Shown here piece after piece: positions 1 through 64,000 of a DNA stretch of 64,000 bases. Origin of the DNA: Synechococcus sp. JA-3-3Ab (GTDB lineage: Bacteria > Cyanobacteriota > Cyanobacteriia > Thermostichales > Thermostichaceae). The position numbers and the translations under genes were made by a program. The notes under the pieces are model-generated. The model had not been told where the DNA came from and did not search any database. It worked only from the letters and a program-made list of their open reading frames with translations. The DNA lies in the NCBI RefSeq assembly GCF_000013205.1, contig NC_007775.1:62001-126000 (forward strand), read 5' to 3'. Every line of letters begins with the position of its first letter. Within the stretch, counting starts at the first letter, position 1.

Positions 1-496
1 CCAGCATAAACCAGAGGCTGTAGAGGATGACCAACCCCAGCAAAAGGGGCACTAGACCCAGAACATAGGCCCAGGCCGGCAGCCGCAACTGGATCCCGGC
101 GTAGAGAATCAACAACAGGCCACAGCCAATATCCACCAGGCCCCAGGGAGAAAACACCCGCGTTGACAGCCAAAACTGACTGCTGATGGGCTTGAGCAAC
201 ACAAAATCCAGGGTGCCTTCCTGAACTTGTTGCACGATGCGGTTTAAGTTGACGTTAAAAAGGCTGGCCGACACCCCCTGCAAAATGGTGAACACCCCCA
301 AGACGATGAGCGCCTCCGGCCAGCTCCAGCCCCCCAGGCGGTGCCCCTGCTGGTAGAACAGCGACAGCCCAAACAAAGCTGACCCCAGGCCGCCCAAGCT
401 GCTGAGGCTGGCAAAGACAAAATTGGCCCGGTACTCCATTTCTGCAGCTACAGAAGTGCTCCAAAACAACCACAACACCTGCAAATAGCGCAGCAC
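1..496 (-). CDS. ABC-2 family transporter permease (partial, 3' part outside window)
   Basis: The minus-strand frame runs off the left edge and encodes the N-terminal half of a hydrophobic protein. After an amphipathic start it shows the region EYRANFVFASLSSLGGL, several membrane segments, and the phrase EGTLDFVLLKPISSQFW. The last is typical of the ABC2_membrane_6 (DUF990) permeases, which form the membrane part of export-type ABC transporters of unknown substrate. The GTG at 496 is preceded by GGAG at a sensible distance; the ATG at 439 is a later alternative but would remove the first hydrophobic stretch. No in-frame ATG lies before 496. It follows the methyltransferase gene by 17 bases and is probably co-transcribed. 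Family assignment is firm, substrate unknown. Confidence 0.8.
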   Translation of the reverse strand, partial: MLRYLQVLWLFWSTSVAAEMEYRANFVFASLSSLGGLGSALFGLSLFYQQGHRLGGWSWPEALIVLGVFTILQGVSASLFNVNLNRIVQQVQEGTLDFVLLKPISSQFWLSTRVFSPWGLVDIGCGLLLILYAGIQLRLPAWAYVLGLVPLLLGLVILYSLWFML

Positions 497-513
497 TTGG
501 GTTTTCTCCCATC

Positions 514-1257
514 TCAGCGTTCATTCCACTTGCGGTAGCAGCGGGCAGTAATCAAATAGGGGTGAAACACTTCTAAGAAATGGCTTTGTAACACCTGAAA
601 GAACTCCTCGATCCGCTGTGAATCGTCGAGATGAAAGGGAAATTCGCCTTTAAACCCCTTGAAAAAATACCAGTTAATCAAGAGCTTACCTGCCGGCTGG
701 AGCCAGTCGTCAAATTGCCGCAACTGCGCCGCCGGATCCGGCAAATGTTCCACCACATCGAAGCAGATGACGGTGTCAAAACGGATCCCTTCCGGGAAGG
801 TGTCTGGACAGTGGATGCGTTCGCTTAGGCCCAGCTTTTCCGCCCGCAGTTGCACAAACTGCCGATGGATGGGGTTGATATCCCAGAAGATCACCTGCTC
901 CACCGCCGGGCAGAGGGCCGCCCCAATGGCGTGGGTGCCGATGCCGCCGCCAAAATCCAACACCCGCCCACGGGCATGGTCGGCCACCAGGCGCAGGGTA
1001 TCGCCGATGTAGTCGGTGCTGCTCAGGTGCCAAGCTGCCAAGTCCAGCAAATAGGCGGATCCCACCCGATCCCGGTAAAAGATCTCCGCCTGATCCCAGA
1101 TGAAGTCGCGCCGGCCCAGCTCTGCCAACTGTTGCTGGCCAAGCCGCAGCTTCTCCCGCAGCTCGGCGGCCTTGAGGCCGAGAAAGGATCCCAAGTGAGC
1201 TTCCAGGTCGAAGCCATTTTGCCAGTAGCCGCTCAGGGCAGGGGGAGTGGGAGTCAC
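514..1257 (-). CDS. Class I SAM-dependent methyltransferase
   Basis: A 247-residue protein with the Rossmann-type SAM-binding fold. Motif I is VLDFGGGIG at residues 99-107, and the acidic motif after strand 4 is FDVVEHLPDP near residue 165. This matches the Methyltransf_11/12/23 group, which gives no substrate. The roughly 90-residue N-terminal part is predicted mostly helical and is rich in Leu and Glu. The gene is read in the same direction as the ABC permease just downstream, so the two may share a transcript; this could mean modification and export of one product, but that is only inference. No ribosome site strong enough to exclude other starts was seen. Confidence 0.8.
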   Translation of the reverse strand: MTPTPPALSGYWQNGFDLEAHLGSFLGLKAAELREKLRLGQQQLAELGRRDFIWDQAEIFYRDRVGSAYLLDLAAWHLSSTDYIGDTLRLVADHARGRVLDFGGGIGTHAIGAALCPAVEQVIFWDINPIHRQFVQLRAEKLGLSERIHCPDTFPEGIRFDTVICFDVVEHLPDPAAQLRQFDDWLQPAGKLLINWYFFKGFKGEFPFHLDDSQRIEEFFQVLQSHFLEVFHPYLITARCYRKWNER

Positions 1258-1305
1258 GGGAACCCAAAACTCGGCAGGGGGTTGGATTGAAAACCATTCA
1301 CGCCA

Positions 1306-1797
1306 TCAAGCGGCGGTGAAGTCGTCGTTCTCTCTGGGCGTCTCTTTCAAGGTTTCTCTCTGGGATCCGGTTGGGGTTACATTGTCGCCGAGGGCCGGCG
1401 GCCTCAACAGGGCTGCCAGCGTCTCCGGGCTGAGGCGGTCGGTGCTCTCCACGATGGCGGTTACATTGGGCCCAAACCCTATCTTGTCCAAAAGCTGTAG
1501 CCGATGAGACAAAACCCGCTTGCCGTTGACGAACAAACCATTGGTGCTGCGGCGGGATGCGGAACTGCCGTCAAAGATCATATAGCCGTACCCAGCCCGG
1601 TTCTCTTCCGGGATGCGGATGATCAGGGCGTGTTCGCGGGAAACACAAGAGTCGTAGAGGCGGATGTGGTTGCTGGCTGCCCGGCCCACCGAGTAGTAAA
1701 TCTTGTCTAAGACAACGCCGCGCCGACCCATCCGATCCGTGAAGATCAAGACCAAGTGAGGAGGGCTGGGTTGGGCAGCAGGAGCGCTCATGCTCAT
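1306..1797 (-). CDS. FHA domain protein
   Basis: A 163-residue protein whose residues about 14-115 form a forkhead-associated domain, a phosphothreonine-binding module. Visible FHA landmarks are VGR at 37-39, SREH at 53-56 and STNGLFVNG at 84-92, in the usual order and spacing. The remaining C-terminal 45 residues are Pro/Thr/Glu-rich and look disordered. No kinase or secretion partner is encoded next to it, so its partner is unknown. Start: MSMSAP at 1797; a second Met two codons later is equally possible. Confidence 0.85.
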   Translation of the reverse strand: MSMSAPAAQPSPPHLVLIFTDRMGRRGVVLDKIYYSVGRAASNHIRLYDSCVSREHALIIRIPEENRAGYGYMIFDGSSASRRSTNGLFVNGKRVLSHRLQLLDKIGFGPNVTAIVESTDRLSPETLAALLRPPALGDNVTPTGSQRETLKETPRENDDFTAA

Positions 1798-1997
1798 CTG
1801 TGGATACGCCCGGAGCTGAGGTGGTCAGAAAGGGCAGACTGGGAACAGTCAGGCAATCAAGCCGCAAAATGCGGATCCCCCTCTCTTCTCACCCGCCATA
1901 GGCTTGAATCATACACTATCCTAGGTCAACCCATACCGACAGCGCCTCCTACCCCCTCTTTTTCTCAAGGGCAAACAGGCTGAGAAAGTGACATCCT

Positions 1998-2031
1998 CTC
2001 CCGCTAAGCCCTGACGGGCTGTAGACGGGAG
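1998..2031 (-). ncRNA. Candidate right-end hairpin / 3' part of TnpB omega RNA
   Basis: A two-tier hairpin overlaps the end of tnpB: outer stem CTCCCG/CGGGAG and inner stem AGCCC/GGGCT with a 4-base loop. In IS605 elements this region is both the TnpA-recognised right end and the 3' part of the guide-bearing RNA used by TnpB. Whether an RNA is made here is inference, especially as this tnpB is broken. Confidence 0.45.
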
Positions 2032-3327
2032 CTTCCGAGAATCACTTCCCGGAGTTGCTGCTTCAACGGACTGGTAAACCAGGATCCTCCACAGCCAGAG
2101 AGCGGCAGTCCCACCGCCCTGAGTCCTCGCTTCAAAATCTCGATAGCAGCGTTCAAGTCTCTGTCCCACGACCCGCAACGGGGGCAATCATGCACCCGTT
2201 CCGACAAGGTCTTGGGAACACGCTCCTCACAAACACAACAATTTTGGGACGTACCAGGGGGATCCACTCTCAACACCTGTTTGCCGCGTTTGACCGCCAC
2301 TGCTGTCAGAATGTCAAGAAATTGTCCCCAAGCCGCATCCAAAATCGATTTAGCCAACCGAGTCCGTGCCAGCCCTCGGACGTTGAGATCCTCCACCACC
2401 AACAGGTCGTATTGCCCCACCAGCCAGTGCGCCACTTGGTAGTGGAACGCTTTGCGTTGTCGGGCAACGTGCAACTGCAAACAAGCAACTTTCGTGGCTT
2501 GTCTCTTCCAGTTGGCGGACCCCTTCACTTTGCGGCTCAGTTGCCGCTGCTGTCGAGCCAAGTGCTTTTGAGCTTGGCGGTAGTACCGCGGGATAGGCAC
2601 CACCTCCCCATCGCTGGTGGTGAGAAACCTATCCAATCCCACATCAATACCCACCGCCCTTTTGACCGGCACAGGCTCTGGGAGAGGAACGCTTTTGTCC
2701 TCCAAAGTAATGCAGACATACCACCCATCGGCCTTGCGCACCACTGTGCAGGTTTTGGGCACGAACCCCTCTGGCAAGGGGCGGTGCAGCACCACAGGCA
2801 TCGAGCCAATCTTGCTCAGCCGCAGAGTCTCCCCTTCCAGATGCGCTCCCGCCCCCCTGCTGGCCCCCCAACCCCCCGTATACGGGGGGCAGGGGGGGCG
2901 GGGGGCCGGGGCAGTTGATGCGGGGGAATGTGAAGGATCTCAACTCCCCCGCTTTTTTGAAGCGGGGCCGCCCCCGCCGCTTGCCTGTGCTATCCGGCAC
3001 CTGCCACGCTTTCCACGCCTTGTCCAGCCGCATCAAGTTTTGCTGCAGCACCTCGGCGTAAATGCCCCGGTAGGCCGGGAATAGTTGCTTGATTTGTTTG
3101 AGGGATCCCGCCTGCCGATAATAATTCGGCTCCAGCGGGGGTTCTGACACAGGCAACGGGCACGAGACAAGGCTGCAACGGTCAATTGGGCAACGGGTTG
3201 CGGTCAGCCAGTCCAGTCTCTGCCCCAGAGCGTCGTTCCACTGCCGCCGCAACAATTCCAGCCACTCGGTCATCAGAGCGGCTTGGTCGTCGCTGGGCAG
3301 GATCCGGTACTCGTGGGTGATAATCAT
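2004..3327 (-). pseudogene. tnpB: tnpB (IS605 OrfB, RNA-guided nuclease), interrupted by a palindromic insert
   Basis: Two frames encode halves of one TnpB. The N-terminal half starts at 3327 and runs to FTFPRINC at about 2911. The C-terminal half resumes in another frame at GAHLEGETLRLSKIG from 2849 and contains the RuvC-like sites GIDVGLDRF and VEDLNVRGLA, the zinc ribbon CCVCEERV...CPRCG, and the terminal DRDLNAAIEI acidic motif. The 61 bases between the halves (2850-2910) carry the C6/GTATAC/G6 palindrome, and 61 leaves a one-base shift. The nuclease domain looks intact, so the damage is recent. A shorter protein from the Met at 2801 would lack the N-terminal domain. Confidence 0.85.
2850..2910. 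repeat. GTATAC nested palindrome, copy A (inside tnpB)
   Basis: The core is a perfect inverted repeat, six C, GTATAC, six G, centred on 2880/2881, flanked by further C6 and G7 blocks. It lies exactly between the two halves of tnpB and is the reason for the frame break. It aligns with copy B at 26320-26376 over nearly its whole length. Confidence 0.85.
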
Positions 3328-3351
3328 GAGACGGTTCTAGCATTTAGCGCA

Positions 3352-3759
3352 ATGAGCTACAACATAGGCCATCGTTCTGTTTACAGCCTACAAATCCACT
3401 TGGTGCTGGTGACAAAGTACCGTCGTCGGGTGATAACTGCTCCAATGTTGCAGAGGCTGGAAGATATATTTCGAGCGACCTGCCAAAAGTGGCGCTGTTC
3501 CTTGGTGGAGTTCAACGGTGAGGCGGATCATGTGCATCTGTTGGTGAGTTTTCCGCCGGATGTTCAGGTCTCGAAGCTGGTGAACAACCTGAAAACAGTC
3601 TCCAGCCGGTTGATTCGCAAAGAGTTCGCCACAGAGGTGGCACGGTTCTACAGCAAGCCTGTATTTTGGACAGGGGCCTATTTTGTTGCCTCTTGTGGTG
3701 GGGTCACCGTTGAGGAGTTGAAGAAGTATGTCGAGCAGCAGGCAACGCCCAGATTGTGA
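3352..3759 (+). CDS. tnpA: IS200/IS605 family transposase TnpA (Y1 HUH)
   Basis: A 135-residue Y1 transposase that cuts and joins single-stranded element ends. It shows the conserved start region HRSVYSLQIHLVLVTKYRRRV, the HUH metal motif HVH within EADHVHLLVSFPP, and the catalytic tyrosine in LKKYVEQQ near the C-terminus. Length is normal for the family. The ATG at 3352 is chosen because the earlier in-frame codons do not resemble the family. Divergent from tnpB with a 24-base gap. It looks functional, so it could still mobilise this element and related ones in trans. Confidence 0.93.
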   Translation: MSYNIGHRSVYSLQIHLVLVTKYRRRVITAPMLQRLEDIFRATCQKWRCSLVEFNGEADHVHLLVSFPPDVQVSKLVNNLKTVSSRLIRKEFATEVARFYSKPVFWTGAYFVASCGGVTVEELKKYVEQQATPRL

Positions 3760-3828
3760 GACTCAGGGGCATTGAACCCCTTCGTCTCACCGCCTATCCT
3801 CCATCCCGCCAAGCTGCGCTGTGGCGGG
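3756..3828. repeat. Subterminal hairpins at the tnpA end of the IS
   Basis: Two inverted repeats follow tnpA: GTGAGAC (3756-3762) with GTCTCAC (3784-3790), including an inner GGGG/CCCC pair, and CCCGCC (3805-3810) with GGCGGG (3823-3828). The first overlaps the tnpA stop. Such imperfect hairpins are what IS200/IS605 TnpA binds at the left end. From 3830 to 4080 I see no gene. Confidence 0.55.
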
Positions 3829-4080
3829 AGTACCCCGGAGGTTCTGATGGGTTCGTTGCAAAAACAACAACTGACCCAGAACAACTCGGTCTGACTTCTA
3901 ATCTGGTTGGGGAACTCTCAAGAAGCGAGAAAGAGCGGGACAATGCCCAGCGCCTGCCGGATGTCGTCATCCAAGCCCTTGGCAAGGGTCAGAATCAAGC
4001 GCAGGAGGGATCCGGTTGCAGGTTTGCCCCAGACAGGAGATCATAGAGTCCTATCAAAGCAAAAAGCTCCCATTGACAGC

Positions 4081-4722
4081 GTGACGGTGGAACCTAAGCA
4101 GACTCAGCTAGACCCTCGGCCCGCCGGCCTCACCACAGCTACCGGAACCATCAAAGCCCAGTTGGATTTGCTGTTGCTGGGGCTGGAGTCCCTGAGCGGA
4201 GAAATTTCCGAGGCGGTTCTGGCTGCAGCCAAAGCCCTGAACTTGGAAAAGCAGATCGGCGATCGGGTGGCTCTCTGGCGGCTGCGCAACGCCAACCCTC
4301 TGCGCCGCAGCAGCGGTGGGCGAAAAGAAGTCGATATCGAAGAGGCGCGCGCCCTGGTGCTGGTGATTGCTCATCTGGCTGCTCAGCAGCAGGCCCGTAT
4401 CCGCAGCACCTTGGAGCAACTGGAAGCTGCTGTTGAACAGGAGCTCAGCCCTTTCCGTCAGCCACTGGTGGGCGACTATCTAGATGAGTTTATCTCCCAC
4501 TACCGCAGCCGCATGGTGGATGGGGATGTGCGTGACGAGAACAGCCTCGCCGAGCTGGCTCTGCGCATCTTGATCGAGCTGATGTTTTACAGCAGCCCAA
4601 GAGGGGCCCAGCGTCTATGGAAAGCCCTGCTCAACCGCCCTGAGATGGATCTGCCCGCCGGCAGCGACGAAGAAGGGGAGGTAGCCCATAGCTCCGGATC
4701 GGATGCTTTGCCCTCTTCCTGA
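4081..4722 (+). CDS. DUF3038 domain protein (cyanobacterial)
   Basis: A 213-residue protein matching the cyanobacterial DUF3038 pattern: a Leu-rich opening (QLDLLLLGLESL), then LNLEKQIGDRVALWRLRNANPLRR, then DEFISHYRSRM and a final ALRILIELMFYSS. Function unknown; predicted largely helical and soluble. The GTG at 4081 is preferred, because the in-frame extension to an ATG at 3907 lies in low-quality sequence next to the IS and is not family-like. The following gene encodes DUF4335, the usual partner of DUF3038 in cyanobacteria, 39 bases downstream, so an operon is likely. Confidence 0.8.
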   Translation: MTVEPKQTQLDPRPAGLTTATGTIKAQLDLLLLGLESLSGEISEAVLAAAKALNLEKQIGDRVALWRLRNANPLRRSSGGRKEVDIEEARALVLVIAHLAAQQQARIRSTLEQLEAAVEQELSPFRQPLVGDYLDEFISHYRSRMVDGDVRDENSLAELALRILIELMFYSSPRGAQRLWKALLNRPEMDLPAGSDEEGEVAHSSGSDALPSS

Positions 4723-4761
4723 AATAGGCTCCTTGCTTGTGTTGTTTGCCCGCCAGTTGCC

Positions 4762-5652
4762 ATGCCCAGTCTCACCCTTATCAGTCATACCTATCAACAG
4801 CCCACCTCGACCCTCACGGTGCGGGGAGAGGCACCTGGCCTGCCCGAAGCTGCCGAGGGTTCCTCAACGCCGCCCCTGCGAGCCATCCAGCAGAACTTCG
4901 AGTGTCAGTTGGAAATTCGCCAGGGGGAGACCACCAAAACTCTGCAGGGGGACAGTGTTTGGCTCAGCGATTTGATCGCGGTGATCGACCGCTACGTCGG
5001 ATCCCAGCTCAGCGGCGCGCCCAAGGGAACCTTCAGCGGTACTGTGGCCATCCGTCCGCTGGATTTTATTTTTCATCGCCTCACGGTGCGCCAAGGGGAG
5101 AATCAGATTGCCCAAGTGGATCTGTCGATGACCCAGTTGTACGACCTGTTGGAGAACCTCTCTCAGGTGGCCGATGACATTCCCCAACTGGCCAGCCTGG
5201 GAACGCCGGTAACGCGGGCTTGGTATCGACAGCCTGCCGGGATCGCTGCCCTGCTGGTGGGAGGGATCGCCCTGGTGGCCGGGGTCGGGATCTGGGCCAG
5301 CCGCACCCCGGAGAAGAGGGCTCCCACTGCTTTCAACTCGGCCCAGGAGCAGCTCACCGCGCCGGAAGCCTCTGGAGATCCTCTGCTGCGGCTGCAAAAC
5401 ACCCTGGCCCAGCAATGGCAGTCTCCTCCCGATTTGCAGGAGAGCTTGATCTATCGAGTAACGGTGGATGCGGCGGGATCCCTGCTGGCTGCCGAGCCGG
5501 AGAATGAGCTGGCCCGGGAACGCCGCGCCGAAACTCCTCTTGCCGACCTGCCGGAGTTGCCGCCGGATCCCTTGCCGACGGGTGCCAAACAGTTCCGCAT
5601 CAGCCTAGGGCCAGAGAGCCGGGTAGAAGTGACCCAGATAGAGCCCCTCTGA
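4762..5652 (+). CDS. DUF4335 domain protein, single-pass membrane protein
   Basis: A 296-residue protein. Residues about 1-135 follow the DUF4335 pattern: TLISHTYQQPTSTLTV, a central FECQLEIRQGE region and DLSMTQLYDLLENLSQ. One membrane segment lies at about 157-178 (GIAALLVGGIALVAGVGIW). The C-terminal 115 residues are Pro/Glu-rich and end in VEVTQIEPL. Located directly after DUF3038 on the same strand. The conserved pairing suggests the two act together, probably at the membrane; no biochemical role is known to me. Confidence 0.75.
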   Translation: MPSLTLISHTYQQPTSTLTVRGEAPGLPEAAEGSSTPPLRAIQQNFECQLEIRQGETTKTLQGDSVWLSDLIAVIDRYVGSQLSGAPKGTFSGTVAIRPLDFIFHRLTVRQGENQIAQVDLSMTQLYDLLENLSQVADDIPQLASLGTPVTRAWYRQPAGIAALLVGGIALVAGVGIWASRTPEKRAPTAFNSAQEQLTAPEASGDPLLRLQNTLAQQWQSPPDLQESLIYRVTVDAAGSLLAAEPENELARERRAETPLADLPELPPDPLPTGAKQFRISLGPESRVEVTQIEPL

Positions 5653-5672
5653 AATCCGGGCTGAGGAGAACG

Positions 5673-5813
5673 TCACTCCAGACAGATGACCGGCCCCTCT
5701 GTGCCACACTGCTCGCCGTGCAGCCACTCTTCCTGGGGATCCGATTGAGCCAAAGACATAGCCGCCAGCAGAGCCAAAGCAGCGACTACCCCCGCGAGCC
5801 AGATGCTGCGCAT
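5673..5813 (-). CDS. Small exported peptide (46 aa)
   Basis: A short frame from the ATG at 5813 has a good ribosome site (GGAG, six bases upstream). The protein has a clear signal peptide, MRSIWLAGVVAALALLAAMSLAQS, followed by about 22 residues containing two cysteines (EQCGTEGPVICLE) that could form a disulfide. Not recognised. Support comes from the start signal and the signal peptide; there is no homology evidence, and it sits convergent to the DUF4335 gene. Confidence 0.5.
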   Translation of the reverse strand: MRSIWLAGVVAALALLAAMSLAQSDPQEEWLHGEQCGTEGPVICLE

Positions 5814-5997
5814 GGTTTTCTCCCCATCTGCGATGAGTTCAATCTCTCGCTTTTCCGCCCGTGTCTTGGTGACCGGATGAGAGGTTCGAAGGCGATCCAA
5901 ATCACAGTCAACGGCTGGCCGCTCGCCCTCTCCCCTTGCCGTCGCGGTAGAGTTTGGCAGTGATCTTAATCTGCAGGGATCCCCACTTCGCCCTCTT

Positions 5998-6359
5998 TCA
6001 GCGCAGATCCCGGCCAAAAGGCAACAAAGACAGGATGACCAGCTTCAGGTGCTGTTTGGCAAAGGGGATCCCAACGACGGTGACGGCCAGGATCACAGCC
6101 CAGAAGAGGTGGTTGAGCACCAGGGGCCAGCCGAAGAGCAACAGCCAGATCACGTTGAAGATCAGCAGCAGCGGGCTGTTGGCAACTCCACCACTTCTTT
6201 GCCGAAGGGGGCAAGCACTGCAAACCCCAGTTTGATGCTCTGCCAGCCAAAAGGAATGCCGATGATGGTCAGGCAAAGGCTTAGCCCCCCCAAGATATAG
6301 CCCAGACTGGTCAGCAACCCCCCGAAGATCAGCTAAATGATGTTGCCAATTAAGCTCAT
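5998..6359 (-). pseudogene. yccF: yccF-like inner membrane protein, nonsense and frameshift
   Basis: The sequence starts MSLIGNII, then hits TAG where the family has Trp, then continues in frame as LIFGGLLTSLGYILGGLSLCLTIIGIPFGWQ and APFGKEVVELP. At about 6180 the frame shifts by one base and resumes as NSPLLLIFNVIWLLLFGWP and ends AKQHLKLVILSLLPFGRDLR. The two halves together equal a normal YccF (two copies of the YccF domain, about 120 residues). The total length is two bases more than a multiple of three, as expected for a one-base deletion. Function in other bacteria is poorly known. Confidence 0.85.
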
Positions 6360-6587
6360 GATTCAGAACCTCTAGCGCTGAGCCCGGACTGCAGGGCAGG
6401 TTTCCGCTCCCCGCCCCCTGGACAAGCAGACGGGGCGGACCCCTTTTTATTGTTCCCATCGCCAAAGCACGTTCCCTTGAGCCTCGCCGAACTGCAATAC
6501 TTCGTCAAGGTTTGCAACGCTTTTGGGGAGCTGTGGTAGGATGCCTGCTGTCTGACGAGCCGATCTACTTGCAGCGAGGAGAGCGCC

Positions 6588-7808
6588 TTGAGCCTGAGAG
6601 TTGCTGTTGTTGGGGGTGGCCCAGCCGGAGCCTCTGCCGCCGAAGTTCTAGCCCAAGCCGGAATCGAGACCTTTTTGTTTGAGCGGAAGCTAGACAACGC
6701 CAAGCCCTGCGGGGGCGCTATTCCCCTCTGTATGGTCTCAGAGTTCGACCTCCCTGAGGAGATTATCGACCGCAAAGTGCGCAAGATGAAGATGATCTCC
6801 CCTTCCAACTACGAGGTGGATATCGCCCTCGAAAAGGAAAATGAGTATATCGGCATGTGCCGCCGCGAGATCCTGGATGCCTTCTTGCGCAACCGCGCTC
6901 GCCAAAAAGGGGCGGAGCTGATCCACGGCAAGGTGATGCATCTGGAAATCCCCCAAAATGGCCGGGATCCCTACATCCTGCACTACAGCGATTTTTCCGA
7001 CGGCTCAAATCGGGGAGTACCCCGTTCGCTGGGGGTGGATCTGGTGATCGGGGCAGATGGCTTTCACTCCAAGGTGGCAGAAGCCATCGGTGCCGGCGAC
7101 TACAACTATGCTCTGGCCTTTCAGGAGCGGATTCGGCTCCCGGACGACAAAATGGCCTACTACGAGGAGCGGGCAGAGATGTACGTGGGGGACGATGTTT
7201 CTCCGGACTTCTATGCCTGGGTGTTCCCCAAGTGCGACCACGTGGCGGTGGGCACCGGCACCATGAAGGCCAACCAAGCCCAGATCCAAAAGTTGCAGGC
7301 CGGGATCCGCGCCCGCGCTGCCGAGCGGATTCGGGGCGGCCAGGTGATCAAGGTGGAAGCCCATCCGATCCCAGAGCATCCGCGTCCGCGCCGTGTGGTG
7401 GGTCGGGCAGCCCTGGTGGGAGATGCGGCAGGCTATGTAACCAAGTCCAGCGGCGAGGGGATCTATTTTGCCGCCAAGTCGGGCCGCATGTGCGCCGAGA
7501 CCATCGTCGAGACCTCCGAGGGCGGGAAGCGCATCCCCAGCGAAGAAGATCTCAAGCTGTACCTCAAGCGCTGGGATCGCCAATACGGCCTAACCTACAA
7601 GGTTTTGGACATTTTGCAACGGGTGTTCTACCGTTCCAACGCCACCCGCGAGGCCTTTGTGGAGATGTGCGCTGACCGGGATGTGCAGCGGATGACCTTT
7701 GACAGCTACCTCTACAAGACGGTGGTGCCCATGAACCCTTGGGTGCAGTTCAAGATCACGGTTAAGACTCTAGGCAGCCTGCTGCGAGGGAACGCCCTGG
7801 CACCTTAG
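6588..7808 (+). CDS. chlP: Geranylgeranyl reductase ChlP
   Basis: A 406-residue FAD-dependent reductase that saturates the geranylgeranyl chain to phytyl for chlorophyll a and tocopherol. The N-terminal dinucleotide fold is VAVVGGGPAGASAAEVLAQAG, followed by FERKLDNAKPCGGAIP, the ChlP/BchP signature. A second flavin site, RAALVGDAAGYVTKSSGEGI, lies around residue 280. Start is TTG at 6588, with GAGGAG just upstream; no ATG fits the family N-terminus. The gene stands alone, divergent from dead yccF and convergent to the next gene. Confidence 0.95.
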   Translation: MSLRVAVVGGGPAGASAAEVLAQAGIETFLFERKLDNAKPCGGAIPLCMVSEFDLPEEIIDRKVRKMKMISPSNYEVDIALEKENEYIGMCRREILDAFLRNRARQKGAELIHGKVMHLEIPQNGRDPYILHYSDFSDGSNRGVPRSLGVDLVIGADGFHSKVAEAIGAGDYNYALAFQERIRLPDDKMAYYEERAEMYVGDDVSPDFYAWVFPKCDHVAVGTGTMKANQAQIQKLQAGIRARAAERIRGGQVIKVEAHPIPEHPRPRRVVGRAALVGDAAGYVTKSSGEGIYFAAKSGRMCAETIVETSEGGKRIPSEEDLKLYLKRWDRQYGLTYKVLDILQRVFYRSNATREAFVEMCADRDVQRMTFDSYLYKTVVPMNPWVQFKITVKTLGSLLRGNALAP

Positions 7809-7814
7809 GGATCC

Positions 7815-8660
7815 CTACTGCCACTGGAAGGTGACGGTGACCCGATCCCAATTGGCATCGGTTTTCAGAACCCTAGCAGAGGCGCGTTGTCCCGGCGGCA
7901 CGTCGCTGGGTTCAAACGCGACCACCCGCGTCTCCACCACCTCCTCTCCCCGGTAGAACGTGAAGCGAGCACGAGCGTTGAGGACGGTGCGGGTGCTGCG
8001 GTTGATCGCCTCTACGCTCAGGCGGCTGCCAGCCCCCACCCGTTCTTCCTGAATCGAGCCCACGATCACGAAATCTCCCGGGTTGGGTGCAGATTCGGCG
8101 GCAGCAGTCGGCGTTGGGCTGGCCGTCGGTGGGGCCGTCTCGGCCTGGCCGGGATCGGGCTGCTTCAAGAGCGCCAAGACGCGGGCCAGCTCCTGCTGAA
8201 AGAAGACAAAGGCTTCCCGCGATTGGTTGGCCACCTGGGCCAAGATCAGCCGATCCGACTCTTCCAGGGGGATCTCCAGGAGGGGGGCCGGCCCTTTGAG
8301 GGCGACCCGAATGCTGGCGACTTCTTGGTTGATGAATTTATCCAAGTAGGGAAAGATGTTGAGAATGCAGTCTTGAAAGGATCCCATTGGCATAACGCGA
8401 TTGTTCGTCAGCACTAAGTCGGCTCGCTCACAGCTAGTTCGATCCTCCATATCGATTTCCAGCGGCACCCGAAAAGATCCCAGGCTGGTGTTGGTGATGG
8501 TGACGTTAATGCCGTCCACTTCCTGCCGCCAGCCGTGGATGATCTCCAGGCTAGGGCTGGTCACTTCCTCGGTGAAATACTCTCCGGCCCAGGCGGGGGA
8601 TCCCCATAAAGCTAGGGCCGAGAGCAATCCAGGGAGATAGTAAGTCCGTCTCCAATTCAC
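7815..8660 (-). CDS. Secreted protein of unknown function (FxLYD-like C-terminus)
   Basis: Starts at the GTG at 8660, which has GGAGGG upstream; a longer start at 8705 would put charged residues before the signal. The protein begins with a signal peptide (RTYYLPGLLSALALWGSPAWA, cut near AWA-GEY). A first beta-rich domain ends about residue 150. A low-complexity Pro/Thr/Ala linker follows. The last 85 residues (VIVGSIQEERVG to VTVTFQWQ) look like an FxLYD-type Ig-like fold with VEAINRSTRTVLNARARFTFY. No enzyme motif seen; probably periplasmic. Confidence 0.6.
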   Translation of the reverse strand: MNWRRTYYLPGLLSALALWGSPAWAGEYFTEEVTSPSLEIIHGWRQEVDGINVTITNTSLGSFRVPLEIDMEDRTSCERADLVLTNNRVMPMGSFQDCILNIFPYLDKFINQEVASIRVALKGPAPLLEIPLEESDRLILAQVANQSREAFVFFQQELARVLALLKQPDPGQAETAPPTASPTPTAAAESAPNPGDFVIVGSIQEERVGAGSRLSVEAINRSTRTVLNARARFTFYRGEEVVETRVVAFEPSDVPPGQRASARVLKTDANWDRVTVTFQWQ

Positions 8661-9020
8661 CTCAACTTTCCCTCCTTGAACTCGCAGATGTCGGGGTAGA
8701 GCCAAACCGCACCCAGATGTTGCCTGCTGCCCCGAGATGGCAATAGCCTAGCCCCAGGGCTAGCACAAACCAAGAGGAGACAGCGTTGGTTTAACGGCTT
8801 TCAACCTTCTCCTTACTCGGCTCGGCAGCCGAGCGCCCATCTTCTGAGAAACTCGCGGTTGTCTCTGCAGCAGCTCCCCAGAGACCCTACTTGGACGCTC
8901 CTGCCGCTGCCGTTTTCCGACTTGTCAGGTGAGGGATCCCGTGTGCGATAGGATCAAAAGGTGCCAAAATCCTGAAAGCCTCGGATCGAGTGCGCCCGTG
9001 TTCCTCACCCTTTCAGCAGT
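8661..9020. other. Intergenic spacer upstream of secD
   Basis: About 360 bases lie between two divergent genes, and presumably hold both promoters. I see a short perfect inverted repeat GCTCGGC-A-GCCGAGC at 8820-8834, no open frame of interest and no tRNA. Confidence 0.4.
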
Positions 9021-10367
9021 ATGGCCAGATCTCCAGCTTTGTGGCTCAGTCGCCTCGCTGTTCTGCGAGGGCTGATCTTTATCTTGGCGGTGGTGGTTGC
9101 TCTCGTCTACTTGGGCTTCAGCCGCGAAGTTCGTCTTGGCCTTGACCTCAAAGGGGGGACGCAGCTCACCCTGCAGGCTTTGCCCACGGAAGAGGTGCCT
9201 GAGATTACCTCTGAGGTGATGCAGGGGGTAGAGGCGGTGATCCAGCAGCGGATCGACGGCCTGGGGGTGGCCGAGCCTCTGGTGCAGATCAGCGGCCAAG
9301 ATCGCCTGTTCGTGCAGCTGCCGGGGGTGGCAGATCCCGATCGGGCCATTGCTCTTTTGGGCGATACGGCCCGGTTGGAGTTTCGCAAGGGCCTGGTGCC
9401 GGTCAGTGCCCTGCCCCGCAACGAGCGGGGAGAGATAACGGCGGGGGAGGATCCCGACGCCCTGTTTGAACGGGTCGGCCTCACCGGCGATCTGCTGCGC
9501 AACGCCTATCCCCAAGCCCCCCGCCGCGGATCCCAGACTTGGGAAGTGTTGCTGGAGTTTAAGCCGGCAGGGGCAGAGAAGTTTACTCAGCTCACCCGCG
9601 AGTTGGCCGGAACAGGGCGCCCGATTGGCATTTTTCTGGACGACGTGCTGATCAGCGCGCCAATTGTGGGGCCGGAGTTTGCCCGCACCGGCATTACCGG
9701 CGGGACGGCGGTGATCACGGGCAATTTCACAGTGGAAACCGCCACCGATCTGGCGGTGAAGCTCAAGGCGGGGGCGCTTCCCGTTCCCATTCGCGTCATT
9801 GAAAACCGCACCGTCGGGGCCACGTTGGGGGAAGAGAGCGTGCGCCGCAGCCTCTATGCTGGCATTGCCGGCCTGGTGCTGGTTTTCGTCTTCATGGTGG
9901 CCTACTACCGCCTGCCGGGGCTTGTTGCCGATATCGCCCTCCTCATCTACGCCCTCTGTACGTTTGCTCTGTTCCAACTGCTGGGGGTGACCATGACCCT
10001 GCCCGGGATCGCCGGCTTCATCCTCAGCATCGGCATGGCGGTGGATGCCAATGTGCTGATTTTCGAGCGCATCAAAGAGGAGCTGCGGGCCGGCAAGTCC
10101 ATCTACAAGTCCATCTCGGAAGGGTTTAACCGCGCCTTCAGCAGCATCCTCGACAGCAATGTCACCACCCTTTTGGTCTGTGGCGTACTTTTCTGGCTGG
10201 GGATGGGGCTGGTGAAAGGCTTTGCGGTAACCCTGGCCATTGGCATTTTGGTGAGCTTTTTCACGGCCATCACCTGCACCCGCACGCTGCTTTTGGCGGC
10301 AATGGGGATCCCCGCCCTGCGCAAACCTGAGTTTTACGGCGTTCGCATGGAGGCGGCTCAATCATGA
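9021..10367 (+). CDS. secD: Protein translocase subunit SecD
   Basis: A 448-residue RND-family subunit that, with SecF, uses the proton gradient to help export through SecYEG. It has one N-terminal membrane segment (residues about 11-32), then the signature VRLGLDLKGGTQLTLQ, a periplasmic domain, and five C-terminal membrane segments from about residue 275. The fourth helix region has GMAVDANVLIFERIKEEL, the conserved transport motif. Shorter than E. coli SecD (about 615 aa), as usual in cyanobacteria. Overlaps secF by four bases (ATGA). Confidence 0.96.
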   Translation: MARSPALWLSRLAVLRGLIFILAVVVALVYLGFSREVRLGLDLKGGTQLTLQALPTEEVPEITSEVMQGVEAVIQQRIDGLGVAEPLVQISGQDRLFVQLPGVADPDRAIALLGDTARLEFRKGLVPVSALPRNERGEITAGEDPDALFERVGLTGDLLRNAYPQAPRRGSQTWEVLLEFKPAGAEKFTQLTRELAGTGRPIGIFLDDVLISAPIVGPEFARTGITGGTAVITGNFTVETATDLAVKLKAGALPVPIRVIENRTVGATLGEESVRRSLYAGIAGLVLVFVFMVAYYRLPGLVADIALLIYALCTFALFQLLGVTMTLPGIAGFILSIGMAVDANVLIFERIKEELRAGKSIYKSISEGFNRAFSSILDSNVTTLLVCGVLFWLGMGLVKGFAVTLAIGILVSFFTAITCTRTLLLAAMGIPALRKPEFYGVRMEAAQS

Positions 10368-11359
10368 CAGCTCAAGAGCTATCCCCCACCGATCCGGCAG
10401 TGGGATCCCGGCGGTCGCTTGACTACCGCTTCGACATCGTGGGTCGCAGCAGGCTGTGGTTTAGCTTGTCTCTGGCAGTGTTGCTGGTGGGGCTGGTCAG
10501 CATGGCTTTTTCCCTGGCCTCTCTGGGAACCCCCCTGCGGCTGGGGCTGGATTTTGCCGGCGGCACCTTGTTGGATCTGCGTTTTGAGCAGCCTGTCACC
10601 ACCGACGAGCTGCGGCGGGCTCTGCAGGAACATGACCTGGGAACCAGCATCATCCAACTGGACACCCAGACGGGCCAAGAAGCCCTGATCCGCATGCCCC
10701 CTTTGACGGAGCAGGAGCGCCTGGCGGTAGAAGCCACGCTGCGGCAACAGATAGGCCCTTTTGAGCGCAAGCTGGTGGAGACGGTAGGCCCGACGGTGGG
10801 GCGTCTGCTCTTGCGCTCCGGCCTTGTGGCGGTGCTCATCTCCTTTGGGCTCATTGTGGTGTATCTGGCCCTGCGCTTCCAGTGGGATTACGCAGTGTTT
10901 GCCATTGTGGCCTTGCTGCACGATGTGGTGCTGACAACAGGTCTGTTTGCCCTTTTGGGCCTGACGGTGGGCATGGAGGTGGACAGCCTGTTTTTGGTGG
11001 CGCTGCTAACCATCATTGGCTTTTCCGTCAACGACACAGTGGTTATCTACGACCGCATCCGGGAAAATCTGCGTCTGGTCAGCCGCAAGGTCAGCTTTGC
11101 CGAGGTGGTGAACCTGTCGTTGAACCAGACTTTTGCCCGCTCTTTGAACACCACCCTGACGACGATGCTGCCCCTGGTGGCCATTGCCATTTTTGGGGGA
11201 GCCACCCTGAAGGGGTTTGCCATTGCTTTGCTCATCGGCTTCAGCTTGGGGGTTTATTCCAGCATCTTCATCGCCAGCCCCCTGCTGGTGTGGTGGCGGC
11301 AGCGGCGCTATGGCGCCAACAGGGATCCCAATCCCCTGCCTTCCGGCGCAGAGGGGTAG
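10364..11359 (+). CDS. secF: Protein translocase subunit SecF
   Basis: A 331-residue partner of SecD. N-terminal membrane helix at about 29-50, then the SecF signature LRLGLDFAGGTLLDLRFE, a periplasmic loop, and five C-terminal helices with FSVNDTVVIYDRIRENLR, which is the equivalent of the SecD helix-4 motif. The start codon overlaps the secD stop (ATGA), so the two are translationally coupled and expected in equal amounts. Confidence 0.96.
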   Translation: MTAQELSPTDPAVGSRRSLDYRFDIVGRSRLWFSLSLAVLLVGLVSMAFSLASLGTPLRLGLDFAGGTLLDLRFEQPVTTDELRRALQEHDLGTSIIQLDTQTGQEALIRMPPLTEQERLAVEATLRQQIGPFERKLVETVGPTVGRLLLRSGLVAVLISFGLIVVYLALRFQWDYAVFAIVALLHDVVLTTGLFALLGLTVGMEVDSLFLVALLTIIGFSVNDTVVIYDRIRENLRLVSRKVSFAEVVNLSLNQTFARSLNTTLTTMLPLVAIAIFGGATLKGFAIALLIGFSLGVYSSIFIASPLLVWWRQRRYGANRDPNPLPSGAEG

Positions 11360-11397
11360 GATCTTCCCTAGCCCAGGGGTAAAGCGGCGGCAACGGC

Positions 11398-13332
11398 CTA
11401 CCAGTGCAGTCGCTGGCCGTAGGCAACCAGGTAGCGCTGCAAATCGGCCATTTTGCCCTGGGGCACGATCTGGGCTGGGGTCAAGCCGGGATCCTGGCTG
11501 CGGAGCCAAGCCACGGTCAGCCCCGCTGCCGAGCCAATGGTCCACTCGCCGTAATGGGTGCGGGTGGCGGCGTTGACAATGTGGCTGGCGGCGATCCCCT
11601 TGCCGCCGATGAGCAGGTTATCCACCTTCTGGGGGATCAGGGCCTCTAGGGGGATGACGATGGGGCGGACGGAAAACTCGTTGACCGGCGCCGAGCTGGC
11701 CGACAGGGAAGGCTCCCAGTTGCGGTAGCGACAGCCGTGCATGTCGATGGCGTAGTGGGTGATCCCAACTGCTGTGGGGCTAAAGTCCCGTCCCCCGCTG
11801 GCGCCGACGCGAATATCCTGCTCCAGCATCAGGAATTCCGCCTGGCCGTAGGCAGCCCGCCCCAGGATACGCCGCCCCTCCCGGATGTAGGGGTAGAGGC
11901 TGAGGCCGGAGCGGGTGCCCAGCAAAGACTCTTCGCCAAACAGCAAGGAGAGGGGATAGCCGGCGCGGGACTGGGTTTCCATCAGCCATTCGGCAAACAG
12001 CAGGGCGTGGTTCTCCCCATCTTTGATGGCCGAGACATCCAGCCCCCCCAGCCAGTTGTGGCGCTGCCCTGAGGCCAGCAGCCGCTCTTCCGTTAGGATT
12101 AGGGGTGGGTTCATGATCCCCCAGTCGTTGCCGCGGTTCCAGTTCACCAGGCTGAGATCGCCGGGAAGCGGGGTGCCGTAAAAGGGATCCGTGCGGCCTT
12201 TGCTGACGATGCGGCGGTAGTTGAAAAAGCTCTGGCCGCTGAAGGTGGGAAACCCCTCCAGGTCGAACTGGCGGCGGTGCTCGGCGCGGGAGTAGCCCGG
12301 CTGCAACTGGGCCAGCTCGGCGCGGGAGCGCCCGCCGTCGTCGTGGATGGCCAGCACGAAGGGAAAAGTGAAAGCCTGGGTGCACTCCGGGTTGCTGGCC
12401 GGGGCGGCGTTGGGCTCCCCGGTTAGATCTCGCCCTTCTGAGCCCAGCCGGTAGGGGATCCCGGCCCAGCCCACCAGCTCGCCGGTGTCGGTGGCGTCGA
12501 TCACGAACAAGGGGCGGCCCGGCGGCGCCTGCAGCCGCAGCACCCGCTTGGCAAAGACTTCCGTCTCCTGCCAGCTATACCAGCTCACCAATTCCCGCCA
12601 CAGCCGCCCCGGCGGCACAAAATCGGGATCCCGCGGCTGCCGCTGCACCGCGTAGATGCTCTCGAGGCGGGAGCCGTCGGCGCTGAAGGTGGCCCCCTTA
12701 AAAGCGGTCTGGGTGGCCCAGCGACTGTGGGGGGCGCTGCGGGCGGCCTGTTGCAGCCAGGTTTCCACCGCCTGCAAACCAGCCTGGGGCGGAAAACACA
12801 GCCCCCCTACCCAGCAACTGTTGATTTCGGAGACACGGGTTCCCGGCGGGATCCCTGTCCAGGCGGGCAGATGCACCGGCTGGCTTTCGATGAGGGCCTT
12901 AAACTCCAGCCAGTGGCGGGAAAAATTGCCCCGCTGCCGCATGGGGAGCGACTCGTCGATGGCTGATACCCCCTGGGAGGTGATCTGGCCCCCCAGCCAA
13001 GGGGTGAGCTCGATGAGACAGGTTTGCACGCCCCCCCGCATGGCCTGGCCTGCCGCCGCCACGCCCCCCAGGGATCCGCCCACCACCACCAGCTCGCACT
13101 CCCAGATCTCGTCCGGCTGGGGCAGGGGATCCAGCAGCGGCCAGCCGTGGGCCGTAAAACGGGGCACCTCCGGCTCTGGAGCGGCGACGGGCGATCCCCC
13201 TTCCGGCTGGGAGAGGGCGGCAAACCCCATCCCCGCCACAAAGCCCAGCAGCGACAGGATCCCCAGCCCCAGAGCTTGTTTGCGCCTGAGTTGCTGCCGC
13301 GCCGCTGGGATCCCCTTACCGGCCGTCTTCAC
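11398..13332 (-). CDS. FAD-dependent oxidoreductase, membrane-anchored or exported
   Basis: A 644-residue protein of the FAD_oxidored (PF12831) group. A twin-basic N-terminus and hydrophobic helix at about 21-40 (GLGILSLLGFVAGMGFAAL) indicate export or a membrane anchor. The FAD-binding motif ELVVVGGSLGGVAAAGQAMRGG is at about 80-101, followed by GGQITSQGVSAIDES. The C-terminal part has NLLIGGKGIAASHIVNAATR and GSAAGLTVAW, the second cofactor contact. Related proteins act on unidentified substrates. It is convergent to secF, with no co-directional neighbour close by. Confidence 0.85.
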   Translation of the reverse strand: MKTAGKGIPAARQQLRRKQALGLGILSLLGFVAGMGFAALSQPEGGSPVAAPEPEVPRFTAHGWPLLDPLPQPDEIWECELVVVGGSLGGVAAAGQAMRGGVQTCLIELTPWLGGQITSQGVSAIDESLPMRQRGNFSRHWLEFKALIESQPVHLPAWTGIPPGTRVSEINSCWVGGLCFPPQAGLQAVETWLQQAARSAPHSRWATQTAFKGATFSADGSRLESIYAVQRQPRDPDFVPPGRLWRELVSWYSWQETEVFAKRVLRLQAPPGRPLFVIDATDTGELVGWAGIPYRLGSEGRDLTGEPNAAPASNPECTQAFTFPFVLAIHDDGGRSRAELAQLQPGYSRAEHRRQFDLEGFPTFSGQSFFNYRRIVSKGRTDPFYGTPLPGDLSLVNWNRGNDWGIMNPPLILTEERLLASGQRHNWLGGLDVSAIKDGENHALLFAEWLMETQSRAGYPLSLLFGEESLLGTRSGLSLYPYIREGRRILGRAAYGQAEFLMLEQDIRVGASGGRDFSPTAVGITHYAIDMHGCRYRNWEPSLSASSAPVNEFSVRPIVIPLEALIPQKVDNLLIGGKGIAASHIVNAATRTHYGEWTIGSAAGLTVAWLRSQDPGLTPAQIVPQGKMADLQRYLVAYGQRLHW

Positions 13333-13902
13333 CTTAGTTTTGCCTCACACCCCAAGCTTTCTTCCGCAATGCTAGCAGGAGAACCCCTCTTGAGAATAGC
13401 TGATGAATAAGGCCCCCTTGAATGGCTGCGGGTGGCTCCGGATCCCCCAGATGGAAGTGCCGGACAAGGGGATCCAAGCAGGTGAAATCGGGCATAGGCA
13501 ACCGTTGAGCCCTGGATGGCAAGGGCTGGGTCGTTGCCTGGCGTTGGATTGGGCTTTTGTTGGTATCCTACGCGATAGCCGGTCTGATACATTTACGCTG
13601 AACACTGCTGAACATCACTGTTCAACTATGCAGCGATAGCATTCTGCTTGTTTCCATTCGCGTTAGCGGGACGGAGTCCAAACAGAATGGCGGTATCCCG
13701 CAAAGCTTTGAGTAGAATACCCAAAGCGCAGTTTCCGTGTCGTCTTACTACCAATTTTCTGCTTTGCTTTGGCTACCATGTTGGCAGACTCGAAAGTAAA
13801 CAGAAAGATCAACTGGTAGTAATCCGTACTGAACATATTATACATTATTTTCAGTATAGTTGAGCTTATTATTGACTAGAGTCATGCTCCGACTGCTGCT
13901 CC
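13333..13902. other. Long AT-richer spacer upstream of murF
   Basis: About 570 bases with no gene I can support. From roughly 13560 to 13870 the sequence is visibly AT-richer than the surroundings. A 60-codon minus-strand frame (13663-13845) ends in TPSR but resembles nothing I know. The stretch may be an old insertion. Short imperfect repeats such as TGAACACTGCTGAACATCACTGTTCA (two overlapping inverted TGAACA units at about 13598-13623) are present. Confidence 0.4.
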
Positions 13903-15240
13903 ATGCTGACCTTGCAAACTGTGGCCGACCTGCTGCAAGCCCCTTTGCAGGGAGATCCCCACCTCTTGGGGTTGCCGGTTCAGGCCCTCTGCACCGACAG
14001 CCGCCGGTTGCAGCCAGGATCCGTTTTTGTGGCGCTGCGGGGAGAACGCTTCGACGGGCACGATTTTATTCCGCAAGCCCTGAGCAAGGGGGCCGTTGCT
14101 GTCATCAGCCAGCGGCCGGTGGAGGGTCCCCACTTCCAGGTTCCCGATACCTTGACTGCCTATCAGCGCATTGCCAGAGCCTGGCGGGAGCAATTTTCCA
14201 TCCCGGTAGTGGCCATCACCGGCTCAGCAGGCAAAACCACCACCAAGGAAATGCTGGCGGCTGCTCTTTCGCGCTACGGCAGCGTTCTCAAAAGCGAGGC
14301 CAACCACAACAACGACATTGGGGTGGCGCAAACGCTGCTGCGGCTACAACCAGAACACCAGTTTGCCGTTCTGGAGATGGCCATGCGCGGCCCTGGTGAG
14401 ATTCGCCGCCTTGCACAGATGGCTCGCCCCACCCATGCCTTGATTACCCACATCGGCACCGCCCACATCGGCAGGCTGGGATCCCGCGAGGCCATTGCTG
14501 CTGCCAAGTGTGAGCTGCTGCAGGAGTTGGGGCAGGGGATAGCTGTGCTCAATGGTGAGGATCCCTTGCTGTTGGCCACTGCCGCCAGCCTGTGGTCGGG
14601 AAAAACCCTCACCTATGGCCTCGCCCAAGGGGACTTGCGAGGAGAATGGGATCCCCAAGCCCAAACCGTAACCGTGGAGGGCTTGACCTTGCCGGTGCCC
14701 CTGCCAGGAAGGCATCACGCCCTTAACTGGATGGGGGTGCTGGCGGCTGTGCGCAGCTTGGGTCTGAATTGGGAGCGCCTGCAAGAGCCCCTTGACCTAC
14801 CGCTGCCTCTGGAGGGGCGCAATCGCCATCTCAAGCTGGCTGGGGACGTGGAGATTTGGGATGAGACCTACAACGCCTCGCCGGAAGCGATGATCGCGGC
14901 TTTGCACCTGCTGGCTCAGACTGCGGGAAAACGGCGCTGGGCCATCCTCGGCCCAATGCGGGAACTGGGAGAGCATGCCCCACAGCTCTACGCAGAGGTG
15001 GGTCGGGCGGCTGCCTCCTTGAGACTGGAGCGGGTCTGGCTTTTGGATCCCGACGGGGAGATGCAGCCACTGGTTGACGAAAAGCCAGCCGCCGAGGTTG
15101 AACGCTTTGAGGAAGCTTCTGCCTTAGTGGAGGGTTTGCAGCAGCAGGTGCGGGCAGGGGATCGACTGCTGTTTAAGGCGGCGCGAGCCGTCGAGCTGGA
15201 GCGGGTGCTGCACCGCTTTTTGCAGGCTTGGCAGGGATAA
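13903..15240 (+). CDS. murF: UDP-N-acetylmuramoyl-tripeptide--D-alanyl-D-alanine ligase MurF
   Basis: A 445-residue Mur ligase that adds D-Ala-D-Ala to the peptidoglycan precursor in the cytoplasm. Residues 25-75 form the UDP-binding domain (LCTDSRRLQPGSVFVALRG). The ATP P-loop is ITGSAGKTTTKEML at 105-118. The central motif EANHNNDIGVAQTLL and the C-terminal ETYNASPEAMIAALHLL are MurF hallmarks. It depends on D-Ala-D-Ala from Ddl, also encoded in this window. The ATG at 13903 fits the family N-terminus. Confidence 0.96.
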   Translation: MLTLQTVADLLQAPLQGDPHLLGLPVQALCTDSRRLQPGSVFVALRGERFDGHDFIPQALSKGAVAVISQRPVEGPHFQVPDTLTAYQRIARAWREQFSIPVVAITGSAGKTTTKEMLAAALSRYGSVLKSEANHNNDIGVAQTLLRLQPEHQFAVLEMAMRGPGEIRRLAQMARPTHALITHIGTAHIGRLGSREAIAAAKCELLQELGQGIAVLNGEDPLLLATAASLWSGKTLTYGLAQGDLRGEWDPQAQTVTVEGLTLPVPLPGRHHALNWMGVLAAVRSLGLNWERLQEPLDLPLPLEGRNRHLKLAGDVEIWDETYNASPEAMIAALHLLAQTAGKRRWAILGPMRELGEHAPQLYAEVGRAAASLRLERVWLLDPDGEMQPLVDEKPAAEVERFEEASALVEGLQQQVRAGDRLLFKAARAVELERVLHRFLQAWQG

Positions 15241-15337
15241 GCTAAGCTAAAGGACAGTCGATAAGTGGCGCCCTATCGAGGCCATCGACCCGAAGCTTGC
15301 CCACACCTTCTTCACAGCTGCACTTCTTCTGGACAGC

Positions 15338-15559
15338 ATGTACCACAACCCTTCTCTGCGGGAAGAACCTCGCGATCAGCCTCCAGTAGTGCTGCCCCTG
15401 CCCGGTAGCATTTCTATCCTCGACTGGTTGCGCCAGGAAGGCCGGCTGATCGAGCAGCCTCTTGAAGTCCCTGAAGCTGTTTTGGAAGAAGACATCGACG
15501 ACATCGACGATTTGATCGGGGACGACTACGACGAAGACTTCGAGGCGGAAGAAGAGTAG
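15338..15559 (+). CDS. DUF3134 family small acidic protein
   Basis: A 73-residue protein with the cyanobacterial DUF3134 pattern: MYHNPSLREEPRDQPPVV, then SISILDWLRQEGRLIE, then a very acidic tail (EEDIDDIDDLIGDDYDEDFE). Function unknown, probably cytoplasmic. It lies about 100 bases after murF on the same strand and could be co-transcribed. Confidence 0.75.
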   Translation: MYHNPSLREEPRDQPPVVLPLPGSISILDWLRQEGRLIEQPLEVPEAVLEEDIDDIDDLIGDDYDEDFEAEEE

Positions 15560-15912
15560 GCATGCCTGCTGAGATCGCCAACTCGTTTACCCCTCTGCCC
15601 AGCACCGCAGAGGTGCCCACTTTGGCGATGCCAATGGAACGCTAACTTGAACAAACAATGTAAACAAACGTAACGATCCCTCAGCCTCAAGGGATCCTCA
15701 TCGGGCGTGTTTTGGATGGTTCACCGCCATCCCGCGATGATTGTTGCAAATCTAACCTCAGCGGAGAGTAGCCTTGTAAGCCTTGTCAAAAAGGTATTTT
15801 GGGGTAGTAGAAATATCTTTTTCGGGGACTTTTTGCGATTTTGAGGAACCCGAGCTCTATCCCGTCCGTCACATAGAAATGTGAACCTACTCTTCACGGA
15901 GGGTTACATTGC
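15560..15912. promoter_or_regulatory. Spacer upstream of the fasciclin gene
   Basis: About 350 bases without a gene. It contains the string GTAAACAAAC at 15660-15669, which recurs near a TATAAT box at 29226. A small hairpin CACAT-agaa-ATGTG lies at about 15870-15883. GGAGGGTT precedes the fasciclin ATG as a strong ribosome site. TTGTCA at about 15785 could be a -35 element, but no good -10 follows. Confidence 0.35.
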
Positions 15913-16449
15913 ATGATTCGCAATCTCTTCGCTCTCTCCTTGGCTGTTGCCTCGGCCACCACGTTGGTTGCAGCCCCTGCGGTCATTGCCGGCAGCCACG
16001 GCGCGACTTCTGAAAGCGTGAAAACCGCTGCCCCTGCCAGCAAAACCATAGTAGATGTTGCTGCCGAGGCCGGCTCTTTCACCACCTTGATCCAAGCCTT
16101 GGAAGCTGCCGACTTGGTGAAGGTGCTCTCCGGGGAAGGCCCCTTCACCGTTTTCGCTCCCACCGATGAAGCTTTTGCGGCGCTGCCGCAAGGCACTCTA
16201 GAGGAGCTGCTGCAGCCGGAAAACCGCGAGAAATTGACCCGGATTCTCACCTACCATGTGGTGCCCGGCAAAGTCCTCTCCAGCGATCTAAAGGAAGGTG
16301 AAGTGACGACGGTCGAAGGATCTTCTGTGAAGATCTCCTTGAGCGACGGAGTCAAGGTCAACGATGCCAAAGTGACGCAAGCAGACATTGAGGCCTCTAA
16401 CGGCGTCATCCACGTCATCGACAAGGTGATCCTGCCCCCGCAAAGCTAA
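15913..16449 (+). CDS. Secreted fasciclin (FAS1) domain protein
   Basis: A 178-residue protein with a signal peptide of about 26 residues ([22 protein letters not shown]) and one FAS1 domain filling residues 45-178. Landmarks are [19 protein letters not shown], the H1 motif [14 protein letters not shown], the [11 protein letters not shown] motif, and the H2 region [19 protein letters not shown]1 proteins act in surface adhesion or extracellular scaffolding; the precise role here is unknown. GGAGGG ribosome site upstream and a likely terminator downstream suggest a single-gene, well-expressed unit. Confidence 0.9.
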
Positions 16450-16466
16450 CTTGTCGGTGCTAAGGC

Positions 16467-16524
16467 TCTAGATCCCAGGGGGGTCTAGTCCGGCCCCTGC
16501 CCTCAGGGGTGGGGGCTTTGCGTT
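16467..16524 (+). terminator. Probable terminator after the fasciclin gene
   Basis: Two hairpins follow the stop codon: an imperfect one at 16467-16488 (CTAGATCCC with GGGTCTAG) and CCCCTG-CCCT-CAGGGG at 16494-16509, followed by a G-rich run and CTTTGCG. The T-run is weak, so the call is moderate. Confidence 0.45.
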
Positions 16525-16556
16525 GCAACCCAGCCCGGCGACCCTGGCCTTGAGCT

Positions 16557-16799
16557 CTACAGGTCGATGCCGACGCTGGAAGTGTAGATCGCCTCCACCG
16601 ACACGCCGGACACCCGCTGCGGACGCACGATCATGTACTCGTTGTCCATTTGCTTGGGCAATGTGATGAACTCGTCCCCACCCACCATCAGTTGGTTGAT
16701 CAGCTCTGTGTATTCTCTAGCTTCCTTGACCCGTACCTGCATGGTTTGTCCACCTTCGAGCATGATGTGGACAAGGTATCCATCGGGTTTTCTGGCCAT
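16557..16799 (-). CDS. Conserved cyanobacterial small protein (80 aa)
   Basis: Starts at the ATG at 16799, preceded by AGGAG at five bases. The protein MARKPDGYLVHIMLEGGQTMQ... is soluble and beta-rich, with MVGGDEFITLPKQMDNEYMIVRPQRVSGVSVE. It resembles a small protein conserved in cyanobacteria, but I cannot name a family or function. No membrane segment and no cysteine. Confidence 0.65.
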   Translation of the reverse strand: MARKPDGYLVHIMLEGGQTMQVRVKEAREYTELINQLMVGGDEFITLPKQMDNEYMIVRPQRVSGVSVEAIYTSSVGIDL

Positions 16800-17048
16800 G
16801 GGTGCTCCTATTGGGTGCAGCGAAGGTCGATAAGGGGCGTTCTCATGAACATTATTCCCCCATCGGAGAGGCCTGGCCAACCCTTGCCCCCGCCAGGAAA
16901 TCTGGAGTTGCGGCGCGACCAACCGACTTGAGGCAGTTTCCCGGGCGCCTCCCCGGCCCACAGCTCCCCTCCCAAAAAGAGAGGAAAGGCGAAGGAAGGC
17001 CAAAGCAAGTGGTTCCCCTGCGATTGGGGATGGCTATAGATTACTAGG

Positions 17049-18905
17049 ATGTGCCTATTTTGGGCTTCCTACCCAACTTGCTCGATCTCCCCGCTGGCTG
17101 GGATAGCTGGAGTGACTGGCGCAAACTCCCTTCAACGGCTGGACTGGCGCAACCTCAACACCCTCTGGGGATCCATTTTGGCCGAGACCTTGAGCCGGCT
17201 GGGTTGTCGGGTGGCCGTGGTCTGTCCAGGATCCCGTTCTGCCCCCCTCACCTATGCCCTAGCCCAGCACCCTGAGATCGAGGCCATTCCAGCGGTGGAC
17301 GAGCGGTCGGCGGCCTTTTTTGCCCTCGGCTTGGCCCAGCAAACTCGGCAGCCCATCCCTCTGGTGTGTACTTCCGGCAGCGCCGGCGCCCATTTTTTCC
17401 CTGCTCTCATCGAGGCGGCAGAAAGTGGTTGGCCCCTTTTGGTGTTGACGGCGGATCGGCCGCCGGAGCTGCGCCACTGCCGCGCCGGGCAGACCATCGA
17501 CCAGGTGAAGCTCTACGGCCACTACCCCAACTGGCAGGCGGAGCTGGCCCTGCCCAGCGCCGACCTGGAAGCTCTGGCCTACCTGCGCCAAATGATCATC
17601 CACGCCTGGGAGCGTGCTCTCTACCCTTTCCCGGGTCCGGTGCATCTCAACGTGCCTTTGCGGGATCCCCTAGCTCCCGTTGCCGATGGCAGCACGGCGC
17701 CGCTGGTTCATTTGCAGGAAGATCCGGAGTTTGAGAAGACCTTTTTCCGCGGGGTTATCTCCCCATCTGGCCTGGTCACCCCGGCTGGCGGTTCTGCATT
17801 CGCGTCAACAGCTTCCTTTTGGCGGGAGTGGTGTGGCTGTGAGCGGGGGGTGATCTTGGCAGGGCCGGCCCAACCGGCAGACCCCCAGCGTTATGCAGAG
17901 GCGGTGGCCCGCTTGGCGCTGGCCCTGGGCTGGCCGGTGTTGGCGGAGGGACTCTCCCCTTTGCGCAACTACGCTTCCCTCAACCCCTACCTCATCACCA
18001 CCTACGATTTTCTCCTCCAGGGAGAGCAACCTCCTCTTTGGCCAGAGCAAGTGATCCAACTGGGATCCTTGCCCACCAGCAAGGCGCTGCGGCAAACCCT
18101 AGCCCAAGCCCGACCCCGCACCTGGCTGCTCGATCCCCGGGCCCAGAACGCCGATCCCCTCCACAACCCCACCACCCACTTGCCCTTTGTCGTGGAGGAG
18201 GTGGCGGCAGGGATCCCGGCAGGCAAGGCCAAAGCAACCGCTTTTCTACAAACCTGGCTGCGGGCGGAAGCCAAAGCTCGGGCTGAGCTGGATCGGCTGC
18301 TGGCTGACCTGCCGGAGTGGTTTGAGGGCAAGCTTGCCTGGTGGCTGGCCCACCACCTGCCGCCGGAGACGCCGCTATTTATTGCCAACAGCACGCCGGT
18401 GCGGGATGTGGAGTGGTTTTGGCCGCCCAACGATCGCCGCATCCGGCCCTACTTCAACCGCGGCACCAACGGCATCGACGGCATCCTCTCGACTGCCTTT
18501 GGGGTGGCCTACCGCCATCGGCCAACAGTGCTGCTGACTGGGGATCTGGCCTTTCTGCACGACTGCGGCGGCCTGCGTCTTGCCCAATGCCTCCAGGGAT
18601 CCCTGACCATTCTTCTCATCAACAACCAGGGGGGCGGCATCTTCGAGCTGCTGCCCATTGCCGAGGCGGGCCCACCCTTTGAGCCCTACTTTGCGACTCC
18701 CCAGGCGGTGGATTTTGCCCTCCTCTGCCAGGCCCATGGCATCCCCCACCGGCGGATAGAGACCTGGGAAGAGCTGGCCCAGGCTTTGGATCCCTTGCCC
18801 GCCCAAGGGGTGCGGGTGTTGGAGATCCTTACGGATCGGCGGGCGGACGCGCGGCGACGGCAGGAGTGGTTCCGGCGCTGGTCTGAGCTGCCATCCACGC
18901 TGTAA
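17049..18905 (+). CDS. menD: 2-succinyl-5-enolpyruvyl-6-hydroxy-3-cyclohexene-1-carboxylate synthase MenD
   Basis: A thiamine-diphosphate enzyme of about 600 residues that joins isochorismate and 2-oxoglutarate in phylloquinone (vitamin K1) synthesis, the photosystem I quinone. The N-terminal ThDP domain has [19 protein letters not shown] and [19 protein letters not shown]; the C-terminal one has [18 protein letters not shown] with the metal-binding GD...NN pair ([13 protein letters not shown]). The ATG at 17049 gives a slightly long N-terminus; a GTG at 17112 is an alternative. Its 3' end overlaps miaA on the other strand by 77 bases. Confidence 0.93.
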
Positions 18906-19851
18906 CCCGCTTCCAGATCTGTTCGGGCAGATCCTCGGCCTCGCAGTCCAGCCACTGGATCCCTGGCATGGCCCGAAACCAGGTCATCTGCCGCTTGGCA
19001 AACTGGCGGGTGCGCCGCACAATCAGAGGCTGCAGCTCGGCTGCCGGGATCCGCCCTTCCAGGTAAGCGCCGATCTCCGCATAGCCCAAGGTCTGCAAGA
19101 GGGGCAGGTCTGGGCCGTAGCGCTGCCGCAGCGTTTTTACCTCCTCAATCCAGCCTGCCGCCAGCATTTCTGCTGTGCGCCGGGCAATGCGTTGTTCCAG
19201 ACGGGGCATTGGGCAGTGCAACCCCAAGAGCAAAATGGGGTAGTCAGGAGGATGGGCCTGCCGCAGGTAGGAAGCCGGCTTCCCAGTGGTGTAGATGATC
19301 TCCAAAGCCCGCAGGGTGCGCACTTCATCATGAGGGTGAATCTGCCCCGCTGCCACAGGATCCAACTGCTGCAGCCAGGCGTAGCGGATCTCGGGCGGCC
19401 ACGTCTCCAGTTGAGCGCGCAACTGAGGCTGGGGGGGAACTGCCGGGATCCCTAAGCCTGCCGTGATCGACTGAATGTAGAGCCCTGTGCCCCCCACCAG
19501 AATAGGAGTCTGTCCCTGCCGATGGGCTGCGGCAATGCGCGCCTGGGCCGCCTGCTGAAACTCGGCCACTGTATAGGTGTGGCGGGGATCCACAAAGTCA
19601 ATCAACTCGTGGGGCCAGAGGGCCCGCTCGGCGGGAGTGGGCTTGGCAGTGCCGATGTCGAACTCCCGGTACACCTGACGAGAGTCGGCGTTCAACAGGG
19701 GGGATCCCAGCCGCTGGGCCAACAGCAGCGCCTGGCGCGACTTGCCGGTGGCCGTGGGGCCAGCGATGACGACAAGCCCCGGCCTTGCAGTCGAGGAGGG
19801 GGAGGGAGGTTCTCGACAGTCGCGCCCATTTGGAGACCGGTTTTGATCCAT
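18829..19851 (-). CDS. miaA: tRNA dimethylallyltransferase MiaA
   Basis: Transfers a dimethylallyl group to A37 of tRNAs reading UNN codons. The P-loop is [12 protein letters not shown] near residue 28, then [19 protein letters not shown] and [19 protein letters not shown], then [13 protein letters not shown], all MiaA signatures. At 340 residues it is about 30-40 longer than usual; the excess is a Pro/Ala-rich C-terminal tail ([17 protein letters not shown]) encoded in the region antisense to the end of menD. The N-terminal 20 residues are also extra. Confidence 0.94.
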
Positions 19852-20002
19852 CCGCCGGCAAGAAAGTTCACCCAGGGCAGCAGATTAAAATTTTCAAAGA
19901 ACCTTAGCGCTGTGGCTAGAATAGAACATCCGTAGTCTCTATCGTCTTCCCAGCTCTTCGAATTTCCCCGTGATCTCATCTTATGTCCCTGCTTCCGTTG
20001 CC

Positions 20003-20824
20003 ATGTGGGGCGGGGCACGGCCTCGGTTTAAACTGCCCCTTGTCAAACTGCTTTTCCTGTTGCTGCGGGCCTCGGCACGGCTAGGTCTGGCCGGCCTTGG
20101 CAGAGCCCTCGGAGCAGGAATCCTGGCGGCGTTGCTGGCGTGGGAACCGCGCCCTGCCTTGGCAGAAGTTTTGGTGCTCAAGCAGGGAGAAGTGCGAACT
20201 TTGCCCCTATTGCAAACAAGTGCCCGGCTGCCCCTGCAGATGGAAATGCTCTATTTGGGCATGGTGGAGGAGCGCTTCTTGAGCTACGCCCGCGCCAACA
20301 ATTGGGAGACGATTTCCAGCGACCGGGAGGATCCCCGCTGGAGCCGCTGGCAACTGCGCCCGGGCGGTGAGGCCCTTTACCTGCCGGATGCCCCTTCGTC
20401 GCGGGATCCCTCAGAGCCCCCCCTCTATGCCCGTGGGTTTTATGTAGAGGCCTACTTCATGGGCGGGCGGCTGGCGGGGATGCACCTAATTGACAATCCA
20501 GAAGAGCCGGGCTTCAATTTAAGGCAACTGCAAAGGCTTGTTCGCGCCTGGTTCCCCGATAATCGCCTGATGGTGTACTACCAGGTGCTGCCGGAGGATC
20601 CGGACCAGCAGGTGCTGGGCGCCTACTGGGGCACTGTCCCTCCCCCTTACCTTGCCACCATTCAGCGCAACAGCCGCCTGCCCTTCTGCCAGACCTTTTT
20701 CAGCCCCACTTCGCCCCAGCCCATCACGCCTCCTTCCACACCTCCCCATTGCCTAGTCCAGGCCGCCGGTGAGGACGGTACCGTGCCTTTGGCTGCCCAG
20801 AAGAAGACCAACGCTCTGCGCTAG
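20003..20824 (+). CDS. Hypothetical exported protein
   Basis: A protein of about 273 residues from the ATG at 20003; a GTG at 19970 is possible. It has a long basic start and a hydrophobic stretch ending at EPRPALAEV, consistent with a signal peptide or anchor. The mature part contains LLQTSARLPLQMEMLYLGMVEERFLSYARANNW and YARGFYVEAYFMGGRLAGMHLIDNP, looks globular, and ends in a Pro/Ser-rich tail. Not recognised; possibly a cyanobacterium-specific periplasmic or lumenal protein. Divergent from miaA. Confidence 0.6.
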   Translation: MWGGARPRFKLPLVKLLFLLLRASARLGLAGLGRALGAGILAALLAWEPRPALAEVLVLKQGEVRTLPLLQTSARLPLQMEMLYLGMVEERFLSYARANNWETISSDREDPRWSRWQLRPGGEALYLPDAPSSRDPSEPPLYARGFYVEAYFMGGRLAGMHLIDNPEEPGFNLRQLQRLVRAWFPDNRLMVYYQVLPEDPDQQVLGAYWGTVPPPYLATIQRNSRLPFCQTFFSPTSPQPITPPSTPPHCLVQAAGEDGTVPLAAQKKTNALR

Positions 20825-20981
20825 AATTTCGAGCCCATCCTCCCACCAGAAGGGATCCCTGCCGCTGAGCCGTGGCCCTTCCCAATGGGCTGAGGGTGAG
20901 GAGCGCCAGGCCTTCTCCCCTCTCTTTTGCGCCTTGGCCTGAGAGGAGTCCAAGGGCAGGGTTTTCCCAGATCAGCTCAAA

Positions 20982-21692
20982 TCAAACCGTTACCAGCTCG
21001 GGGCGGCGGCTGTGGCGAATGGCACGAATGGCTTCCCCGTAGTCCTTGGCCTTGAACACGGCTGAGCCAGCCACGATGGCGTTGGCCCCCGCCTCGATCA
21101 CCTGCCAGGCGTTGCTGGCCTTGATGCCGCCATCTACTTCAATCCAGGGATCCAAGCCGCGCTCGTCGCACAGGGCTCGCAACTGGCGAATCTTGGGCAC
21201 CACCGCCGGGATGAAGCTCTGCCCGCCAAAGCCAGGGTTGACACTCATGATCAACACCAGATCCACCAGATCCAGCACGTACTGGATCAGCTCCAGGGGG
21301 CTGGCGGGGTTGAGCACCACGCCTGCTTGCTTGCCCAGATCCTTGATTTGTCCGAGGGTGCGGTGCAGGTGAATGGTGGAGCTGGACTCGGCGTGAACGG
21401 AGATGATATCGGCCCCCGCCTTGGCAAAGTCGGCCACATACTTTTCCGGCTCCACAATCATCAGGTGGACATCCAGAGGCTTGGCCGTAACCGGGCGCAG
21501 GGCTTCTACCACCAGCGGGCCGATGGTGATGTTGGGCACAAAGCGGCCATCCATCACATCCACGTGGATCCAGTCGGCCCCTGCCTCGTCCACCGCCCGC
21601 ACTTCTTCCCCCAAGCGGCTAAAATCGGCTGAAAGGATGGAGGGGGCGACGACGATCGGCTTTTGCCCAGAAGCTGCTGACGGCTGAGTCAT
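20982..21692 (-). CDS. rpe: Ribulose-phosphate 3-epimerase
   Basis: Interconverts ribulose-5-phosphate and xylulose-5-phosphate in the Calvin and pentose phosphate cycles. The TIM-barrel signatures are [34 protein letters not shown] (metal His and Asp), [11 protein letters not shown] and [14 protein letters not shown], with the second catalytic Asp in WIEVDGGI. The ATG at 21692 gives 236 residues, typical of the family; a TTG nine codons upstream is less likely. The gene stands alone. Confidence 0.96.
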
Positions 21693-21851
21693 GGTGAGTA
21701 TCCAAGTTGTAAACCGCAAAATAGGGGAGCTCGCTCCTCTATGGTACGGAGTTTGATCCCCTTTGCAAACTGCCTCTTGGCTCGGAGCCTAGGGTTGCAG
21801 GGGAGAGGTGGAGCCAGCACTGGCCTCGACCCACCGCCATCCCCGGAAAAC

Positions 21852-22037
21852 TTAGGCCAGATGTCCCCAGAGATCCGGTGGCTGCGCGTTGCTCTGAGGC
21901 TCTGGAGCAGCCTGCTCTGAGGGAGCCGGGTTCACCTCTTCTTCCAGCCGCAGGGCCAGCTGCTGCAACTGCATATAGATGCTGTTGACAGCCAGCATGG
22001 CCAAGACGGTGCCGAAAAACTTGGTGCGGGATCCCAT
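21852..22037 (-). CDS. Small single-pass membrane protein (61 aa)
   Basis: The ATG at 22037 has AGGAG seven bases upstream. The protein opens with a membrane segment (FFGTVLAMLAVNSIYMQLQQLAL) and ends with an acidic, Pro/Gln-rich tail (EEEVNPAPSEQAAPEPQ). No family recognised. Start signal and membrane helix support translation; there is no homology evidence. Confidence 0.5.
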   Translation of the reverse strand: MGSRTKFFGTVLAMLAVNSIYMQLQQLALRLEEEVNPAPSEQAAPEPQSNAQPPDLWGHLA

Positions 22038-22184
22038 AGACCAACTCCTGGGTAAGAACCAAGATAGGACAAAGGTACGTTCCTCGCCGCTGCCCTAGCT
22101 CCAACTTAGCGCACAGGCGGAGCAGGCTCTTGGAGAAAATATGGTTTCCCTCGACAGATGCAAGCACTTTCCCGGAGCAATGTC

Positions 22185-22595
22185 ATGACCGCCTCCCCAA
22201 AGCCCGCCTACCAGCACCTGCACACCGCCCTTTGGGTCAGCGATCTGGCCAGGGCCGAGCATTTCTACGGCACGGTGCTCGGGATCCCCAAGGCAGAACG
22301 GTTTCCCTTTGACTTTCCCGGCGCCTGGTACCAGGTGGGGTCTTCGCAGATTCACTTGATCGTCACTGAGGAGCCGCTTGACCAGGGGCAGCAAGCCAGT
22401 CGTGGCAGCAGGGCGAAGTGGGGGCGCCTTCCCCACGTGGCGCTGGGAGTGGAAGATCTGGAGGCGGTGAAAGCCCGCCTGCTGCAGGCAGGCTATGAGG
22501 TGCAGCCCAGCGCTTCCGGGCGGGCGGCTGTGTTTGTCCGCGATCCGGATGGGAATGTAATCGAGCTAAGCGCCATTGGCGCAACTGAGCCATGA
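22185..22595 (+). CDS. VOC superfamily (glyoxalase/dioxygenase-like) protein
   Basis: A 136-residue single-domain protein with two beta-alpha-beta-beta-beta units of the vicinal-oxygen-chelate fold. Likely metal ligands are His in HTALWVSDLARAEHFY, His in QIHLIV, His in PHVALGVEDLEA and Glu in VRDPDGNVIEL. Reaction unknown. The ATG at 22185 has GGAG at seven bases. It overlaps nnr by four bases (ATGA), so the two are translationally coupled, suggesting a role in metabolite clean-up; that link is inference. Confidence 0.85.
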   Translation: MTASPKPAYQHLHTALWVSDLARAEHFYGTVLGIPKAERFPFDFPGAWYQVGSSQIHLIVTEEPLDQGQQASRGSRAKWGRLPHVALGVEDLEAVKARLLQAGYEVQPSASGRAAVFVRDPDGNVIELSAIGATEP

Positions 22596-24178
22596 ACCCT
22601 CTCCCCCCAGCGATACCGCCTGTAACACCAGCGCGGCGTGGCGATAGGGATCCCCGCTGCCAGTTCGACCCGGCCACCGCCCTGGTCAGCGCGGCGCAGA
22701 TGCAGCGCCTTGAGGAGGAGATCTTCGCTGCCGGCATGCCCGTGGCCGCCCTGATGGAAAAGGTAGGGCTGGCCGCTTTTGCCCAGTTGCAACAGGATTT
22801 TCCCCAGGCCCAGCGCATCGGCATCCTCTGCGGGACAGGGCACAATGGCGGCGACGGCTTGGTGGTCGGACGAGAGCTGCGGCTGGCCCAAAGGTCGGTG
22901 AAGGTGTGGCTGGGCAAGCCAGATCTCAAACCCCTGACCGCCGAGCACGCCCGCTACCTCAGGGCCCTGGGGGCGGAGTTTGTGGAGCGGGTGGAGGCGT
23001 TGGCCGACTGCGACCTGCTCATCGACGCCCTCTTTGGCATTGGCCTAAACCGGCCCCTGGGGGATCCCTGGGCGGAGGCGGTGGAGTGGGCCAACGGCAG
23101 CGGCATTCCCATCCTCAGCCTGGACCTGCCCTCCGGCCTCAACGACCAGACAGGCGAGATCTGGGGCTGCTGCATCCGCGCCAGCTACACCTATGCCCTG
23201 GGCCTCTGGAAGCGGGGCCTGTGGCAGGAGGCGGCTCTGCCTTGGGTGGGACGTCTGCGCCGCCTCGATTTCGGCATTCCCCCTTGGGCCTGGCCGGAGG
23301 TGGAAGTTCCCCAGGTGTTGCTGCACCCCTGGCCCCATTTCCCCCCCGATCCGCCTTTGGATACCCACAAATACCGCCAGGGATCCCTGTTGCTGGTGGC
23401 GGGATCGACAACCTATGCCGGGGCGGCGGTGTTGGCCGGGCTGGGATCCCGCGCCAGCGGCGTGGGCATGGTAACCCTGGCGGTGCCGGCAGAATTGAAA
23501 GGGCTCGTCCACAGCGCTTTGCCGGAAGTCTTGGTTCACGCCTGGGAAGGGATCCCCTCCCTGCTGGCCGAGAAACCCTTTCAGGCAGTGGCGGTGGGGC
23601 CGGGCGTGGGAGAAACCCGCCGTCTGCTGCTGGAGATCCTGCTGCAGGATTGGGCCGGGATCCCTTGGGTGATCGACGCCGATGGCCTCAACGCCTTGGC
23701 GGAAATAGGGGTGGAGCGCTTGCCAGAACACAGGATCCAAGCCATCCTCACCCCGCACCTGGGGGAGTTTCGCCGGCTTTTTCCGCACCTCCCGCTTTCA
23801 GATCGCATGGAGGCAGCCCAGAGAGCAGCAGCCCAGAGCGGGGCAGTAGTGGTCTTGAAGGGGGCGCGGACGGTCATCGCCTCTCCTACGGGGGAATGCT
23901 GGGTCAACCCGGAAAGCACACCGGCTTTGGCCCGCGGCGGCAGCGGCGATGTTCTGACCGGCCTGATCGGCGGCCTGGTGGCGCGCAGAAGGGCTCAACT
24001 GGGTCAGTCGATGGGGATCGCGGAGCTGCTCAGTTGCGCCTGTGCGGGGGTGTGGTGGCATGCTCAAGCAGCCATCCATTTGGCGGGGGAACGGGGTCTA
24101 ACGGGCGTGGATCCGGCCCACCTGGCGGAGCACCTGCCGAAAGCGCTGCGGATTCTGCGGCAACAAAAGCCCACTTAA
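22592..24178 (+). CDS. nnr: Bifunctional NAD(P)H-hydrate epimerase / ADP-dependent NAD(P)H-hydrate dehydratase
   Basis: A 528-residue two-domain repair enzyme that returns hydrated NAD(P)H to its active form. The N-terminal YjeF_N epimerase domain (about 30-235) has GTGHNGGDGLVVGREL and LIDALFGIGLNRPL. The C-terminal carbohydrate-kinase-like dehydratase (about 255-520) has AVGPGVGETRR, DADGLNALAE, LTPHLGEFRRLF and the anion-hole motif ARGGSGDVLTGLIGGL. Coupled to the VOC gene at its start; its stop overlaps the end of uppP by four bases on the other strand. Confidence 0.95.
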   Translation: MNPLPPAIPPVTPARRGDRDPRCQFDPATALVSAAQMQRLEEEIFAAGMPVAALMEKVGLAAFAQLQQDFPQAQRIGILCGTGHNGGDGLVVGRELRLAQRSVKVWLGKPDLKPLTAEHARYLRALGAEFVERVEALADCDLLIDALFGIGLNRPLGDPWAEAVEWANGSGIPILSLDLPSGLNDQTGEIWGCCIRASYTYALGLWKRGLWQEAALPWVGRLRRLDFGIPPWAWPEVEVPQVLLHPWPHFPPDPPLDTHKYRQGSLLLVAGSTTYAGAAVLAGLGSRASGVGMVTLAVPAELKGLVHSALPEVLVHAWEGIPSLLAEKPFQAVAVGPGVGETRRLLLEILLQDWAGIPWVIDADGLNALAEIGVERLPEHRIQAILTPHLGEFRRLFPHLPLSDRMEAAQRAAAQSGAVVVLKGARTVIASPTGECWVNPESTPALARGGSGDVLTGLIGGLVARRRAQLGQSMGIAELLSCACAGVWWHAQAAIHLAGERGLTGVDPAHLAEHLPKALRILRQQKPT

Positions 24179-25008
24179 GGTTGCAAAAACCCCAGGGCCA
24201 GCCCCAGGAAAATGAACAGGCCAAAACCAATCCGATAGACAATGAACACCCAGGTGCTGCTGCGCTGCAAAAATCGAATTAGCCAGTCGATGGACCCGTA
24301 GGAGAAGACAAAGGCCGAGAGCGTCCCCAGCCCCTGCGACAGCAGCGCCTCTGCCCTGAACTCGGCGATAAACTCCGCCACCCCGGCCAAAAAGAGGGCC
24401 GGGATCCCCAGCAAAAAGGAGTAGCGGGCGGCAGCCGAGCGCTGCAAATCGAGCAACAGAGCCGCCGTCAGCGTCACACCAGAGCGGGATACCCCTGGGA
24501 TCAGGGCCAAAGCCTGGGCCAGCCCCACCCAGAGCCCATCCCCAATGCCCAGGCTGTGCAGATCGCGCCGGCGCTTCCCCACCCGTTCTGCCCAGCCCAA
24601 AGCCAGGGCCAAGCCGATGGCGGCGGCGGCAACCACCCACAACTGCCGGGGCGGGGATCCCCAGATGGCCTTGACGGCCCAGCCCGCTATGACAATCGGC
24701 AGCGTTCCCACCAGGATCCCCATGAGCAGCCGCCAAGACTCCTCCTGGAAATCTCGCTTCTGCCAAGCCTTCCAGGAGCCGAGGAGCAACTGGCGCAGGT
24801 CAGAAGCAAAGTAGATCAACACCGCTCCCAGGCTGCCCAATTGGATCACCGCCGCAAAGGAAGCCCCCGCATCCGGCCAGCCCAGCAAAGCTGGAAACAC
24901 CCGCAGGTGCGCCGTGCTGCTGATGGGCAGAAATTCCGTGATCCCTTGCACCATGCCCAAGACCAGGGCCTGCCACCAGTTGGGATACCAGATATCGGCC
25001 AGCACCAA
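24175..25008 (-). CDS. uppP: Undecaprenyl-diphosphatase UppP (BacA)
   Basis: A 277-residue integral membrane enzyme that recycles the lipid carrier for peptidoglycan and other envelope polymers; also linked to bacitracin resistance. It shows the signatures GMVQGITEFLPISSTAHLRV and IPGVSRSGVTLTAALLL, which carry the active-site Glu, Ser and Arg, within eight predicted membrane segments. Start is TTG or the adjacent GTG near 25005, with GAGAGG upstream. Convergent with nnr with a four-base overlap and no room for a terminator between them. Confidence 0.95.
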   Translation of the reverse strand: MVLADIWYPNWWQALVLGMVQGITEFLPISSTAHLRVFPALLGWPDAGASFAAVIQLGSLGAVLIYFASDLRQLLLGSWKAWQKRDFQEESWRLLMGILVGTLPIVIAGWAVKAIWGSPPRQLWVVAAAAIGLALALGWAERVGKRRRDLHSLGIGDGLWVGLAQALALIPGVSRSGVTLTAALLLDLQRSAAARYSFLLGIPALFLAGVAEFIAEFRAEALLSQGLGTLSAFVFSYGSIDWLIRFLQRSSTWVFIVYRIGFGLFIFLGLALGFLQP

Positions 25009-25058
25009 AGAAAGCCTCTCCCAGTACGCCAGGCTACTGTCTGGAGGGGAGTTTCCCT

Positions 25059-25091
25059 CACCCCCAACCCCTCTCCCTTAGGGAGAGGGGA
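25059..25091. repeat. CCCTCACCCCCAACC-type hairpin repeat
   Basis: The stretch holds CCCTCACCCCCAA followed by a perfect 10-bp hairpin CCCCTCTCCC-TTA-GGGAGAGGGG (25068-25090). Near-identical strings are common as dispersed repeats in many bacterial and cyanobacterial genomes. It lies between divergently placed gene ends and could also fold in transcripts from either side. Confidence 0.6.
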
Positions 25092-25208
25092 GATAGAGAT
25101 GCCGCAGTACCTCACCAGCCTTGCCCTGTCTCTGAAAAGGGCTACGCCCGAAACCCCCTGTTCAGGGATCCACTCTCAAAACTCTCCCCCGCTCGAAGGG
25201 AGCTGCCC

Positions 25209-25763
25209 TTAGAAAGTGAGCCGCTCCGGATCGTCGATGGTGATGAGCCAGTTGCCCACATTGCGGAAGAGGGGGTTGGGCTCTGTCCCCCGTACCCGCG
25301 CCTCTACCCGGTAGATGCCGGCAGCGGAAGGATTGCGCACATTGGAGAGCACCAAGCGGATCTCCTGGCCGGCGGCAATGGGCTGACGGGCCACCACCTC
25401 CAAAGAGCGAAACTCCTCGTTCCAGTACACTTCCGCCAGCTCCACCGGCTTGCCCTCCACCTCTAGGCGCACGTTCTCCGGGTCGATGACGGCATCGAAA
25501 TTTCTATCCCCGTTGATCTGCACCTCTGCCACCGCCACGTTCTGAGGCGGGATCGTCAGGCGATAGCGATCCAACCGACCGCGAATGCCGCGAAAATCCA
25601 GCCGGTAGCTGAGGACAGGTACCCCTTCGCTGCCGGTGATCACCAGGCCCGACTGCGCCGCTGCCGAAGGGGACAGCACCCCTACCAACAAGCCTGCCAA
25701 AATCAGCCTCGTCCCCAGCCGGGCCAAGCGGAGGCTCCACGAACGCTTCACTGCTCTCAACAC
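25209..25763 (-). CDS. DUF2808 domain exported protein
   Basis: The start is taken at the GTG at 25763, which has GGGAGG five bases upstream. The 184-residue product has a basic N-terminus, a hydrophobic signal (LILAGLLVGVLSPSAAAQ) and a DUF2808 domain with VLSYRLDFRGIRGRLDRYRLTIPPQ, VWNEEF-like YWNEEFRSLEV, and NPSAAGIYRVEARVRG. DUF2808 occurs almost only in cyanobacteria, and its function is unknown; the protein is probably periplasmic. Confidence 0.75.
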   Translation of the reverse strand: MLRAVKRSWSLRLARLGTRLILAGLLVGVLSPSAAAQSGLVITGSEGVPVLSYRLDFRGIRGRLDRYRLTIPPQNVAVAEVQINGDRNFDAVIDPENVRLEVEGKPVELAEVYWNEEFRSLEVVARQPIAAGQEIRLVLSNVRNPSAAGIYRVEARVRGTEPNPLFRNVGNWLITIDDPERLTF

Positions 25764-26001
25764 CCAAACCTCCCAAAAGACATCAGTATAGGCACAACTT
25801 GCCGCTGACCTAGGGAGCAGCAAGGCCATGAGATTAAATTAAATTGCTATCCATTGTAAGGGGTGGGATCCCTTCTACCGAGAGCGCTCAAGGCCCACGC
25901 GGGTGCGGAGATGCGCAGTTTTCCCCGCCCCCAGAACCTTGCAGTCGCAACCCTGATGCTCTGCAACGTCCAGGAGCCTGGGGGATGGGCGTCGAAGGAT
26001 A

Positions 26002-26187
26002 TCACTTAAAGAAACTAAGTACCCCCACCCCGATCACCATCAGCACCCAGAGCAGGGATCCCACCAAAATCACATTCTTGGCCCGGCTCCAGTCGCTGGC
26101 CGAGCTGAAGAGCACCGGCACCGCCACCACCAACAGCAAGCTGTAAAGCACCAACACCAACAAAGCAATTTGGAAAATGAGCATCAT
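26002..26187 (-). CDS. psbZ: Photosystem II protein PsbZ
   Basis: A 61-residue protein with two membrane helices ([23 protein letters not shown] and [22 protein letters not shown]) joined by [11 protein letters not shown], the diagnostic PsbZ (Ycf9) loop. It is a core subunit of photosystem II in the thylakoid membrane and stabilises its contacts. The leader is short: within about 30 bases upstream the sequence already looks like the end of an IS element, so transcription may depend on that element or on reading through from tnpB. Confidence 0.95.
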
Positions 26188-26305
26188 GGTCTGGATCCCT
26201 CACAAAAGTCTTGTCTTGGATAAAAGCTCCCGACAACACCGGGCTGCCCAACCTGATCCGGCTCGCTGCGCACCGGCGGCAGGGTAGATAGGATAACGCT
26301 GTAAA

Positions 26306-27487
26306 CTACCCGGCTCCGACCGCCCCCCCTTCCAGCCCCCCAACCCCCCGTATACGGGGGCAGGGGGGCGGGGGGATTGAGGGGGGCTGGTTTACAGCAA
26401 CCCCCAAAAGTGCAATCCCGTTGGCACCGTTCAAATCTGCATCCCCTTCCCAACCACAAGCCGGGTTCACACAGCGAAAATGCTTCCCTTCCCGTTGCCC
26501 AATCCACAGGCACTGGTGGCAGGTCTGCGAGCTGTAGGCCGGCGAAACCACCACAACCTTCACCCCTGCCCGCATCGCCTTGTAGTGCACAAACTGCCGC
26601 AACTGGTAGAACGCCCAACTGTTTGCCCGCCGCCGCTCCGTCTTGCTGCGCGGCTGCCGGTTGACCCGCTCCCGGATCCCGGTCAGGTCTTCCAAGGCAA
26701 TAAAACGGTGAGTGGCCAGTGCCCTAGCAACAATCGACTTGGAGATGCAGTGGTTCACCCAAGTTTGAAAGCGTCTCTCCCGACCAGACAGCCGTTGCAG
26801 CAGTTGCTGACACCGACGTCGTGTACTGCGTGTGCCCTTGCTGGCCTTGCGTTGGAGAACCCCTCTCAAACGGGAGTAGTGGTCTCTGACCTGGTTCAAC
26901 TGCTGTCCATTCCAGTTATCTCCCTCAGAGGTGTGGGCAATATCTCTCCTACCCAAGTCCACACCAATGGCCTTGACGGCGTGCTCCGGCTCCGGCACCT
27001 CAGACTCCACGCCAATCTGGATGGAGTAGGAGCCGCCTTGGCGCTTGACCAACGTGGCTGCTTTGGGATTTGAACCCGCTAGCAGGCCGCGCTGGTAGTG
27101 ACCTATATCCAGTTCAAAGCGTTCCCGTCCCTCAACGGTGGTCAGCGACACCGTCCAGTCCTTCTCACGGAACGAGAAGATGCGGGCATCGTAGGTAACA
27201 AAGCCAGACTTGAACGCCTTGACTGGACGGTTTTTCTGCTGGGCAACCTTGCGGGCACCGGCTAACCTTCTGCACACCTGTTGTGCCAGGTTGCTGGATA
27301 GTCCGAAGCGGGTACGAATCTCGCGGTAGCAGAGAGATTGGAGCTTGACGGCGTTGACTATCTTCTCTGGTGTGTTCTCATTCACGCAGTTCAGTGCCTT
27401 TGCGAAGGCATCCAGGGTCGCATCCAGCTTGGCGGCTTGCGACACAGACACCTTGAGTTTGCAGGAGATAGTCAGGACTTGGGCCAT
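26306..27487 (-). CDS. tnpB: TnpB, IS605 OrfB RNA-guided nuclease (apparently intact)
   Basis: About 393 residues from the ATG at 27487; another in-frame ATG is at 27511. RuvC-like catalytic sites are all present: GVDLGRRDIA (Asp), LEDLTGIRERV (Glu) and GDADLNGANGI (Asp). The zinc ribbon is CHQCLW...CVNPACGW. TnpB is known as an RNA-guided DNA endonuclease that favours transposon retention. Its last 25 or so residues (PPSIPPPPCPRIRG...) are encoded by the palindrome copy B, so the natural C-terminus has been replaced. It reads towards psbZ. Confidence 0.9.
   Translation of the reverse strand: MAQVLTISCKLKVSVSQAAKLDATLDAFAKALNCVNENTPEKIVNAVKLQSLCYREIRTRFGLSSNLAQQVCRRLAGARKVAQQKNRPVKAFKSGFVTYDARIFSFREKDWTVSLTTVEGRERFELDIGHYQRGLLAGSNPKAATLVKRQGGSYSIQIGVESEVPEPEHAVKAIGVDLGRRDIAHTSEGDNWNGQQLNQVRDHYSRLRGVLQRKASKGTRSTRRRCQQLLQRLSGRERRFQTWVNHCISKSIVARALATHRFIALEDLTGIRERVNRQPRSKTERRRANSWAFYQLRQFVHYKAMRAGVKVVVVSPAYSSQTCHQCLWIGQREGKHFRCVNPACGWEGDADLNGANGIALLGVAVNQPPSIPPPPCPRIRGVGGLEGGAVGAG
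26320..26376. repeat. GTATAC nested palindrome, copy B (3' end of tnpB-2)
   Basis: C6-AA-C6-GTATAC-G5-CA-G6-C-G6, centred on 26352/26353. Same orientation as copy A and almost identical to it, both lying in a minus-strand tnpB. Confidence 0.85.
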
Positions 27488-27533
27488 GTCACGATTATAC
27501 GTCGTCCGCATTCCTCCCGACCCTGACCGGCAC

Positions 27534-27592
27534 GGCCCCCGGCCCCCCAGTCCCCCCGTATACGGGGGGATATAGGGGGGTACAGGGCGGGG
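27534..27592. repeat. GTATAC nested palindrome, copy C (upstream of tnpB-2)
   Basis: C6-AGT-C6-GTATAC-G6-ATATA-G6, centred on 27560/27561, followed by a G-rich block. The spacers between the C and G blocks differ from copies A and B but the layout is the same. Confidence 0.8.
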
Positions 27593-27674
27593 CTCCTGCG
27601 GTTTCTAGCTGACTATACCAAAACTGGGATCCCTCTTTTGGCCATATCCGTCGGGGCAGCCATGGACGAATGAA

Positions 27675-28367
27675 CTACCCAGATACGGACTGCATTCGGA
27701 AAGGGTTGAAGTCGGTTGCCACGTCAAAGTAGTCTTCCTGTTCTTGCTGCTTCAGCCAGCCGGTGATGACATAGGTCAGGGGCGTACAGACCGCCTCAAC
27801 GGCACACTTGAACACGTAGTTGGAGACAATGAGGCTCATCAGACCGGGAAACACCCCCCAGAAGGCGATGAGAATAAACAGGCCCGTATCCACCGCCTGG
27901 CCCACCAGGGTGGAGCTGATGGTGCGTGTCCACAGCCAGCGTCCCCGCGTCCACACCTTCAGGCGGGCCAGCACATAGGCATTGGCAAAGCTGCCGCTCC
28001 AGTAGGCAATTAGGCTGGCCAGTACAATGCGCGGGGTAAGGCCGAGAATCTGTTTGTAGGCTTCCTGGTAGGGCCAGTCGGGGGCTGCCGGCAGGGATCC
28101 CACGATCATCAAGGTCGCCGACATCAGGGCCGCCGAGATAAATCCCAGCCAGATCACCCGCCGCGAGCGGGCATAGCCGTAGACCTCCGTGAGGATGTCG
28201 CCGAAAATGTAGCTGAGGGGAAAAAGGACGGTGCCGCCATCGAACGTAAACGGCCCCAAGAGCACGATCTTGGTGGAGGCGATGTTGGAGATCAGCAGCA
28301 CAGCCACAAACAGGGCCGTCACCGCATCCAGGTGCCGATAGGCGCGCTCAAAAACCCTCTCAGACAT
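27675..28367 (-). CDS. Queuosine precursor transporter (VUT/YhhQ family)
   Basis: A 230-residue membrane protein with about six hydrophobic segments. It opens with RHLDAVTALFVAVLLISNIAS, then VLFPLSYIFGDILTEVYGYARSRRVIW, the hallmark of the VUT (YhhQ) family, which imports queuosine precursors for tRNA modification. The C-terminal region has WTRTISSTLVGQAVDTGLFILIAFWG. Its ATG overlaps the stop of the response regulator gene by one base (TGATG), so translation is coupled; why these two are joined is unclear. Confidence 0.85.
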   Translation of the reverse strand: MSERVFERAYRHLDAVTALFVAVLLISNIASTKIVLLGPFTFDGGTVLFPLSYIFGDILTEVYGYARSRRVIWLGFISAALMSATLMIVGSLPAAPDWPYQEAYKQILGLTPRIVLASLIAYWSGSFANAYVLARLKVWTRGRWLWTRTISSTLVGQAVDTGLFILIAFWGVFPGLMSLIVSNYVFKCAVEAVCTPLTYVITGWLKQQEQEDYFDVATDFNPFRMQSVSG

Positions 28368-29023
28368 CAGGATCCCCCCAACAGCTTGCGGATGTGCTTT
28401 AGCTCCTTGACGATCAAGGCCAAGCCCTGGCTGTGCCGTTCCACCTCGCTGGTGAGTTTACGGATCTGCTCTTCCAGGTTAGCGCTGTGGGATTCCTGAC
28501 GCTCCAGGCGCTGGTTGAGATCAGAAAGCCGCGTCACCACTTCCCGCTGGATAAGGTTTTCCGTACCTTGGATGAGCAGCGTCTCGATGGCGGTGAGCTT
28601 GTTCAAGAGCAACTGAGTGTTGGTTTCCGATCCCGGCTCTGCTGCCGCCGCAGGAGCTACTTGCAGGGCCTTTTGAATGCGAGCCAGAAGAGCCTCCGCC
28701 TCAAACGGCTTTTCAATAAAATCGAAATCGACAAAAGGCTCAGGGACGCGGGCTGTTACCTGCTCTTTCATCCCCGACATGATGATGACAGGGGTATTCT
28801 TCAGGCTCTCTTCCTGCCGGATGGCCTGCAATGTGTCATAGCCGTCCATCTTGGGCATGACAAAATCCAGCAAGATCAGGTCGGGGTGATGTTTTTTGGC
28901 AGCCTCCAGGCCCGCTAGGCCGTCTTTGGCCTCCAGCACCTGAAACTGGTCAGCCAAGATGCTGGCCACCATCTTGCGGATCATGATGCTATCGTCAATG
29001 ACCAACACCGTCTTGGCTGTCAT
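28367..29023 (-). CDS. Response regulator with CheY-like domain and coiled-coil tail
   Basis: A 218-residue protein. Residues 1-125 are a receiver domain: acidic pair in VIDDSIMIRK, phosphoacceptor Asp in DLILLDFVMPKMDG, conserved Ser in VIIMSGMK and Lys in FIEKPFEAE. There is no DNA-binding domain; after a short Ala/Glu linker, residues about 140-215 form a long helix with heptad character (LTAIETLLIQGTENLIQREVV onward), likely a dimerising or partner-binding coiled coil. No histidine kinase is adjacent. Confidence 0.88.
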   Translation of the reverse strand: MTAKTVLVIDDSIMIRKMVASILADQFQVLEAKDGLAGLEAAKKHHPDLILLDFVMPKMDGYDTLQAIRQEESLKNTPVIIMSGMKEQVTARVPEPFVDFDFIEKPFEAEALLARIQKALQVAPAAAAEPGSETNTQLLLNKLTAIETLLIQGTENLIQREVVTRLSDLNQRLERQESHSANLEEQIRKLTSEVERHSQGLALIVKELKHIRKLLGGS

Positions 29024-29214
29024 GCTCGGGCGCCCCCTTTTCCCAATCTACTCGACCTGCTCAGCCTCTTCCTCCAGCGCATGAAGCATCAGAGGCGTCC
29101 TTCCTGGGACACCAATAGAGTACTCTCCCTCTCAGGGAAGTGGAGTGTTTACAGCTCCAATTTCGCCGGCTCTCCCAAGGCCCAGAACTTGCCGGTTTCG
29201 CATCGCTGCCTTGC

Positions 29215-29235
29215 TATAATCTAACGTAAACAAAC
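29215..29235 (+). promoter_or_regulatory. Putative promoter for the 29262 methyltransferase gene
   Basis: A perfect TATAAT at 29215-29220 sits 42 bases before the start codon. No good -35 lies at 17 bases; TTGCCG is 20 bases upstream. GTAAACAAAC follows at 29226-29235, covering the expected start of transcription, and is shared with the region upstream of the fasciclin gene. Confidence 0.5.
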
Positions 29236-29261
29236 ATTAAGCATTCGCACCTTGCAGGGTT

Positions 29262-30380
29262 ATGAGCTTACAGTTGAGCTCCGAGCTGTCGCTGCCGATC
29301 CCATCTCCAGTCGGAGAAGCTGCTTACCGCGCTTTTCAGTGGGGCAAAAATCTCTTTGGCTTTGCCCACAAGGCTCTCTCCACCCAGGCTTTGGAGCTGA
29401 TGCTCTCTGTGCTCAGGGAGCTGCAAAGTTTTTCCTCTGGGAAGCCCCTACCGCCGCGGGAGCGGGTGAAGGTCAGCCCAGCTACTTTGCAAGAGTTGCG
29501 GGCTCGTTACGAACGGCTGCTACAGGTCGATTGGCAAGACGCCGAGGCAGGTTACTACCCTCACGCCCTTCTTTTCGATAACCCCTGGCTGGACTTTGCC
29601 CGCTACTACCCGCAGGTATGGCTGGATCTGCCGCAGATCACTCAGCGGGTACACAGCCGGCGCTACCAAGAGTTTTCTCCAGACATCTCCACCGAGGGCT
29701 ATCCAAAATACTACCTGCAAAATTTTCATTACCAAACCAACGGTTACCTGAGCGACAGCTCGGCTGAGCTCTACGACCTGCAGGTGGAACTGCTGTTTGG
29801 TGGCGCGGCAGATGCGATGCGGCGACGGGTGATCCGCCTGCTCAAGGATGGTCTCGATCCTGCTCTATCCGACCCCCACATCCTCGACGTAGCTTGTGGC
29901 ACCGGGCGCACGCTGCGCCTGCTGCGGGGATCCCTGCCCAAAGCGGCGTTGTACGGCCTGGATCTTTCCCCTGCCTATCTGCGCAAGGCCAACCGGCTGT
30001 TGCAGGAGTTGCCCGGGGAGCTGCCCCAGCTCATCCGCGCCAATGCCGAGGCCATGCCCTACGCCGACGCCACCTTTGATGCGGTTGTCAGCGTGTTTCT
30101 CTTCCACGAGCTGCCCGGCCCGGCCCGCCAAAATGTCATCAACGAGATGAGCCGGGTGGTGAAGCCGGGGGGCGCCATTGTCATCTGCGACTCGGTGCAA
30201 CTGCTGGACTCGCCCGAGCTGGAGGAGACGATGGAAGCTTTTGTGCAAACCTTCCACGAACCCTACTACCGGGACTACATCCGCGACGACCTGGGGGTGC
30301 GCCTGCAGCAGGCAGGCTGTGAGGTGTTGCGCCGAGAAACCCACTACGTCAGCACTTATATCTTGGCCCGTAAGAGTTGA
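29262..30380 (+). CDS. Class I SAM-dependent methyltransferase (372 aa)
   Basis: The N-terminal 190 residues are a cyanobacterium-type extension with no motif I know, including YYPHALLFDNPWLDFARYYPQVWLDLPQI. The C-terminal half is a Methyltransf_11 domain: motif I ILDVACGTGRTLRLLRG, motif II LYGLDLSPAYL, and DAVVSVFLFHELPGPARQNVINEM. Substrate unknown. The start codon is supported by a TATAAT box nearby. Confidence 0.85.
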   Translation: MSLQLSSELSLPIPSPVGEAAYRAFQWGKNLFGFAHKALSTQALELMLSVLRELQSFSSGKPLPPRERVKVSPATLQELRARYERLLQVDWQDAEAGYYPHALLFDNPWLDFARYYPQVWLDLPQITQRVHSRRYQEFSPDISTEGYPKYYLQNFHYQTNGYLSDSSAELYDLQVELLFGGAADAMRRRVIRLLKDGLDPALSDPHILDVACGTGRTLRLLRGSLPKAALYGLDLSPAYLRKANRLLQELPGELPQLIRANAEAMPYADATFDAVVSVFLFHELPGPARQNVINEMSRVVKPGGAIVICDSVQLLDSPELEETMEAFVQTFHEPYYRDYIRDDLGVRLQQAGCEVLRRETHYVSTYILARKS

Positions 30381-30532
30381 GCGCCCTTGCCAAAAGCTTA
30401 AGAGGGTAAGGAGATTCGCGGTCGCCTGGCCAAAGGCTGTATAGTAGTATCAGACACGAAACCTCGGATAAAAAGCTAGGTCATCAACGCCCTTAAGTGC
30501 AAGGCGTCAGAATCTTTTCTATACTTAGGCTC

Positions 30533-30991
30533 ATGTCCCCTCCGTATGGATCCCTTCGTGCCGGCATCACTGCTCTCAAGCAGGAGCGCTACTTAGAGGC
30601 GATCAACCTCCTTGAGTCTTTCTGCTACTGCTGCTCGATTCACGAGAGCTCGCCCCGCCAGAAGGAGCGCAACGGTTCCAGGATAAACCCTGAGGAATGC
30701 GCTTTGGCGCGGGTAGCCCTGGTCATGGCCTATCAGGGCAGCGGCGACTTGGAGCGCTCGACCGCGCTCTGTCAGGAGCTGTTGGAGCAGGGGGAACCCT
30801 CCTCAACAACACCCCTCTGGGCGCAGGAATGGGCAGCTCAAGCTCTGCCCACCCTCAGGCAGGCTTCAGAGCAGTCTATGCCGCCTGAGGAGGTGATGGC
30901 GCGGCTGCCCGTCCCCCGGCAGTTGGAAGACTGTCAGACCCTGTGTAGCTCCCGCGATCCCGCCCCGCATTTACTCAAGTCTGCCAACTAA
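30533..30991 (+). CDS. Hypothetical TPR-like protein
   Basis: About 152 residues from the ATG at 30533. It opens with helical YGSLRAGITALKQERYLEAINLLESFC, then ALARVALVMAYQGSGDLERSTALCQELLEQGE, which fits a pair of TPR-like helical hairpins. The C-terminal third is less ordered. Likely a small scaffold or binding protein; not otherwise recognised. TATACT at 30520-30525 lies seven bases before the ATG, raising the possibility of a leaderless message. Confidence 0.6.
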   Translation: MSPPYGSLRAGITALKQERYLEAINLLESFCYCCSIHESSPRQKERNGSRINPEECALARVALVMAYQGSGDLERSTALCQELLEQGEPSSTTPLWAQEWAAQALPTLRQASEQSMPPEEVMARLPVPRQLEDCQTLCSSRDPAPHLLKSAN

Positions 30992-31104
30992 TCCTGCCAG
31001 TAGGCTGAAGTTGGCAACTCTGGGTGAAGAGCCGACAGGAGAAGTTGTGTTTTCGCCAGGAGCGCGCCTCTAGGTGTTCGAGTCTCACATGTTAATCGTA
31101 GAGT

Positions 31105-31449
31105 ATGCCTGCTGCTGAGCCCACCACCTACCACTTTATTGTTGCCAGTCTGTCTTTTTTGCGCTCTGAACCTCTGGAGGAAGTGCTGGAGGAGCGTCGC
31201 CGACACTACGAGGAGCACCATCGCTCCATCGATTTCTTTTGGGTGCCCCAGCCGGCTTTCATGGAAGCTCCAGAGCTGCGTCCCCTGCGCCACAAGTTAA
31301 AGGAGCCGCTGGGGGCAGTGGTCTCGACCAATGAGGATTTCATCCGTTGGCTGGCGGTGCGCCTCACTTTTGTGGAAAAGGGCAGCTTCGTGGCCCCCAG
31401 CGAGTCGATCCCGGATCCCTTGCGCTCCCTGTCCTTGGCAGAGGGTTGA
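31105..31449 (+). CDS. ycf54: Ycf54 (DUF2488), chlorophyll cyclase assembly factor
   Basis: A 114-residue protein: TYHFIVASLSFLRSEPLEEVLEERRRHYEEHHRSIDFFWVPQPAFMEAPEL is clearly the Ycf54 pattern. Ycf54 is needed for the aerobic Mg-protoporphyrin IX monomethyl ester cyclase, which makes the fifth ring of chlorophyll. The last 20 residues (after VEKGSFVAP) are less conserved. It acts one step after ChlM, encoded 14 kb away; the cyclase itself is not in this window. Confidence 0.93.
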   Translation: MPAAEPTTYHFIVASLSFLRSEPLEEVLEERRRHYEEHHRSIDFFWVPQPAFMEAPELRPLRHKLKEPLGAVVSTNEDFIRWLAVRLTFVEKGSFVAPSESIPDPLRSLSLAEG

Positions 31450-31642
31450 TGAGATCCTGCCGGCGCGACCGATGGGAGGTGTCGCCCCCTCCTCGAGACG
31501 GGCGCGCAAGTTTGATTGCGGGATGGGCCAAGATTAAGATCAGGGCACCTCTCTCCGTCCAGCAGCAGTGGCGGCACGAGCCGGCATGAAAAGCACCTGT
31601 CAGGGCCAAGGCGGGGGAGGGAGAAAGGTTACACGGGGCACT

Positions 31643-33199
31643 ATGACTTTGGAGCGACGAGGGGACTGGCCGGAAGGGGAGGCGGAGGTCTGCCAGCGGA
31701 CTCCTCATCTTCGGGATCTTCCTCCCACATTTCCTTCAACTGAGGTGCTAAAGTCGGAGGCCCCCCCACTTGAGCCGCCGGCAAGTCCTCCCTCCGGCTC
31801 GCTGGCGTGTTCGTCCGGGAATCCCTTGCCGGAGCCGCTCCCTGAGGATCCCAAAGACGACGGCCCAACCGAGAAGCTGAAGCAGGAGGATGCTGCTCTG
31901 GCCGGGCCAGGCCTGAGAAATTTCCTGGCCGTGCTGCGCCGACGCAATTTCCTGCTGCTGTGGATAGGGCAGGTGTTTTCCCAGTTGGCCGACAAGGTGT
32001 TGTTGGTGCTGCTGATTGGGTTGATCTCGAGGCAGTTTCAGCCGGAAGGGGCCTCCATCAGCGGCTGGGTGGCGGCGATCATGCTGGCTTTTACGCTGCC
32101 GGCGGTGTTGTTGGGCAGCCTGGCGGGGGTATTTGTGGATCGCTGGCCCAAGAAGGGGGTGCTGGTGCTCTCCAACGTGGTGCGCGGGATCCTGGTGCTG
32201 CTGTTGCCGCCGCTGCTCTGGCTGACGGCGGGGCGCAACTTTTGGCCAGGGATCCCTTTGGGCTTTGGCGGGCTGCTGTTGATTAGCTTTGCCGTGTCTG
32301 TTTTGACCCAGTTTTTTGCCCCTGCCGAACAGGCCACTCTGCCCCTGATCCTGCCCAGGCGGGAGCTGTTAGCGGCCAACTCCCTCTACACCACGACGAT
32401 GATGGCTTCGCTGATCGCCGGCTTTGCCATCGGCGAGCCGCTGCTAACGCTGGCGGATCGTTGGGGGCGTGCGTGGTTGCCCGGCTGGGAGGTGGGGCCA
32501 GAGCTGTTGGTGGGGGGAGCCTACCTGTCGGCGGGAGCCCTGCTGCTGCTGTTGCAACCCCACGAGAAGCTGGAGCCCAGACCTTGGGAGGCTCCCCATC
32601 TCTGGGAAGATCTCAAGCTGGGCCTGGAATACATCGGGCAAATGCCCTTGATCCGCGCGGCCCTGCTGCAAATGGTGGTGCTCTACTCGCTGTTTGCGGC
32701 GCTGGCGGTCTTGGCGGTGCGCATGGCCGAGGTGACGGCGGAGCTGGAGGCAGATCAGTTTGGGGTGTTGCTGGCGGCTGCCGGCCTGGGCATGGCCATT
32801 GGGGCCTTTTGGGTGGGGCATACGGGCCGGCAGGTGAGCCGTCGCGCCTGGAGTGGGCTGGGATCCCTGTTGCTGTGTCTGTCCTTGGCGGCCTTGTCCT
32901 GGACGGAGGGGAAGCTGTTTCCCAGCTTGGCTTGGATTGCCCTGCTGGGCTGTGGAGGGGCGTTGGTGGCGGTGCCCATGCAAACCCTGCTCCAGGAGGA
33001 GACCCCCGAACATCTGCGCGGCAAGGTTTTTGGACTGCAGAACAATGCGGTCAACATTGCTCTCAGTTTGCCGCTGGTTTTGGCGGGGGTGGCGGAAACC
33101 TATTTCGGCCTTGCCTGGACGTTTCTCGGCCTGGCGGCCCTGACCGGGTCGGCGGGGCTGTACCTCTGGGGTCTGCTGGGCAGAGAGGGGCACAGATAA
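31643..33199 (+). CDS. MFS transporter with long N-terminal extension
   Basis: A major-facilitator protein with 12 predicted membrane segments beginning around FLLLWIGQVFSQLADKVLLVLLIG. The loop motif between helices 2 and 3 appears as GVFVDRWPKKGVLVLSN. Before helix 1 there are about 90 hydrophilic residues rich in Pro, Ser and Glu, unusual for the family. The ATG at 31643 is one of several possible starts (GTG at 31568, ATG at 31586). Substrate unknown; related proteins are annotated as drug or ion exporters. Confidence 0.85.
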   Translation: MTLERRGDWPEGEAEVCQRTPHLRDLPPTFPSTEVLKSEAPPLEPPASPPSGSLACSSGNPLPEPLPEDPKDDGPTEKLKQEDAALAGPGLRNFLAVLRRRNFLLLWIGQVFSQLADKVLLVLLIGLISRQFQPEGASISGWVAAIMLAFTLPAVLLGSLAGVFVDRWPKKGVLVLSNVVRGILVLLLPPLLWLTAGRNFWPGIPLGFGGLLLISFAVSVLTQFFAPAEQATLPLILPRRELLAANSLYTTTMMASLIAGFAIGEPLLTLADRWGRAWLPGWEVGPELLVGGAYLSAGALLLLLQPHEKLEPRPWEAPHLWEDLKLGLEYIGQMPLIRAALLQMVVLYSLFAALAVLAVRMAEVTAELEADQFGVLLAAAGLGMAIGAFWVGHTGRQVSRRAWSGLGSLLLCLSLAALSWTEGKLFPSLAWIALLGCGGALVAVPMQTLLQEETPEHLRGKVFGLQNNAVNIALSLPLVLAGVAETYFGLAWTFLGLAALTGSAGLYLWGLLGREGHR

Positions 33200-33381
33200 G
33201 TTTTTCTGCTGGATAGCTGCGACGTAGGGCTGGGTATCTGTCAATGCCTTGTCGGTCTGGGTTTCTCCCCTGAGAGGGGAGGAGCGGGCCGAGGTGGGAT
33301 GCGAGTCTGCTACCCTTATAGAGGCTTTGGAATCGCACATCCCCTTGTAGATCAGCGTTCTGGCGCCGTAGGGATCCGCCC

Positions 33382-34572
33382 ATGCACATCGCCTGGATAG
33401 GCAAGAAGGCACCTTTCTGTGGCAACGTCACCTATGGCCGTGAGGTGACCAACGGCCTCTTGGAGCGGGGACATCAGGTGAGCTTTTTCCATTTCACCAA
33501 CGAAAGCCCCTCCCCCAGCCTGGAGGCGCCTGCTGTAGAGGGATCCCGTCCGGGGAGCCGTTGGCGTGCTGAGCTGGCGGGGCGGGATGTCTCCCTGCCC
33601 TGTCTGTACAAGTCGCAGATTTATACGATCCCAGCTCCCAACGCCAGGCGGCTGCTCACCCAGGCGCTGCGGGAGTTGCAGCCGGATCTGGTGCATGCCT
33701 CGCTGACGATTTCTCCCATCGACTTTGTCTTGCCGGAGATCTGTGCGGAGCTCAACCAGCCGCTGGTGGCCACCTTCCACCCGGCCTTCGACCGGCGGCG
33801 GCGCAACATTGCCTCCCGCACCCAATACCTGGCCTACCAGCTCTATGCTCCTTGTTTGGCCCACTACGACCGCACCATCGTCTTCTCGGAAACACAGCGG
33901 CAGATCTTGGTCAGGCTAGGGGTGAGCCGCGAGCAGGTGGTGGTCATTCCCAACGGCGTCGACGTGGATAAGTATTCGCCGGGGCCCTCCACCCTTAAGC
34001 AACGGTTGGGGCTGGAGCGGATCTTCGTTTACCAAGGGCGGATCTCGCCGGAAAAAAATGTGGAGGCCTTGCTCAAAGCCTGGAAGCAAGCTCAAATGGG
34101 CGAGAAGTGCGGCCTGCTCATTGTGGGGGATGGGCCGCTGCTCAATACCCTCAAGCCCTTCTACACCCGCCAGCACGGGATCCACTGGCTGGGCTACGTT
34201 GCCGACGAGCAGCAGCGCATCGAGATCCTGCGCGGATCCGACGTGTTTATCCTGCCCTCTTTAATCGAGGGGCTCTCTTTGTCGTTGCTGGAGGCGATGG
34301 CCTGTGGGGTGGCGGCGGTGGCCACCGACGTCGGGGCCGACGGCGAGGTTTTGGCCGATGGAGCCGGGATCCTGTTGGATCCGGCTCGGGTGACGGTGGA
34401 GCTGCAAACGCTGCTGCCCCTGCTGCGGGATCAACGGGAATTTACGCAACTGCTGGGGATGAAAGCCCGCCAGCGGGTGCTGGAGCGCTACACCCTCAGC
34501 CACAACCTCAGCCGGTTGGAGCAGCTCTACCAGGAGCTGTGCCGGGGATCCCGTCAGCGCCGCCGCGCGTAA
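33382..34572 (+). CDS. Glycosyltransferase family 4
   Basis: A 396-residue GT-B enzyme. The N-terminal acceptor domain starts MHIAWIGKKAPFCGNVTYGREVTNGLLERGH. The C-terminal nucleotide-sugar domain has PNGVDVDKYSPG, GRISPEKNVEALLKAW, and the catalytic-type EX7E motif in PSLIEGLSLSLLEAMACG. Probably works on a glycolipid or surface polysaccharide. It precedes the GAF-phosphatase gene by 100 bases on the same strand; no other polysaccharide genes are next to it. Confidence 0.9.
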   Translation: MHIAWIGKKAPFCGNVTYGREVTNGLLERGHQVSFFHFTNESPSPSLEAPAVEGSRPGSRWRAELAGRDVSLPCLYKSQIYTIPAPNARRLLTQALRELQPDLVHASLTISPIDFVLPEICAELNQPLVATFHPAFDRRRRNIASRTQYLAYQLYAPCLAHYDRTIVFSETQRQILVRLGVSREQVVVIPNGVDVDKYSPGPSTLKQRLGLERIFVYQGRISPEKNVEALLKAWKQAQMGEKCGLLIVGDGPLLNTLKPFYTRQHGIHWLGYVADEQQRIEILRGSDVFILPSLIEGLSLSLLEAMACGVAAVATDVGADGEVLADGAGILLDPARVTVELQTLLPLLRDQREFTQLLGMKARQRVLERYTLSHNLSRLEQLYQELCRGSRQRRRA

Positions 34573-34673
34573 GGAAGACTATTGGGATTGGGCTGAAACT
34601 TTTGCGACAAAGCTTTTGATATTTTTGCTAAACTGCATCGTTATGTTTCCAAGGGATTGCCTCTAAGTTCCCG

Positions 34674-36413
34674 ATGGATGAGTACGGCCCGCAAAAAGCC
34701 TTTCCGGCGCAGCCCCCTGCCGGGCTGTCGGGTTCGTCCTGGACGGAGTCTTTGCTTGCCCAAGGCGCGGACAGAAACTCCTTTCCCGCCAACGTTCCGG
34801 CTGCGTCGCTGCCGCCCACCGACGAGCAGGGCGATCTGCGCTCGGCCCAAGCTGGCCCAGATGGGGATCCCGCCGGTGCGCCCAAGGCGGCCTCGGAGGA
34901 GAGAAAGCTGACGGAAGTGAAACCGGCCATCTTGCCCGCCCCGCCGAAGCCGGAGCCGGTGGCAGAGCTGGGGACAGACCAGCAGCCGATGCTGTATTTG
35001 CTGGGGGGATTGGCCTTTGCCCTGCGCTCCTTCAACAACCTGAACCAGATCCTAGAGCTCACGGCTTTTGTGGCCAGCCAACTCACCGCTGCCGACGGCG
35101 GCGCGCTGGTGTTGTTCAACCCCAACGGCACCATCCAGCTAGATCAACTGCATTGTTCGGACCTCGACCGCCGCGAGCAGATTCGCGCCGAGATGGAGCA
35201 GATCGCCCAAGCTCTGTCTGCGCAGGAGCCCATTTTAAAAACCGAGGGATCCCTGTCTGTGAAGATCCCAGCCCTGGAACATCTCTTGGACGAGCGCCTG
35301 CGCCAGAGTCTGGGGCCAGATGTCCGCCTGTTCGGGACGCCGCTGTTGATTCGCAGCTCCGTCCAGGGGCGCCTGTACGTCTTCAGCCGTCAGCCCGGCT
35401 ACCAGTGGAATGAACGTCGCCAACAACTGCTGCGGTTGGTGGCTGACCAAGCGGGCGTGGCCATCGAGAACGAGCGCTTGACGGCGGCCTTGCGCCGCAA
35501 AATGGCCCTGGAAAAAGAAATGGAGATCGGCTCCTACATCCAGACCCAACTGTTGCCCCGCCAGTACCCCCAGGTTCCGGGCATTCGGCTGGCAGCCCGC
35601 TGCCGTGTGGCCAGCAAGGTGGGGGGCGATTACTACGATTTCATTAAGATACCCAGCGAGCGACCGGAAAACTCTAGGGCCGCCGCCGATGAGCCGGTTG
35701 GATCCCTGGCCCCTTCCCCTGAGCCATCCGAAGACTTTCGCCTGGCCATCGTAATTGGGGACGTGATGGGCAAAGGTGTCCCTGCCGGCATGTTGATGAG
35801 CATGACCCGCGCCATGGTACGGGCAGAAGCCCTCAACCGCCACTCGCCGGCCCGCGTTCTCCAACATCTCAACCGGGCCATGTACAGCGATCTGGAGAAC
35901 TCCAATCGCTTTATCAGCCTGTTCTACTCAGAGTACGATCCCCGCTCCCGTCGCCTCTGTTTCAGCAACGCCGCCCACAACCCCACCCTCTGGTGGCGGG
36001 CCCGCAGCCGCGACATCCAGCCCCTCGACACAGAGGGAGCGCTGATCGGCTTGGAGGAACACAGCCAATACTCGGAAAGCTGCGTGCACCTGCAGCCGGG
36101 AGATGTTGTAGTTTATTATACCGATGGCTATGTCGAGGCCGCCAATACCCGCGGGGAGCGGCTGGAGACTTCAGGTCTGATGGAGGCCATCCAGCGGGCT
36201 GCCAGTCGCTACGAGTCGCCCGAGGAGATCCTGGAGAACCTTTTTGAGCAGATGGACGCCTTCCGGGGCCGCCAGGGATCCCACCCTGTTGTCCCAGGGC
36301 CGCCAGTGGATGCAGGGCTCTTGTTTCAGGATGAGATTTCCCTGCGGCCTGAGCCGGTGGACGATACGACGCTGGTGGTGTTGAAAGTACTGCCCGATTC
36401 TGAGCCAACCTAG
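34674..36413 (+). CDS. GAF domain PP2C/SpoIIE-type serine phosphatase
   Basis: A 579-residue regulator. The first 95 residues are Pro/Ala-rich and disordered. A GAF domain follows at about 110-275 (FNNLNQILELTAFVASQLTAADGGALVLFN, ending DQAGVAIENERL). After a short coiled coil comes an RsbU/SpoIIE phosphatase: MEIGSYIQTQLLPRQYP, SKVGGDYYDF (metal Asp), VIGDVMGKGVPAGMLMSMTR, FSNAAHNPTLWW, and the final DDTTLVVLKV. It likely dephosphorylates an anti-anti-sigma (STAS) protein; no STAS or RsbW-like gene is nearby. Confidence 0.92.
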   Translation: MDEYGPQKAFPAQPPAGLSGSSWTESLLAQGADRNSFPANVPAASLPPTDEQGDLRSAQAGPDGDPAGAPKAASEERKLTEVKPAILPAPPKPEPVAELGTDQQPMLYLLGGLAFALRSFNNLNQILELTAFVASQLTAADGGALVLFNPNGTIQLDQLHCSDLDRREQIRAEMEQIAQALSAQEPILKTEGSLSVKIPALEHLLDERLRQSLGPDVRLFGTPLLIRSSVQGRLYVFSRQPGYQWNERRQQLLRLVADQAGVAIENERLTAALRRKMALEKEMEIGSYIQTQLLPRQYPQVPGIRLAARCRVASKVGGDYYDFIKIPSERPENSRAAADEPVGSLAPSPEPSEDFRLAIVIGDVMGKGVPAGMLMSMTRAMVRAEALNRHSPARVLQHLNRAMYSDLENSNRFISLFYSEYDPRSRRLCFSNAAHNPTLWWRARSRDIQPLDTEGALIGLEEHSQYSESCVHLQPGDVVVYYTDGYVEAANTRGERLETSGLMEAIQRAASRYESPEEILENLFEQMDAFRGRQGSHPVVPGPPVDAGLLFQDEISLRPEPVDDTTLVVLKVLPDSEPT

Positions 36414-36506
36414 CTACGAAGGTTCAAACTAAGGGTACCCTCTAGCTAGGGAGGCCACTTAGGTGGCGGCCCGCTTTCCCAGTTGACCTTTGCCTGAGGT
36501 ACATGC

Positions 36507-36725
36507 ATGCACTCCACTGCTTCTGGCTCTGAGCCCTCCTTAGTTTACTTGCCGACCTCGCCGGCCTTGCAGACGGAAGCGATCGTCGCCCAGGTGTTCC
36601 GGCAGGACGTGCTGGGCGATATCCGCAAGGGCTGGAACAACTTCGTGGAATCGGGCCAAATTTGGGCCCTTTTGATAGGGATCGTGGCAGGCTACATGCT
36701 CAAGAGCATCACCAGCTCTCACTAA
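36507..36725 (+). CDS. Small conserved cyanobacterial membrane protein (72 aa)
   Basis: The protein has a soluble head and one C-terminal membrane helix: [38 protein letters not shown]. The [12 protein letters not shown] stretch is strongly conserved in cyanobacterial homologues I recall, though no function is known to me. It stops just before the argH gene on the same strand. Confidence 0.7.
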
Positions 36726-36856
36726 AGGCGGTGGCGCCCGGATTCCCTGGCCCCAAGGTGGCGGCGTTTTGGCTGTCGTTGCCTTGCTTGCTCTTTTCCG
36801 CCTCAACTGCAGCCAAGTCTTTCTGTGGTGGTCATCTCTCTCCCCGTTCCAAGCCC

Positions 36857-38326
36857 ATGGCTAAGCCGACGGCACCTTCCACCCCGCGCCCCTGGAGCGG
36901 ACGCTTTGCGGGATCCCTCCACCCTAGGATTGCCCGCTTCAACGCCAGCATTGGCTTCGACATTCGCCTTTTGCCCTACGATGTGGCCGGATCCCTGGCC
37001 CATGTGCAGATGCTGGGGGCCTGCGGCATCTTGAGCCGCGAAGAGGCAGAGCAAATTCGGCAGGGGCTGGAGCAGATCGAGAAGGAAGTTGCCGAGGGCA
37101 TCTTCCAGCCTGACCCTGAGGCGGAAGATGTCCACTACGCCGTCGAGCGCCGTCTGGTGGCCTTGGTGGGGGAAGTGGGCAAAAAACTGCACACGGGGCG
37201 CTCCCGCAACGACCAAGTGGCCACCGACCTGCGCCTCTACCTGCGGGATGAAATCGACACCATCCGGCAGGCTCTCTGGGAGCTGCGGGGGGTTTTGTTG
37301 GACTTGGCCAGCCAGCATGTGGAGACAATCCTGCCCGGCTACACCCACCTGCAGCGGGCCCAGCCCATCAGCTTGGCCCACCACCTTTTGGCCTATGAAG
37401 AAATGCTCTGGCGGGACTGGCAACGGTTGGGACGGGTGCGGGAAGAGGTCAACGTCTGTCCCCTGGGCTCCGGGGCCTTGGCCGGCACTTCCTTGCCCAT
37501 CGACCGGCAACTGGTTGCTCATCTGCTGGGCTTTGAGCGCATCAGTGCCAACAGCCTAGACGCCGTCAGCGACCGGGACTACCTGGTGGAGTTCCACGCT
37601 GCCGCCAGCCTGATCTTGGTGCATCTCAGCCGTCTCTCGGAAGAGCTCATCCTCTGGGCCACCCAGGAGTTTGGCTTTGTCGCCCTCACCGATGCCTGTG
37701 CCACGGGCTCCAGCCTCATGCCCCAGAAGAAGAATCCCGATGTGCTGGAATTGGTGCGGGGCAAGACAGGGCGGGTGTTCGGCCATCTCCAAGCTCTGCT
37801 GGTCACCTTGAAGGGGCTGCCCCTGGCCTACAACAAAGATTTGCAAGAGGACAAAGAGGGGCTCTTCGATACCGTCGATACTGTGAAGGCTTGCTTGGAG
37901 GCGATGACCATCCTGCTGCGGGAAGGGATCCAATTCCAAACCCAACGCATGGAGGCCGCGGTGCAGGAAGACTTCTCCAACGCCACCGACGTGGCCGACT
38001 ATCTGGTGCGAAAAGGGATCCCCTTTCGCGCCGCCCACGATCTGGTGGGTCAGATCGTGCGTACCTGTGTGGCAGAGGGAATTCTGCTCAAAGATCTGCC
38101 CCTGGAGCGGTGGAAAAGCTTTCATCGAGCCTTTGAGGAGGATATCTTTGCGGCCATCGATCCCCGCCAGGTGGTGGCCGCGCGGCTCAGCGCTGGAGGC
38201 ACTGGCTTTGCGGTGGTGCGGGAAGCCTTGCAACGGGCCCAGGCCCGCTACCAACAGACAGAGCCGGCAGAAGAACCCCCGCTGCCCCCCTCCTCACCTG
38301 GCTCTGGGCTGCCCTTGGAGAGCTGA
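36857..38326 (+). CDS. argH: Argininosuccinate lyase
   Basis: A 489-residue enzyme of the fumarase/aspartase superfamily that releases arginine and fumarate in the last step of arginine synthesis. Landmarks: [20 protein letters not shown], the [17 protein letters not shown] region, TGYTHLQ-like [19 protein letters not shown], and the superfamily signature [20 protein letters not shown] with its catalytic Ser loop. Start at the ATG at 36857; the open frame extends upstream but overlaps the preceding small gene. The last 28 residues are a Pro/Ser-rich extra tail. Confidence 0.96.
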
Positions 38327-38417
38327 GCAGCGGCCCTGCCTCCATTCCCGCTTGCCCCCTCTGTCCGCGACCCCAGAGCGACCTCCCAGCCATTGGCCTT
38401 GAGAAAGCGGAGGAAGG

Positions 38418-39038
38418 ATGCGATCCCAAGCCATCTCCCCACCCCCCTCTGCCCTGGGAGAAGTGGTGGAGGCCAACACCACCACCCTTGTGGCCCAGTG
38501 CCTAGAGCCAGAACGCCTGAGCTTCCCGCCCCTGCCCGCCCTCGGCAGTTGGATCCGCTCGCAAGACGAGGAGACCGGCAACTGGATCTATGGAGTGGTC
38601 TGCTATGCCGCCATCACTCCCATCGACACCGTTCACCGTCCCAGGGCCTTGGGCCTCTCCCCCCGGGAACTGCGGGAGCAGCAACCCCAGATTTTCGCCA
38701 TGTTGCGCAGCGATTTCCGCGCTGCCATTGTCGGCTTCGTTGGCGGGGGGCGGGTTTATCAGTATCTGCCGCCGCGTCCGCCCCAGATCCACCAGCCAGT
38801 TTACCCCTGCTCTGAAAGCGAGGTAAGGGAGTTTTGCCGCTCTTTTGAGTTTTTGCGCACCCTGCTGCGTGTCAACGGGATCCCCAGCGACGAGTTGGTG
38901 GCCGCTGTCATCCGTCAGACTTACCGGATCTTGAACCGGGATCGCCACTGGTTGGTGCAAGCAGGGCGGCAGTTGAGCTCGCTGTTGCGGGACGACTACG
39001 AATACCTTAGCGCAATTTTACGAAAGATTGAAGCCTAA
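38418..39038 (+). CDS. HAS-barrel-like conserved cyanobacterial protein
   Basis: A 206-residue soluble protein. Residues 10-110 (LGEVVEANTTTLVAQCLEP to DFRAAIVGFVGG) resemble the small beta-barrel (HAS barrel) found at the start of HerA-type ATPases, here without any ATPase domain. The C-terminal helical part has FRTLLR-like EFLRTLLRVNGIPSDELVAAVIRQTYRILNRDRHWL. Function unknown. It follows argH by about 90 bases on the same strand. Confidence 0.6.
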   Translation: MRSQAISPPPSALGEVVEANTTTLVAQCLEPERLSFPPLPALGSWIRSQDEETGNWIYGVVCYAAITPIDTVHRPRALGLSPRELREQQPQIFAMLRSDFRAAIVGFVGGGRVYQYLPPRPPQIHQPVYPCSESEVREFCRSFEFLRTLLRVNGIPSDELVAAVIRQTYRILNRDRHWLVQAGRQLSSLLRDDYEYLSAILRKIEA

Positions 39039-39151
39039 GCGAAGAAGTATTGAGAATAGTCCTGAATCCCGCCGAAATTTCATCTGAGAGTGATAGCCTG
39101 AGGCGAAATCCTTGTGAATCATTCCTTTTGTACCCCATTGCTTGCGTCAAA

Positions 39152-39346
39152 ATGTTTAACAAATTTAATCCCTCTGACAAACCCTCCAAAGGCAACTGGG
39201 CAGGTCGCACTTTTTCTGCTGCTGTGGGCGCTTCGCTGGCAGCGGCTGTTTGCATGGCTCATGGCCAGCCGCCCTTTATATCGCTGCTAGTGGCCAGTTG
39301 TGCAACGGTGTTTACCCTCGTTTGTGATGAGATGGGCTGGATATAG
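39152..39346 (+). CDS. Small hydrophobic protein (64 aa), possible
   Basis: MFNKFNPSDKPSKGNWAGRT is followed by two hydrophobic stretches (FSAAVGASLAAAVCMAHG and FISLLVASCATVFTLVCDE). The composition fits a small membrane protein, but no ribosome site is obvious and no family is recognised. An earlier in-frame start at 39050 would add 34 unconvincing residues. Confidence 0.4.
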   Translation: MFNKFNPSDKPSKGNWAGRTFSAAVGASLAAAVCMAHGQPPFISLLVASCATVFTLVCDEMGWI

Positions 39347-39921
39347 GCTCGGGGTCAGCTTTGGGCTCTCAGCCCCTCTGAGGCAACCATCGAACGACAT
39401 GCAAGATACCCACGGATCAAACGCCGCTAAGAGTCTCTCCGCCCCTGCGCAATTTGTTTCGGCGAGCCATAGCCCTCGGCAAGCTATTGGAGGGCAGTAG
39501 AAGAGGGCGGATACGGATTCCTGTCTCTCGAGGCTTTTGGCTGGATCTAGAGGCCCTGGTAACTGTCCCCGGCCCGGCAGCCTCTGGGCCCACTTGGGCG
39601 AGGTGGGCAGGGAGCGAGCAGCGCTGTTTGGTTTTGATGTTTTTTGCCGGATCCCTGCCCAGGGCTGGCTTCGGCGAAGCAAAAGGTAGAGCAATCGGGG
39701 GTTAAGATCGGGGGGAGCGCCCTCTGCTGGTTTCTCTTTGCCTATAGTTGGCCCCGGAAACATCCCCATCTACAGAGGCTGTGCTGCCGTAACTTGAGAA
39801 CCAGGCAGGCGGGAGCCTCCGATCCCAGTCAGGGCCTTTCCAAAACCCGATTTGACGGCCGATCTGTCTGGAGCGGGGCCAGAGTTGCTCGCTTCCCCCA
39901 GGCGCCGATGCCCTTGAGCCT
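39347..39921. other. Spacer upstream of wecB without a supported gene
   Basis: About 575 bases. Open frames exist on both strands, including a 160-codon minus-strand frame, but they have Arg/Pro/Ser-rich compositions typical of chance frames in high-GC DNA. I see no RNA gene and no repeat beyond scattered GGATCC sites. Confidence 0.4.
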
Positions 39922-41049
39922 ATGACCTCCCTTCCTCTGGTTTCTGTGATCTTGGGCACGCGGCCCGAAGCCATTAAGCTGGCTCCGGTAATCCAGGCCC
40001 TGCGGGCCAGTCCCCACCTGCGCACCGAGGTGATCCTGACAGGGCAACACCGGGAGATGGTGGATCAGGTGATGCGGCTCTTCGGCCTACGGGCGGATCG
40101 GGATCTGGAGATCATGCGTCCCCGCCAAAGCCTGACCGACATCACCGAAGCCACCCTGCGGGGTCTAGAACCCTACTTGCAGGCGCAGCGGCCCCAACTG
40201 GTTTTGGTGCAGGGCGATACCACCACCGCCTTTGCCGCTGCCCTGGCTGCTTTTTACCAACGCATTCCAGTAGGCCATGTGGAAGCCGGCCTGCGCACCG
40301 ACGATCTCTACCACCCTTTTCCCGAAGAGGCCAATCGCCGTCTCATTTCTCAGTTGGCCAGCCTGCACTTTGCTCCCACGCCGCAAGCGGTGGATAACCT
40401 GAAGCAAAGCCGCGTGATCGGCTCTATCTATTGCACGGGCAACACCGTCATCGATGCCCTGCTACAGGTAGCTGCGCTTGGGATCCCCTGCCCCATCCCT
40501 GGCTTGGACTGGGGGCGCTATCGGGTTTTGTTGGTTACTGTGCACCGGCGGGAAAACTGGGGGGATCCCTTAATAGCCATCGGCCAGGCTCTGCTGCAGA
40601 TTTTGGCGGAGTTCCCCGACACGGCCCTCCTCTTGCCTCTCCACCCCAACCCCGCGGTGCGAGAGCCCCTGCAGGCCCTGTTGGGATCCCGGGAGCGAGT
40701 TTTTCTTACCGAGCCCTTGGACTATCCCTGCTGGGTCAGCGCCATGCAGCGCTGCACTCTCATCCTCAGCGATTCCGGCGGCATTCAAGAAGAGGCGCCA
40801 GCTTTGGGCAAACCGGTGCTGGTGCTGCGGCAGACCACCGAGCGCCCTGAGGCGATTGCTGCCGGCACCGCCCGCCTGGTGGGCGCCCATCCCGAAAAGA
40901 TCCTGGAGGCGGCCCGAGAATTGCTCACGGATCCCCAGGCCTACGCCCGCATGGCCCAGGCTCAAAACCCCTTCGGCGACGGCACCGCTGCCAGGCAAAT
41001 TTGCCACATCATCGAGAGGCAGTTTAACTCGCCCAGCTCACCAGAATAA
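39922..41049 (+). CDS. wecB: UDP-N-acetylglucosamine 2-epimerase (non-hydrolysing)
   Basis: A 375-residue GT-B-fold enzyme making UDP-ManNAc for surface polysaccharide. Signatures: ILGTRPEAIKLAPVIQAL at the start, LTGQHREMVDQ, VLVQGDTTTAFAAALAAFY, HVEAGLRTDDLYHPFPEEANR and SDSGGIQEEAPALGKPVLVLRQTTERPE. Length and motif order are complete. No other polysaccharide gene is adjacent, so the final polymer is unknown. Confidence 0.95.
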   Translation: MTSLPLVSVILGTRPEAIKLAPVIQALRASPHLRTEVILTGQHREMVDQVMRLFGLRADRDLEIMRPRQSLTDITEATLRGLEPYLQAQRPQLVLVQGDTTTAFAAALAAFYQRIPVGHVEAGLRTDDLYHPFPEEANRRLISQLASLHFAPTPQAVDNLKQSRVIGSIYCTGNTVIDALLQVAALGIPCPIPGLDWGRYRVLLVTVHRRENWGDPLIAIGQALLQILAEFPDTALLLPLHPNPAVREPLQALLGSRERVFLTEPLDYPCWVSAMQRCTLILSDSGGIQEEAPALGKPVLVLRQTTERPEAIAAGTARLVGAHPEKILEAARELLTDPQAYARMAQAQNPFGDGTAARQICHIIERQFNSPSSPE

Positions 41050-41072
41050 GGCCCGCAGAGACTCAGACTGGG

Positions 41073-41480
41073 GTGAGAAAACCGTTGCCTGCTCCTCCCT
41101 TTCTTCGGCTGCCCCGAAAAAAACTAGGATCGACTGCTGGTACACCGGCAAAGCCGTCATCCGCACCGCCAAGATCCTGCCCAGCTACCCGGCCGTGCTC
41201 TGCCGGAGCGCCACCTGCGTATGTGTTTATGGCCTTGGGACAGGAGCCATTCATCATGGTCATGGCTCCCCCCAAAACCCTCCCCGACCTAGACAAAGTG
41301 CAAGCCCTGCGCTTCCCCCCTGGGCACGGGCTGCTGCTGCACCGCGGCACCTGGCACGCTTTCCCCCTCGCCTGCGAGCGCCCCGTTGTGGTGCTGACTG
41401 CCAACTCCGACGAAGTGGTAGAGGCCCTGGCCAGCAGGACGACGGCGCAGGATCAGGGGGATCCCTGTGCCAGCGGCTGA
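41073..41480 (+). pseudogene. Ureidoglycolate-lyase-like cupin gene, decayed
   Basis: The C-terminal half reads as a ureidoglycolate lyase-type cupin: VFMALGQEPFIMVMAPPKTLPDL and FPPGHGLLLHRGTWHAFPLACERPVVVL. Upstream of about 41220 the same frame turns into low-complexity Ala/Pro/Ser sequence. The expected preceding segment (QLPGRALPERHLR) is found in another frame, implying a frameshift. The N-terminal part cannot be recovered. A short functional protein cannot be excluded, but decay is more likely. Confidence 0.55.
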
Positions 41481-42047
41481 ACGCCGAGATCCATTTGCAG
41501 CCGCTCTAAGCCCATGGCGCGGATCCCCGACGGCACCCCCCCACCGGCTCTTTCGGCGCAGAAGCCTTCGGCTTTAGCCGTGGGGTAGTTTGCAGAATAC
41601 CCAAACCTCAGCATTAAAAATCGGCAAAAATTGGCGGTTGGTCTGCCAGGCTCGAATTGGGAGGGGTGAGTATTCTCGAATACTCCGAAAAGAAAACGCA
41701 AAGTTAGCTTTTAGGCAAGCGCAAGCTCAGCTCCGACCGAAGCGCGCTGGGGGCAACAGTTCGTCCTAATTTGGGCTCTATCTACTAGGTGTTCGGGAAT
41801 ACGTACCCTTCGATAGGAACCTCGCTTGTACAAAAGAGGAAGCTTAACTGCGAGAGAAGATTCATAGGCAAAGTACGAAACATGAAAGCGCCCAGATTAT
41901 CCGGATGAGGCTCTTTTTGGGGGCCGCATCCGCCTAGCTAGAAGATCCGCAAACGTCTTCACCGTTGGCATCTGAAGAGAGTTGCCTTATATTAAATCAG
42001 CTAGCATGTTCGATATTTGCCAGAATTAAGCTATCTTGAGGGCTGAC
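41481..42047. promoter_or_regulatory. Upstream region of ftsZ
   Basis: About 565 bases with no gene I can support; the right half is AT-richer than average. A hairpin CGGATG (41902-41907) with CATCCG (41927-41932) encloses a T-run, and TATATTAAAT lies near 41987-41996 as a possible -10 region. GAGG six bases before the ATG is the ftsZ ribosome site. A long regulated leader is usual for ftsZ, but no specific operator is recognised. Confidence 0.4.
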
Positions 42048-43340
42048 ATGCCATCTAACCATTGGTCAGACTTTCATCCTCCCAGTCCTGGGCAAGGCTT
42101 GGAGCAAACTCAGTCAACGCCTTCCCATTGGAGTGAGCGCTACACGGGGGAGGACTCTCAGGTCGAGTATGAAAGAAACGGAGCCCAGACCAAGGCAGCG
42201 GCTCATCCAGAGGAGAACATGCTGAGCAATGCCGCGAAAATTAAGGTGGTGGGCGTGGGGGGTGGAGGTGGCAACGCGGTCAGTCGGATGGCGGCCAGCA
42301 ACCTCAAGGGTGTTGAGTTTTGGAGTATCAACACGGATGCTCAGGCCCTTGCGCAGTGCTCGACATCAACGGTGAACCGCCTGCAAATCGGGCAAAAGTT
42401 AACCCGCGGGCTGGGGGCAGGCGGCAACCCGGCCATTGGTCAGAAAGCCGCCGAAGAGTCCAGCGAAGAAATTGCAGCGGCTCTCAAAGGGGCAGATTTG
42501 GTCTTTATTGCCGCCGGCATGGGAGGGGGCACGGGCACCGGTGGAGCCCCTATCGTCGCCCAGATTGCCAAGGCCAGCGGTGCCCTGACGGTGGGGGTGG
42601 TGACGCGGCCTTTTTCCTTTGAGGGCAAGCGGCGCACCAAGCAGGCCGAAGAAGGGATCCAAGCGCTGCAGGAGGCGGTCGATACCCTGATCGTGATCCC
42701 CAACGACAAGCTGCTCTCGGTGATCTCTGAGCAAACTCCTGTGCACGAGGCTTTTCGCGTCGCGGACGATGTCTTGCGTCAGGGGGTGCAGGGCATTTCG
42801 GATATCATCCTCATCCCCGGCATGATCAACGTGGATTTTGCCGACGTGCGCAGCGTGATGGCCGATGCCGGCACTGCCTTGATGGGCATTGGCATGGGAT
42901 CCGGCAAGTCCCGCGCCCGCGAAGCTGCCATTACCGCCGTCTCCTCTCCCCTTTTGGAAACTTCCATCGAAGGGGCCAAGGGCGTGCTCTTCAACATCAC
43001 CGGCGGGCTGGATCTGTCGTTGCACGAGGTCACGGTAGCCGCTGAGATTATCGCTGAGGCAGTGGATCCAGAAGCCAACATCATCTTCGGCACCGTCCAG
43101 GACGAGCGCATGCAAGGGGAGGTGCGCATCACCGTCATCGCCACCGGTTTTGACGGATCGCGGTCGGCTGCCGCTTCTGGATCCAAAGCCTCGGTCGCCA
43201 ACAAGGGGGGGGTGGGGACGCGTAGGACCACTGCCTCTGGCTCTGAGCCACCGCCTCGACAGCCCCCTGAGCCTGAGCCCCCTGCATCCGGGGGCTTGGA
43301 CATTCCCGAGTTTTTGCGCCGCCGCCGTCCTCCTTCGTAG
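42048..43340 (+). CDS. ftsZ: Cell division protein FtsZ
   Basis: A tubulin-like GTPase that forms the division ring. After a 60-residue cyanobacterial N-terminal extension, the GTPase core starts [20 protein letters not shown]. The tubulin signature [12 protein letters not shown] is at about 165, and the T7 loop [11 protein letters not shown] is intact. A disordered Pro/Ser linker leads to the C-terminal peptide [16 protein letters not shown], which binds FtsZ-anchoring partners. Start at the ATG at 42048; a TTG four codons earlier is less likely. Confidence 0.97.
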
Positions 43341-43409
43341 GTTAGAGTGAGGGAATGCGGCTATCCTGGTGCCGGTTGCTGGGAGTGGGGAGTGCTTTGG
43401 GGTTAAGCC

Positions 43410-44381
43410 ATGAACATTGTTATCTTGGCAGGGGGTCGTTCGGCAGAACGTCAGGTTTCTTTGGTAACGGGCAAAGCCTGTAAGCGGGCGCTGGAGGATC
43501 TGGGGCATCGGGCGAAGTTGATCGACCCCGAGGAGGATCTGCCGCTGCGCCTTTGGCAGGAACGGCAGGCAGGCTGCGACTTCGTCTGGATTGCCCTGCA
43601 TGGCCCCGGCGGTGAGGATGGGGTGGTGCAGGGGATGCTGGAGTGGCTGGGCTTGCCCTATCAGGGATCCGGGCCGTTGGCCAGCGCTCTGGCCATGGAC
43701 AAGCTGGTCTCCAAGCAGATCTTTCGGGCCGAAGGGATTCCCACTCCTGAGTGGCTGGTCTGGGATGAAGCGCAGCCGCTCTCCTGGGCCGAGTGTGTGG
43801 CGCGTTTGGGATCCCCGCTGGTGGTGAAGCCCAGCAACAGCGGCTCGACGGTGGGGATTAGCCTTGCGCGGGATGAGGTGTCGTTGGCTCAGGGGCTGGC
43901 GTTGGCCAGCTCGGTCTCCTCGCGGGTCTTCCTGGAGCGCTACATTCCCGGCAAGGAGATCACCCTCTCCATTCTCTCCGGCCAGGTTCTCCCGGCCATT
44001 GAGATCATCCCTGCCCAGGGAGATTTTTACGATTACGAAGCCAAGTACGCCCCCGGCGGCTCACGGCATTTGATCCCCTGTTCCCTCAGCGCGGCAGGGC
44101 TGGCCCGCTGCGAGGCGGCAGGGCTAAGGGCCTATCGGGTGTTGGGATGTGAAGGTCTGGCGCGGGTGGATCTGCGGGTGGATGCCGACGAGAACCCTTG
44201 GGTGCTGGAGGTGAACACCCTGCCCGGGATGACCCCCACTTCGCTTTGCCCAGAGGCGGCGGCAGCTCTGGGCTGGACGTTTACGGAGCTGGTGGAGCGG
44301 ATGCTGCAGGATGCCCTGCAGAGGGCGGCATTGACTCGCTCGGCCCCGTCTGGATCCCGGCCTTCGCCACAGCCGGCCTGA
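43410..44381 (+). CDS. ddl: D-alanine--D-alanine ligase
   Basis: A 323-residue ATP-grasp enzyme that makes D-Ala-D-Ala, the substrate of MurF encoded 28 kb upstream. Landmarks: ILAGGRSAERQVSLVTGKA, WIALHGPGGEDGVVQGMLE, SGPLASALAMDKLVSKQIF, VVKPSNSGSTVGISLAR and EVNTLPGMTPTSLCPEAAA. It follows ftsZ by 69 bases on the same strand; ddl beside ftsZ is a familiar cell-wall/division arrangement, so co-transcription is plausible. Confidence 0.96.
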   Translation: MNIVILAGGRSAERQVSLVTGKACKRALEDLGHRAKLIDPEEDLPLRLWQERQAGCDFVWIALHGPGGEDGVVQGMLEWLGLPYQGSGPLASALAMDKLVSKQIFRAEGIPTPEWLVWDEAQPLSWAECVARLGSPLVVKPSNSGSTVGISLARDEVSLAQGLALASSVSSRVFLERYIPGKEITLSILSGQVLPAIEIIPAQGDFYDYEAKYAPGGSRHLIPCSLSAAGLARCEAAGLRAYRVLGCEGLARVDLRVDADENPWVLEVNTLPGMTPTSLCPEAAAALGWTFTELVERMLQDALQRAALTRSAPSGSRPSPQPA

Positions 44382-44400
44382 TCCCCAGCCAGACTGCTTT

Positions 44401-44898
44401 CTAGAGAAAGAAAAGAAGCAAAACCGCCACCGCCATCCCGACCATCAGCACTGCTCCTGCCGGCCACAGCCAGGCAATAGGGGATCCGCCTTTGCCAGCA
44501 GCTTTTTGGCCGGGACCCTTTTCTTTGGGCTCAGGCTGGGGGCCGGCGGAATCGGGAGCAACCAGCGTTAGATCCTGCAGCAGCCGGTTGCCTTGCTTTT
44601 CCAGCACGAGCGTGGTCTCCTCAGCGCTCAAGAGAGGATCCCGCAGCGGCTGGGTTTGCTGCCACTCGTATTCGGAATGTCCTGACGCTCGCCCATAGAC
44701 CGTCACCTGCTCCAGGCCGGATAGGCCCAACGCCTCCAGCGCGGCTCGCACCTGTTGGGTGAGATGGGGATAGTCGAGCTGGGTTTGCGGGGAGCGGTTG
44801 AGGAGAACGTGCAGGTGAGCCTGGCGACGCTTGACGGCGATCTTGACAGGGACGGCCAAGCGAGCCTGCAACGCCTGGGCAATCTCAGCTTCCGTCAT
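44401..44898 (-). CDS. Hypothetical tail-anchored membrane protein
   Basis: A 165-residue protein. Residues 1-75 form a compact alpha/beta region (EAEIAQALQARLAVPVKIAVKRRQAHLHVLLN...LEQVTVYGRASG), followed by a charged Gly/Lys/Pro linker and a single C-terminal membrane helix (IAWLWPAGAVLMVGMAVAVLLLFFL) that ends the protein. This suggests a cytoplasmic domain held at the membrane by its tail. Family not recognised. Convergent to ddl. Confidence 0.65.
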   Translation of the reverse strand: MTEAEIAQALQARLAVPVKIAVKRRQAHLHVLLNRSPQTQLDYPHLTQQVRAALEALGLSGLEQVTVYGRASGHSEYEWQQTQPLRDPLLSAEETTLVLEKQGNRLLQDLTLVAPDSAGPQPEPKEKGPGQKAAGKGGSPIAWLWPAGAVLMVGMAVAVLLLFFL

Positions 44899-45038
44899 CG
44901 AGTTTTATTCCAGTGAAGGCAAGTTAATTCTAATACAGCCATGGGACAGGCGCTGGGAGTGGCGGCAGCGGCTTCGGGGTAGAATGTATCCGCATCGGCA
45001 AGGAAGGCCCCTGAGGAGGTCGTGTAGCTGGAAGTTCT

Positions 45039-45704
45039 ATGCAAGAAAAAGCCATTGTCCGCAATTACTTCAACACCGTCGGTTTCGAGCGCTGGCGGCG
45101 CATCTACGGCAACGAGGAAGTCAATTTTGTCCAGAAAGATATTCGACTGGGCCATGCCCGCACAGTCGAGACGGTGTTGCAATGGCTGGGGGATCCCTCC
45201 GGTCTGCGCATTTGCGATGCCGGCTGCGGAGTGGGCAGCCTTAGCTTGCCTTTGGCCGCCCGAGGGGCGCAGGTGTTTGCCAGCGACATTTCCGAGCAAA
45301 TGGTCAACGAAGCGCGTCGCCGCCAACAGATGGAGCTGGGATCCACAGACAACCCCCAGTTTCAGGTTTTGGATTTGGAGGAACTGACGGGGGAGTACGA
45401 TGTCGTCGTCTGCCTGGATGTGATGATCCACTATCCCGAAGCCGACGCCCTGCGCATGCTCAACCACCTAACTTGCCTGGCCCGCTCTCGCCTGATCTTC
45501 AGTTTTGCTCCCAAAACCCCCTGGCTGACGCTGCTGAAGAAAGTAGGGGAGTTCTTCCCTGGCCCCAGCAAAACCACCCGCGCCTATCAACACCGCGAGG
45601 CGACGTTGGTGGGCCACCTGGCCGAGTGGGGCTGGAAAGTGCAACAACGCCGAACCATTCGAAGCCGCTTCTACTTTGCCTGGCTGCTTGACCTGGTTCG
45701 CTGA
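45039..45704 (+). CDS. chlM: Magnesium protoporphyrin IX methyltransferase ChlM
   Basis: A 221-residue SAM enzyme that methylates Mg-protoporphyrin IX, the step before the Ycf54-dependent cyclase. The N-terminal VRNYFNTVGFERWRRIYG and VNFVQKDIRLGHARTVETVLQWL are typical of ChlM/BchM. The SAM motif is ICDAGCGVGSLSLPLAARGAQVFASDIS, and DVVVCLDVMIHYPEAD follows. The C-terminal MG-protoporphyrin domain has FSFAPKTPWLTLLKKVGEFFPGPSKTTRAY. Stands alone. Confidence 0.95.
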   Translation: MQEKAIVRNYFNTVGFERWRRIYGNEEVNFVQKDIRLGHARTVETVLQWLGDPSGLRICDAGCGVGSLSLPLAARGAQVFASDISEQMVNEARRRQQMELGSTDNPQFQVLDLEELTGEYDVVVCLDVMIHYPEADALRMLNHLTCLARSRLIFSFAPKTPWLTLLKKVGEFFPGPSKTTRAYQHREATLVGHLAEWGWKVQQRRTIRSRFYFAWLLDLVR

Positions 45705-45755
45705 AGCCGTCGCTCCTAGCTTGCTCTGGGGCCGAGCTGCCTGGGCTCGACCAGG

Positions 45756-46475
45756 TCAGTCGAAGTTACCCAGTTTTTCCAGCAAATCCGGATCTGCCAG
45801 CTTTTGCAGGGCAAGTCGCGCATCATCCTGGACTCCCCAGTCAGGGTCGCCGCTGGCGCTGGCCAGCAACTGCTTGGTGAGCATTTGATAGAGAGCTGTA
45901 TAGGGCGTCGCCGGCTTCAGATGTTGCCCTAGGATCCCTAGGCTCCAGGCGCAGTTGCCGCGGACTGCCGCCACCGGATCGTGGGCCAAGCCCCGACAGA
46001 GGGCTGCCGCCACCTCTTGCAAGGCCGGGCCGGGCAACACCTGAGCTTGGGCCAATTGTCCGAGGGCGCTGGCCGCCCACAGTCGCACGGCTGTGATATC
46101 TCCGGCCAATACTTCCAGCAACACCGGATAGGCCCGCGGATCCTTGGCATTGCCCAGGGCCCACACCAACCCTTTGCGCACATAGCCATTCCAATCCCGG
46201 CGCAAGCTGTCGATCAGCAGCTCCACCTCACAGGGATCCGAATTTCGACCTAGGGCATAGGCCGCCCCTACCCGCACCAATGGGCAGGGATCCCTGAGCA
46301 GAGCCAACAGGGACGGCACGGCACGGGGCTCTTCGATCTCACAGAAGGCGCGGGCCGCCTGCATCCGCAAACGGGGATCCGGATCCTGCAACTGCTGCAG
46401 CATCCGCTCCACATCTACCTCCGGCGGCGAGTGAGGTGGCAGCTCGTCTAGGGGAGAAAAGGCATCTTGGTACAT
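45756..46475 (-). CDS. HEAT-repeat protein
   Basis: A 239-residue protein from the ATG at 46475. It consists of about six HEAT repeats with the LRxxAAxALG pattern (LRMQAARAFCEIEEPRAVPSLLALL, VRVGAAYALGRNSDPCEVELLIDSL, VRKGLVWALGNAKDPRAYPVLLEVL, VRLWAASALGQLAQ). Cyanobacterial relatives include phycobilin lyases and PBS-degradation factors (CpcE, NblB); this one has no diagnostic feature of either. It may be a protein-binding scaffold. Confidence 0.85.
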   Translation of the reverse strand: MYQDAFSPLDELPPHSPPEVDVERMLQQLQDPDPRLRMQAARAFCEIEEPRAVPSLLALLRDPCPLVRVGAAYALGRNSDPCEVELLIDSLRRDWNGYVRKGLVWALGNAKDPRAYPVLLEVLAGDITAVRLWAASALGQLAQAQVLPGPALQEVAAALCRGLAHDPVAAVRGNCAWSLGILGQHLKPATPYTALYQMLTKQLLASASGDPDWGVQDDARLALQKLADPDLLEKLGNFD

Positions 46476-46622
46476 GAAGGGGCGCGGGCAGATTGGTGCC
46501 GTTGGCGGGGAGGGCAGGAGCACGAAAATCTCTTCTCCCCAGGCAAAAGGCCAGAATGAAGGCGGAAAAAGCAGCCAAGCAAGCAAATCCTGGCTGCAGC
46601 CCATCATAAGCCGCCGAGGTCC

Positions 46623-47369
46623 CTAGTTTGCAGTTGAATCTGGAGATCCGGGAACCTGCAGCAAGTCCGCTCCTTCCAGCACCCGCGCCGAGCGGATCAC
46701 ATCCCCCACCTGCAGGCGCTCCACCCACTCCATGCCACTGGTGACATAGCCGAACACCGCATAGCGCCCATCCAGGATCGGCAGAGCAGAGAGGGCGATG
46801 TAAAACTGGGAAGAGGCCGAATCCAGCGGGCTAGAACGGGCCATGGCCACCGCGCCCAAGCGATGGGGCAAGGCCAGCTTGCTCAGGGCGATGGGATCCT
46901 CAATCAAGGTGTTGTAGCGGGGGTGAGGCTCCCCACGCACCTGAATCTCCAAAGGGATGGTGCGCAGGCGGTTGCTGCCCGGCTCGGTAGCGCCACCGGT
47001 GCCATCTCCCCGCGGATCCCCTCCTTGCACCACAAAAGGTTGGGGATCTTTCTCCACTCGATGGAAGGTGAGACCGTTGTAAAAGCCCCGCTGCACCAAA
47101 TCCACAAACTGGCCAGCCGTGAGGGGCGCCTCCTCCCCGTGAATCTCCAAGATCACCTTGCCCGCTCCCTCAGCAGTTTGCACCTCTAGCTCCACCAGCG
47201 CCTTGCCCTGCAGTTGCGGGCGATGGGCGTAGGCCGGTGGGATCCCCGATGGAGAGCCAGAGGAGGGGAGCGCACGGCGACAAGCGAACAGACCAAGACA
47301 GAGGTACCCCAAAGCCAAGCCCAACCCCACTCTGCAGCGGCTCATTCGCCCCAGCTTGGTAAATTGCAT
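46623..47369 (-). CDS. Cyclophilin-type peptidyl-prolyl isomerase, lipoprotein
   Basis: A 248-residue protein from the ATG at 47369, which has AAGGGG upstream. The signal ends in a lipobox, GLFAC, at about residue 30, so it is probably a periplasmic or lumenal lipoprotein. The cyclophilin domain spans about 65-240 with YNGLTFHRVEKDPQPFVVQGGDPRGDGTGG, ARSSPLDSASSQFYIAL and YAVFGYVTSGMEWVERLQVGD. The usual active-site Arg is in FHRV. It would assist folding of exported proteins. Confidence 0.9.
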   Translation of the reverse strand: MQFTKLGRMSRCRVGLGLALGYLCLGLFACRRALPSSGSPSGIPPAYAHRPQLQGKALVELEVQTAEGAGKVILEIHGEEAPLTAGQFVDLVQRGFYNGLTFHRVEKDPQPFVVQGGDPRGDGTGGATEPGSNRLRTIPLEIQVRGEPHPRYNTLIEDPIALSKLALPHRLGAVAMARSSPLDSASSQFYIALSALPILDGRYAVFGYVTSGMEWVERLQVGDVIRSARVLEGADLLQVPGSPDSTAN

Positions 47370-47441
47370 CTGCCCCTTCTCCCTTTTTCGATTTGATCCA
47401 ACTTTCCACAGGGATCCCTCTCCAGATGTCAAGAGAGATAT

Positions 47442-48236
47442 CTAGAGCCGTTGCGACAACCCCAATTGCAAGGTGACGCTTTGAGCGCCATTGCTTACCC
47501 TCACCCCGTAGGGGCTGATGGAGGTGACCCGCCACTCTGCTTTCACCGCCTGGCCAACCGGCACCTGTCGCACCACGTTGTCGATCAGAATCAGAGCCTT
47601 GGGATCGCCCGGATCGTGGATCAACCCCACCAGCTTCATCTGCGGCGGCGGTTGAGGCGGGATCCGCACCGGCGCAGACCTGAGGGAGGGAGGAGAAGCG
47701 CTGGTTGCCGCTGCAGGGGTAGGAGCGGTGGCCGCTGGCGGCCTTACGGGGGTTGTTTTCGCCTCTGGCTCGGCTAAGGTGATCCTAGGTGGCTCCTGAG
47801 ACGAAACTTCCTCAGAGGGATCTCGAGGAGTTTTACCTCCCGCCTCTGGGGGCCGAGATGGTTCCTGTTCCTGGGCCAGCCGGAAATCCGAGTTGGGAGA
47901 ATCGGAGGCCTCAGTCACAGGATCCCTCAGCCAAGGAGAATTGGCCTGAGAAAAGACTCCCGCCCGGCGGCGCAGGGTCGTCCAGAAGGCTAGCCCTGCT
48001 ACCAGAGTGGCCGCCAAGGCCAAACCCAGTAGGATCCCTGAGGCCATAGAAGAGCGCCGCAAAGGCAGCGGCGGGCGCGTGCCCCAATAGGGGTACTCTT
48101 CCACCAGCCCTTCTTCAAGGCTGTGCTCCAAATCCTCAAGCAGCTCATCCAGCAGGGAATCTGCTTGACTCTTGTAACGCAATACAGCCCAAGGAGAACG
48201 ACGGCTCCTGTCTGCCGAAGCATCAAACCCGGACAT
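47442..48236 (-). CDS. Hypothetical single-pass membrane protein with Pro-rich linker
   Basis: A 264-residue protein from the ATG at 48236, which has GGGAGG four bases upstream. The cytoplasmic N-terminus (about 65 residues) has an acidic helical part (SLLDELLEDLEHSLEEGLVEE). A membrane helix follows (ASGILLGLALAATLVAGLAFW), then about 100 residues of Pro/Ala/Thr/Glu linker, then a small beta domain (MKLVGLIHDPGDPKALILIDNVVRQVPVGQ) ending VTLQLGLSQRL. The last domain resembles the PilP/type-II-secretion GspC-like fold only loosely; function unknown. Confidence 0.6.
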   Translation of the reverse strand: MSGFDASADRSRRSPWAVLRYKSQADSLLDELLEDLEHSLEEGLVEEYPYWGTRPPLPLRRSSMASGILLGLALAATLVAGLAFWTTLRRRAGVFSQANSPWLRDPVTEASDSPNSDFRLAQEQEPSRPPEAGGKTPRDPSEEVSSQEPPRITLAEPEAKTTPVRPPAATAPTPAAATSASPPSLRSAPVRIPPQPPPQMKLVGLIHDPGDPKALILIDNVVRQVPVGQAVKAEWRVTSISPYGVRVSNGAQSVTLQLGLSQRL

Positions 48237-48297
48237 AGAACCTCCCTTGGCGGCGAGACCCCTAGCCGACAGCAGCCGTCTCCTCACTCCAGCGCTC

Positions 48298-49215
48298 TCA
48301 CAGGAGCCGCATTTCCGGGTACTCGGTCAACAGCGCCTCTGCCGACAGGGTGTCTCCTTCCAACTGCGGCGTCCACAGCACTTCGATCGCCACAATTCGC
48401 TCCGCCGGAATGGAGGCCAACTGCAGCAGGCACTGCCGCAGATCCGCCGCAGATTTAACTACAGGTAGTGTACCTAAGTTGCCGCGATACGCAACTAGTA
48501 GAGTAACGACCAGATACTCGCCGACATCCGGGATCCCGGCAGCAGCGCGTTTAAGGACCGCTTGGGGAACCTGTTGGATTTGGTTGTTGCGGTTGCTGAG
48601 GGTTTCGGCGCTAAACTTGCTGCGCTCTTGCAAAGAGGCTTGGTAGAACAGAGACTCGGCGCGGGAGAGAGGCAGCTTCTCTGCTTGGGCATGGCCATAG
48701 GCCCAGTAGTCGCTGTAGCGCATCAAGCCGAGGGTGACCTCTTGCAGGAGTTGGCTCAGCCCTTCCGGCGATTGGGTATCCGCTTCCAGAGCCAGGGCGT
48801 TCATGTCTTTTTGCAGTTGCCGGGCGCTGGCCAGCAGGCCCACTTTCACCTGAGCCAGGGTTACTGGCGGGTCAGCAACCCCCTCGTCGCCATCTTCGGA
48901 AACAGCCGAGCGCAGGCTGCGCACCAGAAAGCTACCTGCCCCGATGAGCAGCAGCAGTGTCAGCAGGCCGCCACCACCACCCCAGAAAAAGGGCACCACC
49001 AGGGGAAAGCCGAACCCCCCTCCATAGCTGGGGTACACCGGAGCCGAGCGGGGGCCAACGGAGCGGGGGGCAGAGAAGGTCGGAGAGCGGAAAGAGCCAC
49101 CGCCAATGCGACCACCACTGCGCGCCCAGACGGCACTGACGGGGGCCAAGGCCAAGATCAAAGCCAGGGCAATGGCCAGCAGGGGCCGGCAGCTTCGACT
49201 GATTCGTTTCAGCAT
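48298..49215 (-). CDS. DUF1517 family membrane protein
   Basis: About 305 residues from the ATG at 49215. A signal or anchor (LLAIALALILALAPVSAVWA) is followed by the characteristic Gly/Ser segment GGRIGGGSFRSPTFSAPRS and a second membrane helix (GGGGGLLTLLLLIGAGSFLV). The remainder is the DUF1517 domain (VTLAQVKVGLLASARQLQKDMNALALEADTQSPEGLSQLLQEVTLGLMRY). Homologues occur in cyanobacteria and chloroplasts, with unknown function. Confidence 0.85.
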   Translation of the reverse strand: MLKRISRSCRPLLAIALALILALAPVSAVWARSGGRIGGGSFRSPTFSAPRSVGPRSAPVYPSYGGGFGFPLVVPFFWGGGGGLLTLLLLIGAGSFLVRSLRSAVSEDGDEGVADPPVTLAQVKVGLLASARQLQKDMNALALEADTQSPEGLSQLLQEVTLGLMRYSDYWAYGHAQAEKLPLSRAESLFYQASLQERSKFSAETLSNRNNQIQQVPQAVLKRAAAGIPDVGEYLVVTLLVAYRGNLGTLPVVKSAADLRQCLLQLASIPAERIVAIEVLWTPQLEGDTLSAEALLTEYPEMRLL

Positions 49216-49410
49216 GTTCACGTGTCCATCACGGGGCTAGTCTTCCTCAATTGTATGCTCTTTCCTTAGACAGCAGAGGGCAGGGATCCGAACCTTTTAG
49301 CGGGCTATTTGAGCCATTGCTTGTGAATCCCCACCGATTTACTCCTCAGCATCCAACTCAGGATTACTTCAATCTGGCCCATCGAGACTATCGACGGAGG
49401 CGACCGCAGT

Positions 49411-49450
49411 CTTGACACTCCCACCGCCTGAAGGCGGGGCGGTTGTTCAC
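49411..49450. mobile_element. Probable IS605-type terminal fragment
   Basis: The sequence TTGACACTCCC followed by the hairpin CCGCCT-GA-AGGCGG (49424-49437) looks like the outer right end of IS200/IS605-family elements, compare GTGACATCCTCTCCC at 1989-2002. No transposase remains nearby. It lies exactly where homology of the downstream nuclease gene begins. Confidence 0.4.
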
Positions 49451-51350
49451 CCCCACGCAAATTGCGGATCCCAGCCAAGCGGCCGCCCTCCAGGAAGAGA
49501 ACAACCGCAAACGGATCCGCATCGATGACCGGCTGCTCACCCAAAACCCGGATCCGGTTATCTATCCCACTCCTGGCGGTCTCAGCGCTGCCAACACGGT
49601 GCGGGGCGGGGATCGCGTCAGCAACATCGTTGGGATCATGACTCAGTTACGGGGCCGGAACGTCGCTGGCGACGTGGATGCCACCATCGACTACCGCATC
49701 CACCCCAACGATCCCAGCAACTTGCCGACGTTTCAGTCCGTCAACCCTCGCCCGCAAACTCCACCCGCGGTAGGCGGATCCCTGAAGGTGGCCAGCTTCA
49801 ATCTGTTCAACTACTTCAACACCTTCGGCAACATTTGCTTCCCCAACAATTCCGAGTGTCGAGGGGCCAGGAACGCCGCAGAGTTCACCCGCCAGCGGGA
49901 CAAGATCATCGAGGCGATTCGCCGCATGGACGCCGATATTGTGGGCCTGAACGAGCTGGAAAACGACGGCTATGGCCCGAACAGCTCCATCCAAGATTTG
50001 GTGAACGGTCTCAACCAGGTCATGGGGCCGGGAACCTACGCTTTTGTGGATGTAGGGGTAGCCAACCTAGGCGGTGATGCCATTACCAATGGTTTCATCT
50101 ATAAGCCGGCTACGGTTGAAATTGCGCCTGGCACCAACCCCGCCTTTCTGGATACCGGGGAACTCACCCAAGATCCCTCGCTTCGTCGCCACCGCCCTCC
50201 CTTGGCCGTCACCTTCCGGCAGAAGAGCAACAACGCCATCTTCACGGTGGTGGTCAACCACTTGAAGTCGAAGGGATCCCCCTGTGATCCTGTCGACAAC
50301 GATCCCTTCCAGGGCAATTGCAACGGCAACCGCAGGCGGGCTGCCCAGGAAATCCTGAACTGGTTGTCCACCAACCCCACCGGCTCCACCGATCCGGATG
50401 TGCTGATTATCGGGGATCTCAACGCCTACGCCAAGGAAGACCCGATCAAAGTCTTGGAGGAGGGCGGATTTACCAACCTCAACGGCCCCAACAGCTATTC
50501 CTTCAGCTTCCAAGGTCAGTGGGGATCCCTGGATCACGCCTTGGCCAACGCCAGCTTGAGGCCGCAAGTGACCGGGTCGGCCAAGTGGCACATCAACGCC
50601 GACGAGCCAGTGAGCCTGGACTACACCACGAGCTTCAAGAGCGCCTCACAGCAGAGCCTCTTTTACGCCCCGGATCCCTTCCGTTCTTCCGATCACGACC
50701 CGGTGATCGTCGGCTTGAACCTGACGCCGACGCCAACGTCAACCCCGACGCCAACACCCACACCGACCCCAACGCCAACCCCGACCCCGACACCCACGCC
50801 GACCCCAACGCCCACGCCAACTCCAACACCAACACCTCCTCCAGTTAACCTGCCTCTAACCGAAGACTTTGACAACTGCAACCCCGCTCCCGCTGGCTGG
50901 CAGATTGTGGATGTGGATGGCGACACCACCCGCTCTTGGCGCTGCGTCAATTCCTATGCCGAGGCCAACGCCTTCGGCGGCCAGCAACCGGGTGATGATT
51001 GGCTGATTACTCCGCCTCTGAACCTGGCTTCGGCCAACAACCCGGTTCTGACCTTCCGCAATCAGAGTTCCTTTACCGATAGCGGCGTTCCTTTTCCGCA
51101 ACTAAGCGTTCTTTACTCCACCGATTACAACGGTGCGGGCACTCCGGCGGCGGTGCAGGCAGCCACTTGGACGGCCCTGACGATTCCCAATCCCTCTACA
51201 GGCCAATTTGTGGATTCTGGAAACATTTCTCTATCTGGGATCCAACCTCCTGGCCGTGTTTACATTGCCTTCCGCTATCGGTCTTCTGGCACAACTTCTG
51301 GCAGAGCCACTCGCTGGCGGGTGGATACGGTTAGGATTGCCGGGAATTAG
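49443..51350 (+). pseudogene. ExeM/NucH-like extracellular endonuclease, 5' truncated
   Basis: The open frame encodes about 635 residues with no ATG start or signal peptide; it begins mid-protein at GRLFTPTQIADPSQAAAL, a segment internal to ExeM/NucH proteins. An endonuclease/exonuclease/phosphatase domain follows (SLKVASFNLFNYFNTFGN, DIVGLNELENDGYG, VVVNHLKSKGS, LIIGDLNAYAKEDP, SSDHDPVIVG). A Thr-Pro repeat of about 40 residues leads to a C-terminal choice-of-anchor (cleaved adhesin) domain (DDWLITPPLNLASANNPVLTF). Without export signals the product is probably not functional, although the catalytic motifs are intact. Confidence 0.75.
50724..50845 (+). repeat. Thr-Pro coding hexanucleotide repeat
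   Basis: About 120 bases of ACN-CCN codon pairs encode a (Thr-Pro)n linker between the nuclease and the adhesin-like domain. Third positions vary (ACG, ACC, ACA with CCG, CCA, CCC), so it is not a pure DNA repeat. Such tracts expand and contract by slippage or recombination. Confidence 0.85.
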
Positions 51351-51490
51351 GACTGGGATCCAAGTGCCAAACTGACTTCGATGGGCAGGAGCTGGGGGAG
51401 CGGCTTTGCTTCTCCAGCTTTCTTTTGCTCGCTTTTTTCCCTGAAAAGGGAGCCATATCAGGATTGGGGTAGGGTGGCGGCGTCCTTGTC

Positions 51491-52609
51491 TCAATCGAGA
51501 CGACCTGGGATCCCCGCCTGAGCGCAGACCTGGCCCTGGCGATCGAACAGGGTTACCTGCACCGGCAGGGATCGAGCGGCATACTTTTGCACATAGGCTG
51601 TCGCCCGCTGGCGGATTTGTCGGGAAAGCTCCTGCAGCACCGGCTCTGCCCAGCCCAGATCCTTCAGATACTGCACCGCTGCCTCTACCGTCCTCAGCTC
51701 CAGCACCTGCCGCGCCTGCTCGGCTGTTCCCCCGCAGCGGATGAGGGCTGCCGCCAAGATCTCCAGGCGGGCATCGGCCACATGGCTGGAAGTGGTGAAA
51801 ATGCCCCCCGCCAGCTTGATCAACTTGCCGTGGTAGCCGATCAAATGAATCGAGTCTGCCCCTCGCAATGCCGCTTCCACCAGCAGCGGCCCGATCCAAT
51901 TGGCCACCAGTAGAATTTGTTCTGCTGGGATCCCTTGCCGCAAGGCCACCTGCTGCCCATGGCTGCCCACGCAAAAGGCCAGATGCCGGTGGTTGGCCAA
52001 TTTCTGTTGCAATTCGCGGCGGGCCCGCTCCAGGCTCTCGGCACTGGCAGAAGGCTCCACCTCGGCCCGCGTTCCCAAGAGAGCCAGTCCCTCCAGCACC
52101 CCAAACGCCGCATTGGAAGTCCGCTCCGCCAAGAGTTTTCCCTCCGGCAAGATGATGCGCACCCGCAGGCGATACCCATCCGGGATCCCAGGCGAAAGAT
52201 TGATCTCAAACAGGCGCCGAGCGTAAGCATAGATGGCCGGGCTGCCATCAGCATGCCGCCCCAGCCCCTCTCCCGCTTCCAGGAGCAAAGGCGGAGTGGC
52301 GGGATCCCGTTCCTCCAAGCCCACCCAGGCCCAGACCGGCGTGTTGCGGGTGAGATCCAGATGAGGGCCGGGATCCGAACGGGTAATGGCCAAAGCGGTG
52401 TTCTCCGAGAGAGCAGCCACCTGCTCCACTGGGATCCGGATGCAAACATCAGGGAACTGGGGCTCCACCTGCACTGCAATGACAGGATGAGCGCCGTCCT
52501 GCTCCAAAGGGATCCCCAGAAGGCGGCGGAGAGCGGCTTTAGCAGCAGCCACCGCAAACACGGGCAAGGTATAGCCCTGTTGTGACGAGGGGGGAACCGC
52601 ATCCTGCAT
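51491..52609 (-). CDS. cbiD: Cobalt-precorrin-5B C(1)-methyltransferase CbiD
   Basis: A 372-residue enzyme of anaerobic-type cobalamin synthesis, methylating C1 of the corrin ring. Signatures: [21 protein letters not shown] near the start, a SAM-contact segment [65 protein letters not shown], typical of CbiD. No other cobalamin gene is beside it, as is common in cyanobacteria. I looked upstream (52610-52830) for a cobalamin riboswitch and saw none, only a small hairpin AGCCAG/CTGGCT at 52686-52702. Confidence 0.93.
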
Positions 52610-52832
52610 TTTTTGCCTGGAAATAGAGAGGAACCTGCTCTGGAAAAAACTTTGGAGAGAGCCTGTCTCAATTGTGGCCGACGCCAGCCAGCAGGACTGG
52701 CTTGATAGGGCAAACTCCTGAAGCCGACTTTAGTGCTCCAACCGCGTAATCGTTAAATGATCTGGGGGAAGAAGGGGAGGAGCGAGAACTTATCTCTTTC
52801 AATGAAAGTAAAGAGTCAGAACCGGGGCAGCT

Positions 52833-53186
52833 ATGAGCGAAACCTTGCAGCACTATTTTGAGCGTCTGGAGTTGCAAATTCAGGAGCTGAAAGCTGCCAT
52901 CGAGCGGATGCCGGAGCAGGTGGCGGCTGCTCTCCTGGCAAAGCAGGAGGCTAAAAAAAATGCCCCCGCCCCCTCCCGTTACAGCGTTCTCACCTCAGAC
53001 TTGGTCGAAGATGGGAGCCACAACTTTTTGCTGGAGGAGGATCCCCCTGTAGTAAGCAACCGCAGCCCGGCGTATGAACTTGCTCCTGAAGCCCAGATCC
53101 AGCGCCTGAGCGCCCAGCTAACCGCTGCCTACAACCGCATTGCTGCTCTAGAAGAACAGCTCTTGGCGCAGCGCCTGCGGCAATGA
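52833..53186 (+). CDS. Hypothetical coiled-coil protein (117 aa)
   Basis: Two helical segments with heptad spacing (LQHYFERLELQIQELKAAIERMPEQVAAALLAKQEAKK and EAQIQRLSAQLTAAYNRIAALEEQLLAQRL) flank a charged, Pro-rich middle with a VLTSDLVEDGS stretch. No enzyme motif; probably a small dimeric adaptor. Convergent to def with one base between the stop codons. Confidence 0.6.
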   Translation: MSETLQHYFERLELQIQELKAAIERMPEQVAAALLAKQEAKKNAPAPSRYSVLTSDLVEDGSHNFLLEEDPPVVSNRSPAYELAPEAQIQRLSAQLTAAYNRIAALEEQLLAQRLRQ

Positions 53187-53187
53187 C

Positions 53188-53784
53188 CTAGCGAGGTTTC
53201 GGTGGAGGGGTGGCAAGTGTGCTGTTTTTGCGCTGCACATCTTGCATCTGGAAGCCGTGCTTGCGCAGCTCCTGATCCAACAGCAGCTCGTTTTCCACGT
53301 GATCCACAAACAGCACACCGTTGAGGTGATCGATTTCGTGTTGGATAACCCGCGCCAGCAGGTCGTCGGCTTGGAGGGTGCGGGGCCGCCCGGTTTCGTC
53401 CTTAAACGAAACCACCACCCCCTGCGGCCGCATGACCTCGCAGAAGACGCCCGGAATGCTAAGGCAGCCTTCCTGGCCGGCTACAACTTCGCCGAGGTAC
53501 TCGCGGATCTCCGGGTTGATCAGCACCAGCGGTGGCACTTCCGGCTTATCGGGATAGAGATCTACCACAATCAAGCGCTTGGGAATGCCCACCTGGGGAG
53601 CTGCCAGGCCAATGCCATCGGCGCTGTACATCGTCTGCAGCATGTGTCGCGCCAACTGGCGGATCTCGTCGTTGACCTGGCTGACGCGCTTGGCCGGCTG
53701 CCGCAGCACCTTGTCACCCATGCGATGGATGCGCAGAGGCGGGTTTTTCAGCTTGGCTTTGGGGACAGAAAGGGTGGCCACCAT
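53188..53784 (-). CDS. def: Peptide deformylase
   Basis: A 198-residue metalloenzyme that removes the formyl group from new proteins. All three motifs are present: GIGLAAPQVG, EGCLSIPGV (metal Cys) and QHEIDHLNGVLF (two metal His and catalytic Glu). Slightly longer than usual, with a Lys/Pro-rich N-terminus and a Thr/Pro-rich tail. Confidence 0.96.
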   Translation of the reverse strand: MVATLSVPKAKLKNPPLRIHRMGDKVLRQPAKRVSQVNDEIRQLARHMLQTMYSADGIGLAAPQVGIPKRLIVVDLYPDKPEVPPLVLINPEIREYLGEVVAGQEGCLSIPGVFCEVMRPQGVVVSFKDETGRPRTLQADDLLARVIQHEIDHLNGVLFVDHVENELLLDQELRKHGFQMQDVQRKNSTLATPPPKPR

Positions 53785-54243
53785 CCGGCAGGTCTCTCAG
53801 AATAAACAACAGCAGACATCCCGTCTGGACTTCCATTCTACATTCAGTCCAAGCCGTGCCGAAGCGATGCGTCTGCTGTTCAGCTCCCCTCTGCCTCTGC
53901 CAGAGAAGCTGGGAATAGTTGCGTCAGCAGCACGGAGTGCTTGGGCTCGGCAGCGGGTAGGGCCGAAGGACTGGCTCGGGCTTGTTTGCAATCACCAAAA
54001 CCTTGGCGGCGCAGGCCCCGTCCTCCCCCTTTCCCCCCGTATACGGGAGGATGCAAGGGGGGCTGGGGATCAGCCGCCTTCTATGCCATGTTCGCCAGCC
54101 CCACCCCGTTTGGGGAGGGTGCAGCGTTGTCAGTATCTGGGCTTAGGTCCAGGTTGGGGTTATGGCCTCCCCCACAAACATATGGCAGTCTCCCGCCCCT
54201 GTAGCTCGCGACAAGCGAGAAAGAATCTGGACTGGGGAGAAGG
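53785..54243. other. Gene-free spacer holding palindrome copy D
   Basis: About 460 bases. The only structure I see is the GTATAC palindrome at 54014-54066. Open frames on both strands are Pro/Arg-rich and unconvincing. Confidence 0.45.
54014..54066. repeat. GTATAC nested palindrome, copy D (intergenic)
   Basis: CCTCCCCC-TTT-C6-GTATAC-GGGAGG-ATGCAA-G6-CTGGGG, centred on 54041/54042. This is the most diverged copy, with one A in the inner G block, but has the same nested layout. Confidence 0.75.
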
Positions 54244-54555
54244 TCAATACAACTCGGAGCTGTCTTCCTCGACCTCTGGGGATCCCTGTTGGTCAATGGC
54301 TTGCTTGAAGCCCAGGGCCACCAGAATGTTGGAGAGGGTGAGGAAAGCCTCTGCTCCCCCATGCAAGGGATCCACATTGGCCAGGGAAGTGCCGTAATGC
54401 AGTTGGGCATACAACCCTGCCGGGATGCTGACGGCCACAAACAGTAGCAGCAGCCAAAACCCGATCAAAGCCAGGCGCGGGATCCGGCGGAGCCGCGACA
54501 GGAAAAACAAGAAGGCCAAATAGGGAAATAGAGAAAGGGCAAACAAACTGTCCAT
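54244..54555 (-). CDS. DUF3593 domain membrane protein
   Basis: A 103-residue protein with two membrane helices and the DUF3593 pattern: LFALSLFPYLAFLFFLSRLRRIPRLALIGFWLLLLFV, then AGLYAQLHYGTSLANVDPLHGGAEAFLTLSNILVALGF. Found in cyanobacteria and plastids, function unknown. Its ATG comes three bases after the DUF2499 stop codon, so it is the last gene of the nblA-DUF2499-DUF3593 unit. Confidence 0.82.
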   Translation of the reverse strand: MDSLFALSLFPYLAFLFFLSRLRRIPRLALIGFWLLLLFVAVSIPAGLYAQLHYGTSLANVDPLHGGAEAFLTLSNILVALGFKQAIDQQGSPEVEEDSSELY

Positions 54556-54558
54556 CGC

Positions 54559-54885
54559 CTAGCTTGGATCCCTCCTCCCAAGGGACTGATCCGCCTGCTC
54601 CGCCCGCCAAATGCGGTAGGCAGCCCAGGCCAGAGTGCAATTGCCCAGAAGTGTCAAGCTCGCCTGGGCAGTTACCACCCAGTTGAGGGCGGGATCGTTG
54701 TCAAACCAGTGCCAGGTAATGGCACACATTGCCCCCACCAGAGCAGGCAACATCGCCCAGCTCAAGCCGCGCCACTCTGGCCGGCCCGTTCGCTCCCCAA
54801 ACTGCCACACGCAAACAATGGCCGCCAGCCATTCCAAGACGCTGGCAATGTGAATCCACCAGGTGGGAAACGAAAGGGCGTGCAT
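54559..54885 (-). CDS. DUF2499 domain membrane protein
   Basis: A 108-residue protein with three membrane helices and the DUF2499 signature HALSFPTWWIHIASVLEWLAAIVCVWQFGE...WRGLSWAMLPALVGAMCAITWHWFDNDPALNW. Function unknown; conserved in cyanobacteria and plants, usually beside DUF3593. The ATG at 54885 overlaps the nblA stop by one base (TGATG), giving translational coupling. Confidence 0.82.
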   Translation of the reverse strand: MHALSFPTWWIHIASVLEWLAAIVCVWQFGERTGRPEWRGLSWAMLPALVGAMCAITWHWFDNDPALNWVVTAQASLTLLGNCTLAWAAYRIWRAEQADQSLGRRDPS

Positions 54886-55070
54886 CAAACCTCAAGAGAA
54901 TGGCGCAGCAACTGGCGGTAGGTGGCCTCCTGCAACAGCATTTGCTTGTGCAGCTTGACCAGGATGTCCTTGGCCTGCTCAGGGCTCATGCGAGCTACCA
55001 GCGTCTCGAAAGCCCGCTGGCGAAATTCTTGCTCCAGAGAGAGACCTAGCGTTTCCTCCATTGTCGTCAC
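54885..55070 (-). CDS. nblA: NblA family phycobilisome degradation protein
   Basis: A 61-residue helical protein with the NblA pattern: LSLEQEFRQRAFETLVARMSPEQAKDILVKLHKQMLLQEATYRQLLRH. NblA docks ClpC on the phycobilisome so that it is degraded when nitrogen or sulfur runs short. It is the first gene of a three-gene unit with DUF2499 and DUF3593. Stress regulation is expected from the family, but I see no NtcA site (GTA-N8-TAC) in the upstream 370 bases. Confidence 0.9.
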   Translation of the reverse strand: MTTMEETLGLSLEQEFRQRAFETLVARMSPEQAKDILVKLHKQMLLQEATYRQLLRHSLEV

Positions 55071-55440
55071 CTTGAGACTCTTAGGGTAGGTGAGAGACTC
55101 GCGCTAGGATATCCCAGCGCTGCTCCCAACAAGCACTGCAAGCAGGACAATACATATCTTAACAATCTAGTTTAACAAGTTGCAACAAAACGACAAGGGC
55201 CTCCGGATACCGGTCGAGCCAGAGCTGGAGGGGAAACTCAACAAAGGAGCGGGAAAAGTACACGCCCGTAAAGTTTGACAAAAGCACATTTTGGATGGGA
55301 AAGTGCGAAGATTTTTGAGCGGCGATCCCTTTACATCCTGTCATGTTGTGCGATTAGGCGGGGCCCCGTGATAAAAGTGAAGTACCTTGAGCTTTGGTTG
55401 CCGCTCTTTCCGATTCGCGCCTTGCTTTGCTTGAATTGCC
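55071..55440. promoter_or_regulatory. Divergent promoter region of nblA and the RRM gene
   Basis: About 370 bases between divergent genes. A minus-strand frame at 55159-55344 (61 codons, ending in LVKLDC) is open but I cannot support it as a gene. TATCCT near 55108-55113 on the minus strand could be an nblA -10. The leader of the RRM gene on the plus strand is pyrimidine-rich just before the ATG. Confidence 0.35.
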
Positions 55441-55692
55441 ATGACCATTTTTGTGGGAAACCTAAACTATAAAGCCTCAACAGAAGAGCTAGCAGCTTTC
55501 TTCCAGCAGAGGTGGAACGTTAAGTCGGTTACAATCCCGATAGACCGAGAAACGGGCCAGACACGGGGCTTCGCGTTTGTGGATTTGGCCACGGAGGCCG
55601 AGGAAGAGGAGGCCATCGACGTCGCCAACGGCCAGGAATTTATGGGCCGACCTTTGCGTTTGGATCGAGCCAGGCCTCGCCGACAGGCTTAG
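55441..55692 (+). CDS. RNA-binding protein with one RRM (cyanobacterial Rbp)
   Basis: An 83-residue single-RRM protein. RNP2 is TIFVGNLNY at the start and RNP1 is TRGFAFVDL in the middle. The short basic tail (LDRARPRRQA) lacks the Gly-rich region seen in cold-induced Rbp proteins. Such proteins bind and localise mRNAs in cyanobacteria. Followed by the SbcD-like gene after about 120 bases. Confidence 0.92.
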   Translation: MTIFVGNLNYKASTEELAAFFQQRWNVKSVTIPIDRETGQTRGFAFVDLATEAEEEEAIDVANGQEFMGRPLRLDRARPRRQA

Positions 55693-55810
55693 CTTCAGCG
55701 GGGATTCCTCATCTGACTCCGAGTGGGGTGCCAATCCAAAAGTTGGCAAGGCAGGCAAACGGCGGGCAGGAGTGAGGGCAACGGATGGAAGGGCTTCAAG
55801 GCTGCTTGAG

Positions 55811-57115
55811 ATGGTGAAGCTGCTGCATTTTTCCGATATTCATTTGGGCAGTGGCTTGGCCTACGGCTCCATCAACCCAGCTACGGGGCTGAACACGCGT
55901 TTGGAGGATTTTGTCGCTTCTTTGCGCCTATGCATTGATCATGCCCTCGATCAGGCTGTGGATCTGGTGCTGTTTGGGGGCGATGCCTTTCCCGACGCGA
56001 CGCCGCCGCCGCTGCACCAAGAGCTCTTTGCCCAACAATTTCGCCGCCTGGCCGATGCCCGGATCCCGACCGTTCTCTTGGTGGGCAACCACGACCAGTA
56101 CGGGCAGGGGCAAGAGGGCAACAGCTTGGCCATCTACCGCGCTCTGGGGGTGGCGGGATTCGTTGTGGGGGATCGGCTGCAGACCCATTGGATTGAAACT
56201 CGCAGCGGCCCGGTGCAGGTGACCACCTTGCCTTGGCTAAACCGCTCCACCCTGCTTGCCCGCCAGGAGAGCCTGGATCTCAATGCCGAAGTATTCACTC
56301 AGCAGCTCCTGCAGCGCCTCGATCTGGCTCTGGAAGGGGAGATCCGCACTTTGCAGCCAGGGATCCCGGCGATTTTGTTGGCCCATGTGATGGTGGATAC
56401 AGCCCGCTACGGGACGGAGCGGCATCTTTCGGTGGGCAAGGGAGTGACGGTGCCCCTGTCGCTGCTGGCGCGGCCCGCCTACCAATACGTGGCTTTGGGT
56501 CATGTGCACCGTCACCAGGTGTTGTGTCGGGATCCCTTGGTAATCTATCCCGGCAGCATTGAGCGAGTCGACTTTGGGGAGGAACAAGAGGAAAAAGGTT
56601 GTGTGTTGGCAGAGGTGACGGCCACGGGGGCGAGCTACGAATTTTTGCCCTTGCCCACCCGCACCTTTCACTCCATCCGCCTTGATCTCACCCCCTATCC
56701 CCCCCAAGAGGTGCAGGCCAAACTGCTGGAGGCCATTGCCAAGGCCCCTGTACCCGGCTCCATCCTGCGCCTGATCTACCGCCTCCGCCCTGACCAGCTC
56801 GATTGCGTTGACGAGCGGACCCTGCACCAGGCCCTCGCCCCTGCCTTCAGCTATACTCTCGTCCCAGACGTGGTCAGCCCCAGCCGCATTCGCCTGCCGG
56901 CCCTGGATCCCAGTTGTCTAGAGCCCCTGACGGCCCTGGAGCACTATCTGGCCGACCGCAGCGATCTGGCCCCCTTGCGCAACGAGTTGCTAGCCGCTGC
57001 TCGTCAGTTGTTGGCGGAAGCAGCAGATCCCTTGTCAGAGGGAAATGCCAACAGGGAGGAGGCAGATCCTGCAAGCCTTGCTGAAGGGGAAGAGCAGCAA
57101 TTGCCCTTGTTCTAG
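55811..57115 (+). CDS. SbcD-like metallophosphoesterase, DNA repair exonuclease
   Basis: About 434 residues from the ATG at 55811. Calcineurin-type metal motifs are complete: LLHFSDIHLGSG, LFGGDAFPDATPPP, LVGNHDQYG, LLAHVMVD and ALGHVHRHQV. The C-terminal capping region has IYPGSIERVDFGEEQEEKGC, typical of SbcD/Mre11. No sbcC partner is adjacent. The upstream open frame overlaps the RRM gene in another register and is not part of this gene. Confidence 0.88.
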   Translation: MVKLLHFSDIHLGSGLAYGSINPATGLNTRLEDFVASLRLCIDHALDQAVDLVLFGGDAFPDATPPPLHQELFAQQFRRLADARIPTVLLVGNHDQYGQGQEGNSLAIYRALGVAGFVVGDRLQTHWIETRSGPVQVTTLPWLNRSTLLARQESLDLNAEVFTQQLLQRLDLALEGEIRTLQPGIPAILLAHVMVDTARYGTERHLSVGKGVTVPLSLLARPAYQYVALGHVHRHQVLCRDPLVIYPGSIERVDFGEEQEEKGCVLAEVTATGASYEFLPLPTRTFHSIRLDLTPYPPQEVQAKLLEAIAKAPVPGSILRLIYRLRPDQLDCVDERTLHQALAPAFSYTLVPDVVSPSRIRLPALDPSCLEPLTALEHYLADRSDLAPLRNELLAAARQLLAEAADPLSEGNANREEADPASLAEGEEQQLPLF

Positions 57116-57456
57116 GGCTCTGCCTCCATTGCTTTGACCTTTGTCGGTCAGAGGTGGGGAGCAGGGCCGCTTCTAAAGAACCTTTGCCGCGTGATCCGGA
57201 TCACTTCGGGAGGGGGGGGAAACGGCAGAGACTGGAACTGGGTTGAAGTCGTTGGCAACGACGCTCTCAGCTCACTTCCAGGGAACTAACCTAGGCTGGC
57301 AGATCTCACCCTGCCAGTCTTTCCTTTTGTAGAGCTGGGGAGCCGTGGAAAGCAAGGGATCCCTGTAGTTATCATGTCACTGCCAGGATCTGTCTCGACT
57401 TCGAAAGAAGCTGGAGGTGGAGTGGATTTGTCTCGAGAAAAGAAGGAGCAAAGGGC
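57116..57456. other. Spacer with a strong terminator, possible small RNA region
   Basis: About 340 bases. A short palindrome TGATCCGGATCA occurs near 57193-57204 and the terminator at 57296-57328. No open frame of interest. The terminator lies 180 bases after the preceding stop, so either the message has a long 3' end or a small RNA is made here. Confidence 0.35.
57296..57328 (+). terminator. Rho-independent terminator
   Basis: Perfect 7-bp stem CTGGCAG (57296-57302) and CTGCCAG (57311-57317) with an 8-base loop, followed directly by TCTTTCCTTTT. It is the clearest terminator in the window. Confidence 0.7.
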
Positions 57457-57702
57457 ATGGAAAGCGTACTAAGGTCTCTAGTGATCGGGGCAATTGCCGG
57501 TTGGCTGGCAGGGTCTATCCAGCGCGGCTACGGTTTTGGCCTGATTGGTAACATCATTGTCGGCATTTGCGGAGCAGTTGTGGGAGAATACCTTTTCAAC
57601 TTGCTCGGCTTATGGGCTACAGGTCTGCTGGGGAACTTGGTGATGGCAACCGTTGGGGCTCTGGTTTTGTTGGCGTTGGTCAACTTTCTTCGCCGGGCTT
57701 AA
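57457..57702 (+). CDS. GlsB/YeaQ/YmgE family membrane protein
   Basis: An 81-residue protein with three membrane helices. The family signature is IGAIAGWLAGSIQRGYGFGLIGNIIVGICGAVVGEYLF. In other bacteria these transglycosylase-associated proteins are stress-induced, with unknown biochemistry. AAGGAG eight bases upstream supports the ATG. Preceded by a terminator, so it has its own promoter. Confidence 0.9.
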   Translation: MESVLRSLVIGAIAGWLAGSIQRGYGFGLIGNIIVGICGAVVGEYLFNLLGLWATGLLGNLVMATVGALVLLALVNFLRRA

Positions 57703-57961
57703 CTTCTCCAAGGGGGGTACGTCGCCAGCGGGCAGGGATGGCTGACGTGACGCTGCTTTTTTTGGTTGGCTGTGGATCAAACCCGTGTCTGGTTCAGATT
57801 GCCGGGTAAGGAGCACCTCTGCTCAGGCCGGAAGCTGTCATTAGAAAAAGGGGGCCATAGAGCCCACCCCTTCCGTGACCTACTCCCGGCACTGAGTACA
57901 GCGCAGGGCTCAGCCACCCCCACCACCCCCACGAGCTAAAGCCGGGATGGCAGAGGGGCAG

Positions 57962-59887
57962 CTAGCGGTGCAGGTAAGTGTAGGCCCGCAGGTTGTCTTC
58001 AAAGTGCTGCTGCAGCGCCCTAGCCTGCTCTAGAGTGATCTGCCCCCTTTGTAGCGCGGCTTCGGTGGCGTGGTGGAGGGTTTCCACCAGGTCTTCGCTG
58101 TTGTACTGCACCCAGCTCAGCACTTCGCCGATGGTGTCCCCCTTGATGACTTGGGTGACTTGGTAGCCGCCGGGACGGGTGCGGATGTGCACCGCGTTGG
58201 TGTCTCCAAACAGGTTGTGCAGATCCCCCAGGATTTCTTGGTAGGCGCCCCCCAGAAACACCCCCAGCAGGTAGGGCTGCCCGTTGGGATCGTGCAGCGG
58301 CAAAACCGAGGTGATCTGCCCGTCTTCGCCAAAGAAGCGGTTGATCTTGCCGTCGCTGTCGCAGGTCAGATCGGCCAGGGTGGCCCACTGGCGCGGCTCC
58401 TCGTCCAGACGGTGGATGGGCATGATGGGGAACACCTGGTCGATGGCCCAGCTATCCGGCAGGGATTGGAAGAGGGAGAAGTTGCCGTAGTAGATGCTGG
58501 CCAGCATCTCGTCCAGATCCAGGAGATCTACGGCCACCGGCTGCCCCGCCTGGTGCTGCTCGTAGGCCAGCGTGCAGATCTTGTCGGAGCAGTTCCAAAA
58601 CAGCCGCTCCACCTCGGCCCGCTCCCGCAAGCTGAGGGATCCCTCGGTAAATTGGCGCAGGGCGGCCTCTTTCAGCTCCTGGCAGCGGCGATAGTCGGCC
58701 ACCAGGGTCTCGGGCCGGATCTCGTAGTAGAGCTGGTTCAGCTTTTGGATCACCTCAGCATCGGAGGTGAGCTGGGTGGGCATGGGGTAGGGGCTGGCGG
58801 CGTTGACATCCTGGATGTCGAAGACCAGCACCGACTGGTGGGACATCAGGGCCCGCCCGCTTTCGGTCACCAGCACCGGCGGCTGGATCCCGTGCGGCTG
58901 CAGGGCGGTCAGCACCGTCTGCACCACGGTGGCGGCGTAATCTTCCAGGCTGTAGCTCTGGGAAAAGTGGCTGGTGGACTGGGATCCGTCGTAATCGACC
59001 CCCAAGCCGCCGCCGACATCCAGATAGCCCATCGGCGCCCCCAGCTTGACCAGCTCGATGTAGATCTGGCTGGCCTCCCGCACGGCCCGCCCATGCACGC
59101 TCACCATCGAGATCTGCGAGCCGATGTGGTAGTGCAACAGGCGCAGACAGTGCAGCTTGCCGACTTCCCGCAGCCGCTCCACCACCTGCAACATCTCGGT
59201 GGCCGTGAGGCCGAACTTGCCCCGATCCCCAGCCGAGGTGCCCCAGCGGCCACTGCCCTGGGCGGACAGCTTGGCCCGCACCCCCAGCAGGGGATCAATC
59301 CCCAGGTGCTCGGCAGCTTGCAGCACCAGCTCCAGCTCTTGCAGCCGTTCCAGGACGATGATGGGGGTGCGCCCCAGCCGCTGGGCCAAGAGGGCCGTTT
59401 CCATAAAGTCGCGGTCTTTGTAGCCGTTGCAGATCAACAAAGCCCCAGGTGTATCCAGCAGAGCCAGGGCGATCAACAGCTCCGGCTTGGATCCCGCCTC
59501 CAGGCCAAAGTGGTAGGCACGGCCGTGCTTGACCACCTCTTCCACCAGGTGGCGCTGCTGGTTCACCTTGACCGGGTAAACCCCTCGGTAGACGTTGGGG
59601 TAGCCAAAGCGCTCGATGGCCTGCTGAAAGCTCTCACAAATCCGCCGCATGCGGTCGGCCACGATCTCGGGAAAGCGAATCAACAAAGGCAACTGCAAAC
59701 CCCGCGCCACCAGATCCGTTACCAGGTGGTACAGGTCGATGCCCCCTTCCTGCTGCTGTGAGCCCTGTGGGGTTACCTCCACATGACCGGCGGCGTTGAT
59801 ACGGAAGTAGGGATCCCCCCAACCTGAGATGCGATAGAGCTTTTCGCTGTCTCGCAGTGTCCAGGGAGAACGAGTCAAAGTCGGCAT
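57962..59887 (-). CDS. speA: Biosynthetic arginine decarboxylase
   Basis: A PLP enzyme making agmatine for polyamine synthesis. From the ATG at 59887 it is 641 residues, the normal SpeA length; the frame runs further upstream but the extension is Lys/Arg-rich leader sequence. Landmarks: YRISGWGDPYFRINAAGHVEV at the start, the PLP lysine in YPVKVNQQRHLVEEV, HYHIGSQISMVSVHG, YLDVGGGLGVDYDGS, VTESGRALMSHQSVLVF, and QVFPIMPIHRLDEEP near the end. Stands alone. Confidence 0.95.
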   Translation of the reverse strand: MPTLTRSPWTLRDSEKLYRISGWGDPYFRINAAGHVEVTPQGSQQQEGGIDLYHLVTDLVARGLQLPLLIRFPEIVADRMRRICESFQQAIERFGYPNVYRGVYPVKVNQQRHLVEEVVKHGRAYHFGLEAGSKPELLIALALLDTPGALLICNGYKDRDFMETALLAQRLGRTPIIVLERLQELELVLQAAEHLGIDPLLGVRAKLSAQGSGRWGTSAGDRGKFGLTATEMLQVVERLREVGKLHCLRLLHYHIGSQISMVSVHGRAVREASQIYIELVKLGAPMGYLDVGGGLGVDYDGSQSTSHFSQSYSLEDYAATVVQTVLTALQPHGIQPPVLVTESGRALMSHQSVLVFDIQDVNAASPYPMPTQLTSDAEVIQKLNQLYYEIRPETLVADYRRCQELKEAALRQFTEGSLSLRERAEVERLFWNCSDKICTLAYEQHQAGQPVAVDLLDLDEMLASIYYGNFSLFQSLPDSWAIDQVFPIMPIHRLDEEPRQWATLADLTCDSDGKINRFFGEDGQITSVLPLHDPNGQPYLLGVFLGGAYQEILGDLHNLFGDTNAVHIRTRPGGYQVTQVIKGDTIGEVLSWVQYNSEDLVETLHHATEAALQRGQITLEQARALQQHFEDNLRAYTYLHR

Positions 59888-60345
59888 AGTAGTCCCCCAG
59901 ATACCGAGATGTGAACAGCGCAGGATTTCTGCACAGAATCCACAATATATTGCCCTATTCCAAGATATGTCAAGATTTTTCCAAGGCAGGGGGGATCCGG
60001 CCCCAAACCGGCTAAGCCTTGCCAGATAAGGCTTTGGCCTGAGGATCCCTCTGCAGTTGCTGCAGAACTCAACTCTCTCGTTCTCTTTTTTTCGCTGTTT
60101 TTCTTTGTTTTTCTCGCTCAGGCTTCGTTTTTTACTCTGGATCCAGAAGCGGGGTTGGGATCCCAACTGTTGCCCAAGAGCGCAGCGAATCCTGCAAGGA
60201 TCGGCGACAAGTTGGTGGAGGGAAGAAGCTGCCTTTTGCGGAAGGTTGTCCCCTCTGGTGCTTCCCAGAGCTCAGGATGGCCACCCTTGACAGGGCTCCG
60301 TAGGCAAGACAAGGATCGGGGCGGAGAGCTTGGAGCGCCTCAGCT
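59888..60345. promoter_or_regulatory. Divergent promoter region of speA and pstS
   Basis: About 460 bases. A strongly pyrimidine-rich plus-strand tract (about 60070-60135, with several T-runs of 5-7) corresponds to an A/G-rich tract in the speA leader direction. I searched for cyanobacterial Pho-box repeats (CTTAACCT-like) before pstS and saw none. Confidence 0.4.
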
Positions 60346-61428
60346 ATGGTGCAACTGCCCCGCCTTCGCCGCCGAGAAATGCTGCTGTCGTTGCTGGCTG
60401 CTGCTGGCCTGAGCGCCTGCCGAAGGGGATCCCGTTCTGGGCAGGCTGGCCCTGTTGCCGACAGCCAGCTTGCCGCTGAGACCTTGTTGATCAACGGGGC
60501 CGGGGCCACCTTCCCGGCTCCCCTGTATTTGCGCTGGTTTTCCGACTACCGCCAGGTGGATCCCAAAGTCGAAATCAACTTCCAGCCGGTGGGCAGCGCC
60601 GCCGGCATCCGCCAATTTATCGACCAGACGGTGGACTTTGCCGCCAGCGACGTGGCCATGACCGATGCCGAAATTGCCGAAGTCAAGCGGGGCGTGGTCA
60701 TGATCCCGATGACGGCAGGCAGCATTGCCGTCGGCTACAACCTGCCCGGGATCCGCTCCGGCCTCAAACTGTCCCGCTCGGTGTTGGTGCAGATCTTCCG
60801 CGGCCAAATTACCCAGTGGCGGGATCCGCAGATTTTGGCCCTCAACCCCGACCTGGAGATCCCCGACCTGCCCATCGCCGTCTGCTACCGCTCCGACGGC
60901 AGCGGCACCACCGACACCTTTACCCGCCACCTGGCCGCCATCGACCCCACCTGGGCCTCCGAGATCGGCGTCGGCATGTCCCTGGAGTGGCCGGTGGGCA
61001 TTGGGGTGAAAGGCAACGAAGGCATGAGCGCCCAGATGCTCCTCAGCGAAGGGGTGATCGGCTATGTGGAATCGGTCTATGCCCGCGACCTGGATCTGTC
61101 GGTGGCGGCCCTGGAAAACCGCCGCGGCGAGTTCGTCCTCCCCACCCCGGAAGCCTCGGCCCTGGCCCTGAGCGAAATCGAGCTGCCCGACAACCTGCGG
61201 GCTTTTGTGCCCGATCCCGCCGGCGCGGGGGCCTACCCCATCGTCACCTACACCTGGATCCTGGCCTACCGCCAGTATCGGGATCCCGCCATGGCCAACG
61301 CCCTGCGGGCAGTGCTGCGCTGGGCCCTCAGCGAGGGACAAGCTCTGGCCGCAGAGATGGGCTACCTGCCCTTGGCCGAAACCGTTGTAGCCCGCAGCCT
61401 GGAAGCCCTGCAGCTTATCCAGAGCTAG
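60346..61428 (+). CDS. pstS: Phosphate ABC transporter substrate-binding protein PstS
   Basis: A 360-residue periplasmic phosphate-binding lipoprotein. Signal with RRREMLLSLLAAAGLSAC ends in a lipobox cysteine at about residue 25. The binding domain shows LLINGAGATFPAPLYLRWFSDY, SAAGIRQFIDQTVDFAASD, FRGQITQWRDPQILALNPDL and CYRSDGSGTTDTFTRHLAAI, the phosphate-contacting loops. pstC, pstA and pstB are not in this window; an isolated pstS copy is common in cyanobacteria. Confidence 0.95.
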   Translation: MVQLPRLRRREMLLSLLAAAGLSACRRGSRSGQAGPVADSQLAAETLLINGAGATFPAPLYLRWFSDYRQVDPKVEINFQPVGSAAGIRQFIDQTVDFAASDVAMTDAEIAEVKRGVVMIPMTAGSIAVGYNLPGIRSGLKLSRSVLVQIFRGQITQWRDPQILALNPDLEIPDLPIAVCYRSDGSGTTDTFTRHLAAIDPTWASEIGVGMSLEWPVGIGVKGNEGMSAQMLLSEGVIGYVESVYARDLDLSVAALENRRGEFVLPTPEASALALSEIELPDNLRAFVPDPAGAGAYPIVTYTWILAYRQYRDPAMANALRAVLRWALSEGQALAAEMGYLPLAETVVARSLEALQLIQS

Positions 61429-61677
61429 CCGCCCTTGCCCCAACCGGTCCTGGAAGCAAGGCCGCGGCAGGTACGGAGATCCGTAACTGTTCTGCCTTCC
61501 AGTCGCCAGAAATGGGCGGCATTCTCGCCCTGACCCAGATGCCCTGCTGGTTAGGATCGACCTAGGAAACGGCTAAATACCTGCTGAATTTTCACGGATT
61601 GGCTGCCCAAGCTACTTCATACAGCCTGGCGGCGGTAGCCGAGGTCACGTCTTGAACAAAAGGAGAACAAGGAGCCG

Positions 61678-63564
61678 ATGGGAAAAGTTGTAGGAATTGA
61701 CTTGGGCACAACCAACTCGGTTGTCGCCGTAATGGAAGGGGGCGTCCCCACTGTCATTCCCAATGCCGAGGGGAGCCGCACTACACCCTCAGTGGTCGCT
61801 TTCACCAAAGATGGGGAGCGCCTGGTGGGCCAGATGGCCCGTCGCCAAGCGGTGCTCAACCCCGAGAACACTTTTTACTCGGTCAAGCGGTTCATCGGGC
61901 GCAAGTACGATGAGCTGAACGTCGATGCCAAGCGGGTCTCCTACCAGGTGCGGCGGGATGAGCGGGGCAATGTCAAGTTGTACTCACCCCGCATGAACAA
62001 GGAATTTGCCCCCGAAGAGATCTCGGCCATGGTGCTGCGCAAGCTGGTAGAAGACGCCAGCCGCTACCTAGGCCAACCGGTCACCCAAGCCGTCATTACT
62101 GTCCCGGCCTACTTTAACGACTCGCAGCGGCAGGCCACCAAAGATGCCGGGAGGATCGCCGGCTTGGAAGTGCTGCGCATCATCAACGAGCCGACGGCGG
62201 CTTCCTTGGCCTATGGCTTGGACAAGCGCAACAACGAGACCATCCTCGTCTTCGACTTGGGCGGTGGCACCTTCGACGTCTCCATTCTGGAGGTGGGGGA
62301 TGGCGTCTTCGAGGTGAAGGCCACCAGCGGCGATACCCAGTTGGGTGGCGACGACTTCGACAAGAAGATCGTCGACTGGATGGCCGAAGAGTTCAAGCGA
62401 ATGGAAGGGATCGACCTGCGGCAAGACCGGCAGGCCCTGCAGCGGCTGACGGAAGCCGCCGAGAAGGCCAAGATCGAGCTGTCCAGCGTCTCCGAGACTA
62501 CCATCAACCTGCCCTTCATCACCGCCACGGCCGATGGTCCGAAGCACCTGGAGTTGAAGCTCTCCCGCGCCCAGTTTGAACACCTCTGCGCCGACTTGCT
62601 GGAGCGCTGCAAAGGGCCGGTGGAGCAGGCCCTGCGGGATGCCAAGCTCACCAAGGCCGACATCAACGAAGTGGTGCTGGTGGGCGGCTCCACCCGCATC
62701 CCGGCGGTGCAGCGGCTGGTGAAGGAGCTGCTGGGCAAAGAGCCCAACCAAACTGTCAACCCCGACGAGGTGGTGGCCGTGGGTGCTGCCATCCAAGCTG
62801 GCGTGCTGGCGGGCGAGGTCAAAGACGTGCTGTTGCTGGATGTCACCCCCTTGTCTTTGGGGGTGGAAACCCTGGGCGGTATCGCCACCAAGCTGATCCC
62901 GCGCAACACCACCATCCCCACCCGCAAGTCGGAGATTTTCTCCACCGCCGAAGATGGGCAGACCTCGGTGGAAATCCACGTGGTGCAAGGGGAGCGGGAG
63001 TTGGCTCGCGACAACAAGTCCCTGGGCCGCTTCAAGCTGGACGGGATCCCGCCGGCTCCCCGCGGTGTGCCGCAGATCGAGGTGACCTTCGACATCGACG
63101 CCAACGGCATCCTCAAAGTGACGGCCAGAGACAAGGGCAGCGGCAAGGAGCAGAGCATTTCCATTACCGGCGCCTCCACGCTGGATAGCAAAGAGGTGGA
63201 GCGGATGATCGCCGAGGCGGAAAAATACGCTGCCGAAGACCGCGCCCGCCGCGAGAAAATCGAGCGCCGCAACAAGGCCGACTCGCTGGCCTACCAGGCT
63301 GAGCGGCAGTTGAAGGAGCTGGGAGACAAGGTCTCCGCCAGCAAGCGCAGCCAAATCGAGACCCTGGTGCGAGAGCTGCGGGAGGCCATCCAGCGGGACG
63401 ACGACAGCGCCATCCAGAGCAAAGAGCGGGAGCTGCAAGAGGCCCTCTACGCCATGAGCAGCGAGCTCTATCAGCAGCCCGGCGCCGCTTCCAGCTCCAC
63501 CTCTGGGACAACCTCCGGCGGCAGCGACGACGTCATCGACGCCGACTTCACCGAGAGCAAGTAA
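61678..63564 (+). CDS. dnaK: Chaperone protein DnaK
   Basis: A 628-residue Hsp70. ATPase landmarks: [56 protein letters not shown]-type [15 protein letters not shown], and [17 protein letters not shown]. The substrate domain begins [17 protein letters not shown]. The C-terminus is [13 protein letters not shown], matching the usual DDVVDADFEE tail. GGAG six to eight bases before the ATG. No CIRCE element is visible upstream. dnaJ follows 200 bases later. Confidence 0.97.
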
Positions 63565-63593
63565 CGACAATGGGATCCCCCTGGGGCCCGCAG

Positions 63594-63609
63594 GGCGGAT
63601 CCCGCCTTT
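63594..63609 (+). terminator. Possible terminator between dnaK and dnaJ
   Basis: GGCGG (63594-63598) pairs with CCGCC (63602-63606) across a three-base loop, followed by TTTG. The stem is short and the T-run poor, so it may only attenuate. Confidence 0.3.
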
Positions 63610-63762
63610 GTCTGGAGCATCGATAATGGGGAGGGACGGGATGGGCGATAGCGTCTAGCCCGCCTCTTTCTCTTTTCGTCAACAGGTCAGAGGGAGGGAT
63701 CCCTTGATGCCTGGCCTCTTGGTTTTCTGACCCTTCTCAGTGACTTGCCTGCGGACGCCTCC

Positions 63763-64000
63763 ATGCAAAATTTCAAGGACTACTACAAGATTTTGGGGGT
63801 CAGCCAGACGGCCACCGCCGACGAGATCAAGCAGGCCTATCGGCGCCTGGCCCGAAAATATCACCCGGATGTTAACCCGAACAACAAAGCTGCCGAAGAG
63901 AAGTTTAAGGAGATCAACGAAGCCTACGAAGTTCTCTCGGATCCCGGCAAACGCAGGCAATACGACCAATTTGGCCAGTACCACCAGCAGGGCGGGTTCC
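63763..64000 (+). CDS. dnaJ: DnaJ-family co-chaperone (partial, runs off the window)
   Basis: The first 79 residues are a J domain: [20 protein letters not shown], the HPD motif in [10 protein letters not shown], and [21 protein letters not shown]. The rest is outside the window, so DnaJ and CbpA-type proteins cannot be separated; the QYHQQGGF after the J domain suggests a start of a Gly-rich region. It is the natural partner of the DnaK encoded just upstream. Confidence 0.93.

Follow-up and report, generated by a model that had tools for sequence, protein, structure and literature searches.

nblA stands directly before the universal DUF2499-DUF3593 gene pair in one cyanobacterial family and is probably expressed together with it

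We analysed a window of 64,000 nucleotides from Synechococcus sp. JA-3-3Ab (the window is this whole stretch of DNA), in which a phycobilisome degradation gene, nblA, is followed by two small genes of the DUF2499 and DUF3593 families. The genes and features at the locus, in coordinates of the window, are:

54885 to 55061, minus strand: nblA, 58 amino acids, ATG start (PF04485, 71.9 bits)
54559 to 54885, minus strand: DUF2499 (Ycf49), 108 amino acids, predicted helical membrane protein (PF10693, 133.7 bits)
54244 to 54555, minus strand: DUF3593, 103 amino acids, three hydrophobic stretches by hydropathy (PF12159, 130.3 bits)
53188 to 53784, minus strand: def, peptide deformylase (PF01327, 174.4 bits), the next gene downstream of the trio
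55067 to 55073, minus strand: Shine-Dalgarno-like AAGGTGA preceding nblA and containing the GTG at 55070, read by eye
55147 to 55188, minus strand: promoter-like block TTGTTG/TTGTTA ... TATTGT, 86 nt before the nblA ATG, from an alignment by eye

By direct reading, the three genes lie head to tail on the minus strand in the order nblA, DUF2499, DUF3593. The nblA stop codon TGA (54887-54885) gives its A to the ATG of DUF2499 (54885-54883), forming the sequence TGATG with a 1-nt overlap, and the DUF2499 stop codon TAG (54561-54559) is followed by GCG, a 3-nt gap, and then by the DUF3593 ATG at 54555. Both junctions are as an earlier note on this DNA had described them: the end of nblA overlaps the beginning of DUF2499, and DUF3593 starts three bases past the end of DUF2499. 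In the spacer after DUF3593 (53790-54240) there is a short dispersed repeat. The genome has 26 further matches, the majority of them to positions 53994-54078 of the spacer; judged by coordinates, this spacer looks shorter in relatives, and the repeat may be a strain-specific insertion.

We found that the first gene of the trio encodes a member of the NblA family, as its PF04485 score of 71.9 bits lies above the cut-off of 25 and it matches the structure PDB 1OJH clearly (phmmer E 2.6e-14). The protein is like known NblA proteins (PF04485; PDB 1OJH, 2Q8V, 2QDO) in length and in sequence over 49 of the 50 Pfam positions. It differs from them in that its gene is the first of a DUF2499-DUF3593 unit, standing neither single nor as nblA1-nblA2, and in that it misses the cut-off of the NCBIfam equivalog NF045916 (17.7 bits against 100); we assign it to the family by Pfam and 1OJH and claim no functional equivalence from NF045916. 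The earlier note describes nblA as a gene that usually stands alone. This is true of the other nblA loci that we looked at, but Synechocystis has nblA1-nblA2, a known co-transcribed pair (PMC12102436). The same source gives NblA as a known adaptor bridging the phycobilisome and the Clp protease (PMC12102436). The gene at this locus is the only nblA in the genome, with one PF04485 match over the single contig of 2,932,766 bases, and there is one nblA per genome throughout the family. Phage copies of nblA or DUF2499 resembling these were searched for and none were found.

The nblA gene had been taken to start at the GTG at 55070. This start is unlikely: the GTG sits inside AAGGTGA and is unconserved (GTA in G007, other sequence in G002 and G003). 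All 8/8 family genomes have the ATG at 55061, and for this reason the ATG is likely the nblA start. In G004, G005, G006 and G008 the Shine-Dalgarno-like stretch reads GAGGTGAT/AAGGTGAT. When the 8 upstream regions of the family were aligned by eye, the promoter-like block was conserved only in the six members of the genus, and its TATTGT reads TATTAT in 4 of the other 5. A generic sigma-70 scan did not list the block, and the generic promoter and terminator scan as a whole performed at chance level. An NtcA box (GTAN8TAC) was present within 400 nt of nblA in 0/8 family genomes, a test that carries no weight; before other nblA genes the pattern is also at chance (3/36 vs 3.9 expected by shuffling). 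The Rfam scan of 52800-56500 gave no match. Between nblA and the divergent gene for an RRM RNA-binding protein, positions 55190-55440 are well conserved, also with no Rfam match, and are possibly the leader of the RRM gene.

To place the arrangement among other cyanobacteria, we viewed 187 genomes at DUF2499, as a rule with flanks of about 1.5-2.5 kb in both directions; seven loci (L221-L225, L230, L243), four of them from NblA-bearing genomes, had less than 600 nt on one side. The adjacency count covers 143 of the 144 NblA-bearing genomes of the class sample, seven of which belong to the family, and the eighth family genome, G003, comes from the order search. G235, which bears NblA, was omitted because it has no DUF2499 match; in-frame stops interrupt DUF2499 in G168, and in G277 the gene lies at a contig end. 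We found that nblA stands directly before DUF2499 on the same strand in 8/8 family genomes, which represent three genera, and that it adjoins DUF2499 in 0/136 NblA-bearing genomes outside the family. The earlier note had allowed for an arrangement unique to this strain; instead, nblA neighbours DUF2499 in all eight family genomes, and in our sample the order is confined to that one family. NblA and DUF2499 are present in 9/9 genomes of the order. In G001, which belongs to a different family of the same order, three nblA genes lie elsewhere and DUF2499-DUF3593-def is found without nblA. The NblA proteins of the family form one clade (support 96/88) apart from those of G001 in a tree of 54 columns that is weak on the deeper order. 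Because the family proteins form one clade, the nblA-DUF2499 linkage probably arose once.

The tightness of the linkage varies with depth in the family. In the genus, the overlap between nblA and DUF2499 is exactly 1 nt in 6/6 members (four TGATG, two TAATG), and DUF2499 and DUF3593 are –4 to +3 nt apart. The corresponding gaps are 5 nt and 8 nt in G002 and 113 nt and –4 nt in G003. The 113 nt that separate nblA from DUF2499 in G003 show that tight coupling is not general in the family. Within the genus, synonymous divergence is about 0.6-1.6 and dN/dS is 0.03-0.11 for the pairs computed; for the three genes over all comparisons yielding a value, dN/dS is 0.03-0.19. The trio genes are under purifying selection, and as silent sites have diverged while the overlap is unchanged, the overlap has been kept over time. 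The flanks have changed. Members of the genus have the RRM gene upstream; different genes stand there in G002 and G003, a DnaJ-like ORF and a chorismate-mutase-like one, assigned by eye only. The def gene lies downstream in the genus, in G002 and in G001, though not in G003. The order of the trio is conserved beyond chance, being present in 8/8 family genomes despite changing flanks on both sides. Because the trio has persisted throughout the family while its flanks were rearranged, it may be under selection as a unit, something that a neutral capture would not need.

With respect to translation, this strain has a GAGG 4 nt upstream of the DUF2499 ATG, and no such stretch was seen by eye in the 30 nt before the ATG in the other five genus members, which fits re-initiation there. 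The translational coupling of nblA and DUF2499 proposed in the earlier note is plausible for the genus, where the 1-nt overlap is kept in 6/6 members though the stop codon alternates between TGA and TAA. Judging from spacing and conservation, co-transcription of the trio is likely.

We next consider the two genes behind nblA. DUF2499 scores 133.7 bits against a PF10693 cut-off of 22.1 and has 19 invariant columns in 32 aligned relatives, M1 among the invariant residues; DUF3593 scores 130.3 bits against a PF12159 cut-off of 25. The AlphaFold model of DUF2499 (pLDDT 86.4) has helices at residues 6-33, 36-44, 46-60 and 65-105, and the protein is predicted to be a helical bundle. A fold search with this model returned 0 matches at E 0.001 or better, and weaker helical matches were not taken as relatives; single members of the DUF2499 family also gave weak Pfam matches (TMEM144 and others), which were likewise rejected as chance. 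The DUF3593 model (pLDDT 60.3) was too poor for a fold search. No solved relatives of DUF2499 or DUF3593 were found, and the two families show no homology to each other (hhalign probability 0.1).

The two genes closely resemble the DUF2499/Ycf49 and DUF3593 pair of cyanobacteria and plastids, with the same families, order and strand and with conserved residues in common. Compared with the usual pair, nblA is in front only in this family and the pair is otherwise unaltered. DUF2499 and DUF3593 are close together in 127/187 genomes, and DUF2499 comes first, with DUF3593 downstream on the same strand, in 130/130 same-locus pairs. In five genomes of one family (loci L151, L222, L139, L174 and L148; genomes G217, G246, G263, G281 and G304) the pair is fused into one ORF, and a single table entry in the available part of one paper gives such a fusion in a diatom protein as well (PMC3478156). 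The available parts of the literature contain no account of nblA beside DUF2499 and none of a tested DUF2499 or DUF3593 function (PMC6015050, PMC3999925, PMC10053587, PMC3478156, PMC13358223, PMC7349189, PMC4477158, PMC12102436, PMC7283877).

When we looked at the class sample of 195 genomes, DUF2499 was present in 194, DUF3593 in 193 and NblA in 144. The 51 genomes without NblA have DUF2499 in 51 cases and DUF3593 in 50. In a phylum sample of 156 genomes, all 70 DUF2499 matches fall within this class, and among the 20 listed of the 86 genomes without DUF2499, 2 are in the class and 18 in other classes. DUF2499-DUF3593 is one universal unit and probably not a phycobilisome-breakdown module. 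Because the pair is present in genomes without NblA, its core role cannot depend on NblA. Some lineages without NblA also lack phycobilisomes, so that the core role is probably independent of phycobilisomes too.

The universality of the pair also opens a reading in which the change lay on the side of nblA: placed before a constitutive pair, nblA would be expressed at a basal level, serving continuous turnover of phycobilisomes in hot mats, and would not act as a starvation switch. A pair found so universally is presumably always needed, and the single nblA of each family genome and the promoter-like block conserved in the genus are consistent with this, but the pair may have an internal promoter of its own. 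We regard this as possible, though on balance doubtful.

To see what else stands in front of DUF2499, we used the 184 of 187 genomes with an ATG at the expected DUF2499 position and counted same-strand frames of at least 60 codons, in ORF listings that are mechanical and include spurious frames. An upstream frame overlaps DUF2499 by exactly 1 nt in 18/184, of which 6 are nblA, 10 a zinc alcohol dehydrogenase and 2 an AhpC/TSA peroxiredoxin. The latter two groups were each identified by Pfam from one representative and otherwise by a common C-terminal sequence; in G091, which represents the alcohol dehydrogenase group, the gap to DUF2499 is itself 0 nt. The zinc alcohol dehydrogenase overlaps are at loci L198, L215, L211, L200, L214, L191, L228, L212, L206 and L217. 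These 10 genomes (family f20) parallel the present locus in that an unrelated upstream gene is joined to the DUF2499 ATG through TAATG or TGATG, and they differ from it in the partner gene and in that DUF3593 is not near DUF2499. The commonest upstream neighbour of DUF2499, shared by a cluster of 66/187 genomes, is a divergent gene and, judged from one representative, codes for a polysaccharide pyruvyl transferase. As DUF2499 is repeatedly joined to unrelated upstream genes by the same overlap, the nblA overlap is no special evidence of shared function, and the linkage with nblA is best understood as one operon capture among several, each specific to a lineage.

How far these exchanges go bears on whether nblA merely hitch-hikes, a chance juxtaposition without functional coupling in which the promoter of the pair lies inside nblA. 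Upstream neighbours are often exchanged, and a same-strand frame of at least 60 codons ends –4 to +30 nt from DUF2499 in 48/184 genomes, some of these frames surely spurious; an exact overlap in all six genus members and an unbroken order in all eight family genomes, kept through the silent divergence and the changed flanks described above, nevertheless make pure chance unlikely.

The earlier note had gone further and suggested, from the coupling, that synthesis of the membrane pair accompanies phycobilisome breakdown, for instance in thylakoid remodelling. In full, such a model makes the pair a module for thylakoid remodelling or for quality control of pigments or assembly, with the coupling to nblA marking a common pathway. 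A tight order with nblA that is conserved across three genera, in a trio that outlasts its flanks, is what such a module would show, yet the genomes without NblA carry the pair genes almost without exception, nblA adjoins the pair in none of the other NblA-bearing genomes, and equally tight DUF2499 overlaps join it to unrelated genes elsewhere. The proposal finds no support in these comparisons and we consider it improbable. A more specific form, in which the pair deals with the docking sites, the freed pigments or the photosystem rebalancing that phycobilisome removal leaves at the thylakoid, and in which the synthesis of the pair was hard-wired to NblA in this family, is more improbable still.

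Taken together, these data favour a capture in the family ancestor followed by coupled expression, probably without a common pathway, an account to which we give a probability of roughly 0.62. A single canonical nblA would have come to sit directly before the old universal DUF2499 (Ycf49)-DUF3593 pair, which in most members is followed by def. The trio would be transcribed from a promoter before nblA, the candidate being the block read by eye from conservation, and NblA would be translated from its own ribosome-binding site. In the genus, a ribosome ending NblA would re-initiate at the overlapping DUF2499 ATG and then proceed to DUF3593. NblA would keep its usual job of bridging phycobilisomes to the Clp protease, and the pair would yield a single small membrane protein of two components that serves the photosynthetic membrane in a general way, with or without NblA. 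On this account the linkage would tie the expression of nblA to that of the pair but would not point to a common pathway.

In this family, expression of nblA is thus probably tied to that of two universal photosynthesis genes that are uncharacterised, and a change in one should therefore show in the other; nblA may have gained basal expression, or the pair may have come to respond to stress. The locus also carries a caution, because three lineages use the same 1-nt overlap to link the DUF2499 start to three unrelated genes, so that its conservation at this locus argues only weakly for a shared function. Given its near-complete presence in the class sample and its natural fusions, the pair is a good target for direct functional study, independent of nblA.
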